This document shows, one piece after another, positions 1 to 64,000 of a DNA stretch of 64,000 nt. Below the pieces are notes generated by a model. That model saw only the letters and a list, made by a program, of their open reading frames with translations, was not told the DNA's origin and ran no database searches. Numbering within the stretch: position 1 is the stretch's first letter; each line of letters starts with the position of its first letter. The stretch spans positions 2,996,219-3,060,218 of the forward strand of contig JNVV01000001.1 in NCBI GenBank assembly GCA_000733355.1. Reading direction: 5' to 3'. The translations under genes were made by a program, and so were the position numbers. The stretch comes from Falciphora oryzae. Lineage: Eukaryota > Ascomycota > Sordariomycetes > Magnaporthales > Magnaporthaceae.

Positions 1-728
1 GCCGAGGCTGTAGAAACTGCCGTCGAAAAGCTCGGACCTGGTGTTGTCCGAGGCCACGTCGTTATCATGTTGATGGAATTGAGATGCACCGCAAGCTTGG
101 ATAGACCGAAGCCCCGTGCTGCGTCGTTGTGCGTGGCTCGGCACGTCCCCACCAGCGCGAGGGGCGGACACGAACGTCGCGGCTAATTGGTCAATTGACT
201 GCTTCCATTGCAATCAAACGCCACTCCCGTCGGCTTCGTCGCCGGCAGCAGATTTGGAGGTGTAGTGGTTGCATGGTCGGAGCAAAATGTTCTGGGCAGT
301 CTCCAGTTCAGGAGCCCCTCCCCAGCTTTCAACCGTCCTGCTAGCTGGAGCAGCAGGTTTCCCCAACCTTCGTGCCTCCCTGATAGGAAGGTGGCAGGGG
401 AACCCCACGATCGTTGCGGGCCATCGTCCGGGCGGGGAACCTCGAGTGGTTGTATTCGAGAGAAGTTGATTGGCAACATGAGGGACCAAAAGGTGTCTAT
501 CGTAATGTTGTGGTGTTGAGAATGAGCGAGCAGAGCTCGATGCTCGCTGGGGAGGTGGCTGCCAGCCCCGAGTGCCCCGAAATGCCGTGCACAAGCCACT
601 TGAGACAGCACGGGCCAGAAGAATTTTGGCAGTATGCACACCGCCTGCCTAATTCAAGGCTGGAAATGTTTGCAGAGCCCCACTTTGCCTGCTTTATAAA
701 CCGCCAGACCTCCCCGCCGATTTTCAAA

Positions 729-1068
729 CTTTTCCTCTCTTTTCTTCTTCATACTTACCTTGTTGGCTGAGTCGCGCGATCATGAAGGCGCGGCCAGAGA
801 ATGGGAGGCCTGCATTGCACACCGTGGCGCTGACCGTTCTGGTTTGTNNNNNNNNNNNNNNNNNNNNNNNNNNNNNNNNNNNNNNNNNNNNNNNNNNNNN
901 NNNNNNNNNNNNNNNNNNNNNNNNNNNNNNNNNNNNNNNNNNNNNNNNNCTTTTCCTCTCTTTTCTTCTTCATACTTACCTTGTTGGCTGAGTCGCGCGA
1001 TCATGAAGGCGCGGCCAGAGAATGGGAGGCCTGCATTGCACACCGTGGCGCTGACCGTTCTGGTTTGT
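729..1068. repeat. 119-bp perfect direct repeat around the gap
   Basis: Copies at 729-847 and 950-1068 are identical by eye over all 119 bases and abut the N run on both sides. The identity and placement point to unmerged contig overlap rather than a biological duplication. Confidence 0.9.
848..949. other. Assembly gap of 102 N
   Basis: A run of 102 undetermined bases. The 119 bases immediately before it (729-847) recur exactly as the 119 bases immediately after it (950-1068). This looks like two contig ends that overlap but were scaffolded with Ns instead of being merged. Confidence 0.95.
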
Positions 1069-2319
1069 CCTTCGGGGCCAACCCTGGCGTAATTTTTGAT
1101 ACCTACCACCTCGTTTTTCATTGTGAACGTCGCCTGGTGCGATGCCACGAAGAAGAGCAACTGTACCTGTATGCAAAACTGTCCCTCTGCGTATCTCAAG
1201 TTGTGTAGGTGTGCTCAAGACCGATTGTCCGCTATGGCCTCGTCTTGTCTGCCTGTCGTCTGGTGATATCTTGCCGACTGGTAGGCCCATAGGCTAGGTA
1301 GGCGCTAGATGAATCCATTTTGGCCGCCCGATAATTCGAACCATACCGTCATGTACTCGATCTGTGAGAATCCCACCTCACCTGAAGCTGGTGAAGTCGT
1401 TCACATTACATAAGCCAGCCAACCTCTGGTCCTCCTTCTCGGCTTTCTCCCGAACGCTCTATGAATCGGGCTTCAGCCTTGCGTCGGATCCAGGCGGTAC
1501 CCAACCTCGCTGCAGTGTGGCGATGGAATATGCCGTCTAGCGACCCTAGCCGCGGCTTCGGCCGGGCTCGTCGGCCGGCGACCACCGACGTCTTTGTGGC
1601 TTTGTTGCGTCTGGAAACGCAATTCTCAAATCTTGCAAGAACGGCCGACATGCCCTTCCTCTCCGCCGTTTTCTAGGCCTCCGCACTCCGACCAAGGTGT
1701 CGAATGCAAGGCCTCGCCCAATAGCTTGCGAGCAGCCCCTTGTCGCATTTATTCGGCTGCTTGTTTTCCTGTCTGTTCTCCCCTGTCCTCTCGAGTCTCC
1801 AAGCGGACTCTTCTCCAGAGCCTGTCTTGAACTGGCGGCGAGGCTGTTCCTGTCGCTTCCCCACTCCGCTGTTTGAACGATGCCAGGAATCCTCGCGGTT
1901 CGTCGTTCTGATAGCCGGCCCCCGGTCGGTTCCTCTCCCAGATCAGCCTGGATGGGAACCGCATCCGCGATGCCTCTGGACTCGGCCGGCTGCCACCGAG
2001 GCGGCGCCGGGAGAGGCAGACGCGCCCGCTTCCACAAAGTCGATACAAATAACGCCCACCCAAACTTTGTGGCAAACTCTCCCGCATTATGATGTTCTGG
2101 GGGACAGGTCAAGCACGAACTTTCCACACAGCCCCTTCTCCAGCTCAATATTGTATAGAAGTCTTCTTCTTTCCCCTTCCTAGCCTGGCGTTGCTTGCTT
2201 GCTTGCCCAACCACGTTCCCATCGGTCAAGCCGGCCGTCAAGCAAAGTCTAGCCACAGTCTTTCAACAATCAGATCCAAAATTCCCACCCGAGACGGCAA
2301 AAACAACCTCTCGAACAAG

Positions 2320-3324
2320 ATGGGCTTGAGAATCCGTTTCCGGAGGCTCACAGCACCAAGCGGCTGGCCAAGCCCCACGCAAAAGCCAAACAAGCCGGAC
2401 ACCAAGCCCTCGGCCGCCGACACCCCCACAACCGGAACACGAGACGGGCACCCGAGGATGCGCTCGCGCTCCGTGGGCGACGTTGACGACCAAAGGCGCA
2501 GCGACAGCAACGGCAGGACCCGCCTCGAGTGCATCTGGGAGGCCGAGGACTTTGTGCGCCAGTTCGTCCTCGACGGCTGGGGCCAGTACGTCCTGGACCA
2601 GGCCACGATCCAGTGCGACATGACGCTGCGCCAGCTGCGCCGCGTCGGCCGGATGCAGCAGACGGACGGCGTGCGCGCCTGCCGGCGCCTGGTCCGCGTC
2701 CCCGTCCTGTGCGACGAGGTGGCGTACCGGCTCTGGACGAGCCTGGCCGCGGCGGAAGAGGAGGCAGAAGAAGGAGTGGCAGAAGCAGGGACGGGAGACA
2801 CGCCACCACGAAAATCGGAACACGGTGAGCTCGACAAAAGGAATCCGGCGGCCGTGGACCGGCCGGCTCCTCGGCCGTCCAGACAGCTCGCGGCGGCCGT
2901 CTACATGCGATGCTGGAACTGCGGCGGGCTATGCAAGCAGGTGGACGGCGCGGGCGAGGAGGACGAGGCAGAAGCCGCCCCGAGAACGCAGTTCCGCTGC
3001 ATGGAGTGCTCGCGCGTGCTCGAGGCGGACGTCGAGGCGGCTTCGTCCGACGATGGCGAGGAAGACGATCAGAGCGACGAGAGCGACCGCGGGTCCAAGA
3101 ACTACACGCTGTCGAGGCGCATATCGAGGGTGCTGAGGCGATACAGCACGGCCAGGAGCAACAGGCCCATCACAGACGGCGAGGACGCCGGCAGGCCACG
3201 CCGTGGGTCGTTGCTGCTCTCCTCCAAGGCGTCGATAGCAAGCTCGCTACAGCTTGTCGTCTCAACCGCCAGCAGCACTGTCCTTGCCGTCGCGGAGAAT
3301 CTCGCCAACGGCTATGGCATGTGA
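2320..3324 (+). CDS. Uncharacterised 334-aa protein with CxxC motifs
   Basis: Single-exon gene. I chose the ATG at 2320 because it begins the compact basic segment MGLRIRFRRL. An upstream in-frame ATG at 2089 would add 77 residues that look like untranslated leader. The first ~65 residues are basic and proline-rich. A middle segment (about 65-150) is moderately hydrophobic and helical-looking. Near residue 195 comes CWNCGGLC, followed about 25 residues later by CMEC, so four or more cysteines could bind zinc as a ribbon-like site. Acidic, serine-rich low-complexity sequence surrounds the cysteines. I do not recognise the family and assign no function. The 3' end faces MAK5 convergently, 222 bp apart. 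Confidence 0.7.
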   Translation: MGLRIRFRRLTAPSGWPSPTQKPNKPDTKPSAADTPTTGTRDGHPRMRSRSVGDVDDQRRSDSNGRTRLECIWEAEDFVRQFVLDGWGQYVLDQATIQCDMTLRQLRRVGRMQQTDGVRACRRLVRVPVLCDEVAYRLWTSLAAAEEEAEEGVAEAGTGDTPPRKSEHGELDKRNPAAVDRPAPRPSRQLAAAVYMRCWNCGGLCKQVDGAGEEDEAEAAPRTQFRCMECSRVLEADVEAASSDDGEEDDQSDESDRGSKNYTLSRRISRVLRRYSTARSNRPITDGEDAGRPRRGSLLLSSKASIASSLQLVVSTASSTVLAVAENLANGYGM

Positions 3325-3546
3325 CATCAGTCTGAACCAGAGTACAGGCTCAGGGAGGGAGCGACCGCTGTTCTGGAAGCAGAGCAGAGACAGCTTGCGG
3401 GGGGGTTGGGGCGAGAGACATGATACCTGGTGTGTATTGCTTGTCATAAGAGTATAGCCTTTTTTTTTCCTTGCATCTTTGTATTACGCTATCACGATAT
3501 ACGCCTACCAGGGGTCAACCTGAAGGCACACACATAATTATAATTC

Positions 3547-5959
3547 TTAGTCCTCCACAAGCAGTGGACTCACACCAAGACCATCCACTTTGCCCAGGAA
3601 GTCGCCCTTGAGCCCGCTCAGCAGCTCGTGGACGTCGACGTTCCCGTTCGCAATGTAGCGCTCGCTGACGCCCGTGTTGACCCTCTTGGACAGCAGCTGC
3701 TTCAGCTGCGCCTTGAGCGCCGCCACTTCTCCCTTGCTCATGGACCGCGCCTCCTTCTGCTTGCTCTTGCGCCCGCTTCCACGCCCGCTCCAGTTGCCCG
3801 CCTTCTCGAGCTCCTCGCTGTCGTACTCGACCCCGAGCTCTTCGGCCGCCGTCCGCATCCAGTCGTCCTCCTTACCGACCTTCTCCTTGGCCAGCGTCGA
3901 ATCGGCAATCTGCTTCGCCAGCGACACGCGCTCTTTAAGCTTGGCGACTAGCCGCCGGTCTAGGTCGATTGACTGGAGGAACACGGATTGCTGCTTCCTG
4001 TTCTTTGCGGCCGCCGTGGCGTGGACCTTGGCCACGAGCCGCCGCGTGGGTGTCACCTCTTCGGGAGCGCAAATGAGGACACTCAGTCCGGTGTTTTCCG
4101 CGCGGGCCGTCCGGCCGGAGCGGTGGACGTAGGCATCAGCGGCGCGGGGGACGTGATAGTGTATCACGACGTCGATGCCCTTGATGTCAAGACCTCTCGC
4201 GGCAACGTCTGTTGCAATCAAAATCGAAGCCGTGCCGCGTTTTGCCGCGGTGAAGCGCTCAACCGATCGCAACCTGGCCTTTTGTGGCATTTGGGAGTGA
4301 AGTGCAAGGGCGGGCAGTGTCAGGTTCTGCAACATGGGCGTCAAGCGACGAACTGAACTGATAGAGTTCGTAAACACTAGTGTGTGCTGCGTCGGGTGCA
4401 TCAAGAGAAGAGAGTAGAGGTAGAGATCCTGGAGCAGAGTTAGCATGTGCAGAAGTAAACACTCGAAACGGCTCCCCACAAGACATACCTTCTCCATCGC
4501 GCCGCACTCGACAAGGCCTTCCTTGAGCCTCGCAGCCATCTGGGAAACCGGGTTCACGTCGATGAACTTGGGCTTCTCCTCCCGGAACTTCAGGCGCTTC
4601 AGAAGATACTCCATGGATTGCGCCTCATTGTTCAGGTCGAACCGGCCTTTTCCAGCCAACTTCTGCTGCAGTCCCTTGTTGAGCGTGGCAGAGAAAACCA
4701 AAGTCTGCCTCGGGGGCGGGCCCTGGTCGTCTCGATCCTCGTTCGTCTCGATCCTGTCCAGCGCGCCCATGATTTCCTCGGCATCCTTGAAGTGGCCCTC
4801 GGATAGCAGACGGTCGGCTTCGTCTACCACAAGATACTTGATATGCCTGAAGGCAGCCACGATCTGCTTGCTTGAACTCAGGACCTCCCACAGCCGCCCT
4901 GGGGTGCCGATAACAATGTCCGCCTTCTCAAGCTGCCTTTGCTGCTTGTGAACGGAGAGACCACCGGTGACAGAGCAGATGTATGGGGTAGTAGCCAGTC
5001 CGCTGCAGAGCGCCTTGAGATGGTTTGTGAGTTGGTGGGCAAGCTCCCTGGTTGGTGACAGCACCAAGGCTATCGGCTTCCTTCCTTCTCTGGAGCTTTT
5101 GTTCGACGCTTTTCGACTGAGAGAGATCCAGCGCTCGACGATGGGGATTCCAAAGGCAAGCGTTTTTCCAGACCCAGTAGAGGCCTTTCCGATAACGTCG
5201 TGGCCAGCCAAGATCTCGGGTATGGCCTGAGCCTGGATCGCAGTCGGCTTCGAGAACTTTAGTCGTGCTATCGAGGAGAGCATCTCCCCTGATAGGTCCA
5301 GTGGAACCCATTCAGACATATCGACATCTTCATCCTCCTCGTCGACGTCGCCTAGTGCGGCGAAGGAGGCGCCGCCTGCTAGTTCATCTGCTGGCACAGA
5401 CTCCTCCGCCCTCCTAGGCTTCCCCTGTTTTTGTTCTTCCTGCTTCTTCTGAGCCTCCTGCTTCTTTTTGGGGTCTTTCTTCTCCTTTTTCGCCTTCCCG
5501 ACTTCCTTAGCCGCCTTGGCGCTTGACTCGGGTTCCTCGTCTGTGTTGGCCAACGGCTCCGTGTCCCCAGGGGCAATAGCAGGAGACTCGGAAGAATCGT
5601 CAAAGCCACCAAACTCGTCCCCATCATCGTCTACCGTCGGGCCGGCCGTGACCTATTGTATTTCCTCGTGTCAGTTCCAGGGCCAGGGTAAACCGAGTTT
5701 GGAGAGGAATTGCTCGTACGAATTTGACCATCCCATCCTCTCGGACCACATCAACACCCTCCACCTCTTCCAGCCCAAAGAATCCTTCGGCATCATCGAA
5801 CATCTCAGGGACATCAACCGTGCGCCATGGTAGCGCATCAGCTCTCACTGCCCTCTTGGGCTTTTTCGACTTTGCTGCCCCCTGGACCTTCCTGCGTTTT
5901 TGGGACGCATCCGGCCTCGGGTCAAGCTTGCGCTTTTGTTTGGCGCCGTCGAGCCCCAT
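3547..5959 (-). CDS. mak5: ATP-dependent RNA helicase MAK5 (DEAD box)
   Basis: Nucleolar DEAD-box helicase of 60S ribosome biogenesis (DDX24 family). Exons in transcript order: 5959-5720, 5652-4489, 4428-3547, encoding 761 aa, close to the usual fungal length. Visible motifs: Q motif with SKPTAIQ, motif I ASTGSGKT (about residues 237-244), PTRELA, TPGR, DEAD (about 357-360), SAT, LVFTN, the ATDVAARGLD block, and HRSGRTAR. The N-terminus is lysine-rich and acidic, as expected of a nucleolar protein. The W-x-P-L-x-L-S segment just before the Q motif is characteristic of MAK5. Intron 1 (5653-5719) joins K-F to V-T. Intron 2 (4429-4488) is 60 nt, in frame and stop-free. It splits the start of the C-terminal helicase lobe and is supported by good GTATGT and CAG signals. 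Divergent from TRM7. Confidence 0.93.
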
Positions 5960-6367
5960 TTTAGCGGTATCTGACCTGTCCGCAGACAGGAGTAGGGAGG
6001 CTGGCGCGTTGCGGTTCGTGGGGCGCGACCAATTCGCTTTTGCTCGGGTTCCTCGAAAGTTCTGGTCGCGATCGACCTAGGGGAAATTTTTGGCGGAGAA
6101 TCATGGCAAGACGCCACAGAACTGCGGGATTGCAGCACAGACCACACCTTAAATCAGCCCTACGCCACTACTGAGGGGAACCGTTGTGGCTGTGAGTGAT
6201 TTGGAGGGGGTGCCAAAATTTCCACGTGAGTGACTCGAGCAGGGGGAGGAAAGGGGGAGGGAAACGACGACGACAGCGACGGCGACCGAGAATCAGATCC
6301 GCAGTCAAATACTAGGGCCTCTGCCTTCAGCGTCTCGTCACCTGGTTTGGTTTCCATCCTCAAAAGT
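5960..6367. promoter_or_regulatory. Divergent promoter between MAK5 and TRM7
   Basis: A 408-bp interval separates the start codons of the two divergently transcribed genes. Both products act on RNA, so shared regulation is plausible, but I see no specific element that proves it. Confidence 0.6.
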
Positions 6368-7674
6368 ATGGGAAAGTCATCAAAAGATAAGCGCGACGCC
6401 TATTATCGGCTAGCCAAAGAACAAGGGTGGCGGGCAAGGAGCGCCTTCAAGCTCCTCCAGCTAGATGAAGGTGGGCATGCGCTCCAGTCCTCCTTTGAAC
6501 GAGTTGCTGGGTTTTTTTTTTTTTTTTTTTTTTGGAAGATACCTGATGCTGACTTCACCCAGAATTCAACCTGTTTGATAATGTCACTCGCGTGGTGGAC
6601 TTGTGCGCCGCACCGGGCAGCTGGTCGCAGGTTCTATCAAGAGTCCTGATCAAGGGGGAGAAGTTCGGCAGAACCGCCTGGCAGGACACCGACATCAAGT
6701 TCCGGCGACAGATGCTCCACATATTCGACGAGCAGGACCCCAGGACCCAGGATGGCGACGGCCAGCAGGCAGACGGACCAGACGCGCCGCAGCCCAAGGC
6801 CGCCGAGCCGCGGACAGACGTCAAGATCGTGTCCATCGACCTCCAGCCCATCAGCCCGCTGCCCGGCATCGTCACGCTGCGCGCCGACATCACGCACCCG
6901 GCCACCGTCCCGCTCCTGCTGAAGGCCCTGGACGAGGACTACGACCCCAGGACGATGAGCCAGCAGGCGTCGCATCCGGTGGACCTGGTCCTCAGCGACG
7001 GCGCGCCGGACGTCACGGGCCTGCACGACCTCGACATCTACGTGCAGTCGCAGCTGCTGTTCGCCGCGCTGAACCTGGCCCTCTGCGTCCTGAGACCGGG
7101 CGGCAGGTTCGTCGCCAAGATCTTCAGGGGCAGGAACGTGGACCTGCTCTACGCGCAGCTCAAGATCTTCTTCGAGAGGGTCGTCGTGGCCAAGCCGCGC
7201 TCGTCCAGGGCGAGCAGCGTCGAGGCCTTCATCGTCTGCCTCAACTTCCAGCCCCCGGCCGGCTTCAAGGCCAGCCTGGACGAGCCCCTGGGCGTTGGCT
7301 ACCGCCTCCCCAGCATGGTTCAGCAGAATCACCTTTCCGCTCCCATCGTCGCCGAGACGCTGATGCAAGACTGGAGCACTGGCGCATGGAGCTCAAGTCC
7401 CACTTCTGCCCTGCCCAGAGGCGGTGACGAGGGCATCGCCGAGGTTGAGCTTGACGACCTCACACCAGAACCCAAGAAGGACATCAGGTGGATCGCCCCT
7501 TTCATTGCCTGCGGCGACTTGTCCTCGTACGACTCCGACGCTTCATATCGCCTCCCAGAAGACCACGTCTCGCTGGATCCAGTCCAACCGCCCACTGCGC
7601 CACCCTACAAGCGGGCGCTCGAAATGAGGAAGCTCGCTGGCGGTGCATACGGCAAGACTGGTGTAAGGGCATGA
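6368..7674 (+). CDS. trm7: tRNA 2'-O-ribose methyltransferase (FtsJ/TRM7)
   Basis: Methylates ribose 2'-OH in the tRNA anticodon loop (positions 32 and 34) using S-adenosylmethionine. Exons 6368-6470 and 6563-7674 give 404 aa. N-terminal [14 protein letters not shown] is typical of this clade. The SAM-binding loop reads [15 protein letters not shown]. The FtsJ catalytic K-D-K-E tetrad is recognisable as the lysine in RSAFKL, the aspartate in LVLSDGAPD, the lysine in GGRFVAKIF and the glutamate in [10 protein letters not shown] ~40-residue variable insert follows the segment where Trm7 proteins diverge, and the C-terminal ~130 residues are an extension relative to yeast (310 aa). The only intron (6471-6562) contains a 22-T run at 6512-6533. 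Confidence 0.93.
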
Positions 7675-8358
7675 CGGGCGCGTCTTTCCATACAGTTTGG
7701 CGAGGTAAAAGTCTCTATATAGTAATAGCCACCGAAAGCTCGGCAGCCTTCCAGAAGCCTTGATTACATTGCATCACCCATCACACATCATCCCCAACGG
7801 GACATTAGCCGGCATTTTCATCTACACGTCTGTATTTGGGCGCCGGCCAATGTGCAAAGAATCAAGGTGTCTCCTCCCAGACGGCCTAATAAATGCTGTA
7901 TCATACCAGATCTTTATGGCCGAGAGGCATGCCGGAGCGATATGCGTGACGACGACAGCTGTAAACATGGTCAAAGAATATTCTAATGAAAACCTCGGCG
8001 CCTCTAAGGACTCCGCCATAGCGAGAGAGATCATGCCGATCTTGGAAGCTAAAACTCTTGGTGATGCTTGCAGTAACGCATACTAGGGTTGTCCAGCCGC
8101 ATCATCCCGCCTGATTCCTTAAGGAAGCAATAGGCTGTCTGCTCCAGATAATCCACAAACGAACCGCCCCAAGGCGAGGCCGAGTCGGCCTCCAGCAAGC
8201 ACCTACAAATAGAAATATATCCCCTGAAATCGACTAGTAAATACTCAACGATGTGTGGCAGAACGAATAGTATATACTCGATCCGGTTTTGGCGTGAAGT
8301 GTCGCGGGTTCCGACGGCCGATAGGATAGATCTGCGGGAAATCCAACCTTTTCCATCA
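7675..8358. other. Intergenic, no gene seen
   Basis: Region between the 3' ends of TRM7 (plus) and the next gene (minus). It would hold both 3' UTRs. The small open frame at 7760-8086 has no recognisable features and lacks coding character. Confidence 0.6.
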
Positions 8359-9714
8359 CTAACGCGGCTTCTTCTTAGAAGAGCTGCTCTCGTCGCAGCC
8401 AGGCTTTGGCTCTTTGAGACGTCTGTTGTCCTTCTTCCGCGTGAATGTGCTCTCCCTGAAAGCAAATCCCATGGCATGCAAGCGCCAGACTTTGTAGAAT
8501 GTTCGGTAGATCTGAGAACAATCTCCCGTCCCCTCTTCCACAGCCCGCACCATATCGGCGGCAAAGCTCCGGCGCATCGACCTCAGGTATGAGCCAGCCT
8601 TTTTCTTTTTGTCATGGTGTGAAGTTCTGTCTTGGAGTGACTTTTTGTCGTGGTGTGGGTCTGGCATAACCTCATCGTGGCTACTGCGCGAAGACGAACG
8701 CAGAAATTTCTTGAAAGGTGGATAGGCCATGGCCTTCCGGCGTCTTGACAAGGCATATAGCATGGCACCGAAGAAGCGGGAGTTCTTCAATTCGGCTGGC
8801 TTCTCGGAGCGCCTGGGGTCGCTGGTGGCGCCCGTGGTGGTGATGGTTGTGATGGTTTCTGTGGCTGCGTTTCTGGTGGTAGTGGTCGTGGTGGTGGCGC
8901 GAGACAGCTGGCTCATCTCGACCTTGGTCGGCACACGCCCGCCGAACCGGCCCCGGGCCAGACCGTGCTTCTCGGCCGCCGTGACCCCCGCCAGGATCTG
9001 GGGAACCAGCTCGTTCTTTGCGGGATGCTCTGGCGCCTTCCACCCGGGCTCACCCGTCGTCGCAGTCGTCTGACCCCGAGGGCTCTGGCGGCCGCGCTCC
9101 AGGGCGTGGCGTTTGGCCCAGTACAGCGCCGAAGGGCCCCTGGAGTAGGCCCGCCCGACGCCGCGCTTGGCCAACCTGACTTCCTAGGCCAGGTATGTGT
9201 GCACGCCGTCGAGCTCGGCCATAGACGCCTTGACGTCGCGCAGCCGCGCCGCCAACTCGGGGCCTCCCGTCGAGTCCAGCGTCGAGCGGCGGCGGCGGGC
9301 CTCCGGGTCCAGGGCCAGGTCGGCCGCGAGCTGGTTTGCCAGGCGCTCGAAGCGGGACGACCGTTTGGAGGCCTCGTGGCGGCGGTAGTTGCGCGCCTTC
9401 CAGCGGTCCTCGGGCGACCGCTTGCCCGCGGCGTAGGCGCTCTTGGGCTTCTGGCTCGCGGCGCCGAGGCGCCGTCTCTCGAGCGAGCCCCGGAGGTGGA
9501 AGGCTCTGAGAAAGGTCGTGTGAATCTTCTTGGCCGCGTCTGCGATCTTCTTCTCGTAGGAGTGGTGGAGCTCGGGAGACCGCGCTCCTTGGATCTCCTC
9601 GATGTAGCGCTTCTCTTCGACCAGCCATTGGATCCTCCGGGGGATTTCGCGCGTGCTCTTCATGAGCGCTTTCTTCTGCTTGTAACGCAGGTCGGCTTCG
9701 AGCCAGGGATCCAT
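8359..9714 (-). CDS. Uncharacterised basic protein, one in-frame TAG
   Basis: Starting at the ATG at 9714, a 176-residue frame rich in Lys, Arg and Ala ends at TAG (9186-9184) after HTYLA. The same frame then stays open for 274 more codons, to a stop at 8359. The downstream part has the same coding texture at first (RGVGRAYSRG, basic and Ala-rich), then a threonine-rich run, then a Lys/Ser-rich tail. No intron with proper donor and branch site removes the stop. Three readings are possible: a 176-aa gene with a coincidental open tail, a 451-aa gene broken by a point mutation or base-call error, or stop readthrough. I do not recognise the family. Confidence 0.5.
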
Positions 9715-11916
9715 CTCGGGCTGACTTGGCGGTGGTGACAGCGAACGTCTTGTGGTATTTGCTTTCAGTGCAAATCGGCAGGAGCGAGCGGTCTGTTGTT
9801 GTCTGCACCGCGCTTGGTGTTGTGTCAGGGCCTCCTTTCCTCTTTTCTTTTGTGGCTCGAGGGCTTCAATTGGAGGAAACCTTGTGACCCGACCGCATGC
9901 CCCGTCGTTTTCACGAACCCAGGACTAACTTTCGCCAAATACCTTGCGCGAGGCTTGAAAAGAAACGATGGCGTCACGAGGCTCAACTGAGGCGTATCGG
10001 TGAACGTCCCAGCAGTCGGATTTGAGATAATTAACCAAGCTTTCGAGTCTTCTCCCCGAGCAGATGGCGGTAGAGGTAGATTGAAGACTATTAGCTTTGA
10101 ATTGCACAAATAAAATAACGTGTATTTACTGGTGAATGGAGATTCGAGGCTGATGTGTAAACTTTTGTTTAACAAGCTATTGGCGGATATCACATGATAA
10201 ATCTTAGCGAGGCTACTACGGGGAAAAGTTTATATAACTAAGGAATTAAGTAATTATAGCGACTGCGTTCTACAGACAATTGCCTTCGCTAAACGCGATA
10301 ATACTCTATAGGCAGAGGGTGCGGTAGCTCAGCAGATATCTAAAACTGCACCTCTTATCGCCTTTGGCACCTGACTTTTTCGAACTGTGTATCGTATCCC
10401 CAATGAATTCTGCTAGAACTGTCTCTAGTACCTGCCTTTTGAACTCGGGTTGATCTAACTTTTGGCCTACTTCAACATCTGCTCTCGGCGTTTGGCAGTC
10501 AGCCAGACCCTTCTGTATTGCTAAGTCCCTAAAAGGCACAAGGTGCACGCATGTTTTCCTGATCCCATAGCATGTCAATTACTGTTGCCTGTCTAGCGGG
10601 AGAAGTTGCTTCTGAAATGGAATCATAAAACAGCTGATAGATGTTGATTAGCAGATTGAAGTTGATTATCAGTCCGACTGGGTTGGATAAAGGACTAGCA
10701 AGCAGGTAAAAAAAAAGGGCACCAGCTAATCTACTATCATCAAACCCAGCCAAGGTTATTTTCTTCAAATATCGGGCTCCACACAGAATGAAAAAGCTGG
10801 TACGTTTGTTTTCTGGGTTTATATAATCTACGCTAGGGTGTGTATTCAATGCGTTCATTCGTCTTGCAACTGATTCGAACAACCTCCAAAAGTTAGGGCC
10901 TTTGCCCCTCATAATACTTTTCTGGGCAGGCTTACTCCGATAACCATCGGCCTAAGTTTCTGCTAAATGGGTACAGTAAAATGAGAAGAGCCTGAAATAA
11001 TAGAGTGATGCTGTGCGAACTATCAGGAGAAAATCAGCATAGAAAGAGGCGATGTGGTGAGAGCTCGGTGCACCGCATGCAGGAGGGAGGAGTCTCGGGG
11101 GCGGGCAGGTTCACAGCAGTACTTGTGTAGGGTTATTCACCAAAGCCGCATCGTATCATTAACAAAATGAAATTTGACACTGTTAGAATCAAAGTCAAGA
11201 TAACAAAATTCTTTCTAACCTTCTATCACCAAAGTGAGAGTTCACCACACCCCTACTTGCCTCGATGGCCAGGAACGTATCTTTCCCGTAAAAGAATGGA
11301 CAACCAGCATACTCGCGGAAGGTTAAGTATATACATCATCGCCCGCAGCGAGTGTGTTGTCATGGGGCAAGACAGGACGTGAAAAAGTCCGTGCCAGGCC
11401 CTTAAAATTAGCATCCGGGGGGCTATAACCCCCCTCGTTGTGCCGGTCCGTGTTTGCGAACCGTCTTCCATCTCTCTGCTCAGATTAAAAACAGCAGGTG
11501 TTCTTCAAAGGAAACAGAATGAAGAGACCAGACAGGAATGACCTCTATCGTGTAGCGCTCTCCCAGGGACCTTGATGTGAGCCGACAAGAAAAGCCATGC
11601 GGAATCTATGTAGTAGAGAGGATGGCGGGGGTAGAAAGAGTCGTTTCGGCCGTAAATCTGCAAGGGTATTGTGTCATATCTCTGTGTATCCTCCTCTTGT
11701 TATCATCCCTCCCACGCATCCCTAATGTCGATCCTCTTTGGGTGACTCGGGGACTGGGGTGACGCGCGCAGATGCCCGAAACACAGGGGCGCCAAGGAAA
11801 AACGACAGCCCGCAAGAGCTTGTGCGTCTTCATGCCGCCCGATCGCGAGTCGAGAACGCGCGGGGACCCAGTCCATGTCTGCCTGCTCACTTAGCAGGCA
11901 GAGAAGTGGATGCCTC
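9715..11916. other. Intergenic with AT-rich island
   Basis: From about 10,010 to 11,000, and more patchily to 11,350, the sequence becomes AT-rich, unlike the flanking GC-rich genes. It contains a broken coding relic on the minus strand (separate entry). The stretch 11,400-11,916 is probably the 3' UTR and downstream region of ERG13. No tRNA or intact transposase was seen. Confidence 0.6.
10306..10912 (-). pseudogene. Frameshifted relic of an unknown repeat-type gene
   Basis: Two overlapping minus-strand frames read like one protein split by a frameshift. The first (10912-10529) runs through FILCGARYLKKITLAGFDD to MRAPCAF. The second (10578-10306) continues smoothly as RDLAIQKGLADCQ. Switching frame at about 10,531-10,535 would join them. 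There is no good start and the base composition is AT-biased, consistent with a decayed copy of a dispersed fungal gene, possibly degraded by repeat-induced point mutation. I cannot name the family. Confidence 0.5.
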
Positions 11917-14085
11917 TTAGGCCTTGGTGCTGTATGACCGCTTGAACATGCCGTCGACCTCCTCGAGGTAGTAAGTGCCGGTGGTGATGGTCGAGACCTC
12001 ACCGGCGGGCTTGAAGTCCTTCTGAAGATGGGCCTTCTTCCGGAGCTCGCACATCTATCGCATGACGCATGGGTGTTAGCAACGTCTCAACAAAGAGCTA
12101 CTTTAGAGCACCCGACCAGTCACAACAAGATTTTGCAGACTTTGCACACAAAAAACTTACATCATCGTACGTCTGTGGGGGGACGGCGCGCCTGGCCTGG
12201 AGGCGGTTCGGGATGTCGAGGACCTTGGCGATCTTCTCAGGGTTGCCGTTGACGCGCAGCGACACGAAGCTGGCAGCCAGGCCCGAGCCGTAGCTGAAGA
12301 GGCCGATGCGCTTGCCCTGCAAGGAGGCGCTGTCGACGTGGCAGATGAGGGAGCTGAGGCCACCCCAGACGCTGGCGCAGTACATGTTGCCGCACATGGT
12401 GGCGACCTGAAGACCGGGGTTGACACGTTCCTGGAAGCGCTTCTTGGTCAGGCCCATGAAGGTCTTCTCGACCAGCTTGTCGGTCAGGGACTTCTCGTAG
12501 TCCATGTCGCGCAGCTCCGGGGGCACATCAGCGAAGGCGGGGCTGTCGGGGTTGGCGAGGTAGTCGTGGTACAGCAGGCGGGCGTACGACTTGGCGACGA
12601 GCTTGCAGGTCGGGGCGTGGAAGGCCAGGTAGTCGAAGCGGTCGAGCGGGGTCTTGTTGTCGGCGGCGGCGTTGCCGTTGCCGTTGGCATGGCCGTTGGT
12701 GGCGCCGTTCTTCTGCTGCAGCAGGGCCTCGCGCTTCGAGTAGGCCGTGTAGGCACCGTCAAGGGCCTTGGTGTAGCAGTTGAGCGAGAAGTGGCCGTCA
12801 ACGTAGGGGTACTCGCTCGCCAAGTCGGGCTTGTAGAAGTCGTAGGCGTGCTGCATGTAGCTGCCGCGCAGACCGGGCTCGAAGACGATGGGGGCGTCGG
12901 GGCCGATGAGCATGGCAACGGCGCCGGCACCGCCGGTGGGGCGGGCGTTGCCCTTGGCGTACAGAGCGATATCGCCGGCGACGACGATGGCATCGCGGCC
13001 GTCCCAGCCGGAGCCCTCGACCCAGTTGATGGAGTTGATGACGGCGTTGGTGCCGCCGTAGCAGGCGTTGACCGTGTCGACGCCCTCGACGTTGGTGTTG
13101 TCGCCAAAGAGCTGCATCAGCACCGACTTGACCGACTTGGACTTGTCCAGGATGGTCTCGGTGCCGACCTCGAGGCGGCCGATCGAGTTGGGGTCGATGG
13201 CATACTTCTTCAGCAGGTTCGAAGTGGCGGTCAGGGCGAAGGAGTAGATGTCTGTGTCAAGCATCCAGAATCAGCAACGCAAAGCACAGCACAGCACAGC
13301 ACGGCACGGCACGGCATACCGCGCCGTCGTCCGCCAGACCCGATGTGAGCGCATTCGCTTTCGGGGCGGGGTCAGGGGCGAGGCCGTGGACACGAGAGCG
13401 GGGCTACCGACCTTCGCGATCGTCGCAGAAGCTCATCCTGGTCTGGCCCAGGCCAATGGTGTATTTGCCAGTGCTGACGCCATCGAACTTCTCAAGCTCA
13501 GTTTGCTCGACATACTAGCGGTTGAAACGGCGGTTCCCGAGTTAGCGGATTCAATCGCAAAAAGGTCAACGGCGCGCAAGTTGCTGCTGCTGCTGCTGCT
13601 GCTATGCTGTCCAGCCTCTGTGCTGCACGTGCTGTTCCAGAAGGCGCTGGTGGATGCCCACCCGCTCCGACAAATGATGATCAGGCCACCCTTGGCCTCC
13701 CTCGCCGCCACACAGAGCGGCCGAGCGGCAGCTGTGGTGGCGGGGCACGCACGAGAAAAATCCAGGCACAGCCCGATTTGTCGCGTGTGGCCGAGCGCAA
13801 GCGATGTCGGATCGAATCTGCGGCGGGCGGCGAATCCGGCGGGGGGAGGGGAAACCCAGGGCAGCCAGCAAAGGAAATTCGAGGCAGCCAAACAGCAGCA
13901 AGCAGCACCTCTCAGGACGGCTGAGGAAGCTGAGCAGCTGAGCAGCTGAATAGCAGCAGCGGCGGCAGCTCCTCCACCAATGCAGCCAGTCATTAGCAGG
14001 CTCACATGCATGGGGCGCAACCAACCTGGCTGGGGAAGTAGATTTCGATGGCCTTGATGCCAATGTTCTGCGGACGCGAAGCCAT
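11917..14085 (-). CDS. erg13: Hydroxymethylglutaryl-CoA synthase
   Basis: Condenses acetyl-CoA with acetoacetyl-CoA to HMG-CoA in the mevalonate and ergosterol pathway. Exons in transcript order: 14085-14026, 13514-13412, 13251-12161, 12054-11917, giving 463 aa, the usual length. The start [20 protein letters not shown] is canonical. The nucleophilic cysteine lies in [10 protein letters not shown] (about C118), with the family block [16 protein letters not shown] before it. The C-terminal half includes [10 protein letters not shown]. The last exon encodes a 45-aa tail ending STKA. A spacer rich in Asn, Gly and Ala sits mid-protein ([13 protein letters not shown]). Intron 1 (13515-14025) is 511 bp, long for a fungus, and carries a CTG-type repeat near 13580-13602. 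Confidence 0.95.
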
Positions 14086-14560
14086 TGCGACGGGCGGGCC
14101 GGGATCCGAGGGGCTCGACTTAGTTGGCGGAGTTGAGGAATTGAGGTTTTAGAAGCTGCGCACACCCAGACGGCGGAGATGTTAGCGGCGGTGCTTCCTT
14201 TTTGTTTTCCTTTCACCGCCGTTTCGTTCTTGTTGAGTGTGCCAGGTCCCTCTTCGATTTTTTTTTTTTTTTTTCTCCGGGGGCTGGGAGACGAAATCGG
14301 AACCACCGGGGATGAACAGCAGCGACGCACATCCGCCACACGCCCACTCCCACGCATAAAATGCAACGATGCAACGGCAGGACCCCTGGCCAGGGGGATC
14401 CGATCTGGAAGGAGGGGTCCGCCGCCGCCCAGAGAGGGATAGGGAGCCAGCCAAATCCAAGAATTCGAGCTGAGCTACGGCCAGATGGGATCTTACTCAC
14501 CGAACTTTGAATATGTGGTGTGTTGTGTGTGGTTGTATGTCTGTCTGTGTGCTGTGTCTG
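14086..14560 (-). promoter_or_regulatory. ERG13 5' leader with probable UTR intron
   Basis: A strong minus-strand donor (GTGAGT from 14500) and an acceptor (GCGCAG ending at 14156) define a probable 345-bp intron in the 5' UTR, about 70 nt upstream of the ERG13 ATG. It includes a run of about 18 T (plus strand) near 14256-14273. Upstream of the donor the sequence is TG/TC-rich. I found no convincing sterol-response element by eye. Confidence 0.55.
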
Positions 14561-17353
14561 CAACAAGACAACAGGAGAGCAGAGACGACGTCCACAGGTT
14601 GGACTTGAGCGATCTCTGATATTGCTGTGACTGTCTGTGGGACTGACTGACTTCGAGTTGGACAGTAGAAAGAAAGGGAGGGTGATATTCGAACGGGCAG
14701 ACCGAGAGAGGGAGAGGCAGGCGAGGACGGGGAGGGAACGGCCCCTTTTTGTTTCTTTTTTGTCGGGCGTTTGTATTTTTCCTGCCGATTTTATCTGGAT
14801 CTCATTTTCCTAATTTTTCCCATGTTTTCCTTTTATCTTTTGGGATCGTCTGCCCGTCTGCTCTGGTTGGAATAGAGTTGCCGTGCACTCCCCAACAAGG
14901 ATCTGGGTTATCTAATCCCAAGCCCCCAGCCAGCCCCCGATCCTCCTGCCTGACAGTTGACAGCACACATCAGCGGCCAAGACGGCTGGTGCGTTGCCAA
15001 CCACGCGCCCGGGTTGGACATTTTCTTGTGCGCAGCAGCAAGTACCGCAGGCACCGCCATCTGCCGTGCAAGGTACTTCCTCGGTGACAACAAAGGGCCC
15101 GAGAAAGGATCCCCCCAACGGCGGGCCTCTATTTACGTCGGCCGATAGGCTGGCTCGACACAGGTGAAATTAGAGGGCCCATGGGTCCACCCGTGGCTCA
15201 GCTAATACAGCGTAATACGGCTTGATGCGTGCGTGTCACGTTCTCGCCGTTCTCAATCTCGGCTGGACTAACGAACGCCTCTCGCTCCCGCCTAGGGCGA
15301 ATATTGGCCGTTTGTTCCATTCTCGGAAACCTTGGGCCCATCCGACCTCGACCGGTCCAGACATCCCACGTTCCAACGCAACAAAAGCAAAAGGCTCTGG
15401 TGCAGCCGGGCTGCCAAAAATTGCGACATGGCGGAAATTGGGACAAAGATGGGACTTTTGCTGGCATAATCCCCATGATTGCCAATGGCGGATCTGGGAA
15501 TCGCCCTTCTTCCCATCTCTCGAAACCAAAGTGCCGGAAGCGACGCATGCGCAAAAAAGTCGCACCGCACCGCACTGCACTGCACCCATCAAGTGTCGCC
15601 ACCACGAGGTACACGCTGCTGCTGCGTTGGTATGGGTCTATCTATCTAGCAGCTTGGAACCTGCCGCCTTGGGAGGGTTGCACATGGGATGGGACGGTCC
15701 CGGTAGCGTTCGCTCCCGCGCTTGACAACAAATACAGAGGTTGCGTACGAAAATAACGGCCAGCCCCAATGTACCGACTCGGCCCCCCCCCCGCCATGTT
15801 AGAAACGGCCCAATCGGGGCCAATTCAACAGGAAAAATCATCCCTGCACAAGAGGATACATCTGCACCGATCAGAGAGTTCAACAACGCATTGAGGATGG
15901 CTTCCGTCAACGGGCCCAAAAGCAATCGCCGGCCGGCTGTTGTCGTCAGAGTTGCTTGACCCCTGGCCGTTACTTCCTGATCTGACCTGGGTAAAGATGC
16001 CGCGCCTATCGCCGCCTTCTCCCGAACCGAAAAAAAAAAAACAAGGCCCAACCCGCGTCACGCTCCCCTCCCAGCTGCATGCAGCCGATGGTCGTAGAGC
16101 CTCAACAAACACCGTAGCAGCCGATTGAGACGGCTCCCGCACCAGCTTCCTCGCCCGGCCGCCGACTTCTGCAGGAACGAAAGAGAGACCAAAACAAAGA
16201 GATCATCGGGCAGGCTCATTCATCCCTCGGAGGAAAATGGCCCTGCCCTAAGCTCAGGCTCAGAACCTCCTGATGCCGACGATGCGTCGTCCCCTTCTCC
16301 CGTCGGTTTCGCGTGCAATGGAGACTGGAAAATGAGCCAAGACCAAAGGCCACGCAACGCTACGGGCACCACACGGGCCTATCTAGCAGAAGAGATAAGC
16401 ACGGCGCAAATACACGCTCCATGTGCGAACCCAGTGGCACGCTGATAGATTACATGGATGTCATCATCCCACGCCGCCGCCTCCCACCTTGTGCCCTGGT
16501 GGCCTTGAAAATGGTACCCACGACTAGGGGAGGCGTGACGACAGCCTCGTCGTCGACGGCTCCCAAACCAGAAGACACGCAAGTCTATGGAGACTGCCCA
16601 TGCTTCACCAGCCTGCCTTGCTCGCCGATGGCGTCACATCACAACCCGCCCTTCTCAACAAAATCGGGAAACAATGTGAGCGCGTATAGGTAGGCAGGCA
16701 GGCGCGTATGTGCACGCCCTGGCGTCCCAGTCCGGAATGTTTGCTCCTTCGTCACCGATGTCCATCACCTGTTGCAAGCAAGGCGGCTGGAAAGCAGCCT
16801 CGGCATCGGCCTTTTCCCCGTCCTGCTTCCTGCAAAGGCCCGCACCAAAGCAATGCATCATCATCGATACCTTCCTCTGCCTGTCTCGCAGTAGTGCCTC
16901 ATGCCCCTAGCCTGAACGTGGTTTTGTGCACCTACCTACCTACCAGGTAATCCGTGCAAATCACGTATGCGGCCTCGGAAAGTTACGCCGAAACAGGAGG
17001 GGGGCTGCTCTTGTGACCCCTCTCGGATCGCGCAGGAGGCTTTCGGGTGAAAACCCTGGAGCTTGCTTCACCGGTTCGGCATTTTCCTGTTCAAACAAAG
17101 GCCATTACGTCCGGAAGCTTGGGCTTAGTTTCTTATTATTGTCCGTCTATCGGCTGCGCTTCTGAGTCGCGACACGGGCGCTACTCTGGTGGAATAACCG
17201 GGAAAAAGTGATCTAAGACAAACAAAGAAAGAAACCAAAGAAAACTCCCGCATAACGACAGGTTAACAACAACATGGACGAAAGAGAATCACAAAACAAA
17301 TGCTGACGACGGCTGTCTCATGCCCAAAAATCCACCATGTAAAGCACTTCATA
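14561..17353. other. 2.8-kb stretch without a recognisable gene
   Basis: Moderately GC-rich sequence between the ERG13 promoter and the 3' end of the BCS1-like gene. Several open frames of 100-175 codons overlap on both strands, but none shows domains, low-complexity fungal texture or splice continuity. A run of C occurs near 15783. The stretch may hold a long upstream regulatory region of ERG13 or an unannotated non-coding RNA; nothing specific is visible. Confidence 0.5.
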
Positions 17354-19387
17354 TCATGTCTCATAGCCCGAGTCCTTCTCCTCGGGGTTCGCCGCCCCCG
17401 CCTTAGACTCCTCAGCCTTCTCGTCCTCGGACGAATCGGACGACGAGTCCGAGTCCGAGCCGTCGCCGCCGGCCGCCTTCTTCTTGCTCTTCTTCGTCGC
17501 CTTGCGCTTGGCGCGCCTGGCCTCCTTCTTCTCCTTGCGCTTCTTCTTCTCCTCCTCCTCCTCCTTCTTCTTCTTCTCCGCCTCGGCGTCCGCCTCGGCT
17601 TGCCTGCGTCGCTCCTCGGCCTCCTCGAGCTCCTTCTGCTGCTTCTCCTTGCGCGTCGCCACCACCCACTCCTCGGCGTTGGCGACCGCGGCGGCCGGGT
17701 CCCGCTTGTTCTTCATCAGGAACCCCTGCAGCTCCGCGGGGCTGAACTCGTGCGCGGGGATCTTGGCCGCGAACTGCTCGGCCAGCGCCGCCACGCGCTC
17801 GACCGCCTCGGCCCGCAGCCGCGCCTGCTCCTGCTGCTTCTTCTCCTCAGCCGCCGTCCTTTTGTGCGCCGCCGCCAGGACGCCCGCCAGCTCCTCGGCC
17901 GACTCCCTGGAAAGGGCCGGCGAGGTCGGAGAGGCGGCGGTGGTGGGCGACGAGGGGCGCGAGACGGATAGGGGCTCCACGTCGCCCTCGAGCGGTGCAT
18001 AGATGGCGCGGAAGATGGCGGCCATCATGTCGGCGTCAGCGCGGCCAAAGTGCACCGTCATGTCGACGCGGCCGGGGCGGATGAGGGCCTTGTCGAGCTT
18101 CTCGATGTGGTTGGTCGTCATGATGAGCACCCGCCCCTCCTGCGACGCCACGCCGTCCAGGATGTTGAGCAGGCCCGACAGTGACAGGCGCCCACCGACA
18201 GGCGCCGGCATCGGCCTGCCGGGAGTGACCTGGCCCGGCACCATGTCGGGCCCGCTGCCCGCGGCCGCAGCCGTGGCCACGACGGGGGCGTTGGCGTCAT
18301 CGCGCGTGTGCGTCAGGCCGGCCGAGTCGATGTCCTCGAGGAGCACGACGCAGCGCCGGGGCAGCTCGGCGAACAGCGTCGCCAGCGTCTCCTCGTTGGC
18401 GGTGATGGAGCTCAGGCTGACGATGTAGATGCGCATCTTGAAGAAGCCGGCCAGCGCCAGGCTGAGTGACGACTTGCCGGTTCCGGGAGGCCCGTGGAGG
18501 AGGTAGCCGCGGCGGTAAGGGATGCCCCGGTTGGAGTACCAGCGCCTGGTGGCCGGGTCCAGGTAGTCGGTCACGTCGTCGATCAGGTCCTTCTTGACCT
18601 TCTCGTTCAGGATCACGGTCGAGAAGGGCCGCGAAGTGCGCGCCATGCACCGCTGCCAGCTCGGCTCGGCCGATACGCCTTTGGTGGTTCCCCGGTAGAT
18701 GCTCGTCTTTTGCTCGTCCCGCTTGAGGTACATGTCGCGCGCCTCGATCAGGAGCTCCTTGAGCACGGTCGGGTTGCGGCCGAAGCACGAGATGGAGATC
18801 TCCTCCTTGTCGCGCGAGTAGCCGAACTGCTCCCTGTTCTGGGTGCGGTGGAAGGTGAGGAGACGGCCCTTGTAAAAGAAGTAATGCGAGCCAAAGTCGG
18901 GAGTGTACGATAGTGGCTTCCTGGTGGCCTCGTCCCCATCGTACTCGTTGTCCTCGTCCTCGTCATCCCTCCATTTCCACGTGAACCAGGACCTCGAATC
19001 GGTGTTGGTGTTGGCGATGAAGCGGCGGCTCCTCAGCGAGAACTTCTGCTTTGCGATCCAGGCCATGACGTAGTTGTAGGCCTCGTCGTCGGTGCGGAGG
19101 GAGCACTTGGACATGAAGTAAGAGTCCAGCTTCCGGAACGAGTACTCGCTAAAGTACTGCCATGCGACGAGGGATCCGCCCACGAGCATCATCATGGGGA
19201 TGTAGAGGTTCAGGTCTATGCCCGTGTACCGCTGGACCGCAGTCGAGACGATACCGAAGCCCGGGAATAGCATATCGAGGAGGGCGAGCTGCTGTTGATT
19301 GCTGTTCATCGAATCCCCGGGCGCGCTCAAAGGATCGGGACCGGTTGACCCCGAGGCCACGGGGGTGCTGAACGCGGCTTGCGCCAT
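17354..19387 (-). CDS. BCS1-like mitochondrial AAA ATPase
   Basis: AAA ATPase of the BCS1 family, whose founding member inserts the Rieske protein into complex III. Start chosen at ATG 19387 because GCAGCCATGG is a strong context and a TATA-like box lies just above an earlier in-frame ATG at 19483, which would add 32 residues. Product 677 aa. A hydrophobic segment (YIPMMMLVGGSLVAWQYF) lies near residue 55, followed by the BCS1 N-terminal region. Walker A is GPPGTGKS, Walker B VVLLEDID, then an RPGRVD arginine motif. The ATPase domain contains a ~40-residue Pro/Gly/Ala insert after the Walker B helix. The C-terminal ~190 residues are Lys/Glu-rich coiled coil and basic tail. Yeast Bcs1 is about 456 aa, so this is an enlarged paralogue common in filamentous fungi, not necessarily the Rieske chaperone. 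Confidence 0.85.
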   Translation of the reverse strand: MAQAAFSTPVASGSTGPDPLSAPGDSMNSNQQQLALLDMLFPGFGIVSTAVQRYTGIDLNLYIPMMMLVGGSLVAWQYFSEYSFRKLDSYFMSKCSLRTDDEAYNYVMAWIAKQKFSLRSRRFIANTNTDSRSWFTWKWRDDEDEDNEYDGDEATRKPLSYTPDFGSHYFFYKGRLLTFHRTQNREQFGYSRDKEEISISCFGRNPTVLKELLIEARDMYLKRDEQKTSIYRGTTKGVSAEPSWQRCMARTSRPFSTVILNEKVKKDLIDDVTDYLDPATRRWYSNRGIPYRRGYLLHGPPGTGKSSLSLALAGFFKMRIYIVSLSSITANEETLATLFAELPRRCVVLLEDIDSAGLTHTRDDANAPVVATAAAAGSGPDMVPGQVTPGRPMPAPVGGRLSLSGLLNILDGVASQEGRVLIMTTNHIEKLDKALIRPGRVDMTVHFGRADADMMAAIFRAIYAPLEGDVEPLSVSRPSSPTTAASPTSPALSRESAEELAGVLAAAHKRTAAEEKKQQEQARLRAEAVERVAALAEQFAAKIPAHEFSPAELQGFLMKNKRDPAAAVANAEEWVVATRKEKQQKELEEAEERRRQAEADAEAEKKKKEEEEEKKKRKEKKEARRAKRKATKKSKKKAAGGDGSDSDSSSDSSEDEKAEESKAGAANPEEKDSGYET

Positions 19388-22210
19388 GGCTGCTGCCGGT
19401 ACTGCTCTGCGGGGAAATATGGATATTGGTGGTATTAGAGAGATAGATGGAGCGTTGGAGCCGAGGGTAATGAGAAGAAGCAAACGGCGCGGGCGCGTGA
19501 GTGCCTTTATATCAAGCCCTCCTTTTCCTCCGCCTCAGCCTTTGTGAGAAGACGGTCAAGAGGATGGTGTACTCCCCCACAGCTTATTGTGTAGGGATGC
19601 TGTGGATGGAGAGGGAAAGAAGGTGACGGGAACACAAACAGTGAGAACTATCCCAAGTCTTTTATAGATGAAGGGCAAGGGGACATATTATAGGGGAGTA
19701 TAAATTCTTAGGTCACAAAAGCGTACGCTAGTGCGCCTTCTTTCAACTGGCCGAGAGAGGCAGCCACGGCCAGCAAGGCACCCCCTTGCTAGATGTTGAG
19801 CCGCCACCGCCGCCTGTGTCCATCGACGCTGGCTGAGCCGGCACACGAATTGCAGCGTGCAGTGTGTGGTGTGGGGGAGTGTCACACACAAACCAAGCAA
19901 AGGGCGCCGACATAGGCCCATGCCGAGTTGAGGAAGCACCATGATCCCTCCCGAGCGGAAAAGAGTCATCGCGCGGGGCCGCAAACCCCAGTGAGAAAAC
20001 GGATAACACCCTATGTACACGTTAGGCAGCGTCCTGCAAAGGACATGTTCAGACGATCGGTGGATGGGGGCAGCAAGCAAGCTAGCCAGCTGGGGGGCTG
20101 TGGGTGGTGGGCATGCAGTAACGCACGCCGCGCGTTGTTCCCCTCCGAGTGGCCGAGCCTCGCCACCTCCTGGTTGGAAGGTTGGAGGCCGCGGGGTGGA
20201 CACACGGACTGCTGGTCATGGGCAAGGGTAGTAGGGGACGCAGCTTCATGCTCAGGATTGAGCTGTGCGTGCCGGGCAGGCCGGCTGTACTGCCACATAC
20301 CCACCGCCCGCCCTATCATCGCACACGCGTATACCCCATTCCCCCAGGCTCGCATTGAGTGCCTGGTGAGTTTAGTTGGGCATTTCCAAGGTGACACGAG
20401 GGGTTGGAGGTACCCAAGTGCACCGCTAGCGCTGGACGGATTGGCGCCCTGGATCTAGACTTCGAAGGGCCCGATGCCGATGACTGCTTTGCCGGACAGA
20501 AGTTCAGGAAGTCGAAAGCCCAGGAGGCGGGCAGGCAACTGTCAAGCAGCTCACTGCTGTTTTGGGCATGGCTCGAGACGACATGGGAGCGTTAGGCTGT
20601 GTCCTGGAGTCCGGGTCCAAAGGCTTCTTTGGTGCAGATCAGGGGACCGCCGGTCAGTGGCTGCCAAACGAATCTGCAAATTGGCCCTGGATGCTTCCTT
20701 CCCTCTCGGAAAAAGGGACACGCCCCTTGGCAACAGCAGAATGGACTCAACTCGACAAACGCGGTGAGAAACGCCATGCAGGTCTTGCCTTGTGCTTTTA
20801 GGCATCACTGCAGAGTCACATGCAATGCGAACTGCCTCGGCCGCCTGCCATTGGCTCATTCGTTCCGAACGGACCAGGTGCCTTGTTTTTTTCTCACTCT
20901 CCATCGCAGCTCAGCACTTACGGGCGCGCCAGCGACAAGGAGATGGATGGATGTGTCGGGTGTTTGATCACGGAATCAAACAGGGGAAAATCCCGATGAC
21001 ATTCAGCCCCGAGTGCTTGGGAGGTCCCACAACGACGGGCGTCGCCCGCCAAGACATGTCGGCGCTGAGGCACCCGATTGATTGCTCTCGCAGCCAGCAG
21101 CTTACCCACGGAGGCCAATATACAAAATACCCCCTTCACACCACTAGGTACACGACGCCTGCATACACAGCCTTGGGTTCATTTACCGACTGACGCCATG
21201 ATGGAGGCCCTCGGCATGCCGTATCCGCATACATCTTTCACCCGAGGCAGGCTGCGGGTGGGGAATGAGGGGTTCGCTCTTCGACCGGGCGAAATGTGCA
21301 ATTGGATCGATATGCAAGGGGAAATACGTTATCAGGAGGCTAGGCTATCCATCAGGGATGAAGACATAATCTCGCCCCCAGGTGTCAGTGGTGACGTCGT
21401 TAGTCATGCCGCCTCCCTGCCGCTGGTGACGACGCTCTCTTTGACGGCGGGTTCCCGCGACAGGTCTTGTTTGCCAATTCTGGCAATTTCTGGTGTTCCA
21501 CCTCGGACCCTCAGCAAAGAAACCCTTTCTACACAGCATCTGTTTGCTTTATTCCTCTTCTTACCAACGCACTCCAGCTCGAACGAATCACCACATCAAG
21601 TCGGCGTCATAATGAGCAGTCAGAATAGCCTGATCTGGAAAGGGGCGCAAGTCGGGGGTACCGACGTCAATGACGCACGATGCTCAGCCTCAGCCTTTCT
21701 CATCGTCACGCGGGGTGTGGAGGCAGTCAGCAACCCACATAAGCGCTCTTGAGGAGCACAGCCATCCCATCCCAAGATGCTGGGAAAGCAAGTCTCGATT
21801 CGATGGACCGAAGCCACAACCGTTGGAACCTCGACCCATGAGCAACGAACCCGGTGAAAGTGTCAAAAACGCAATTCCTCGTCCGTGATTCGTCAATTCA
21901 TGTCAGTCCTCTCAGCTGCGGTAGAGGCTGAAGTCTGCTCCAAGAAAAAGGTAAAAGAACACGAAGCTCTAGGTATCTCGCGAATATAGAAAATCGTCAC
22001 AACAAAACCCAAAGATCCCAACCACACGGGGAGGCGGCCTGGTCCCCGTCACCCTAAACGCCCGAGAGTGAGAATAAACAAGACCCAACAGCCAGCCAAC
22101 CGACATATATATACTGCCAAGAAACGCCCGCCAACAGACCAGCCGCACACGACCCGCGCAGATAGACGCCCCCACACACACACACACACAAAACATCAAC
22201 AAAACTTGTG
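19388..22210. other. 2.8-kb stretch without a recognisable gene
   Basis: Holds the promoter of the BCS1-like gene (19,388-19,700) and the 3' side of NDC80 (about 21,950-22,210, with an AC dinucleotide run near 22,170-22,190). Open frames such as 19928-20458 and 21078-21752 have no recognisable protein features. Nothing else is supported. Confidence 0.5.
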
Positions 22211-24639
22211 CTACATGTCGATGTCCTGGGTATCATCCCTCATCTCGTTGCTCCCCAGCTCCGTGTCGACCTCCTCGGTCACGAAGCCCTCGTACTCGGC
22301 TATGCTCTTCTGCACATGCATTTTGAACTTGCACACGTCATTGAGCATGCGCATGATCTCGGTGTGCAGCTCTTCGCGCAGGGCGTTGGCCTTGAGTGTT
22401 AATTGTTCGTACCTGGTTGTGACAAGGTGGTTAGCGACATCTGTTGCAGGCTGACAGTAGAAAAAGAAGGTAGGTAGGGTGGCAAATGGGCGAAGAAGAA
22501 AAAGGAAAAAGAAAAAAACCCACTCGATATTGGTCGTCATCTCGCGCTGCTCCAGCAGCTGCACCGACTCGGATAGGCTGGCCCGCATCTTGGCCAGCTC
22601 CTTCTCCATCTTCTCGATCTGCGCGTCCGACGCCATGCGCTGCGCCGTGGTTACCTCCTTGGTCTTCTCAAACTCCTCCTCGGCCGCCCCGACCCGGTGC
22701 TCGAGCGCCTCCACCTCGTTGCGCTTGTCCTCCATGGCCTCCTTAATGCTGTCGAGGAGGTCGTGGTCCTTCATCATCGTGTCCATCGCCACGCCCCTGC
22801 GCTCCGAGATCTCCTTCTTCATCGACGCCAGCATGTTCTTAACCTGGCCCCGGAGATCGAGGTTGAGCACGTGGGCCGGCTGGTACCCCGTCACGGGGTC
22901 CACCAGCAGGCGCTCGTTCTCCATGTTGCCACCCGTGTACGAGCCCTTGAGCTGTTGCTGCTGCTGCACCGACGACGAGAAGCTGGGCCCCTCGTTGACC
23001 GTCACGTGCAGTTCCAGGTCCCTGCCCTTGGCGTTAGCCGCCGTGGACGGGATGAGGTTGATCTGGTAGGCGGCCGTGTTGTAGCGGTCCACCATGCGCT
23101 CCAGCTCCTCCAGCTTGGCGCTGGCCTCGACCTCCTTCTCGGCCACCTTGCGCTTGACATCCTCGAGCCGCTGTGCCGCCGTCTCGATGGTGCGCTGGAG
23201 CCGCTCCCGCTCGGATGCCATGCGGTCGATATCCTGCATGCTGATCCCCTGGTCGTCGACTGCCTGCTGGAGCGACCGCCGCTCCTCCTCGGCCTCGGCC
23301 AGCTCCACCATGACCTTGTCCAGCTCTTCCTGCAGCACCTGGATGCGGCTGTCGTACTTCTCGGACCGCTGCACGGCGAGCTGGTTGTACTCCTCGAATT
23401 TGATCTTGTCCTCCTCCATGATCTTGAAGTGACTGTCGAGGATGGCAGGGTCCGGAGTTGACTTTTCTAGCTCCTCCACCTCCTTTAGCAGCTTTGCGTG
23501 CTCCGCCTCGAGGATTTGAAGCTCCTGGAAGTGCTTGGCGTTGGCCTGCTCGAACGATCGCGCCATGGTCTCGATATGGGGTGCCAACATCTTGTCGGCC
23601 TCCTCCTCTGAGACGCTGTCGTCCATTCCCAACCACTCGGCGTATGCAGCCGTCAAAAAGTCGAACGTGATGTGGTCGCCGACCGTGTCGACGCCGGCCT
23701 CGAGGCAGGCGTCGGCGTAGCGGTTGAGCGCGAAGCCCTCGATCATTTGCGCCAGCTGCATCATCCAGTGTAGCACGCCCAGGAATGTGTACCAGTTCTG
23801 ACCGCCAACAGCCGCGATCTGGCTTTTTGTGATGCCCTTCTCGTAGGGATACCGCAGCTGCTTGAGTAGCGGGGGAACCTCCTGGTCGATATTTTTCATG
23901 AAGCGGTAGCTGGGGTCGATGCGGTTGTAAAGCCACTGAAATATGTAGTTGAAGTCCTTCTGTGTTGGTGATTTGATGACGTTCTGCGACAGGTTGTGGT
24001 TCATATCGAGCTCGAAGTTATTCTGGGTCAGGTAGTCAAGCAACTCCTGACCAATGCGGTTCTGGTACGACCTGTCCTTGAGCGGGCGCGGGTCCTTGGG
24101 GACGCCAGCCGGCTGCGGCGCCTGCTGGAAGAAGCTCTGGTGGCCGCCTGTGGTCGGGGCGGCGGCTCGCGGCGGCTGGTAGACACTGCTCCTACGGTCC
24201 CTATCCACGGATGCCCTGCCGGCGGCCCCTCCTGGGGTGAATGCCCCCCTAAACGTGCTGGTGCTGTTTTGGACCGAGGGCCTCTTGACCGACGACATGC
24301 CGAGGTCTCCCAGGTTGTTGCCGGACGACGACGAGCGCGAGAAGACGGGCTGGCTCGGCCTCGACATGGCCAGGGACTGTCGGGACCCGGACAAGGACCG
24401 GACATGGCTGTTGGAGAAGGGCACGCCCCCTCCCGCTACCGAGTTCCGCTTCATCGCCGAGTGGGGTTGGGGAATCGCTGAGTTGAGGTTGAGACTGCCT
24501 AGGGTCTGGGATTTGAGCGTTAGCACGAGGAGCATATTGAGGGACTCCGGAGCGGTGAGGGCGGCAGGGAGCCATGCTATGGCGGGTGGCATACCTCTCG
24601 AGGCCTGCGGACGCTGAATAGGCCCGTGTCTTGCGACAT
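22211..24639 (-). CDS. ndc80: Kinetochore protein NDC80 (HEC1)
   Basis: Microtubule-binding subunit of the outer-kinetochore Ndc80 complex. Exons in transcript order: 24639-24595, 24505-22524, 22412-22211, giving 742 aa. The 15-residue first exon ([15 protein letters not shown]) is followed by a basic, serine-rich tail expected to be a phosphorylation target. The calponin-homology domain starts around [22 protein letters not shown] and includes [16 protein letters not shown] and [23 protein letters not shown]. From about residue 290 onward the protein is almost entirely coiled coil. The last intron (22413-22523, 111 nt) is in frame and stop-free, so unspliced RNA would still translate. The C-terminal exon gives the [16 protein letters not shown] segment. 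Divergent from PEX14, starts 614 bp apart. Confidence 0.95.
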
Positions 24640-25253
24640 GATGGCCCCGGATCGGATTCCGGAACGGCGGGGGCTGCGCTGCGTGTATCAGAAGGTGGGC
24701 ACAAGTCAGGGTGTAGCAATATTGATATTGTATCTGAATATTTAGCAAAGGAAATGCGCCTGTTATGCGACAATAAGCGCCCCAGGGACACGATATTTGC
24801 AATGGTAAGGAAGTCGCCGCAAGCAATACAAGGTGTAGCTTGTCGTCAAGGAGGCAGAAAGCCGGATGCGCGCGCCCGCCTTTGGGTAGCGGCGGGATGG
24901 CCGTGTTTACTTGGAGCCAGGGGCTGTTGCTCTGTCGGAAGTGGTGTGTAAACAATCAAAAAAATGCGAAAGGCCGCTGGTTGGCTGCAGCTACTCCACC
25001 CAGAGATCCCCACTCTCCGCGTTCCCTCAAGACACTCACGTGCCGATGTGCCAGCATCCTCGGCCGAACCCCGATTTTATTGGCGGGATGCGACAATGAA
25101 TGGCTGGGGAGGCGACCCGGGTCTTTGAGCCGCGGCCCTGGACACACCGTCGTTGGTCTTTGCTTCCATCTGCAAGCCCAACTGGACCAGCAACCAACCT
25201 TCTGAACCGACAAAGCATGCAGTAGATCGAGCGCGTCTCCATCCTGCGTCGCC
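24640..25253. promoter_or_regulatory. Divergent promoter between NDC80 and PEX14
   Basis: A 614-bp intergenic interval between the two start codons. No TATA box or specific operator is evident. Open frames running through it are extensions of NDC80 shadow frames. Confidence 0.55.
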
Positions 25254-26641
25254 ATGGCTATCAGAGAAGATATCGTGGCTTCGGCCGTAAGTTGATCCCT
25301 GTTGTTTTTATCGCTTTACTGTTCTTGATGTCGCTCTCTGGAGCTTGGATGCATTTCGAGATGCAACGCTAATGCCGACACGCTTGATGGAACACAGGTC
25401 GATTGTGAGCTCCTCCACCACAAAGCCGACAAACATGACGACACCATCTGGATGTCGCATCGCGTTCAGAGATACTAACATAGCCCTTGTGCTGCCGTCC
25501 AGTTCTTCGAGATCCCAGCGTCGCCTCTTCCTCGATCGAAAGCCGCATCGCGTTTCTCCAGACCAAGAATCTTACCCAGGAAGAGGTTCACGCCGCCCTG
25601 GCCCGTGTCGGTGTCGAGCCACCGGCGGCCTCCCCGGTTGCCTCGCAGCATGTAGCGACGCGTGCGCCGGTGCCGGCTCCCCAGCCCTACTACGGACAAC
25701 AGCCCCAGCAGTACCCGCCATATGCCTGGCAGCAGCCTCCGCCCGATGCCCCTAGGAGGGACTGGAGGGATTGGTTCATCATGGCGACCGTCGTGAGCGG
25801 CGTCGGCTATGGCGTGTACTCGCTGACCAAGGTAAGCTAACAAGGCATGGTCCACATGGGACATCGGGCGTCTTGCATAGCCTTCTTTCACCTTTCTATA
25901 TCTAACATCTTCCTTCTCAACCAAAAGCGGTACATCTACCCCCTGGTCGCTCCTCCGACGCCAGACCGGCTCGAGGCGGACAAGAAGGCGATCGACGAGC
26001 AGTTCGACCGGGCCTTCTCGCTCGTGGAGCAGCTGGCCAAGGACACGGACGCGCTCAAGGCCGCAGAGCAGCAGCGCACGGAGCGGCTCGACACGGCGCT
26101 CACGGAACTGGAGACGGTCATCACGGATCTCAAGTCTGCCAACCGGCGGCGTGAGGACGATGCTCAGCGTATCCGGGACGAGGTCCAGGATCTGAAGGCG
26201 TCGATCCCCAAGGCCATGGATGCCCAGAAAGAGCTCGCAAACGAGAGGCTCAAGGAGGTCAACGTCGAGGTGAACAGCCTCAAGACACTTCTCTCGCAAA
26301 GGCTGAGCTCGGCCGCCGTGCCCAACGTCTCAACCCCGCCCATGGGGATGAGCTACATCCGGCCCTCGGTTACACCTGCTGCTGCACAGCTGTCGCCTTC
26401 GCCATCGCAGGTCGTGGCAGCAAGTGCTAGCAGCAACAACGGCGTGAGCGCGCCGGCCAACGGCGACGGCCCTGAGGCTGCCCAGGAGGGACCCACTTTC
26501 CGTTCCGCGTTTGGCATCGGAAGCGGAAGCGGAGGCGCTCGGGCTAGCATCCCGGCCTGGCAGAGGGCCATGGAGGCGAAGTCGACCCCTCCTCCCAACG
26601 GGACGGTGGCAGAGGTGGTCAACGGAACCAGCGCGCAGTAA
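25254..26641 (+). CDS. pex14: Peroxisomal docking protein PEX14
   Basis: Membrane component of the peroxisomal import docking complex; binds PEX5 and PEX13. Exons 25254-25286, 25398-25404, 25503-25831 and 25928-26641 give 360 aa. The conserved N-terminal receptor-binding domain reads SVASSSIESRIAFLQTKNLT. Correct frame into it requires a 7-nt micro-exon (25398-25404) coding Val, Asp and the first base of Phe; without it the conserved domain is out of frame. Intron 2 has a textbook branch site (ACTAAC near 25474). A single hydrophobic segment (FIMATVVSGVGYGVYSL) lies near residue 110, followed by YIYPLVAPPT and a long coiled coil (about 140-225). The tail is low-complexity, ending NGTSAQ. Confidence 0.93.
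25398..25404 (+). other. 7-nt micro-exon of PEX14
   Basis: Bases 25398-25404 lie between CACAG and GTGAGC. Including them restores the frame between MAIREDIVASA and FLRDPSVA, giving A-V-D-F-L-R-D-P, which matches the conserved PEX14 N-terminal pattern. Confidence 0.8.
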
Positions 26642-28839
26642 TGTATAGGTATCTTTGTCGCGAGATGAAGACCCAATACTAGCAGGTCAACATATCATCC
26701 ACCGAGCACTCTGCTGGCGACGTCGTGGCCACCCGCAAGGGTGAAAAAAAAAAAAAAAAAGACGACCACAGGTTGGATATGTTTCAGGGCTGGACCATCA
26801 GCCCAGCCGTACCTGCGGAATTCTCTCCGTCTAGCTTGGGCCTTCACCCCAACATGAAGCCAGCCCATTTCTTCCACCGTTGCAGACCGGTTGGGTAATC
26901 ATGTATATTTATCATATTTATCACGCTTTCAAGGTTTAAATCATAATGGCGAAGCATTTAGCATCCTTTGCCTTGTTATCGTTGCTGGACGAATGTGTCC
27001 CGCTTAGACACGCACAACTCAAATGATCCCAAAGTCTCCAGTATTGCCTTTGGGGCGCGAGGGTCGAGATCGACCAACCAGCAGAGTTGCCTGCTCGCGA
27101 GACGGCCACCACGCATGCGGCGGCGAAAGGTCAAGCAACCACGTATCAACAATGCTAACCTTGCATGGCCCTGTAGACGGAAGAAGTGAAGCGAAAGGTA
27201 CTCCTCCTGAGGCTACCGCCTGCGTAGTCGTGCTACGGCAAGTAGGTGCCTAGCCGCAACAGGTGGTGCATGCGAAATGCAGCCCGCAGTCCACAGAATA
27301 GATTGGGGTGGTTGCGCCCTAGCGGGCCGGCGAGGGCGGGAAATCTGGCGGCCGTGCGCCCATCGGCGTTGTCGGACGCAACCTTTCCCTTTTCTGTGTT
27401 TTGTCGCGATCTCTCAATCGTGATGTTTGTCCCACCTGGCACCATGGCAGGGGCCCCGGATCCACACTTGCCGGGGGAAGCGGAACATTGAAGCGGCATC
27501 AAATGGAACTCAGCTGGAGCAGCAGTGGAGGAAGGGCTGGAGAAGGGATCTCAACTGCCTGGGACAACCCTGACTTCCCCCGCCCCAAACCTGCCATCTC
27601 GTCCCCGTACCCATGTTTTGTAGGCGGCGGGTATAACACCGATAATGTTTCGAGCCGTGGGCCTCTTTTTCTTTTGTTTTCGATCCCAACTTTGCAGCCT
27701 TCTTTTTCCCGTCCCCGTTTTCCTCCCATCTTTTTTTTTTTTTTATCAGTCCCGCCTGCCGGCCTTTGGTCTGTGGGCCTTTCAAGCACATGGGCGGACA
27801 TGTTCTTCGTAGTTTGTCGGAGCCTGATGCGTTGGCGTCAACTCGCATCACATACCGTAGACAGTAGCCCACAGTTCCACACAACTAGCGTGCATATCCC
27901 TATCGTCTGCTGGTGTAGCGATCCTGTCAAGTGCCCAGGCAAGCTAGCCTCGGTATGGCAAGTGGCGGACCAATACCAAGAGGGAAAATCACAGGGCACG
28001 CGGGAGGTGGCACCAGAAGGAAAAATAAACCTCGGCAAGCCGTTGGTTATTTCCCACTCGCAGCTTGATCCTCCCATTGCGATAGCGTCAGCCCCTGTCA
28101 TTCGTCGTATCCTTCGCAAAGGCTCTCTCTTCTCAGCCGCGAGAAAAAAGAAAAGAGGGAAGAAAGAAGCGGGTGCGCAGGACTGTGTTAGACAACGAGA
28201 GGCCGCCACCACCGGTTCATGACTGACTTGGGCCGCCTCCACAGACGCACGCACACACCTTTCGACCTGGGTGTCCGTTCTATGTAACCGTTTTTCTCGC
28301 TTTACCCCCCTCCCTGCCTGTAGCCGGACCTTCCGGCTCGCCCACCCGCCCAGCCATGTGCTCCGTATCATGTCCCTTGTGCACCCCTACCCGCTCTCTT
28401 TCTCCTTTGACATGGACCGGGTCTTCCCCCATGAACACTTCAGATCCGCAAAGCTCCTAGCCGGGCGTGAGCGGAGGAAGAGCAGGCTGACCGGGCCGGC
28501 TGCTCCGATGGGGAGCCGCTCGCTAGCCTTCTCCAGGAAAGGCTACCTGGGGAACCACCGCAATCGCTTCGGTAGATTCACTTGACCCTTTACATGCATC
28601 CCCAAGAGAGAGGGATGGGTGGGCCTGTTTGGGCTGCTGACCCCTTGGGCTGTATGTATTATACCAACCACGGGGCCGTCGCCTACTCGCTTTGCTTGCT
28701 CGAGATTCTCGTAACTTTGTTAGTTTACTTCACCAACCCCCGTGTTCGTCGTATCCTCTGATGAATCTCCCCGTACATCAACGGAAATAGCAGCAAACCA
28801 CACCGCGAGCCCGACGACTCCGTTGTTACTCTCCCAAGG
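26642..28839. other. 2.2-kb intergenic, no gene seen
   Basis: Contains poly-A and poly-T runs (near 26,743-26,760 and 27,731-27,744) and pyrimidine-rich sequence before the hydrolase start. The longest open frame (27401-28222) lacks any protein-like pattern. Confidence 0.5.
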
Positions 28840-30507
28840 ATGCCCTCAGAGCAGCAGCTCAGACTGTTCCTCAACGTCCTCTCCCAGGTCCCGTCGCTGG
28901 CCCGGGTGGCCTTCCTGCACATACTGCGCTTGTCACAACAGTCCAAGTACCTGGACCTCCGGACCGAGCTCGCTGTCGCCGCGCTCCGGTCCTTCATCAA
29001 CAGCCCCCGGCCCCTGAGCATCACGGCCACGCAGGCGCTGCTGGGCCGCGACCCGGGCGTCAAGGGGCGGATATGGGTCAGCCGGTACGCCAACCCCGTG
29101 CCGCCCGACGCGGTGAGCGTTCGGGACGCGCTGCTCGCGGCCATCGACGGGCTGGCCGCGGACATGCATAGCAAAAACGAGACCGGATCCTCCTCCTCCT
29201 CGACGAAGCACCAGGCACCACCCTCGTCATCATCGTTGTTCCGGGCCCCCGAGGTCATGTCGGTTGAGGCCGAGTGGACGGGCTACCGGGCATCGGCGAC
29301 GCCGCAGTCGCAGCTGCCGCGTGGCTCGGAGCGGGAGCGGTACGACGAGATGATGAAGGAGTGCGGCGGCGGCGGCGGCGGTGCTTTCAAGAACCCCACC
29401 ATAATGTACATGCACGGCGGCGCTTATTGGCTTATGGACCCGGCCACGCACCGGCCCGTAACCAAGAAGCTGGCGAAGCTGACGGGAGGCCGCTGCTACT
29501 CGGTGCGGTACCGCCTCGCGCCGCAGAACCCATTCCCCGCCGCGATCCTTGACGGCTTGGTGGCTTACCTTACGCTGCTTTACCCGCCGCCCGATGCATT
29601 TCATGAGGCTGTAAACCCTGGGGATATTGTGTTTTGTGGTGATAGGTATGTCTAGGCCGGGTATCTCGTCTCCATCGTCGTCTTTTGGCATTTAACCCTA
29701 CACCATGACAAGGGGCACACTTACTAACAACCCCCTTTTTATTTCAGCGCCGGTGGAAACCTGTGCCTCGCCTTGATACAGACAATACTGGAACTTGGCA
29801 GGCAGAAACGCAAAGTCTCGTGGTTCGGCGGGGAGCGCGACCTGCCCCTCCCCGCCGGCGTGGCGGTCTCCTCGCCGTGGCTGGACATAACCCTCAGCTC
29901 GCCCTCGTGGCGCACCAACTCCAAGTGGGACTACCTCCCCACGCGCCGGGACCACATGGACGCGCCGAACCGGCCGCCCTGCGCCGCCTGGCCGGCCGCC
30001 CGGCCCCGCAGGAGCGTCTACGTCGACGACGGCCTGGTCCTGCACCCACTGGCGACGCTGCTGACGGCGCGCGACTGGGCCGGCGCGCCGCCGACGTACA
30101 TCTGCACGGGCTGGGAGCTGCTGGCGGACGAGGACAAGGCCATGGCGGGCAAGCTGGCCGACGCGGGCGTCAGGGTCGTGTTTGAGGAGTACGAGGCCAT
30201 GCCGCACTGCTTCGCGCTCCTCTTCCACAGCTTGGCGGCCTCGGCAAGGTGCTTTGACGCCTGGGCTGGGTTCGTCAAGGAGGTTGTGGCAGGGTCGTCC
30301 GGCTCGAGGCGGCCGTCGAGCTTCACGACCATAAAGGCCAGGACGCTCAAAGAGGTGCCGCTGGCGCCAGAAGAGTTGAGGCCGTGCTCGGAGGAGAAGA
30401 TGAGGGAGGAGCTGCAGAGGAGGTATAGGTACTTGATGACGGGAGGTGGCACGACTGCTGCTCCTGCTGCTGCGACGTTGCCGGTCGGGGCTTCTGCCAA
30501 GTTGTGA
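28840..30507 (+). CDS. Alpha/beta hydrolase, steryl acetyl hydrolase-like
   Basis: Hormone-sensitive-lipase-type esterase (abhydrolase_3 family). Exons 28840-29645 and 29748-30507 give 521 aa. The oxyanion motif is HGGAYW (about residue 190). The catalytic serine lies in GDSAGGN, whose Ser codon is split by the intron (29646-29747, branch site ACTAAC). The downstream histidine is probably that in EAMPHCFAL, with an aspartate upstream. The N-terminal ~90 residues look like the cap region of fungal steryl acetyl hydrolase (SAY1-like) proteins. No signal peptide is obvious. The adjacent same-strand gene is a DHCR24-like sterol reductase, which strengthens a sterol-related guess, but the substrate is inferred. 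Confidence 0.85.
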
Positions 30508-30939
30508 GGGTTTAGGGGTACAAGCGGGGGGATATATTGTCTAACGTAATTAGGTCCTGCGCTAGCCGATGTTGGTTGGCAAGGTTATCGTGTCGATGCT
30601 GTATCTGGTGTTTTGTTTATTTCGGCATATGATTTAGGTGCTTTGTGCTGAAGAAAGTAATGTGAAATGAAAGCTCGATTCGCCGGCGCTAGGCCTACTT
30701 CCAACCCGCTCAAATACATTTTTAATGAAACGCTTTATATTCGTCAAAAGCTGCCATTTCATTGGCCTCTTCAAGCGAACATGCATTGAGTGAAGCTGAG
30801 TGAACGAAACAGGGAATTTGTCAATGTGACGGGAGAAGCAGAAATCGAGATAAAACGGCGTCCGGCCCACGCTAGAACCCACGCCCGACCCCGGTCTCCA
30901 CATAGAAAAACTCAGCACGACTCAACGGCCTCGCGTGAA
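30508..30939. other. Spacer between hydrolase and DHCR24-like gene
   Basis: 432 bp between two same-strand genes. AT-richer than its flanks (30,540-30,760); likely holds the terminator of the first gene and promoter of the second. Confidence 0.5.
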
Positions 30940-32625
30940 ATGGACGACGAGCAAACGGCGCGGGCGGCGGAAATACCGGAAACGGCGGCGGCACCAGCAG
31001 GAGCAGCAGAAGCACCAGCAGAAACCGTAGCCATGGAGCGGCACCGGGCGGCCGTGGCCAAGATCGCCGGGTCGGTGGCGCGCTTCTTCGAGACCAAGGA
31101 GCCGTACCGCATCTTCCACGGCTCGACCAACACCACCCGCCCGCTGCGCCACGACCGCTGCGTCGACATCTCGGCCCTGCGCAACGTCCTCAAGGTCGAC
31201 GTGGCCGCCCGCCGCGCCCTGGTCGAGCCCAACGTGCCCATGGACCGCTTGGTCGAGAGCACCCTGCGCCACGGCCTCGTGCCCCCCGTCGTCATGGAGT
31301 TCCCCGGAATCACCTGCGGCGGCGGCTTCGCCGGCACCGGCGGCGAGAGCTCCAGCTTCCGCCACGGCTACTTTGACGAGAACGTCCGCAGCGTCGAGAT
31401 GGTGCTCGCTGATGGCGAGGTCGTGCGCGCGTCGCGGGAGCCGGGAAAGGAGGAGAACCCGGACTTGTTCGCCGCCGCCACGGGCTCCGTCGGCTCGCTG
31501 GGCGTCACCACGGCGCTGGAGCTGGACCTGATCGAGGCCAAGAAGTACGTCCGAACCACTTATCGCCGCGTCCACAGCGTCGCCGAGGCCGTCCGGGCCG
31601 TGCGCGAGGAGGTCGGCCGGCCCGAGAACGACTACGTCGACGGCATCCTGTTCAGCAAGGACCATGGCGTCATCGTCACCGGCACCATGACCGACGACAA
31701 GCCCGCCGCCGACAAGATTCAGACCTTTAGCCGGGCCTGGGACCCCTGGTTCTACCTGCACGCCCAAGACCGCACCAGGGCCCTCCCGCCTGCATCTTCT
31801 CCCCCTAGCTCCTCGCCATCACCGTCGGTATCCTCTGTCACAGAGTACGTCCCGCTGGCCGAGTACCTGTTCCGGTACGACCGCGGCGGCTTCTGGGTGG
31901 CGCGGCACGCCTTCAAGTACTTCTTCATGGTGCCCTTCAACCGCCTGACGCGCTGGTTCCTCGACGACTTCCTGCACACGCGCATGCTGTACCGCGCCTT
32001 GCACGCCTCGGCCCAGCACCAGACCTTTGTCGTCCAGGACCTGGCCCTGCCCTTCGAGACGGCCGAGCGCTTCGTCGACTACACGGCCGACCGCTTCGGC
32101 ATCTGGCCACTGTGGCTCTGCCCGCTTAGGCGCAGGACCGGCCCCCACAACGAAAACACCTTCCACCCCGTCACCACGCCGCCCGGCGCCGAGCCCAACC
32201 CCGGCGACGCGCACCAGATGCTCAACATCGGGCTCTGGGGCCAGGGCCCGACGGACCGGGCGCGCTTCGTCGCGCTCAACAAGGACCTCGAGGCCAAGGT
32301 GCGCGAGCTGGGCGGCATGAAGTGGCTGTACGCGCACACGTACTACGCCGAGCCCGACTTCTGGGACATCTACGGCAGGCGCGCGTGGTACGACGCCCTC
32401 CGGTCCAAGTACAGGGCCGAGTCGCTGCCCAGCGTCTACGACAAAGTGAAAGTGCGGGAAGAGCAGAACAAGGACGGCGTCAAGGACAGGCTCAAGCGCA
32501 TCTGGCCTGTCGGGGGCCTGTACGGCATCTACAAGAGCATCCAGAGCGGCGACTACCACCTGCACCGGAGGGCTGAGTGGAAGTGGACCGGCGAGGCGAC
32601 GGAGAAGAAGGCCAAGGCCGACTAG
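30940..32625 (+). CDS. FAD-linked Delta(24)-sterol reductase-like protein
   Basis: Member of the FAD_binding_4 (PCMH/VAO) family closest to DHCR24/DWARF1-type sterol C24 reductases. The single exon from ATG 30940 gives 561 aa. An alternative ATG at 31033 (MERHRAAVAK) would shorten it by 31 residues. The N-terminus is Ala/Glu-rich. FAD-binding signatures are FHGSTNTTRP, VEPNVPMDRLVE, and FPGITCGGGFAGTGGESSS with the following HGYFDENVRSVEMVLADG, a pattern diagnostic of DHCR24. ATGSVGSLGVTTALELDLI continues the domain. No N-terminal membrane anchor is visible, unlike animal DHCR24. Ergosterol synthesis does not need this reaction, so its substrate in this fungus is uncertain. Confidence 0.87.
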   Translation: MDDEQTARAAEIPETAAAPAGAAEAPAETVAMERHRAAVAKIAGSVARFFETKEPYRIFHGSTNTTRPLRHDRCVDISALRNVLKVDVAARRALVEPNVPMDRLVESTLRHGLVPPVVMEFPGITCGGGFAGTGGESSSFRHGYFDENVRSVEMVLADGEVVRASREPGKEENPDLFAAATGSVGSLGVTTALELDLIEAKKYVRTTYRRVHSVAEAVRAVREEVGRPENDYVDGILFSKDHGVIVTGTMTDDKPAADKIQTFSRAWDPWFYLHAQDRTRALPPASSPPSSSPSPSVSSVTEYVPLAEYLFRYDRGGFWVARHAFKYFFMVPFNRLTRWFLDDFLHTRMLYRALHASAQHQTFVVQDLALPFETAERFVDYTADRFGIWPLWLCPLRRRTGPHNENTFHPVTTPPGAEPNPGDAHQMLNIGLWGQGPTDRARFVALNKDLEAKVRELGGMKWLYAHTYYAEPDFWDIYGRRAWYDALRSKYRAESLPSVYDKVKVREEQNKDGVKDRLKRIWPVGGLYGIYKSIQSGDYHLHRRAEWKWTGEATEKKAKAD

Positions 32626-33217
32626 ATGGCCGTCGGTGGCTCTATGAGAAGAGATGATTGTAAGACATAAGACGGCATATAAAGACTTGTATACTAGAGC
32701 AAACATGTTTGCGTGGCTGCTGGATATCTAGATGCGCGAGCCTGGCTTGGGCATCGTTCCGGGGGCTTGGGACAGCGCCCATTTTTTTCATGGCATGTTA
32801 GGATACTGGAAACGGATTTATGTATCATGACTGGTAGGGGAAGACGAAACAACCCCTCTTACACCCATCAGCAGCCACGCAGCGTCGACATGTCCCATAA
32901 AGTTGGCAACTTGCGCCGGCGGACAGGAGCTTGACCACGATGGAAGTGTGGCCTGCGACGCTCGCGGCTCGGTATGAGGCTTTGCCGTATTACCCCATTG
33001 GCCTATACGTACACCTTACGATCTTGTTGCAGTCTGCCTGATCCATGTGTGTAAGCCGGCTTGTGCGGTGCGGTTAGATGAAGCGCTCGATTATCTGATG
33101 GCCGGGTGGGCTGCCCAAGTTCATGGTGTGTCTGTGTTGAGCTCCATTATAGCACTAGACCCCTGTTTCTCTCCCTTCTTCCTTTGTGTCGCGATGGCGA
33201 TTTTGCAATGCCATCTA

Positions 33218-33259
33218 CAGTCATGCATCAGAAGTCCCTTCCAAGGTGTACAGTGCACC
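33218..33259 (+). repeat. Left terminal inverted repeat of the MITE
   Basis: 42-bp terminal repeat; the outermost 10 bases (CAGTCATGCA) and innermost 9 bases (CAGTGCACC) match the right copy exactly. Confidence 0.85.
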
Positions 33260-33662
33260 ATGGTTAAGCGCAAAAACACGCACTTTTTTAAAAGCAATTA
33301 AAAATTGAAGAAAAATGGTACAAGTTTGGGAGAAGGTCTATCAAGTAAACATAAGTGTTTCATATCTGATAAATATAACAGATTTGCTATTTTGTATTTG
33401 ATTAAAGCGTAAAATTGATTTTTCTTTGCATCGCATTTTGAAAGCATTTCGCACTGTATACCGCTATACTAAATTTGTATTCGCACTGTGACAACGAAAA
33501 AATAAATTTTTGTTCCGCAATTACTTGACGAAAAAAGATTTCTATTTGATAAAATCAATATCTTGCTTAGCCGGTATTATTTAAAATCGATTACCTGTTT
33601 CCTTTTACTTGTAGCATTTTTTGGCGAATTTTAAAAATTAGTTGAAAATTTGCTATTTGGCG

Positions 33663-33703
33663 GGTGCACTGTGAAGATGGAACAGACTTCTGCTGCATGA
33701 CTG
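33663..33703 (-). repeat. Right terminal inverted repeat of the MITE
   Basis: 41-bp inverted counterpart of the left repeat, one base shorter through a single indel in the middle, immediately followed by TA. Confidence 0.85.
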
Positions 33704-34150
33704 TATGAGGGTGAAATTCTGTGCGGTTAAATGATTTTGGCTCTAGGAATTTAATTCAATGCCGTTCCATTTCCCTAGCGGCCTTCAAGTCTCAGTCTTC
33801 TAGAATCGGGGGGTTCGAACGCCCTAGGCTTGGCCAACCGAACCCCTAATTTGGCAGGCCTCTCTCAGGCACAATAGCGCCACATTTCCTGCACGTCGAC
33901 GTCACAGGCCCTCAGCACGCCGTTGACCCGCCCCCACCCTCCGCGGCGACATCCATGCCTGAACCTCCCGGATAGCTTCTGTCGGACGGCCTTGTCCATC
34001 TTCAAAAAAGCCTCCCAGTCGTGCTCGCTCTCCCGTCAACCACCCATCCCCAAATTCCGTAAAGCGCCGCCTCGCAAACCCCGCGCGCGCGCGCGCAGCC
34101 CCTTTCCACCCCTCCCCCACACGCACCCCCTCCTCCAACGGCGCACGGCA

Positions 34151-34943
34151 ATGGCCCCTCCACCGCCACCGACCGAGCCCTTCGCGTTCCCGCGCGAGTA
34201 CCACTTCCCGCCCTTCTTCACGCGCCAGACCAACCTGACGACGCACCACGCCCAGCTGACAAAGTGGGCGTCCCTGGTCCTGGCCTACTGCCGCCACCAC
34301 CGCATCTACCGCCTGTCGCTGTCCTCGACCGGCGCCCCGACCGCCCTGGCCGTCGCCGCGGCCCGCGGCGAAAGCTACGGCGAGTACGACGACGCACTAG
34401 GCGCAGCATCAACGTCAATACCAACAGGGGCAGGGGCGTGGGATGGCGGCAGCAGCAGCGGAAGCGCCGAGGAGCTCTTCCACAACAGGAGGTTGAACCG
34501 CCGCCTCGCGCCCGCCGACGTGCGCGAGGTTGTCGACTTTATGCGCAAGGATGGCCGCGCCGAGTACGTCGGGGCCGGCGGCAGGGAAAAGGACGCCGCT
34601 GCCGGCGACGTCGTCTGGATATACTGGCGCAAGCCCGAGGAGTGGGCCGCCATGATCGAGGCCTGGGTCGACGAGACGGCCCAGAAGGGAACCGTCCTGA
34701 CCCTGTATGAGCTCGTCGAGGGCGATGGGACTCTAGGCACTGGTGAGAAAACACCCACCCACTTCGAGCTGGGGACTCTTCTCAAGCAAGGAGCACTCGC
34801 TAACAAGGACCCAACCCCACCGGCTTCTAGAGATCCACGGCATGGATGCGGACTTGCTGCAAAAGGCACTGCAGGTCCTTGTCAAGAGGGGCAAGGCGCA
34901 AATATTTGGCCAGGAAGACTCGCAAGGTGTCAAGTTCTTCTGA
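34151..34943 (+). CDS. vps25: ESCRT-II subunit VPS25
   Basis: ESCRT-II subunit that sorts ubiquitinated cargo into multivesicular bodies and nucleates ESCRT-III. Exons 34151-34742 and 34831-34943 give 234 aa. The N-terminal PPXY-like segment FPREYHFPPFFTRQTNLTTHHAQL and the first winged-helix domain (WASLVLAYCRHHRIYRL) are characteristic. The second winged helix reads TLYELVEGD across the intron to IHGMDADLLQKALQVLVKRGKAQIF. A Gly/Ser-rich linker of about 40 residues, absent from yeast, lies between them. The intron (34743-34830) has branch site GCTAAC. The start is the first ATG after a GC-repeat leader; upstream in-frame sequence is not protein-like. Confidence 0.92.
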
Positions 34944-35375
34944 TATCTGCGCCGACACAAGACCTTTTGGAACCAAACCGGTGAAATTCCAGCCAGACCT
35001 GAGTCTAGCCACCGCCTTGAACGGCATCAATTATTTACAGCAACGGCGTGCCTTGCCATTCCGGCGGTATGGCCCCAAAACATGCCAAAACAAATCGGAG
35101 CCCCTGGAAGCCACACCGAGTGGTACACAAGACGACTCCATACGTCTAAAAAAAAAAAAAAAAGCCCTAATGATAACATGGCGTTGACCACAAGTCGCCC
35201 CATTGAAGAACACGCCGGAAACGCCATTTGTTGCTCCCCCGACAGGCGTATATACAGATGATGGATCGTGGCGACAGAAAGGAAAAGGCTCCAACGGAGG
35301 CGAAAAAGGAGGGATCGAGTCGTCATCAGCCGAGCACAGCCGACTAACGACCCTGCTGTCGATAGTGGCCTGTTG
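34944..35375. other. Convergent 3' spacer, VPS25 and RTT107
   Basis: 432 bp between convergent gene ends, with a run of about 13 A near 35151. It should hold both polyadenylation regions; no gene seen. Confidence 0.55.
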
Positions 35376-38180
35376 CTACTTCAGCAGGTGCCCCTTATGG
35401 AAATCCAGCTTCTGGCGCATGGTAACGTCGAGCAGCCAGTCGGGGCCCACGATGCGGGCCTCCATATGGCCCTGCTGAGCCATCTCGGTAAATTTGGTCC
35501 ACAGCTGTCGCTCGGCGGCAGTCTCGCCGCTCACGAGATAGACGGGGTCCGGGGGCGCGCCGCCATCCTCCTCAGCCGTAGTTGGTCGAATTGTCGAGCC
35601 GCTACGGGCGCGATAGACCTTGAATATGGCCCCGTTGGCCTCGGCGATGGCCTTGAACGCTGACGGCCCGTGCGGTACCTCGGCCGTGCAGTACACGGGA
35701 ACGCCCCATAGAAGCTTTCCCTTGTTCTGTCGGGCCCTGGCCACGGACTTGAGGATCTCCGGGTAGGCCGGGTCCTTGAGTGCATACGCTTCGATTTCCG
35801 GCAATGTGCCCGTCTCTAGTGCTTGGGTGAGGAAGTCGACATTGATCAAGTCTGGCCCTCGGGCCAGCGTTGTCAGGAACTTTTGCGTCCGAACAACCTT
35901 TGGAGCAGCCAGATAATCACATGGCTGGCCCTCCTGGACAATCTGGATTCCCATTTGTCGGAGTTTACGCTGGATGCAACAGAAATGAGTTAGCACGGGT
36001 GATACCTTGTTGGATCTAAGATGTCACACCGACTGGACTTGGACTTACCCGCTCCTTGTCCTCCTGAAGAGGGCCACCCTTGGTCTTGTCACCCGTGTCG
36101 ATCCACCTTGTCCAGCCTGTTATCAAGATTCGGTACTGTACTGGCGGCTGCGACGGTCTCGCCCTTTTCGCGGGACGTTCAGACTCGTCCTGTGCATCCT
36201 CCTTCTCCTTCTCCGCAGCCTCCGCTTCAGCCTTCCGCTTTTCGAGTGCTGTAGTCGCGCGCTTCCCGCCGAAAGGGGCTTGGTTGTCTTTGGTACGCTT
36301 CTTCTCCTTCTCATACAGGGCGATGTCCGGTGCGAGACCGTGGAGTTTGTTCAGGGCCTTGTCTTTGGCACTTCGGCCCGTGCTTGGCCGTGATGTTGGC
36401 GTCTCGTTCTCCTTACCCGCACCTACGTGACGGCTGGGCCTAGCAGGCGTCGCAAATGCAGCTTTGTTCATCGTTGCCTTCTTCAATGGTGGTGCTTTTG
36501 GAGTCTTGGCTCCAGATTTCTTGCCTGTGGTTGGCTCGGAGCTCATGGGCTCAGGCGCGGTGGACGACTCTTTTTCGACTTCCTCCTCCTGCTCCTCCGG
36601 TTGCTCCTCATCCCCTTGTGGGATTGCGGTCTCGTCTTCTGCCATGGGCTCGTCCGAATCCGTTGTCGATGCCTCGCTGTCTGGCACATCGCCTCCGGGG
36701 TAATAAAGCTCGCGCAGGGTGTGTTCTTGGAAGCGGGTCTGGCCGATCACCTCGGAGAGGTCTGTCCTTGGTGGGAAGTGCGTATAGGAGGGGGTTCTGG
36801 TGGGCTTCAGGAGCTCGCACTTAGCGTAGCTTTCTTCGATCCATAGGTGGTTTACCATTGTCACGTTCCAGTCCAGAGCGGCCTCGCACTTCTCGCTGTT
36901 GGCGCGAGCCGTGATGAGGTGGGTGTTGTCTTGCTTCATGGTCTTGGTGAACTCGGCTCCGCACGCCTTGATCAGATTCTCAAGATATGTGCGAGCCTCA
37001 CCTCCGTAATTCGAGACGGTGATCTTGAGACCTTCAAACCCGGGGATGCCATTGCGGGGGATGGGATAGTGGAGGAGCCTTCCCAGTGGCGAGGTCCACT
37101 GGTCCTGCGTAATCATGTACAGCAGCCAAGACAGATTCCCGACTGATACCCCCATTTGCGAGGCGCGAACATAATCATCTCCATCCCGATAATGGCAGAC
37201 AAACATATCGCACTCTTCCACGTTGTCGACTAGCTTGCCGCCTCCTTTGACGATGGCGCCACGGAGGATCTCGAGGAACCGGTCACTAACCGGGAGGTCG
37301 CCGGACAACATAACCTTCTTATGACTGAAGACCGTTAATGCTCGACCCCTCGGCTCTTCCGGCGTCGTCGACGGAATGTTGCTCGAGGCCCCCTCCAGGT
37401 GTTGACTGGAGGGCATACCGACACTCCTTGCATCCTTGTCGGTTTTGAGGATCTCGGGGTCGGGCAGGAGATAAGGGCCCTCGTCGATCTTCTTGCCGAG
37501 CTTGAAGCAGTCGTCGAACCTGAGCGGGTCAGATATGACACAGAATGGGGAAAGAAGTGCCGCCGTCTTGGTCGACTTACCAGTGCGGCAGAACTATCTT
37601 GCACTTGTGCTTCTTGGCCAGGGCCTGCTTGCATTTGGGGTGGTCTAGGGTGAGGGCGCATATGTGGGTGGTTAGCTTGGTGAGGTCCTTGGATTCGGAC
37701 CCTCCCAAGGCCAGAGTTGCGCCAATGATGGACTCCTTGTCGCTCGGGGGGATGTCGGCGCATGTGACATTGACGGCGTGAAATATGAATCTGGGGTCGG
37801 GCGAGTGCGGGCGCAGGACGGCAAGCTTCTTCTTGTGCAGGCTGTGGCCGATCCAGCTGCTGGTGATGACGGGAACCATGCATTCCTGGGCCTGTTCGTA
37901 CTCTTCGAAGTCGATGGTGTTGGAGATGATGTGGGTGGCCTCGTGGACAGCCAGCTTGCCGTCTGCTCGTGGCTCGAGGACTTCGCCGCCATATTTGGTA
38001 ACTATCTTGGATGCCTGTGAGGTGAGAGTGCAGGTCAGCGACGCCGCGCATGGCGAAATCGACAGACGCTTCGAGATCGGGGAGTTTTACCTCGGCGATG
38101 GCAGCAAGCGTCAGGGACCTGCTGGGCACGAACGCGACTCTGCAGGCCTCGAAGAGCATTGGGTTTCCATCTGCCGCCAT
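35376..38180 (-). CDS. Multi-BRCT genome-stability protein (RTT107/BRC1-like)
   Basis: DNA-damage scaffold related to budding-yeast Rtt107 and fission-yeast Brc1. Exons in transcript order: 38180-38091, 38014-37581, 37519-36049, 35969-35376, giving 862 aa. N-terminal BRCT repeats begin with LFEACRVAFVPS and continue through KIVTKYGGEV, CMVPVITSSWIGHSL, and KKVMLSGDLPVSDRFLEILRGAIVKGGGKLV. A further repeat begins FEGLKITVSNYGGEARTYLE. After an acidic, Lys-rich linker (about 440-650) comes a C-terminal BRCT pair, LITGWTRW then LINVDFLTQALETG and ARIVGPDWLLDVTMRQK, which in this family binds phosphorylated histone H2A. The four-exon structure keeps phase throughout. Confidence 0.87.
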
Positions 38181-39052
38181 CTCGACTCCTACGCAGTGCG
38201 ACACGCGCGAGGCGGCAAGGAGGAAAGCCAACGGGACGCGACGATTGTCACCGTCTAAAAAGTGCCATCCATATATTAGTGCCGGGAGACGGGCAGCGAG
38301 TACTGGGCAGTGGGTGTGCGTGGCAGCTTTGACAAATCCGACAAAGGCAGGTGTAAATATGAGTTTCAAAGCCAAAGACGCAAACGTTTCCTGATCAGGG
38401 ACAGCTTTGACGTCCAGTTCATCCTATCTCGAGGGGTGCAAGGCAGGCGCGTCTTGGTGGCGCGCATGTGCCTGGTGGCGCGAATTTGGCGTCCAAACAA
38501 TTAAGCGACCCCTGTCGGCTGGGACGCGAACGCCCCACGAAGGTCAGGTGACTTGGGGAAGGAACTCCACATCGACAAGTGACCCACACTCCGCAACGGC
38601 CAGCGGCCATTCAGCTCGGCAAGATTCGCCAGGATTACGACGAAGGAGGCGCGACTGCTCGGAGCCTGGAGCAGTGTCTGCCGAGGCTCAAGCTCGCTGC
38701 CCAGTGCGGTGCGCTCCAGTCGAGTCGCACTCCAGCCGGGTGCCACCCAACGAGGACCGACAGGCGGCCCGGGGAGGCAGGCGACCCCCATGTCACCCCG
38801 GATCTGCATACGTCCGTAATGCGCTGCATATAACGGCGGTGTTATCCGGCTGGGCCATCACTCCCACCCGCCTCTCTCTTTCGTCTGTTTATCCGTCGAT
38901 CCTTACTATCATCTACCTATATCGACTCGGCCCATACCTGTTTTTTTTTTTCAACAATATCAGGCGCTGGCTGTGCCTTTTTTGCTTGTCTTGCCTGTTT
39001 GTAGATACCCAGTCGAGCGAGCCCGGCAATTCGGACGGGCGGCCGGTTCGCC
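38181..39052. promoter_or_regulatory. Divergent promoter, RTT107-like and PTS1 hydrolase
   Basis: 872-bp interval between divergent starts, mixed composition with a T run near 38941-38951 and a pyrimidine-rich leader before the hydrolase ATG. No specific operator was recognised. Confidence 0.5.
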
Positions 39053-40324
39053 ATGTCGTCCCAAATATTCGACATCAAGGAGCACATAATTGACGCCTCG
39101 CACATCAGGGAGTACCCGCGCGCCACGGCCCACTCGCAGGAGGAGGTCCTCCGGGTCGCGGTGAAGCAGTACATACCAAAGAGCAACCCCAACCCGCAGC
39201 CCGGCGACGTCACCATCATCGGCGCGCACGCCAATGGCTTCCCCAAGGAGCTGTACGAGGCGCTGTGGGAGGACCTGGTGGCCGCGTCGGCGGCCCGCGG
39301 CTTCCGCATCCGCGCCATCTGGATCGCCGACATAGCCTGGCAGGGCGCGAGCGGCGCGCTCAACGAGGGCCGGCTGGGCAGCGACCCGTCGTGGTCCGAC
39401 GCCTCGCGCGACATGCTGCACATGGTCAACGTCTTCCGCGCCGAGATGCCGCGCCCCCTCGTCGGCGTCGGCCACTCGTTCGGCGGCGCCATCGTCGCCA
39501 ACCTGGCCTTTATGCACCCGCGCCTGTTCGAGACCCTGGTCCTGCTGGACCCCGTCATCGTCCACTACCGCTCCATCGACCCCCGCGTCGGCGGCGGCGG
39601 GCCCCAGGTCGCGTCCGCCGCCCGCCGCGACCTCTGGCCGTCCAGGCGGGACGCCGAGGCCTCGTTCCGCCGCTCCGCCTTCTACCGCGCCTGGGACCCG
39701 CGCGTCCTCGACGCCTGGTGCCGCCACGGCGTCCGCGACTGCCCCACGGCCCTGTACCCGGACGCCCCCGCCGGCTCCGTCACGCTCGCCACCACCAAGC
39801 ACCAGGAGGTCTTCACGTACCTGCGCACGCGCGCCCAACGCCTGGACCCGGACACGGGCCGCCTCGTCCTCGACCGCGCCAAGCTGCGCGACATCCACCC
39901 GGAGCAGCTGGTCGAGATCCCCGACTACGACTTCTACCAGCCCGACAGCGCCCGCGTCTTCGAGCGCCTCCCCCACGTCGCCCCGGGCGTCCTCTGGATC
40001 TTTGGCGGCACCAGCTACCTCAGCACCCCGGCCATGCGCGCCCACAAGATGGAGACCACGGGCACGGGCGTCGGCGGCAGCGGCGGCGTCAAGGCCGGCC
40101 GCGTCGCCGAGTACGTCCTCGAGGGCGTCGGCCACCTCGTCGCCATGGAGAAGCCCACCGTCTGCGCCGAGCAGGCCGCCTCCTGGATCGGTCCGGAGAT
40201 TGAGCGCTGGCGCAGAGAGGAGGAGGAGCTCCAAGCCTGGTGGCGGAAGTCGGGCCGGGAGAAGTGGGCTATAGATGACCAGCTCAAGTCCATGATCGGG
40301 ACTCCCAAGAAGGCCAAGTTATAG
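39053..40324 (+). CDS. Alpha/beta hydrolase with C-terminal AKL
   Basis: Single-exon 423-aa alpha/beta hydrolase. The nucleophile elbow is GVGHSFGGAI (about residue 145). The preceding strand and oxyanion region read TIIGAHANGFPKELYE, and the likely catalytic histidine lies in EGVGHLVAMEKP near the end. The last residues are KKAKL, and AKL fits the PTS1 consensus [SAC][KRH][LM], predicting peroxisomal import. The fold and targeting resemble fungal peroxisomal hydrolases such as Lpx1 and the AKT2-like group. A Lys/Arg/Trp-rich amphipathic tail precedes the signal. Substrate unknown. Confidence 0.87.
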   Translation: MSSQIFDIKEHIIDASHIREYPRATAHSQEEVLRVAVKQYIPKSNPNPQPGDVTIIGAHANGFPKELYEALWEDLVAASAARGFRIRAIWIADIAWQGASGALNEGRLGSDPSWSDASRDMLHMVNVFRAEMPRPLVGVGHSFGGAIVANLAFMHPRLFETLVLLDPVIVHYRSIDPRVGGGGPQVASAARRDLWPSRRDAEASFRRSAFYRAWDPRVLDAWCRHGVRDCPTALYPDAPAGSVTLATTKHQEVFTYLRTRAQRLDPDTGRLVLDRAKLRDIHPEQLVEIPDYDFYQPDSARVFERLPHVAPGVLWIFGGTSYLSTPAMRAHKMETTGTGVGGSGGVKAGRVAEYVLEGVGHLVAMEKPTVCAEQAASWIGPEIERWRREEEELQAWWRKSGREKWAIDDQLKSMIGTPKKAKL

Positions 40325-40600
40325 CCTGTTCCGGCTGCCGGGGCGGGCTGTGCATCCATGTACCATATCACGCTTTTAGATGAGGACAGTCGAGCCTTCT
40401 CCGTGTTTTCGCAGGGTAGACAGGAACCTGGAATAGATGGGTTGTACCACGTGTCGTAGCACGTCGCAATACTAGGCTCTCGATACCTAAACTACGCCGT
40501 CCCCTAAATTGCGATCCTGTCCTGATACAAGTCCCTATCATGGCCCGCCTCTCAGCCAAAACAGCTCGCAGCCCACCCGCTTCCACCACGATTGAGCCCC
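40325..40600. other. Short convergent spacer
   Basis: 276 bp between the ends of the hydrolase (plus) and TRAPPC11 (minus). No gene seen. Confidence 0.5.
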
Positions 40601-43600
40601 TCATTCTTCTTCATCGTCATCGCCCTCGTCATCGTCATCATCCTCTCCTTCGTCGTCCTCGTCCTCCTCCTCATCGTCATCCTCCTCGTCTTCCGTCTCT
40701 TGTTCGTCCAGCGGAGGTATCCAGACGAGGAAGCCCTCCTTGTCAAGCTTCATGCCCTCCGTAGGGATGACCCTAAGGACCTTTTGGAAATACTTGTCTC
40801 GCACCGTAAGGTTCGGGCGGACCCAGGCGCCCCTGACCAGCGGCAAGATAGAGTACGTCACAACCCTCCGGGAGCAAGGCAGGAGGTGCACCGTGCCCAT
40901 CTTCGAGCCCGAGAAGGCAAAGTCGTCATTCGGCTCCATGTTGGTGCCAAAGGTCAGGAAGTGGCTTGACGCGTTCTCGATGGTGATGTGCAGGTGCGCA
41001 AGCCCCAGCTGCGTCTGATCCCCGCCAGCCCTGGCGTAGGACACGGACGCGAGGACGCGGGGCTCAGGACCGAATATGTCCAAACGCGGCACGGGTAGGG
41101 TTGTCTTGTTGACCCGCGACTTTTCGTCGCCGGCTCGGCGCCAGTTGATGACGAATGAGACGTCGAGGTTGACGGGGTCCCGCTCGTCTAGGCTGTACTT
41201 CTGAGCTGTTATATCGAACTGGGCCTCCTCAATAGTCTTAGGTTTGATAGTACGGCCGCCCTCGGGCAGTGTCTGTTTCCCCGACGTCCGGGTCTGCACC
41301 CCCGAGGTCGGCGCAATCGAGACGTCGACTCCTACGACCACGAGGTCCTCGGACGCAAAGGACGCGTACCGTGTGACGAGACACCAAGTTTGGAACAGGC
41401 CGCGAGGCTGGATGTAGGAGTCATCGTCGACGAACAAACTCTGAACGCCTTCGTGGTCGAAGACGCTCGGCCAAGGGTCTGGGTGAAGCCGGGGGAGGAG
41501 GTCGTAGTTTGCCTCAAACGGGTTGACCAATGTCAGTTTGAAGTCTTCAGTCTGGATGATCGGTGTCGCGGGATCTGTAATTAGGTGATACGACGCCACG
41601 AACGTCACGTCGAAAGATGCTGGAAAGTCGACAGGGTCGATGTGGACGGTGGCCCGGGCAGACCCTGCCGCAGCAACGGTGCCGAGAGGAATCGTCATCT
41701 CCTTGTATTCTCCTGCTGTGTCTGGTTCTGCCACCGCGGACTTCTCGTCGCCGGCCGCCAACCGGAAATCAGGGGGCTCTTCGCCAGCAATAACCACGTT
41801 GAGCCGGAGCTCTGCAGATGCATCTTCAGCGTTGACAATGTCGAGCTCCAGATCGATAGCCTCGTTTGCATAGTACTGCTCCAGGACATTCTTCACCTTG
41901 ATCTCCACGTTCGGCGGTCGAGGCAGGATCCGGATCGAGTGCGAGTTTGCCCGCGGAATCTTCCTCGGCTTGCCCGGCGCTTGCCAGATCCCGGCAACGC
42001 TGGTGTCTTTATACGGCACTTCATAGTCTAGGCTGAAGGCGTCATTGGCCATTGAAAGGGTTGTTGCTAGGGCCTTTGCGTCGCCCGGCTCTCGGAGCGG
42101 AACGTCCATCTCATAAACCACAGTCTGCCCAGGGGGTAATGTGAGATCACAGCTCCCAACCAAGACGGAGACTGCAGCCGGGGCAGTTTTCTCTTTGCCT
42201 GGGTCGTCACCTCTTAGTGCTTCTACGGATTGCTCCCGCAGACTAACACCTGAGACAGTTGCTTTGCCGTACTGGCGCTTTTCCGCCTGGGCACTGTCGT
42301 GCTTCAGGTGTATCGTCTTGATACCCCCATCGAATGTGACTTGAATACCGCTCAGGACTATTGGCGCAGAGGATGGCTGTGCGTTGGAGGTGATGGAAAG
42401 CTGCCCCTGAGCTGTTCGGCCGGCGTTTCCCTCCTCTGATCGGAATACGAATGAGCTTGAAAGGAGCGGGAGACTCGACTCGTCGACGATATCAACGACT
42501 GGCTTTTCGCTAGTCGAGACACCGTCGAGGACTTTTGAGAGGTCGTATTCCCACTTCGGCCGTTCTTGATACTTCTTGTTCAGCAGCTCCCACTCGACTG
42601 ATATCAGCAGCTCGGCGTCTTGAGCCGGCCGGGCGGCGGAACGGAGCAGCCATGCCAGCTCCTGGCTGATGTCCAACCAGCCATCCGCTCTGAATGATAA
42701 ATCAAGCCACATGGGTTTCAGAAGATCCACTGCAGACTGCCATTTGTGTGAGGAGGCAAATTCCTTGGCCAGCTGTAGCGTCACGTCGGCGCAGAGCCGA
42801 ATCTGACCTCGCCTCTGGAACTCCACTCTAGCAGCATCAAGGCACTGGGCTATCAACTGCGAGTGGTTCACTCCGTTGCCGGCGCTTGGGAGGGGGTATT
42901 CTTCATGCGGCTCCGGGCACATGTACGTGTCATACGTGAACGCCTTGCTTGCGACTCTTCTTGCTGGAGAGTTGCCAGGTTTCTCCCGGTCTTCTTCGGG
43001 CATTTTTAGGGCAAACGAGCGGCGAGCGTACAGGTGCTGTGACGCGGCCTTGTACCAATATCCTGGGTGATGTAAAAATTCCCAGGGCTGCAGTCGGTTT
43101 CCCATGGACGCCTTCTCAGGCTGGAGGAACAAGTTCGGGGAGGCGGGCAAGAGGTCGGTGATTTGGGCCTTCTCGATGAGCTCGGCCATGATGATGGCCC
43201 AGCGGGCCTCCCATGCCGCCCACCCATAGTTTTCAGTCCCCCGCCCTCTGCGGTCGATCAGGTCGCTTATCCTGTCGCGATGCGCCTGCCAGCGACGCAC
43301 TGCCGCGCTGGTTTGGCCAACCCAGAGTAGGCAGCGCAGGCAGCGAATGCTGATAATGTCGGCGAGCTGGCGGGCCTCATTCCATCGCGGACTCCAGCTG
43401 GGGATTATATCCAGCACGTCAGCTCCGGTCAGGGTATCGTATGCCTGCTCAAAGGACCGCAGCGCCTGGTCCATCTCTTGGCGGAACTCGGCGAACACGG
43501 CCGACTTGAAGTCGTACCGCACGTTCCATCCGGGCAGAGAGAGGGTCTGTGAGGTGCCCGAGGTCGGCGGCACCGTCGGCTGTGGCACCACGCCGCGCCC

Positions 43601-44392
43601 TTTCTTCTTTCTTGCCCGCCGGCCCAGATCCCGATAGTGCTCCACGGCATGGCCGTATACGGCAATCAGAAGGTTGTCCGCCTGCTTCTTGAACTCCTCA
43701 GGCGAGTAGGCCGAGGGCATGAAGAAGAAAGACTTGGAGTCGAGGGCGCAGCCTTTCCTGATGTTGTCGAGGCGATCTCGCGTGCTGTCAAGCGAGGCGG
43801 TGCGTAGGTCGCTCAGAATCACCACTATGATTTTGGATTTGTAGCCCTGCTGCAAGAGCGCGTTGCGCACGGAGCTGATATCGGTCTTGATCTGATTATC
43901 GTGCAGCGTAGCGAGCGTCATGTCCGAGGCAAGGTTGTAGAAGCACAGAAAGACGCTCGGGAGGAGCTCCTGCTGCTTCTCTAGCCACCGGTTGTCGATG
44001 AAGCCGTCCGGATAGAGGCGGCAGGACGGGCTCAGCGGAGAGAATGGCGAGTGAAACGCCCCCCGCGGCTCCGAGGCATCGATATGCTCGGGCAGCCTGG
44101 CGCGTCGAGGGGGAAGCATGAAAGTGCCGCCGCAGGTCTTGACCCTAAACCTGTACCCTCTCGCGCCGGGCGTGGCGTTCCATGGGAGCTTGGAGGCGTC
44201 GCGCCCCTGGATGTACTCGAGCAGTGCAGCGCCATGTTTGGTCTCGACGTAGGGGACCTCGGAGCGGAGCAGGACGCCCTGCTCCTTGAGATCGGCGGGG
44301 AGGGCGGGCTGTGGCGTCGAGGGCGGCGACAGGCCAAACAGGGTGATGCACGGGATGTTGTGGTCCAGGCTAAACGCCGGGTAGTCGTCCAT
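40601..44392 (-). CDS. TRAPP complex subunit TRAPPC11 (Foie gras/Gryzun)
   Basis: Trafficking protein particle subunit 11, acting in ER-Golgi transport and autophagy. One uninterrupted exon of 1263 aa. The N-terminal ~330 residues carry the block SVFLCFYNLASDMTLATLHD and Foie-gras features. The central alpha-solenoid includes WAAWEARWAIIMAELIE and PGYWYKAASQHLYARR. The C-terminal Gryzun region is beta-rich (NVEIKVKNVLEQYYANEAIDLELDIVNAED and later SHFLTFGTNMEPNDDFAFSG). The last ~50 residues are almost purely acidic (Glu/Asp runs), an oddity of this copy. Length and domain order match fungal TRAPPC11. Divergent from RXT2. Confidence 0.88.
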   Translation of the reverse strand: MDDYPAFSLDHNIPCITLFGLSPPSTPQPALPADLKEQGVLLRSEVPYVETKHGAALLEYIQGRDASKLPWNATPGARGYRFRVKTCGGTFMLPPRRARLPEHIDASEPRGAFHSPFSPLSPSCRLYPDGFIDNRWLEKQQELLPSVFLCFYNLASDMTLATLHDNQIKTDISSVRNALLQQGYKSKIIVVILSDLRTASLDSTRDRLDNIRKGCALDSKSFFFMPSAYSPEEFKKQADNLLIAVYGHAVEHYRDLGRRARKKKGRGVVPQPTVPPTSGTSQTLSLPGWNVRYDFKSAVFAEFRQEMDQALRSFEQAYDTLTGADVLDIIPSWSPRWNEARQLADIISIRCLRCLLWVGQTSAAVRRWQAHRDRISDLIDRRGRGTENYGWAAWEARWAIIMAELIEKAQITDLLPASPNLFLQPEKASMGNRLQPWEFLHHPGYWYKAASQHLYARRSFALKMPEEDREKPGNSPARRVASKAFTYDTYMCPEPHEEYPLPSAGNGVNHSQLIAQCLDAARVEFQRRGQIRLCADVTLQLAKEFASSHKWQSAVDLLKPMWLDLSFRADGWLDISQELAWLLRSAARPAQDAELLISVEWELLNKKYQERPKWEYDLSKVLDGVSTSEKPVVDIVDESSLPLLSSSFVFRSEEGNAGRTAQGQLSITSNAQPSSAPIVLSGIQVTFDGGIKTIHLKHDSAQAEKRQYGKATVSGVSLREQSVEALRGDDPGKEKTAPAAVSVLVGSCDLTLPPGQTVVYEMDVPLREPGDAKALATTLSMANDAFSLDYEVPYKDTSVAGIWQAPGKPRKIPRANSHSIRILPRPPNVEIKVKNVLEQYYANEAIDLELDIVNAEDASAELRLNVVIAGEEPPDFRLAAGDEKSAVAEPDTAGEYKEMTIPLGTVAAAGSARATVHIDPVDFPASFDVTFVASYHLITDPATPIIQTEDFKLTLVNPFEANYDLLPRLHPDPWPSVFDHEGVQSLFVDDDSYIQPRGLFQTWCLVTRYASFASEDLVVVGVDVSIAPTSGVQTRTSGKQTLPEGGRTIKPKTIEEAQFDITAQKYSLDERDPVNLDVSFVINWRRAGDEKSRVNKTTLPVPRLDIFGPEPRVLASVSYARAGGDQTQLGLAHLHITIENASSHFLTFGTNMEPNDDFAFSGSKMGTVHLLPCSRRVVTYSILPLVRGAWVRPNLTVRDKYFQKVLRVIPTEGMKLDKEGFLVWIPPLDEQETEDEEDDDEEEDEDDEGEDDDDDEGDDDEEE

Positions 44393-45737
44393 GGTCGCAG
44401 AGCCGGCCGTCGGGATCGCAGGACAGGGTGTTGTGGTTGCCGGGCCGAGGCCGGTGCAGGTCGGTCGGCGGCTGCGGGGGAGGCTAGCTGGTCAAGCCGG
44501 GGGCTCTAACTGGAGGTGGCGGAGGGAGGCGCTCAGGCCGCCGTCAGTGGCGCGCTCTTATGGGCAGAGTTCCATCTCTGCAAAAGCCGCCGACTTACCT
44601 GCGACGGCGCCAGATGGAGGCTGAGACTTGGCTTGCCATTACAGGATCAGTCAGTCTACAAGGTGGGTGTGCTTGTTGTTGGTTGGGTCTGGGCCGGGCG
44701 CATGGAACGTTTGGCAGCCCCAGCTCGTCAGGGACAGGCACCACCACCTGAATTGACGGCCGACCGCGCTTCTCAAAACTCAACCCGCGCCTACAACGCA
44801 GCTGTACACAGCCGCGCACCTTGCTGGTTTTTTGTGGGAGCCACAGCTACAGCAAGAATCCAAGGGCAGCAGCATCCAATCCTACGAGAAGCTGGGCGTC
44901 AATCCAAGACCTGTCGCGATAATTGTCGTGTTCATGACAGCTCGCATCTAGCGGAATTCCATCGGGCAATGGCACGGGCTGCCTAGGCCATTTTTGACGT
45001 GAACCGGTGGCTGCTTGGAGGGGTATTGCATGCGCCTCGGCGATCCCAAACGCGCGAGCATGCGCGCTGTATGTGGTCAGCCCAGCAGCGCACAGCACGC
45101 GCCAATCCCTGGGCGGCCAGCTGTGGTTAGTTGGGGCTTGAGTGGCCAGCGGCACCAATTCAAGCCGTCCGTCACCGGAGCGCAGGCTTCTATTTTTTTT
45201 TCTTTGCGCAATTGCAGGGGTCGCTCCCGTCGCGTACTTATCGCGGCTTCCCCACCAAGGCTTATCTGACTTCCGCCATTGGTTCGGCCATGCTGCAAGT
45301 GGGCGGGTGCCACAGTACCGAGTTTCTTGCCAGGGTCATGCCGCTCCTGACCGACGCTTTTGGCCCCAGCCTTGCTCTGGAGGTCATGGTTGGCCGCTTT
45401 CTCCCGCCTTGTCTGGTCGCCCGAACGGAAAAAGCGAAGCGGGTGCAGCTTCCCATCGCGGATTGACGCCCTTGCAAAGCTTTCTCCGCAGCCCACGCCC
45501 ACAGCTCCCAATGTCTGCCGCCTCCCTCGCGCCCAGGTCCGCCGTCCTCACCCAACGCGCCACCCTTTAGCAACATATTTCGCCCTCGTCTTGGTCGTGC
45601 GAACCCGAAGCCCGAGCCGTCCACGCGGGCGCCCGCTCCCTCTTCTCCTCTTCCCTCTCCTCGTCGACCGCCCCCTCCCGTCTGCCACGCACGCATACAC
45701 CACACTCTCCCCTCTTTCGATAATCCTCGACGGCAGA
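44393..45737. promoter_or_regulatory. 1.3-kb divergent promoter, TRAPPC11 and RXT2
   Basis: No gene visible; open frames are GC-rich shadows of the TRAPPC11 leader. The 150 bp upstream of RXT2 are CT-rich, typical of fungal promoters. Confidence 0.5.
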
Positions 45738-47505
45738 ATGTCCGCTTCTGCTCGCGACGCGATCCTCATCGCCGAGGCCTTCAAAGCTCTCGGCAAGGCC
45801 GTCAAGCGAAAAGCCTACGGTAAGACCTGCTGAGCCGACCGGCCACGTCCCACGCCTCCAACCGCCAGCCGCCGTCACGACCCAGCGCCGCAGTCTAACA
45901 TTTCCCTCCTCCGATTTTCGCAGAGTCGGACTCGGACGACTACATCGAACAGCCCACCAACCGCGGGGGCAAGCTAAAAAAACGAGCGCGCTTCGTCCGC
46001 CGAGGCCAGGTCGGGCCGAACGGGCCTCCGCTGTTCAGAGAGGCAAGTTGCACCGCGCAATCGCGCCGACGCTCGCAGACACGATGCCACAGGCGCCCGT
46101 CACTAACGTCAATCATGCAGGCTGTTGAGCATGCTGGCTACCAGCGCGCCGTCATAAGCCGCAACCCGACCCTCGTCGACGAAGAAGGCTACGAGATCGA
46201 CAGCGATGACGACGAGGAGCGCGTCGTCGAGGCGCAAGCCGAGGCTGACGAGATCAATCCATACGCAAGCATCCGGCTCGAGGGTATGTTTCCTATCGCT
46301 GAATCCAACATGCTCGCCGCGAATTGAAGACCTGCTCACACGACCTTTCTGCCCTACTAGACATCCTCGCCCCTCTGACGTCCTCGGCGGATCTCGCAAA
46401 CCATGCTACTCTCTCTCGGCCCTTCCTCTCGACCGCCCTGTCCGAGCTCTCCATCCAAGGCCGGAACCTGATGCACAAGGAGAACAAGGCCCTCTGGAAT
46501 GTGCGGCCGCTCTTGACGCGCCTCTGCGGGGACCACACGTGGGCATCATGCAATATGATGCTGGGGCCTAACGACGCCGACCTCTTTGACATCCATACCG
46601 GCGGTGCACCGCAGCACCGTCGCCCTCAGAATCGCAAGCAAGCGCCCGCCACAGAAGCCCATAAGCCAGCGTCGCCGTCGATGTCCAACGGCGCGAATTC
46701 AAAGTCCAGGCCGGTCGGCCACACGGACCAAAAGGCTGGAGTGGATGAAACGGAAGAGAAACAAGAAGATCCCGACGTCACAATGGAGGACATCGACCCC
46801 TTGGATGGATCTGCCACAACCGGTCCTGGGGCCGTCAACGGTGATAAGCTCGCAGAAGACGCGCCCAAGAAAGATAATAAAGTCGGGGATTACGAGAAAG
46901 CAGCCTCGAGTAAAAAAGACAAGCACGCCGCAACAAGTGCGACCAATGGCGAGGTGTCAGCAACAGCCCTCGCCGCAGCAAAGCGTCCATTGGAACCCGG
47001 CGAGAAGAATTCGAGCATTAATGGAGACGCGGCTACGGTCAACGGCCTGGCGGCCGCGAATAAGGGAGTCCAACAACCCGGCGCTGCGAACGCGCCTCAT
47101 GAAGTCAACGGTACCGGGGCGACACTAGCGGGCGACCAAGAAGCTATACACCCGTACTTCCTAGCCCCTTCATCAGCGTACCCAGACCGAGATGCCGGTC
47201 TGCCGCAGCAGGATGCAGAAGACGTGCGCCGGCTGCTGCAGCTCTACGTCCAGAAGCAAGAGGAGGTCTGCCGCGGCACCAAAGAGCTGTACGAGGGCCT
47301 GTTACGGGCGGACCGGCTGCGACAGATGGTGCTCAAGTGGTCCAGGGCCGAGGCGCACTGCGGCGCGAATCGAGACATGTCGGACGGCGAGGACTGGTAC
47401 GACAAGGATGAGTGGGGCCTCACCGAGGACCTTAAGAAGGGACAGGATGAGGAGGAGGAAGAAACCACCAAGGACCAGCCCAAGAAGACTAGGAATAGGA
47501 GGTGA
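45738..47505 (+). CDS. rxt2: Rpd3L histone deacetylase subunit RXT2
   Basis: Subunit of the large Rpd3 deacetylase complex. Exons 45738-45819, 45924-46042, 46121-46283, 46361-47505 give 502 aa. The conserved RXT2 N-terminal domain spans the first ~180 residues: SDSDDYIEQPTNRGGKLKKR, RNPTLVDEEGYEIDSDDDEE, then LAPLTSSADLANHATLSRPF and MHKENKALWNVRPLLTRLCGD. A long low-complexity Ala/Lys/Glu linker leads to a C-terminal helical segment (VRRLLQLYVQKQEEVCRGTKELYEGLLRADRLRQMVLKW). Intron 2 (46043-46120) uses a GC donor (GAG|GCAAGT) with branch site ACTAAC; no GT donor keeps frame. The final tail is acidic then basic. Confidence 0.88.
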
Positions 47506-47753
47506 CACGATTATAAAGGCGGCGTGAAGTGCGGCGGGACTGTCTATATCACGATGATACCATGTAGCATACTGCTAGATATTTTTGGCGTTCGAGAGGT
47601 CACTTTTTTTTTTTTTATCGTTAAATCCGCAGGAGAGAGAGGTGGCATACATGCGCACGTCTGTCCCTCTTACTAACAGGATTATTATGACAGCTCACAT
47701 TTACCGCAACGACGTGAAAGTTCATGAGAGCAGACTAACAAGGTGCATGCGCC

Positions 47754-49706
47754 CTAGCCCAGGCGAACCTTGCTCCACATCCTCAAGCACTCCTGCAAAT
47801 CCATGGACAGGGTGCCCTCGAGTGCCGAGGACGCATCGCTTATCAAGGCCACCACGAGCGTGGCCAGGGCAAATGTGGCCTTGTCCTCCTCGAGCGCCTG
47901 GAAGTCCGACTTGCGCATCCCGCCATTGTCGGCCCATGCCATCCACAGGTCGAGCAGGCGGCAGAGGCGCGCGGCGAAAGCGCCCTCGAGCACCATGCGG
48001 TGCAGCAACATCCCAACGGCCTGCCTCAAGTCGGCCCGCTCATCCACGACGAACAGTCCCTCCTCACCGTCGTCCTTGCCGTCCTCCTCTTCTCCTTCCA
48101 GCGCCACCCGCGCCCTCTCCTTGAGCCACGCCAGGTTCCGCGCCGCCACCCTCGAGGCGTCCCAGCGCGGGCTCTGCAGCGCCTCGGACAGCCTCGCCTC
48201 GCGACGCGCGGCCTGGTCGCGCAGCCTGTCGCGCATGTCCTGCAGGCGCTGCTCCGCCTCGCGCCGGGCCCGGTCCCGGGCTGCGGCCTCCCTCTGCGCG
48301 GGCGCCATGCGCGCCTCGGCCGCCAGGGCCTCGCGCTGCTCGCGGCCCCTCCGGGTGAAGGCCTCGAGCTCCTCCATGCGCCTGCGGGACTCGTCCCCGT
48401 CGCCCGTGCTGGACCACTCGGGCGTCTCGTCCTCGGCCACGACGCCGAGCAGCACGAGCACGCCGCAGGGCACGGTGGGGCGGCGCGCGAAGCGGAGCAG
48501 GGCGTCGGGGATGCGGTAGCTCCATAGGACCGTTTGGCTCGTCGTGCCGAAAGCGGTGGCTGCGCTGGCGAACCACGTGCCGCCGGTCCTGCCGCTGCTG
48601 CTTCCGACCCCGTATATCCCACCCGTGGTGCCGCCGCCGCCGACGATGCGCAGGTGGTCCACATACAAACTGTCGAGCTGAACCGAGCTCTGGAGCCGGT
48701 CCTCGAGCGCCAGGGCCGTTACGAGCCCCTCGGCCGAGATCTGGCAGGTGATGGGCCGTGGGCCAGCATCGCCTCGGCCCTCCTGTCGGGTTGAGTCCAC
48801 CGATGATATCCCGGTCTCTTTGCGCCGTAGGCTGGCTGCTCGTGGGTCCTTCTCGGGAAGCACTGGCTTGCTGCTGCTGCTATCATCTCCGTCACTAGCG
48901 CCCCGGCCTTCTTGCGCTCCCTTGACCCCAACTTCGTCATCATCGTCTCCTTGCACCGTTTTCTTTCCCCGTAACCGTCTCGTCCACGGCGGCAGCTCGA
49001 CCCAGTAAGGCGGCAGGTCCGAGTAGTCGCGTGTAGTCCACTCGTCGGCCCACGACACGGCCAGCGACAGGTGTCCGTCCGAGTCGGTCAGCGGCGCGAT
49101 GCTCAGCGCCCTGTGCGCCCCGTCCGGGCTGCGCATCAGCACGCACCCGACGGGCGTCCACAGCCCCGTCGAGCGGAGCAGCCTCCAGCCGTGCGGGTCG
49201 GGGACGGCGCCCAGGTCCAGCAGGTAGCAGACCAGGTCGTCGAACGCGACGTCGGCCTGCGGCTGGCGCAGCTGGTCGGCGTACTCGACGCGCTGCGTCT
49301 TGAGCCCGACGGCGTTGGTGCGCCAGTTGAAGGCCGTCCAGGACCCGCCGGGGATGGCGCTGGGCCCGCCGCGCGCGAGCCGCCAGTACTGCGCCCGGTG
49401 CTGGAACCGGTCCCACGGCGCCACGGCGTACCGCGGCAGCTCGATCTCGATGACGCGGTTCACCACGTCGCTGCGCGTCAGCGCCGTCAGCCGCGCGTGC
49501 CGCAGGATCCGCTTGATGCGCGAGACCGCCACCAGCGTCGCCACGGTGTTGTACAGAATCGGCAGCACGCCCAGGACGGCGAGGGGGACGCCGATGTAGG
49601 CTGCAGTGAGCGTGTTGTTAGCTTTATAGTGACAATGGTCATCGAAGATCGGGTGAGGGTACTGACTGATGATGTCCGTCGCTGTGTGAGTGTTGTCATC
49701 CGACAT
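47754..49706 (-). CDS. Uncharacterised membrane-anchored protein
   Basis: Single exon; I start at the ATG at 49706 (MSDDNTHT), giving 650 aa. An in-frame ATG at 49751 would add 15 residues. One transmembrane segment lies near residue 35-60 (YIGVPLAVLGVLPILYNTVATLVAV), followed by an Arg-rich stretch. The folded N-terminal part contains DRFQHRAQYWRLARGG, WRLLRSTGLWTPVGCVLMR and SDLPPYWVELPPW. An acidic linker follows, then a beta-type region (YVDHLRIVGGGG), a long Glu/Arg/Ala coiled coil (RRRMEELEAFTRRGREQREA onward) and a C-terminal helical block. The pattern suggests a conserved fungal protein, but I do not recognise a named family. Confidence 0.75.
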   Translation of the reverse strand: MSDDNTHTATDIISQYPHPIFDDHCHYKANNTLTAAYIGVPLAVLGVLPILYNTVATLVAVSRIKRILRHARLTALTRSDVVNRVIEIELPRYAVAPWDRFQHRAQYWRLARGGPSAIPGGSWTAFNWRTNAVGLKTQRVEYADQLRQPQADVAFDDLVCYLLDLGAVPDPHGWRLLRSTGLWTPVGCVLMRSPDGAHRALSIAPLTDSDGHLSLAVSWADEWTTRDYSDLPPYWVELPPWTRRLRGKKTVQGDDDDEVGVKGAQEGRGASDGDDSSSSKPVLPEKDPRAASLRRKETGISSVDSTRQEGRGDAGPRPITCQISAEGLVTALALEDRLQSSVQLDSLYVDHLRIVGGGGTTGGIYGVGSSSGRTGGTWFASAATAFGTTSQTVLWSYRIPDALLRFARRPTVPCGVLVLLGVVAEDETPEWSSTGDGDESRRRMEELEAFTRRGREQREALAAEARMAPAQREAAARDRARREAEQRLQDMRDRLRDQAARREARLSEALQSPRWDASRVAARNLAWLKERARVALEGEEEDGKDDGEEGLFVVDERADLRQAVGMLLHRMVLEGAFAARLCRLLDLWMAWADNGGMRKSDFQALEEDKATFALATLVVALISDASSALEGTLSMDLQECLRMWSKVRLG

Positions 49707-49751
49707 CTTGTCTTTCATCCACCAGCGACGTCCTGGCTGAGGTCGATACAA

Positions 49752-50330
49752 TGGCTACGTGATGAGAAGAAGCCCTTGGCAGGAACTATGCCCAAATAAA
49801 TAAAAACGAGGGGTGCCAGGTTGCGACAATCGCAGGGGAAAGGGGCAGATCGAACTTCAGCCGCACTTTAGCGACCTGCCAGGGCCCGGCCATGTTGCAT
49901 CCCCTGCATTGGCGGCGCTTTTGCAATACTAGCCGATCATGCCTAACATAGAATTTCACGACTAGGAAAATTTATGGGTGAGATGTGGAGCACGCTCTCA
50001 GAGTTCAGGCGGACAGTTTAGTGCGATGAGATTGTCCCAAACGGTCGACTCTGGAAATGTCAATTAGGTGTGGGAGCTGAAATGCATCGCCACCATGACA
50101 CGAATTGTCAGCACAAACAGAAGATCGCCCAGGATCATGTAATGAGTACCTATGCATAGCAACAGATCACACGGAATTGAAACAAATGCATCGCGAGGCA
50201 AGCGAATAGGATGTGAACAGCAAGTATATTGATAGTATCTATCTTGTCCCCTTCCGATGGGATACCCAACGCAGGAAGAATCATAGGCCAGTGGATAATA
50301 CCACAGCCAGTGAATCTCTCACCGCATCAC
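49752..50330. other. AT-richer spacer below snoRNA host gene
   Basis: Downstream side of the snoRNA host transcript. A further minus-strand donor (GTGAGT from 50334) opens into it. I searched for a seventh box C/D RNA here and found only weak boxes (a GTGATCT-like C near 50,172 and a CTGA near 50,108) without a convincing rRNA guide. Confidence 0.4.
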
Positions 50331-50491
50331 TCACCTAGACCGGTGCCTGCGGGTGTCTACGTCCGTTCATGGCAATTATTGGCTGCGAGCCAAGCTACCC
50401 AACAAATGTTGTCCTAATGCTAATTTCGACTGTTAGCTTGGGTTCCCCAACCGGATTCTCCATAAGTGAACAGACAAAGGTTGCGAGGTGT

Positions 50492-50577
50492 TGGATCAGA
50501 TATTTGCCTTGTCAAGGGCAGTCTCATCAAAGCATATGCTATGTAGACCGTCGTGATAAAATTTAAATCATCATATA
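50492..50577 (-). ncRNA. snR73: Box C/D snoRNA, snR73/U35-like
   Basis: Box C ATGATGA (to 50574) and box D CTGA (50496-50499), with an internal TGATGA C' box. The guide is the complement of 50544-50556, where the plus strand equals 13 nt of 25S rRNA (TAGACCGTCGTGA) in the peptidyl-transferase region. Counting five nucleotides from a degenerate D' box places the target at yeast C2959, the site modified by snR73 (human U35). Confidence 0.88.
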
Positions 50578-50776
50578 AGGAGGATGTTTGTGTTGGGGCA
50601 AGTGACGCGAAGTGAAGCAACTGGCTAGACTTACCCAGATGGTCAGGGTCGGGATACACCGAGGATCAAATCTGGCACCGTGGCCAAGTCTACAAAGCAC
50701 TTGGGACATCTGCATGGATCAGGTCAGCCAACTGTAACATCACAACCGAGTGGAAACGAGTGTAATGATAGATCCA

Positions 50777-50860
50777 AAGATCAGAAATGGACAGTCTCAT
50801 CTTTGCGGTTAAGCTCGGACATATGCTTGTCTTAATTTGTTGAGTCGAATCATCATGATG
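50777..50860 (-). ncRNA. snR74: Box C/D snoRNA, snR74-like
   Basis: Box C ATGATGA (50850-50856) and box D CTGA (50781-50784). The plus strand at 50820-50832 equals 13 nt near the 5' end of 18S rRNA (CATATGCTTGTCT). With a D' box CCGA, the fifth nucleotide upstream pairs with yeast 18S A28, the snR74 target. Confidence 0.9.
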
Positions 50861-51068
50861 GATAGATGGGGTGGTCAAGGGAGTTGGAGAGAACGCAGCC
50901 GAAGCACAAAACGGCAAGCGAAAGAAAGATGGGTACTAACCAGAAGATCACACATCAGTTGCAAAGCAAAGCTGCATGCATCGATTACAAGAATTAGGAC
51001 TGTTCTGATGACACATGTTAGCTTATCGCCCGACAAGGTGGGAAGCCTCGAGATGTGACAGTGAATAT

Positions 51069-51157
51069 GAATATCAGGTATGCATGAATGGTAGTTAGGT
51101 TATGTTGTCTGCATCGGTGGACCCGAATAAGACTCGTCATCTAGAAATCATCAGGGA
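51069..51157 (-). ncRNA. snR75: Box C/D snoRNA, snR75-like
   Basis: Box C TGATGA (51148-51153) and box D CTGA (51073-51076). The plus strand at 51133-51143 equals 11 nt of 25S rRNA (CTCGTCATCTA). A D' box CTTA places the target at yeast G2288, modified by snR75. Confidence 0.9.
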
Positions 51158-51324
51158 ATGTGGGTGGAGAGAAGCAGAAGGAATGGTAGGCTTACCACGA
51201 AGGTAATGCGAGATTGCCGACATCAAGACACATGAGGGCTGTCCAATAGCATTCTGAGAGGCGCGCCCAGTCAGCATCCTGGCGTTGTAGTTGCTTCAGG
51301 AAGAACAAATGTCGGGATGTGATC

Positions 51325-51414
51325 GTGTTCAGTGGACGAGGTTTTCTAGGCCTGTCGCAAAAATGGCATGTCTGCTCATGGAAAATCGGAGCCCAGTGCC
51401 GTTTCATCATGCGA
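51325..51414 (-). ncRNA. snR76: Box C/D snoRNA, snR76-like
   Basis: Box C ATGATGA (51404-51410) and box D CTGA (51329-51332). The plus strand at 51391-51399 equals 9 nt of 25S rRNA (GCCCAGTGC). With D' CCGA the fifth nucleotide pairs with the last C of GCCC, which lies 91 nt before G2288, that is C2197, the snR76 target. Confidence 0.87.
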
Positions 51415-51548
51415 ATGTCGGAGGAATCGCGGTGTGGGATTGTGTTGCATACCATCAGCGACGAGACTGGTGGCCATCGTGATTAACTGTATCAATGGTT
51501 AGCCTCCAAGTCGCAGACCAAGACGGCAACAGTGATGAGGGGAAGAGA

Positions 51549-51637
51549 AGATTCAGAAACAGCCATTTGTTATCTTCAACGGAGTACCTCAGTCGGTAAT
51601 TCCAACTTGCCGAAGCAAAGAAAATGTTCATCAGAAA
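51549..51637 (-). ncRNA. snR77: Box C/D snoRNA, snR77-like
   Basis: Box C TGATGA (51628-51633) and box D CTGA (51553-51556). The plus strand at 51594-51604 equals 11 nt of 18S rRNA (CGGTAATTCCA). An exact D' CTGA places the target at the U of CGGU, yeast U578, modified by snR77. Confidence 0.9.
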
Positions 51638-51903
51638 GAACAGAGAAGAGAAAAAAGTAGAATCTCGACCTACCATCAACGAATGACCAAGCGAGCAAGC
51701 CGGTCTACCACGCACCCCGGCCAATGAAGCGTGTCGTCGAGACCGCCGCGCCGGGGCAGCCGTGGTCTAGCCGAAGCCGAGTGACCAGCCTAAGAAGCAG
51801 GCATGGGATCCAGGATGGACAGACACCACTGTTGGAGAAGCTGTCAGCCAATTGTTGCGTCCAAAGATGTGGTGCGCGATAGAAGAATGCCGAGAGCTCG
51901 AGA

Positions 51904-51991
51904 GCTTTCAGACTGACGTGACAAATAGCAGTTTCATTCCTTGCGGTCAAAGACTCTAGTTTGTTTGCGGTTTTGCGTGTGTCATCAGGAA
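51904..51991 (-). ncRNA. snR78: Box C/D snoRNA, snR78-like
   Basis: Box C TGATGA (51982-51987) and box D CTGA (51908-51911). The plus strand at 51952-51963 equals 12 nt of 25S rRNA (GACTCTAGTTTG). With D' TTGA the fifth nucleotide pairs with U of GACU, yeast U2421, the snR78 target. Confidence 0.9.
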
Positions 51992-52383
51992 GGAAGGGGA
52001 TCCAAGAGATTGAAAGAAAAGGGCCGTCTCGCGAACCTACCTGGTGCGCTTGTCCTGTCCCTCGCTGCGCATTTTTTCTGCTGCTGCGAGGGGTTGGAGA
52101 GGAAGAAGAAAAAATCAAGCGCAAAAAACCTTTGCGGTGGAATCGATATAGCAAATTTTAGTGGGGCAGAGATGGAGCTTGGAGCTTGGGCGCTGCATCA
52201 CGTGAGACCGCGCGAGCTTTGGCCAGGGACGCGTCTCGGCGGAGTCGGGGGTATCGGCGGACAGGGGAGGCAGCGGCTGAGCCACGGGCTGAGGACTTCG
52301 CCATCCGCGAATGCTGGAATTCCAAACTGCTCAATGTCACCAACTTTTCAACCCGTAACAAAGACAATTCAATAGTAGTCAAA

Positions 52384-53867
52384 ATGCCTGAAATCGCCGA
52401 AGGTAGGTCGTCCTTGCAGCCCTCCTCGTCGTCATCTGGCGGATCAACATGTGCATTCCACTTACACGCTCTCTCGTCTCCACAGTCGCAAGGGTCGTTC
52501 ATTTTCTTCGCCAGCATCTCGTTGGCAAGATTGTTCGGACGGCCAGTGCGCCAGAGGATGCCAGCGTGTTTGGCAAGGTCGGCACGACCGGCCCCGAGGT
52601 AGCGGCCGCCCTCAGGGGTAACAAGGTGAGTTCAGGTGACATGGAACCCCTTAGTCACAGGCTTTTAACTGACAGGCACAAAGGTCATCTCTGCGGGAAG
52701 TCAGGGCAAATACTTCTGGTGAGTGGCAGCTTCCGACCCAAGATTCGGCGAGGCATGCAAGTAATTCTAACAGACTTCCTGTTGTCAGGCTTGTCCTGGA
52801 GAAACCCCCGCATCTCGTGATGCACCTGGGGATGACAGGTACGCAGATATGTGTGGCTATCAATGGCATCATCCAGAGGCCGAGCCAACCTGACTGACAA
52901 CATGTGACCGTCGCGCCCAGGATGGGTCCATATCCGCGGCGTCAAGAGCGCCTACACCAACTACTACAAAAAGATGAAGCCCGGCGAGGAGGAGCAGTGG
53001 CCTCCAAAGTATGCCAAGCTCCAACTAGAGACAGAGGGTCCGAGCAAGGTTGAGGTCGCCTACACAGACCCTCGACGATTCGGCCGGATCCGCCTCGTCA
53101 ACTGCCCCGGGGACGAGATCCGGGAGCGCACGCCCCTGGTCGAGAACGGACCAGACCCCGTCGTGGACGCCGACATCTTCACGCGCGAGTACTTCACAGC
53201 CAAGATGCGCGCGCGCCGCGCCCCCATCAAGGCCCTTCTGCTCGACCAGGCCGTAATCAGCGGGATCGGCAACTGGGTCGGAGACGAGGTGCTCTTCCAG
53301 GCCAAGTTGCACCCGGAGCAGTACTCGAACGAGTGCAGCGAGGCCGAGGTGAAGCGACTGTACGACGCCATCTGCGATGTGTGCCGCACCGCCGTCGACA
53401 AGCTCGGCGACTCGGACGAGTTCCCGGCGCACTGGCTCTTCAACTACCGCTGGGGGAAGGGCGGCAAGCCCAGTCGGCTGCCCAACGGCGAGCCGCTCGC
53501 GTTCGTCACCGTGGGCGGCCGCACGAGCTGCTTCGCGCCCGCACTCCAGAAAAAGACAGGGGCCCTTCCCCGGGGTGCCAAGGTTGTCAAGGAGGAGAGC
53601 GAGGAGGTCGTGAAGAAGGAGGAGTCTGAAGAGAAGGAGGCGGAAGAATCAGAGAAAGAGGAGGAGCCGGCCCCGAAGAGGAGACGAGTCACGAAAGATT
53701 CCAAGGCGAAACCGGCCGCCTCGAAGGGAAGTCGGCAGTCAAGTTCGAGGCGTCCGGGAAAACAAGAGTTGAAGGAAGAATCAGGGGCAGAGGTCTTGGT
53801 AGAAGATTCTGGAAGGAGAAGATCCGGGAGACTTCGAGGCATCGCGAACGGGACGTCTGCCAACTGA
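52384..53867 (+). CDS. Formamidopyrimidine-DNA glycosylase (Fpg/MutM type)
   Basis: Bifunctional base-excision repair glycosylase/AP lyase for oxidised purines, of the plant/fungal type. Exons 52384-52402, 52486-52625, 52684-52718, 52789-52838 and 52921-53867 give 396 aa. The mature N-terminus after Met removal is PEIAEV, with catalytic Pro and Glu in place. HLGMTGWVHI, DPRRFGRIRL, LLLDQAVISGIGNWVGDEVLFQAKLHPEQ (helix-two-turn-helix) and GGRTSCFAPALQKKTG follow. The bacterial zinc finger is absent, as in plant enzymes. The last ~120 residues are a Lys/Glu-rich tail with a likely nuclear signal (PAPKRRRVTKD). Five small exons all keep phase. Confidence 0.92.
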
Positions 53868-54533
53868 TAGCGGAGTAGTGCGGGGCTTATAGAGGGATTG
53901 CTGTAAACGATACGCTTTACAGTAAAGGACAGCGGTAGATGCCAATAGTGCGGACGGTCACTGCAGGCACCTTGGATCAGGCACCAAGGCTGTTCTCTTG
54001 GGTTAGTATTCAACGTTGGAGTTGATAATGTGTTTGGGTTTAGGTAGTCATGATAGAGATAGGGTTTGCGAAATCTCGGCCGCCCAAAACTGAGAGTTCC
54101 GTGATATGTGGTCGTAAATCGTGGCTGCTATAAAATCCCAAAATCCAATCAGCGCGACCAGTAGCGTACGCAAGTATATACAACCTTGCGACCCTGCCGC
54201 TGCCTCGCTGGACCATGCCTGCCATGTACCAGTGTCATTGAATAACACCATGTTAAAGGGTATCTCGTCGACGCATAAAAGCGGACGTTTCTCGAGTGTG
54301 GGACGAAGAAAGAAATCCAAGTATTGATGCAACGCCTTCCGTCGCTTGCTATGCCAAGGGGGACCCGTATAATCCAGAAATCCGAGCCAGTCCCGTCTGT
54401 CCCAACAATGCCCGCGATTCCCCTAAATCGTGGAATTGGCCAAATCAAAACGAGAAAAAGGGAAGCCAGAAAGGAGTGAGGGGGTAGGACATAAATAAGT
54501 GTGAGAAGACCCCGATTGTGTAGGTAGGCGCCC
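53868..54533. other. Convergent spacer, Fpg and VIVID
   Basis: 666 bp between convergent gene ends, AT-richer than coding DNA. It presumably holds both 3' UTRs. No gene supported. Confidence 0.55.
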
Positions 54534-55343
54534 TCACTCCTTCGCGCAGAGGAAGCCGACGGAGTAGTGATGAAGTCCCGAGTCGTCCCACGAGACAGGG
54601 ATGATGGTCAGGATGTTGGTGAAGGGGGCGCCGTCCTTGCGGAAGTTGGGCACCTCGAGCTGCAGCTCCGCGTTGCGCTCGACCGACCTGCGCATGCGTT
54701 TGACTAGGTCCTTGGGCACGTGGCGGCGCGCCGACCCCCGCTCGACGGGGCCCCTGCCGGGGGGAGCCTGCAGGAAGCGGCAGTTGCGCCCAATCACTTC
54801 CGAGGTCGAGTAGCCCGTCAGCTCCGTGAAGGGCTCCGAGGCGTAGACGATGGGCGTGTCCGGCTGCGTGAGGTCGCAGAGCACCATGGCGCACGACGCG
54901 TCGACGGGCCCGAGGTCGACTTGGGGGTTTGGTCTGGCGGTTACTCGGAACTAGTTGATACGAGGTGTTAGTTCTGTTGCTTGCTGTTTTTTGGAATGTG
55001 TGGCTGTTCCAAAGATAGCAAGCGATGATTATGTCCCTTACCAGTATGTCGAGCATGTTGAAGCCGCTTGCTGAGTATAGTCCCGGGTAGATCAGAGGAT
55101 CTTGTTGACCATAGCCTGCAGCGGCCTGGCTACCCTCAGCGGCCTTGGGTTGTCTGTTAGCCTCTGAAGCCCTCCTTCAGCCGGCCCTCGATGCCGATAC
55201 AGTCGGATGGGACAAGAGCCGAGAGTTAGAATAGGCATTTCAGATAGTAGAGCCCTTACCTGCATGGCGGCCACCTCCCACGAGTTGAGCACAGGGGGCG
55301 GGTTAGGCGCCATAGAATAACTGACGACGCTTGCGGAATACAT
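54534..55343 (-). CDS. vvd: VIVID-type LOV blue-light photoreceptor
   Basis: Small flavin-binding LOV protein that damps White Collar signalling (photoadaptation). Exons in transcript order: 55343-55260, 55143-55042, 54950-54534, giving 200 aa (Neurospora VVD 186). The N-terminal cap NSWEVAAMQ parallels NPWEVEAYQ of Neurospora, and SGFNMLDILFRVTARPNPQVDLGPVDASCA aligns without gaps. The LOV core is IVYASEPFTELTGYSTSEVIGRNCRFLQ, with the photo-adduct cysteine about residue 119, then RNAELQLEVPNFRKDGAPFTN and IPVSW. Exon 2 could alternatively begin 18 nt later at GTAGCCAG; I chose the acceptor nearer the CTAAC branch site. GATCGA-rich promoter sequence agrees with light control. Confidence 0.92.
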
Positions 55344-55428
55344 CGAGGGCCGGCAGATGTGCGCTGATCAACGGGAGTCAAGGTGTGAATCCCCGGCGCT
55401 GACCAGGGTAGACGTGAAAAGGAGGGGA

Positions 55429-55436
55429 GATCGATC
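55429..55436 (-). promoter_or_regulatory. GATCGATC motif next to VIVID TATA box
   Basis: GATCGATC lies 4 bp from the TATATA box at 55441-55446 and 86 bp upstream of the VIVID ATG. GATCGA is the core bound by the White Collar Complex in Neurospora, so this is a candidate proximal light-response element. Confidence 0.5.
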
Positions 55437-55439
55437 CCT

Positions 55440-55447
55440 CTATATAG
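55440..55447 (-). promoter_or_regulatory. TATA box of VIVID
   Basis: CTATATAG about 100 bp above the start codon, on the transcribed side of the VIVID gene. Confidence 0.55.
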
Positions 55448-55547
55448 CAGCTCGAGTTGCGAGAGAGGATGCCGAAGAGAAAGGGAACAGCTGCAAGTCA
55501 GCCTCTTTCCGCTTGGCTAAACGCCCGGTGTGCCTTATGGTGCCCGG

Positions 55548-55559
55548 GATCGAGATCGA
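55548..55559. promoter_or_regulatory. Tandem GATCGA light-response-like element
   Basis: Two adjacent copies of GATCGA (55548-55553 and 55554-55559), about 205 bp upstream of the VIVID ATG. Tandem GATC-containing motifs are the Neurospora light-response-element pattern. Confidence 0.55.
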
Positions 55560-56623
55560 CTGTACCCCGAAAGGGAGGTCCCGAGTATTATGCCGGGCAG
55601 ACAACACCGAATCGTTTTGGGTCAAAATTCCCGTGTTGTCCTGGTGAGCCGGAAGGGTGTCCACAGAGCCCAGGGGAAGCGAGAGAAATATTTTGAAGAT
55701 GCAGGCTACGTTATACAAAGTAACTATCCGAAAGCCTGTCACGAATCGAGATGGCTGGAGGGATTTCGAGGAGGGATCGCGGACTGGACACTGGTCGTGG
55801 AAATAGGGACACGACGGTGCGGCCGGGCAAGACAGCGTCGGTGAGCATGCAACAGGACGGGATGGAGACCAATGGACAGGGGATGGGCGTGTGTTCGCCG
55901 GCCCCGGAGGCCCTCAAGGCGGGGGCTTCCAGCCCTTTCTGTGCCATGGGACATGGCAGTGGTATCAAGGAGCGTCAAACGGCATGGAACTTTGAAGGGA
56001 GGGGGTTTCGATACGAGAAGCAGGAAAGGAACTGCCCGGAGAGGTGCGTGGCTAGTGAAGACGCGGTGATCCAGGATCCAAATGGCAGGACTGGGGATCG
56101 GGGAAGATAGGGGCCCTCGATGGGGGCGAACTACCCAAAGCGCGGCGGGAGCGTCAACTGTTGGTGCCGATTTGGGACAGGTAGCAATCAGCGCCCGGAT
56201 CGGGAAGCGGTTTTGGCGGGAGCCACGACTCAACAGGGAAAAAAAAATGGAGGAAAAGCAAAGAAAGGAAAACAGCAATAGTCAAGTACCCGTCTTGGAA
56301 CGGTGTTTGCAACCCTTGCGCGTCCTGCAAGGCGCAATGCAGAATGCATGTCCTCCCTTCCAGGCCTGCAGGGCCTCGACTTCTCTGGCGCCAGTCAGAT
56401 AGCCCCGATCGCCAACGTCCAAGGCGCCGGGGGATGCGATCCACCGGCAAGGTGACCGATCCCTGACAGCGCGGCACGAGTTCAGATCTTGAGCGTTCGT
56501 GCTCCGATCGACCATCGGATCGGGGCACGGGGATTTGTTTGACACAGACTCTTAGCCTTTTCTCCCCCTGGTCTCGCACTAAATAATTCACGGCGTAAAC
56601 GCTGACGCGCAGCGGTGCCATTT

Positions 56624-56662
<39 letters not shown>

Positions 56663-57237
56663 GTTTGGTTCCTTTATTGTCTCGCCATTCCAGTGGGTGT
56701 TTTGGCATTTTTTGCCCCTTTTTCCTTTTCATAGATGCGCCGTGGGCACGGCAGTTGAACGCACGGACCTTGACCGACACCCTCCCTGCTGAGCTGTTTT
56801 CCTCTTTTCCTCCCCGGTCTGAGGTCCTATGGATGGAAGCTTGAGATCGCCCGAACTCGGCGGGTGATATTGATTGCCATTATTGGAGCTGGCGGCAGGA
56901 CCCGTGTGCCGATGTGCCTACCGGCCTCAATCGCATCCTTCACTGATCATCACTCTCGGTTGGAAGTGTGGGTAGATGATGGCGAATCCATCAATAATGT
57001 CCGGCCGGCCCAGCCTGTCGGACACTCGAATAACACAGGCAAGTAGTCACCCAAAAACAACTGGCAGCGTCCAGCTCACCCGCGGCGATCCTGTCGATAA
57101 CCGCCTGACTCGCATCCGACGTCGCCGATCGCGACGCTGGTGGCACCCAGCCTTCAATCGCCGCATCGCGTCTGGCCCTTCCAAGTCTCAAGTCTCACGC
57201 AATCAAGCCGACACAACGCAGACCAGGGCAGGACACA

Positions 57238-58771
57238 TCACCTACCCGGTTTGAAGTCGCTCGTCGGCCGCAGACCCAGGCCCGACTTCTCGTAAACCAT
57301 GTCCAGCATCCGCGCCTGTGCGATGCTGTCTTCGTGCTCGACCCACATGCCCGTGCCCGCCCGGCCGCGGATCCTGTCCACGAAGGCCCCGAGCTGGTGC
57401 CGGTACGAGGTGAAGCTCGGCAGGCCGCCCCGTCCCTGAAACCCGGCTTCCTCCCACGTGTACGCCTTGTGGCTCGTCTTCTCGACCCACCGCTTCAGGA
57501 TCGAATCTTTCTCCTCCGATCCTGTGCCGGTAGGCTTCTTCACCACCCGCACCACAAACTCGTCCTCGACGTCGATCCGGTGCCAGATGAAGCTAGCCAT
57601 AAAATTCCCCATGTACAACTTCCTCGTGCGGACCTTCTCCTGCCCCTCCGGCAGGCCAGCGTCCGGCACCACGACGGGTCGGTGCTCGACCCAGAGGCCG
57701 GGGACGCCAAACTGCGACAGCGGACCCTTTAGCGTCCCCTCAATCTCTGCCGTGCCGCCGTTGGGGAACCGGAAGCTCGCTTTGAAGGCCTCGTCGCAGC
57801 GCTCGCGCGGCGGCGGGCACGGCTTGAGCTCTGCCGACGTGCACTCTTCTGGCAGGACGCCGCCAAAGGCGAGCCGCACCGCCGAGCAGGGGTCTACCCG
57901 ATAAGCACAAGACTAACCTCAGGGGAGGGACAAGAGACGGTTTTCTGTCGATACTCACAGGTGCCCAGATCCATTAGCGCACCACCAGCGAGAGCGTACG
58001 TGAAGCGGATGTCGTCCTCGGCGAACATAAGCGACGGGACCACGACCTTGGCCCTCGCGTGAGCCACGTTGGGCGGGTCTACCAGGGACATGAACTTGGC
58101 CCAGGACGGCTGGAACCGGTAGTGGAAAGCCTCGACGAGCACCGGCGGCTGCCGTTGCGAAGCGCCGCCACCGGCACCTTGCTGCTGCTGCTGCTGCTGG
58201 AGTAGCGTGTGGCGGAAGAGGCTCTCGGCCTCCTGCGCGTTGGAGACCGAGGGCTTCTCCAGCAGGACGTGCTTGCCCGCCGCTAGCGCCCGCAGGGTCC
58301 ACTCGTAGTGCAGGCCGTTCGGCAGCGGGATGTAGACTGCGTCTATGGACGCGTCGTCGAGAATGGCTAGTAAGCGATGATCGTGGCGTGCGCATTTACG
58401 ATGTCACCGCCCGTGTCTGGGTGTTAGTCAAAGTGAGGCACCGTTCCTAATTCTCATGCCCACGCTCGTGATCCACGGAAAGGAAAATGCCCCAAAGAGG
58501 AAAAATCCGGTGTCGGCGTGCCTTGATAACTATCCAGCACCTGCGGGATGCCGTGCTTCTTCGCGTACGCCGTCGCCTTGCTCTTGTCCCTGGCGGCGAC
58601 GGCTTGGACGACGACCTCCGGGTGGGTCCGCGCGGCGTGCATCAGGGCGAACGGCGCAATGTTGGCGGCGCCGAGGATGCCAAACTTGAGCGCGTCGCCC
58701 TCCTTGGGCGCGGCCTTCGAGCCCACGAATATCTGCCACTGGCGGCTGAGGAAGCCAAGGATGCTGGACAT
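57238..58771 (-). CDS. Gfo/Idh/MocA-family NAD(P)-dependent oxidoreductase
   Basis: Resembles dimeric dihydrodiol or D-xylose 1-dehydrogenases (NADP+). Exons in transcript order: 58771-58522, 58366-57959, 57893-57238, giving 437 aa. The Rossmann motif is FGILGAANIAPFAL (about residue 30). DAVYIPLPNGLHYEWTLRALAAGKHVLLEKP contains the EKP signature lysine. EAFHYRFQP and the joined DLGTYPCSAVRLAFGG complete the family pattern. A seven-glutamine tract lies between. Intron 1 (58367-58521) seems to use a GC donor: only that junction yields D-S-Y-Q-A-I-L-D-D as in homologues. A GT donor downstream would insert about 16 residues. An N-terminal hydrophobic stretch (ILGFLSRQWQIFVG) may be a membrane-associating helix. 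Confidence 0.85.
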
Positions 58772-59360
58772 CTTTGCTTTCGCAGTGCCCCGGAGCTCTG
58801 ATGGTTACCCCCTCGATATGCGAGACCTGTGATGATTTCAATTGCTGCTGAAGGAGATTGCTTGCGTGATGCCTGGTCATTGATGAATGAGGCTGGTGCG
58901 GGGAAACCTGTGTGGGTTTCAGCGACAGCCCAAAACCTCTAAAGACAGGTGGTATTGGAGCACGGCATCGCGTCATCCGATGATCCAATGGGTCCGAGGC
59001 CCCTAGAGGTGGGTGGTATTGGTCAATCCCAAGGTGAAGTGGTAGCTATTGAAGTCTTATCTTCGAGGTTCTTGGTTATATACAACGCTAACACTTTTGT
59101 ATTCTAACCACGCCAAGCTATGTAAACTCCAATCAATATGCCTGAACAAACATTTGGGTGAACAGACGGCATTCCGAAGTGTCGGAATGCCTGCCTGTTC
59201 GTGGAATGCGAGTCTTCTCGGATCCTCTCCCGCCAACCATATTCTCCTCCACAATGGTATACTCTACCAGTATAATAGCAGATTCCAGGACCTCTATTAT
59301 TAAGCATCCGGTTTTCGTCTCCTTGTCCGTCTCCGTGCCCGTGTCCGTCTCGACGCTACC
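58772..59360. other. Intergenic, no gene seen
   Basis: Promoter side of the oxidoreductase and 3' side of the SRP40-like gene. A partial repeat of the phrase GGTGGTATTGG occurs at about 58,950 and 59,010. Nothing else is supported. Confidence 0.5.
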
Positions 59361-60581
59361 TTAATCGTCAAACTTAATTCCATTCCGGGCGTTGGTGTCG
59401 ATGCGGCCGCCGCGGTAGCTCCCCTTCTTCTTCTTGTTCTTTTCCTTGGTGAAACCCTTGCCCTTGGTGACGATCAAGTCCTCGTGCGCCTTCTGACCCC
59501 ACTCGTCCGCCGGGTTGAACGCGTTCGACCGGAGGCGGGGATCGACAGCAATGTCCTTGCGGATGCGTGAGAAGGGCACGTTAGGCGCCTTGGGCTCGTT
59601 GCTGTTCTTCTTTCCCCGGTTGTTGGCCTTCACCGCCGGGTCCGGAGGCAGGGGCGCAAACTGGCTGACGGGGAAGACCTGAGGTGAGGTCTTCCCAACT
59701 GTGACCGACGAATCCGATCCGCTCTTAGCAGCCGCGGCCTCCTTTGCCTCCTTTTTGACCTGAGTGCTGGGTTCTGACGAGTCATCGTCGCTGGAATCCG
59801 AGGACGAGGAGGAGGATGAGTCGGAGTCGGAGTCGGATCCGGGAAGCGGGGCCTTGGAAGCGGCCGTCTGGGCCTCGGAATCAGAGTCGGATGACGAAGA
59901 AGACGAAGAGTCGCTGTCAGCCTCAGCCTCGGATGAGGATGAGGAGCTCGAGGACGAAGACGAAGAGGACGATGACGACGACGGGGGCGAGGCAGCTTTG
60001 GCGGTCTTTTGCTTCTTGATCTGGGGCCGCTCGTCCTCCGAGCTGGAGTCTGAGCTGTCGGAGCTGGAAGCAGACGAACTGCTGCTCGACGGTGCTTTCC
60101 TTTTCAGGGGCCTCTTTGCCTGGGGCTTCTCCGCCGTCTTCTTGGCCTTGCTTGTCTTCTTCTTGTCTTCCTCGCTGTCGCTAGACTCCGAGTCGGCCTC
60201 CTCGGCCTCGACGTCCATCATATCCACGTCGGCGTTTCCGGCGCCCTCACTCTCGCTCTCGCTCTCACTCTCGCTTTCGGAAGAGCTCGATTCGCTGCTA
60301 CTGCTGCTGCTGCTTGAGCTGTCGTCATCGATAGCGGAAGCTTTGCCGTTCTGTGACGCCTCCCACCCTTGGAAGACGGCCACCAGCGAAGTTGCGACGG
60401 TAGATCCGGGAGCACTGGCTGGGAGGCCCTTCTTGGCGCGGTGCTTCTTGAACTCCTCATGGGATTTCCTGCTCGAGTGTTCTTCCAGGAACGCCTCGAC
60501 GAGATCGAGCAGCTGCGCCGGCGGGTGTGGCTCCGAGGCGGGCGCCGGCTTCGGGGCCTTCTTGTCTTTCGCAGCGGCCAT
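59361..60581 (-). CDS. Nucleolar SRP40/Nopp140-like phosphoprotein
   Basis: Nucleolar chaperone of snoRNPs and RNA polymerase I. The start at 60581 (MAAAKDKKAPK) sits in a good context, GCCATGG; an upstream in-frame ATG at 60674 would add 31 residues. Product 406 aa. A LisH-like N-terminal helix region is recognisable (LLDLVEAFLEEH). The middle consists of alternating Ser/Glu/Asp acidic clusters and Lys/Ala/Pro basic stretches, the hallmark of Nopp140 and a casein kinase II substrate pattern. The conserved C-terminal SRP40 domain reads FSRIRKDIAVDPRLRSNAF, WGQKAHEDLIVTKGKGFTKEKNKKKKGSYRGG and ends GIKFDD. Confidence 0.92.
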   Translation of the reverse strand: MAAAKDKKAPKPAPASEPHPPAQLLDLVEAFLEEHSSRKSHEEFKKHRAKKGLPASAPGSTVATSLVAVFQGWEASQNGKASAIDDDSSSSSSSSSESSSSESESESESESEGAGNADVDMMDVEAEEADSESSDSEEDKKKTSKAKKTAEKPQAKRPLKRKAPSSSSSSASSSDSSDSSSEDERPQIKKQKTAKAASPPSSSSSSSSSSSSSSSSSEAEADSDSSSSSSSDSDSEAQTAASKAPLPGSDSDSDSSSSSSSDSSDDDSSEPSTQVKKEAKEAAAAKSGSDSSVTVGKTSPQVFPVSQFAPLPPDPAVKANNRGKKNSNEPKAPNVPFSRIRKDIAVDPRLRSNAFNPADEWGQKAHEDLIVTKGKGFTKEKNKKKKGSYRGGRIDTNARNGIKFDD

Positions 60582-61286
60582 GGCTATCTCCTTGGGCGGA
60601 CCGCTGCTCGTGTCGATCGCGGCGGTTGTGCTGTTGTCGCCGAAAAGCCAAGCCGGAGGTGCTAGGCCTGTCATGGACTACCACGGATGGGACAGAGGCC
60701 AATGATAGTGATACAGCCAAGAATATCAGCAGGCACGAGCCGGCTCCTAAAAGCTGAGCTAAAACGAGTCTAATGTGTTGCGAAATGGAAGCGCGATCGA
60801 CCTCGGCGGCAGGCACAATACACCCAACTTGCGGGAGCAGCAACAAGCGACCCTGACCGCCTAGAAAAAAAATTGGCAGAAAAAAAAAAAAAGGCTGACC
60901 CACCACCTGCCCCTTGCCGAACTAGCGCAAAGTCGAATCCGGAGAGTGGGGTGTCCTTCTCCTCAGGGTTAGGGGTCCAGCCAGCTATCGTGCCGTGTTT
61001 GAAACGGCCTGACGTCAATGCTCGACGACAGTTTCCGTTCCCCTCCCACCTTCAACACCGAGCTCCCCAACGCGGTGGGGTTGATGGGGATGCTTGGCTT
61101 GTTTGGACTGGACGAAGGCGCAGGACTCGGGGATTTATGTAACGATGACAGACTGCACCACACGGAAGCCGAGTGGTTCAATTGCCGGCTCATGCTGGAG
61201 AGGCAGGCGGGGTACCTAAAGCACGCACCGAGCCGGCCCTCGGTTCATCTTATTCTCTCTGTCGACTACACTGCACTTGTAGGCAA
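60582..61286. promoter_or_regulatory. Divergent promoter, SRP40 and glyoxalase I
   Basis: 705 bp between divergent starts; includes short A-runs near 60,866 and 60,881. No specific operator recognised. Confidence 0.5.
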
Positions 61287-62814
61287 ATGTTTGGGGCCCG
61301 CGCGATCTCGAGACTACGCCTCCAAGCTTCACATCTAATCAACAGCCGTGGTAGGTTGCCGAGCCAGGCGGATGTAGCGAGAGCAAGATGCTGCGATCGT
61401 GACAGGAGCTAACGTGTCTCTGTCCTCGCACCAAGCACCAACGCCCCTGAGAGGATTCGCAACAATGGCGTCGACGACAGACCTCAAGACGTACAAGTTC
61501 AACCACTCCATGATAAGGGTCAAGGACCCCGTGCAGTCGGTCAAGTTCTATGAGTTCCTGGGCATGTCCGTCATCAAGAAGCTGGATTTCCCCGACGCCA
61601 AGTTCAGCCTGTACTTCTTGGCCTTCGACTCGCCCTCGGCCAAGTCGCACGGCAACAGCACCTTTGACCGCGAGGGAATCATCGAGCTGACGCACAACCA
61701 CGGGTTCGTACCGTCGTTTGGATGTGCTCGTTGAAGCTCCGAAGTAGTATTTACTGAACACTGACACCTGCGGTCCTATATCATCCTCCAGGACCGAGAA
61801 CGATGCCTCGTACACCGTCAACACGGGCAACAAGGACCCGCACCGAGGCTTCGGCCACACCTGTATCTCGGTCGATCACCTGCAGGCCGCCTGTGACCGC
61901 ATCGAGGCTGCGGGCTACAAGTTCCAGAAGAAGATCACTGATGGCAGGATGCGCAATATCGCCTTCGCCCTTGACCCTGATGGATACGTTAGTCTAACCT
62001 TTTGTATCAGCGCCAACTCTTGTTTCTTTGCAAGTCGCTAACTGCCGATGCTGCAGTGGGTGGAGCTCGTGAGCAAGAATCCGGTTGAGGAGGACAAGTC
62101 GACGACGACCGACGTGTCGACCTACCGAATGAACCACACCATGATCAGGGTCAAGGACGCCGAGAAGTCGATCAAGTTCTACCAGGAAGTTATGGGCATG
62201 AAAGTCCTTCGCGAGCTGCCAAACCCGGACGCCGGATTCACGCTCTACTTTCTCGGGTTCCCCGAGCAGGGAGAGTGGGGCTACGACCGCGAAGGTCTCC
62301 TCGAGCTGACGTGGAACCACGGAACCGTGCGTGCGCCTGAAAGAGGTTCGTTGAGCTTCCTGTGGTTGAAGTATACTAACGGTCAACCGCTGCAGGAGAA
62401 AGATGAGAGCTTCAAGGGCTACCATAACGGCAACGACGAGCCGCAGGGATTTGGCCACATCTGTATGTGCTATTTATTCCAATAGTCGTCATTCTTTCGA
62501 CAGTCTTTGGTCTGTGACTAACAAGATGGTTTTAGGCGTGTCTGTCGACAACATCGATGCCGCGTGCAAGCGCTTCGAGGACTGCTCAGTCAACTGGAAG
62601 AAGAGACTGACGGACGGGCGGATGAAGAATGTCGCCTTTGTCCTGGACCCAGACGGGTGAGTGTTTCTTGTCGGTGATGTGGTTATTGTACTTGGGGCGA
62701 CTGCATTAGTTTGAAGCTGGTGGAATTTACTGACAATCCATCAAAATTCGTCACCGAAGATACTGGATTGAGATTGTGCAAAACGAGCGACTTGCGGGCA
62801 AGGAGAACTTCTGA
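61287..62814 (+). CDS. glo1: Lactoylglutathione lyase (glyoxalase I), tandem domains
   Basis: Isomerises the methylglyoxal-glutathione hemithioacetal to S-lactoylglutathione; zinc enzyme. Exons 61287-61350, 61406-61703, 61792-61987, 62057-62326, 62396-62462, 62536-62656, 62760-62814 give 356 aa. Two glyoxalase domains in tandem, as in yeast Glo1: NHSMIRVKDP to RMRNIAFALDPDGYWVELV, and NHTMIRVKDA to RMKNVAFVLDPDGYWIEIV. The first exon encodes an Arg-rich, acid-free leader (MFGARAISRLRLQAS), continuing to LRGFAT just before MASTTDLKTYK, which resembles a mitochondrial presequence. The internal ATG at 61465 would give the cytosolic enzyme of 317 aa. All six introns keep phase, several with CTAAC/CTGAC branch sites. 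Confidence 0.92.
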
Positions 62815-63405
62815 TGCGACGCGAAGGGATTTGATGAGTTGAGATCGTGGAAACGGAGTACGGCCGGGGTTAAAAGACGCCCCTGGCGCTGCTGGGCGGG
62901 CCTTCAACACCCCCAGTTTGCCACCGGCAACTGCTGGAGCTCATTGTATTTCATTCTCAGCTTCCTCAAAAAGGCGCGCCTAGGGGTTGCGTGGCTGTAT
63001 GCCAATTAGCAATAAAGTCTTGATATGCTGTGCCGCTTTGCTCAATGGAAAGGTCTGAGGTCGTCTGGATATCACAATGGCCGTGCCAGGGATTCCAGCC
63101 GTTCGGGTCCCATCGCTCGGCCACTTCAGGGGCTGGCCGTCTCAGACAAATGCTGTCGCAGCCAGGGCCCCAAAGCTCCAGCTGCGGCGCAGCGCGCGAC
63201 TCACTCAGCACGCGGCGTCGCGTCGATTGGGACAGAGCCGGATAATTGGAAGAGGCCACATCTCGGAGCTGTGCTCAATGTTTCTGGCTTGAAAATATCT
63301 TGCCTACCTTACCTAGGTCCCGTCACAATCGATCGTGTGCTGGATTCGACACGACTGATTGTGATTTTCACCCAAGGGAACAAGGTGTCGCACAGCAGCC
63401 CCACG
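62815..63405. other. Spacer before the MFS transporter
   Basis: 591 bp between two same-strand genes, containing terminator and promoter sequence. Overlapping short open frames here are not protein-like. Confidence 0.5.
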
Positions 63406-64000
63406 ATGGACATTTACCAGCTGAATTTCGCCGGGCTGGTTGGCCTCTGCGGAGCGCTTTTCCTGGCCCAGAGGAAATCGGCCGCTCCCGCGGCAAAGGA
63501 CACTAAGAAGAAGGATGCCAAGGCAGGGAACTCAGATGGAGACGCGGCGTCTCAATGGGCCTTCTTGGTGGTGTTTTCGCTGGTGATGGGCTCCGACTGG
63601 CTTCAGGTACTAATGATGCGCACACGTCACTCCCTCACCCACTCTGCTCAACTCACATCATATACACTACCTATTTAGACACAGCAAGCTAACATGGACC
63701 AAAGGGGCCCTTCCTCTACTCCCTCTACCGGGACGAGCACGGCGTCTCGGCCGAGCTAGTGTCGACGCTGTACACGACGGGCTTCCTGTCGGGCGCCGCG
63801 GGCGGCTACGTGGCGGGCTCGCTGGCCGACCGCTACGGGCGCAAGCGGGCGTGCCTCTTCTTCTGCGCCGTCTACGCGGCCTCGTGCCTGCTGACGGCCG
63901 CGCCCGTGCCGCTGGTGCCGCTCCTGTTCGCCGGCCGCGTCCTGGGCGGCGTCGGCACGAGCCTGCTGTTCAGCGTCTTTGAGAGCTGGATGGTGACCGA
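63406..64000 (+). CDS. MFS molybdate-anion transporter-like (MFSD5), partial
   Basis: The 5' portion of a major-facilitator transporter of the MFSD5/DUF791 type, cut by the window end. Exons 63406-63606 and 63705 onward; the intron (63607-63704) has branch site GCTAAC and joins SDWLQ to GPFLYSLYRDEHG. Visible: the first hydrophobic helix (LNFAGLVGLCGALFLAQ), a Lys/Ala loop, a second helix (WAFLVVFSLVMGSDWLQ), a third (VSTLYTTGFLSGAAGGYVAG), the MFS loop motif SLADRYGRKRACL, and further helices. Family known for molybdate uptake; substrate here is inferred. Confidence 0.87.

Follow-up and report, generated by a model that had tools for sequence, protein, structure and literature searches.

Six box C/D snoRNA genes on one strand

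The 64-kb stretch of Falciphora oryzae DNA analysed here (the window) carries six box C/D snoRNAs on the minus strand between positions 50494 and 51992. Rfam matches and guide pairing together place them in the order snR78-77-76-75-74-73 (Table 1). A scan of the whole window with Rfam returned four matches at the gathering score, all of them at this locus and on the minus strand. These orthologues of the snR78 to snR73 genes thus all lie on one strand, and two of the six are assigned through a sub-threshold Rfam score combined with a guide helix. The sequence-only reading had described six minus-strand box C/D snoRNAs in yeast order. That description holds, with Rfam recognising four of the RNAs at its gathering score and the snR78 and snR74 types more weakly.

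The two weaker members were seen in a permissive Rfam search of positions 49700–52400, which listed 13 matches. In this search the snR78 match (E 0.9, cut-off 48) and the match at 50798–50860 to SNORD27, which corresponds to snR74 in humans (E 1.4, cut-off 52), are not significant on their own; the place of snR74 is also matched weakly by GlsR14 (E 0.3) and SNORD2 (E 2.9). Since both types fall below their Rfam cut-offs, their identities depend mainly on their boxes, their position in the order and their guide pairing. Boxes C and D are legible near the ends of all six RNAs, both in the Rfam alignments and by eye in the sequences; snR73 and snR75 have degenerate D' boxes. For the snR75 family, the one family searched for across the organism's own assembly, a single copy was found, namely the one in the cluster.

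Table 1. Coordinates of the snoRNAs, predicted introns and putative host gene in the window
Feature	Positions	Strand	Details
Putative non-coding host gene	50250..52160	-	both ends guessed; internal exons 155, 34, 58, 64 and 75 nt
snR78/72 (Neurospora CD5 type)	51906..51992	-	Rfam snR78 24.5 bits, below cut-off; 9-bp D' and 9-bp D helices
snR77 (CD24 type)	51551..51638	-	Rfam Afu_300 57.4 bits; guide for 18S U578
snR76 (CD12 type)	51327..51414	-	Rfam Afu_513 71.4 bits; guide for 25S C2197-equivalent
snR75 (CD7 type)	51072..51156	-	Rfam snR75 68 bits; guide for 25S G2288-equivalent
snR74 (CD21 type, U27)	50775..50861	-	Rfam SNORD27 22.4 bits, below cut-off; guide for 18S A28
snR73 (CD31 type)	50494..50578	-	Rfam snR73 40.3 bits (cut-off 37); guide for 25S C2959-equivalent
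Predicted intron 1 (212 nt, snR78/72)	51829..52040	-	GTAGGT ... CTGAC ... CAACAG; second 5' splice-site match 52036
Predicted intron 2 (187 nt, snR77)	51487..51673	-	GTAGGT ... CTAAC ... ATACAG; second 5' splice-site match 51715
Predicted intron 3 (199 nt, snR76)	51254..51452	-	GTATGC ... CTGAC ... TCTCAG
Predicted intron 4 (191 nt, snR75)	51005..51195	-	GTAAGC ... CTAAC ... CATCAG; possible second 3' end 50972
Predicted intron 5 (231 nt, snR74)	50710..50940	-	GTTAGT ... CTGAC ... ATGCAG
Predicted intron 6 (215 nt, snR73)	50420..50634	-	GTAAGT ... CTAAC ... AATTAG

Guide complementarity to ribosomal RNA

Two conserved rRNA patterns (up to three mismatches) and the 5.8S family gave no matches in the organism's own assembly (50.2 Mb in 123 contigs), and two patterns gave none in viral contigs. 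With no rRNA of the fungus itself turning up in the assembly, the guides were tested against rRNA from other eukaryotes. Scanning the genomes of bacteria and archaea yielded three records with eukaryotic rRNA (L002, L003 and L004). The duplex tests used L002 and L004; the roughly 590 bases of large-subunit rRNA in L003 were left out. The three records sit in assemblies labelled bacterial (a Gammaproteobacteria MAG, Mangrovicoccus ximenensis and a Dehalococcoidia MAG), and their eukaryotic rRNA is probably contamination.

On these foreign rRNAs, helices form at all six sites that had been named from the sequence alone, and the guides fit them as claimed. The snR77 and snR74 guides each form 13 Watson–Crick pairs, placing the fifth nucleotide on positions 578 and 28 of the L004 18S rRNA, respectively, that is on U578 and A28. 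Uninterrupted helices of 13 and 11 Watson–Crick pairs are formed by snR73 with the 25S C2959-equivalent and by snR75 with the G2288-equivalent. The C2197-equivalent is paired by snR76 through nine Watson–Crick pairs and one G-U, and the U2421-equivalent of L002 by the D' guide of snR78 through nine Watson–Crick pairs. The 25S targets in L002 lie at 2566, 2657 and 2790, and their spacing of 91 and 133 nucleotides is that of C2197, G2288 and U2421 in yeast. Composition shuffles equalled the observed number of pairs at the site in none of 2000 trials for four RNAs, in 11 of 2000 for snR76 and in 16 of 2000 for snR78. In a table of every RNA against every site, no cell outside the seven expected ones exceeds eight Watson–Crick pairs. 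The equivalence of the positions called C2959 and A876 is taken from the yeast sequence context. The six yeast sites and their guides agree with the table in PMC8307265.

It had further been proposed that the five-nucleotide rule lands in each case on the nucleotide methylated in yeast. Counted by hand from the sequences, the placements do fall on the expected nucleotides, with the proviso that those of snR73 and snR75 were made with the expected site known, as their D' boxes are degenerate.

When the whole rRNA pieces are searched, the expected helix is not in every case the single best one. Among the stretches listed for snR78, six reach nine pairs and three of these are expected (one at the U2421-equivalent of L002, two at the A876-equivalent, in L002 and in L004); for snR76, four stretches have nine pairs, one of them expected. 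A 12-pair match of snR75 at L002 2953 is longer than its 11-pair guide match and is perhaps due to chance. The same RNA forms 10 bp with L002 2676, near the 11-bp guide match at 2654, through a conserved stretch by box D, and this is possibly a helper pairing. Upstream of box D in snR76 lies the stretch AGGCCTAGAAAACC, which is common to the Rfam family Afu_513 and largely to snR76; over its length it has no match of nine Watson–Crick pairs in the rRNA pieces used here. Neurospora crassa CD24, the counterpart of snR77, has a second guide, for U5 snRNA, according to PMC2780460. A family search for U5 snRNA in the present genome gave no matches, a null result that by the search's own control does not show absence.

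A fused snR78/72 RNA

The title of the sequence-only reading spoke of an snR72-78 cluster and left snR72 unaccounted for, and on this point it has to be corrected: the snR72 half is found fused to the snR78 RNA. Judged by sequence, this RNA matches the snR78/72 fusion of the Euascomycetes, and it is for this reason that seven guide functions are carried by six RNAs. The nine bases adjoining its box D pair with ACTGACGTG in both L002 and L004, which puts the fifth nucleotide on the 25S A876-equivalent in each; nine pairs were reached in 13 of 2000 shuffles. After eight to nine pairs, one extra nucleotide in this D guide (51908–51925, minus strand) keeps the helix from running on into CAAAT.

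Searches of the organism's own assembly for a separate snR72 were made with patterns that are blind to a mismatched guide and to one standing before a degenerate D' box. Within that scope, a 12-base guide followed by box D gave no matches. A 16-base guide with up to three mismatches matched 94 times on one strand and 93 times on the other, as against 84 and 94 for the controls, which is near chance. Eight of these 187 matches were inspected (L005–L012): no box D follows any of them within 25 bases, and Rfam searches up to E 1 on four of the eight gave nothing. The sole match to a nine-base guide plus box D (L013) is by eye without a fitting box C and stands in coding-like surroundings; it was set aside as a chance match, and Rfam up to E 2 gave nothing there.

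It is conceivable, though we think it rather unlikely, that the snR72 half of the fused RNA is decaying in this lineage, and that A876 is partly or wholly unmethylated. The extra nucleotide in this guide, taken together with the scores of the snR78 and snR74 types beneath their Rfam cut-offs, could also be read to mean that some of the six genes, chiefly these two, are decayed copies whose working versions lie elsewhere in the genome. Boxes C and D are nevertheless readable in every one of the RNAs, the main guide helices run to 9–13 pairs and the genome-wide search for snR75 found no copy outside the cluster, so that such a set of relics is very improbable.

Predicted introns and a putative non-coding host gene

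Every one of the six RNAs is preceded, 35–79 nt upstream, by a 5' splice site of the form GT[AGT]NG[TC] and followed, 50–61 nt downstream, by a CTRAC branch site and then YAG. The predicted introns so delimited are 187–231 nt long and hold one snoRNA apiece, in line with the earlier claim of one intron per snoRNA. The limits applied at the outset (5' splice site 35–70 nt upstream, branch site 40–100 nt downstream) passed five of the six, compared with 1.2% of 20,000 random stretches of the window; the 5' splice site of snR74, at 79 nt upstream, lies outside them. The final limits (30–90 nt upstream, 40–70 nt downstream and a stricter branch motif), which were set after the five of six had been seen, pass all six and 0.36% of 20,000 random stretches. 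Introns 1, 2 and 4 have alternative splice sites, of which one was chosen by the analyst.

The same gene order exists in Saccharomyces cerevisiae as an unspliced cluster that is cut by Rnt1, and the locus could likewise give rise to an unspliced polycistron processed by RNase III, the splice signals being incidental. Signals at similar distances around all six RNAs, a configuration found in only 0.36% of the random stretches under the final limits, speak against this, as does the splicing of the cluster hosts of N. crassa demonstrated by RT-PCR (PMC2780460), and we regard an unspliced transcript as most unlikely.

The predicted spliced host, in turn, appears to be non-coding, as had been proposed. 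When the predicted exons are joined (their outer ends being guessed), the longest ORF starting with ATG is 51 aa. In the unspliced sequence an 87-aa ORF (51192–51455, minus strand), the only listed ORF of at least 80 aa in 50335–52150, crosses predicted intron 3.

Comparison with known snoRNA gene clusters

Liu et al. 2009 (PMC2780460) describe conserved snoRNA clusters I–V in N. crassa, located in introns of host genes that are likened to mammalian UHG and gas5, with alternative splicing in cluster I. RNAs for all seven of the sites considered here are tabulated there as intronic and on chromosome VI. From their names, their chromosome and the later papers, we infer that CD5, CD24, CD12, CD7, CD21 and CD31 constitute N. 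crassa cluster I, an assignment supported by the fact that a study of Candida likens the splicing of its own cluster I to that of N. crassa. The two fungi are alike in having RNAs for the same sites, and the N. crassa hosts are carriers of intronic snoRNAs with only short ORFs. CD5 is a double guide for the snR78 and snR72 sites, like the snR78/72 RNA here; its pairing at the snR72 site is given as 10/0, whereas the present RNA has 8–9 bp and then an extra nucleotide. Splicing has been tested in N. crassa and is predicted from sequence here.

On a wider scale, Luo et al. 2013 (PMC3596301) report clusters I–III in nearly all fungi analysed. These clusters are intronic in Euascomycetes, Basidiomycota and Rhizopus, and mostly so in certain other yeasts (PMC3596301). 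S. cerevisiae and its close relatives have them in a wholly unspliced form, for which de-intronization is the proposed cause (PMC3596301). In some Basidiomycota members have been lost or scattered, and all Euascomycetes surveyed have a single RNA in which snR78 is joined to snR72 (PMC3596301). The order given in that paper is conserved in the coordinates found here.

The snR78–snR72 polycistron of S. cerevisiae has the same order and main targets as the present locus, but it is unspliced, comprises seven separate RNAs and is cut by Rnt1, whereas here snR78 is fused to snR72 and the resulting six RNAs are predicted to be intronic. Cluster I of Candida was reportedly the subject of work by Mitrovich et al. 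in 2010, which the Candida study cites. That study (PMC5033589) describes a conserved cluster with intron-hosted members and non-coding exons, as here. Five cluster snoRNAs are intronic there, compared with six in predicted introns here, and in C. parapsilosis snR72 belongs to a separate transcript rather than being fused with snR78 (PMC5033589). The same source agrees that the S. cerevisiae form represents intron loss. Background on the excision of intronic snoRNAs is given in PMC12508059, in whose available text snR72 and snR78 do not occur.

The statement that order is conserved while the expression strategy differs is therefore sound but not new: it is already in print in the N. crassa paper of 2009 (PMC2780460) and the survey of 2013 (PMC3596301). 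The contrast drawn with yeast is likewise right in that the yeast cluster is intron-less; in the published comparisons it is the intronic arrangement that is widespread, and the S. cerevisiae form is put down to intron loss. The observation is correct, and the gene cluster is an ordinary one, already described across fungi.

With the RNA identities and order, the guide complementarity, the splice signals and the absence of a long ORF from the joined exons, the locus is almost certainly snoRNA gene cluster I in its Pezizomycotina (Euascomycete) form, a spliced non-coding host with intronic methylation guides. By analogy with published relatives, RNA polymerase II would transcribe a non-coding host RNA from the minus strand, divergently from a DNA-glycosylase gene. 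Its six introns would be spliced out, debranched and trimmed by exonucleases to the box C/D core, yielding one guide snoRNA per intron. The products would direct 2'-O-methylation of 25S U2421, 18S U578, 25S C2197, 25S G2288, 18S A28 and 25S C2959 (yeast numbers), and the first RNA would in addition carry a weak guide for 25S A876. The locus is one more clear-cut case of a cluster that bears witness to the loss of introns around non-coding RNAs in budding yeasts; its coordinates are usable for annotation. The sole fresh point is the possible weakening of the snR72 guide in the fused RNA.

Neighbouring genes

Divergent from the host gene lies a gene of the formamidopyrimidine-DNA glycosylase type (52384–53867, plus strand) with short introns, in which the H2TH domain scores above the cut-off and the N-terminal domain just below it. 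The two genes may share a promoter region, since the likely start codon of the glycosylase-type gene, read from the sequence at 52384, faces away from the snoRNA host. On the other side of the cluster, neither a 654-aa ORF (47754–49718, minus strand) nor a 344-aa ORF (46471–47505, plus strand) has a Pfam match at E 0.001. For an ORF with a LOV/PAS domain (54534–54887, minus strand), the nearest solved structures are VIVID of N. crassa (127–129 bits) and then ENVOY of Trichoderma (104 bits), in keeping with a Sordariomycete; VIVID presumably maps to chromosome VI of N. crassa, where the RNAs of the cluster are also listed.
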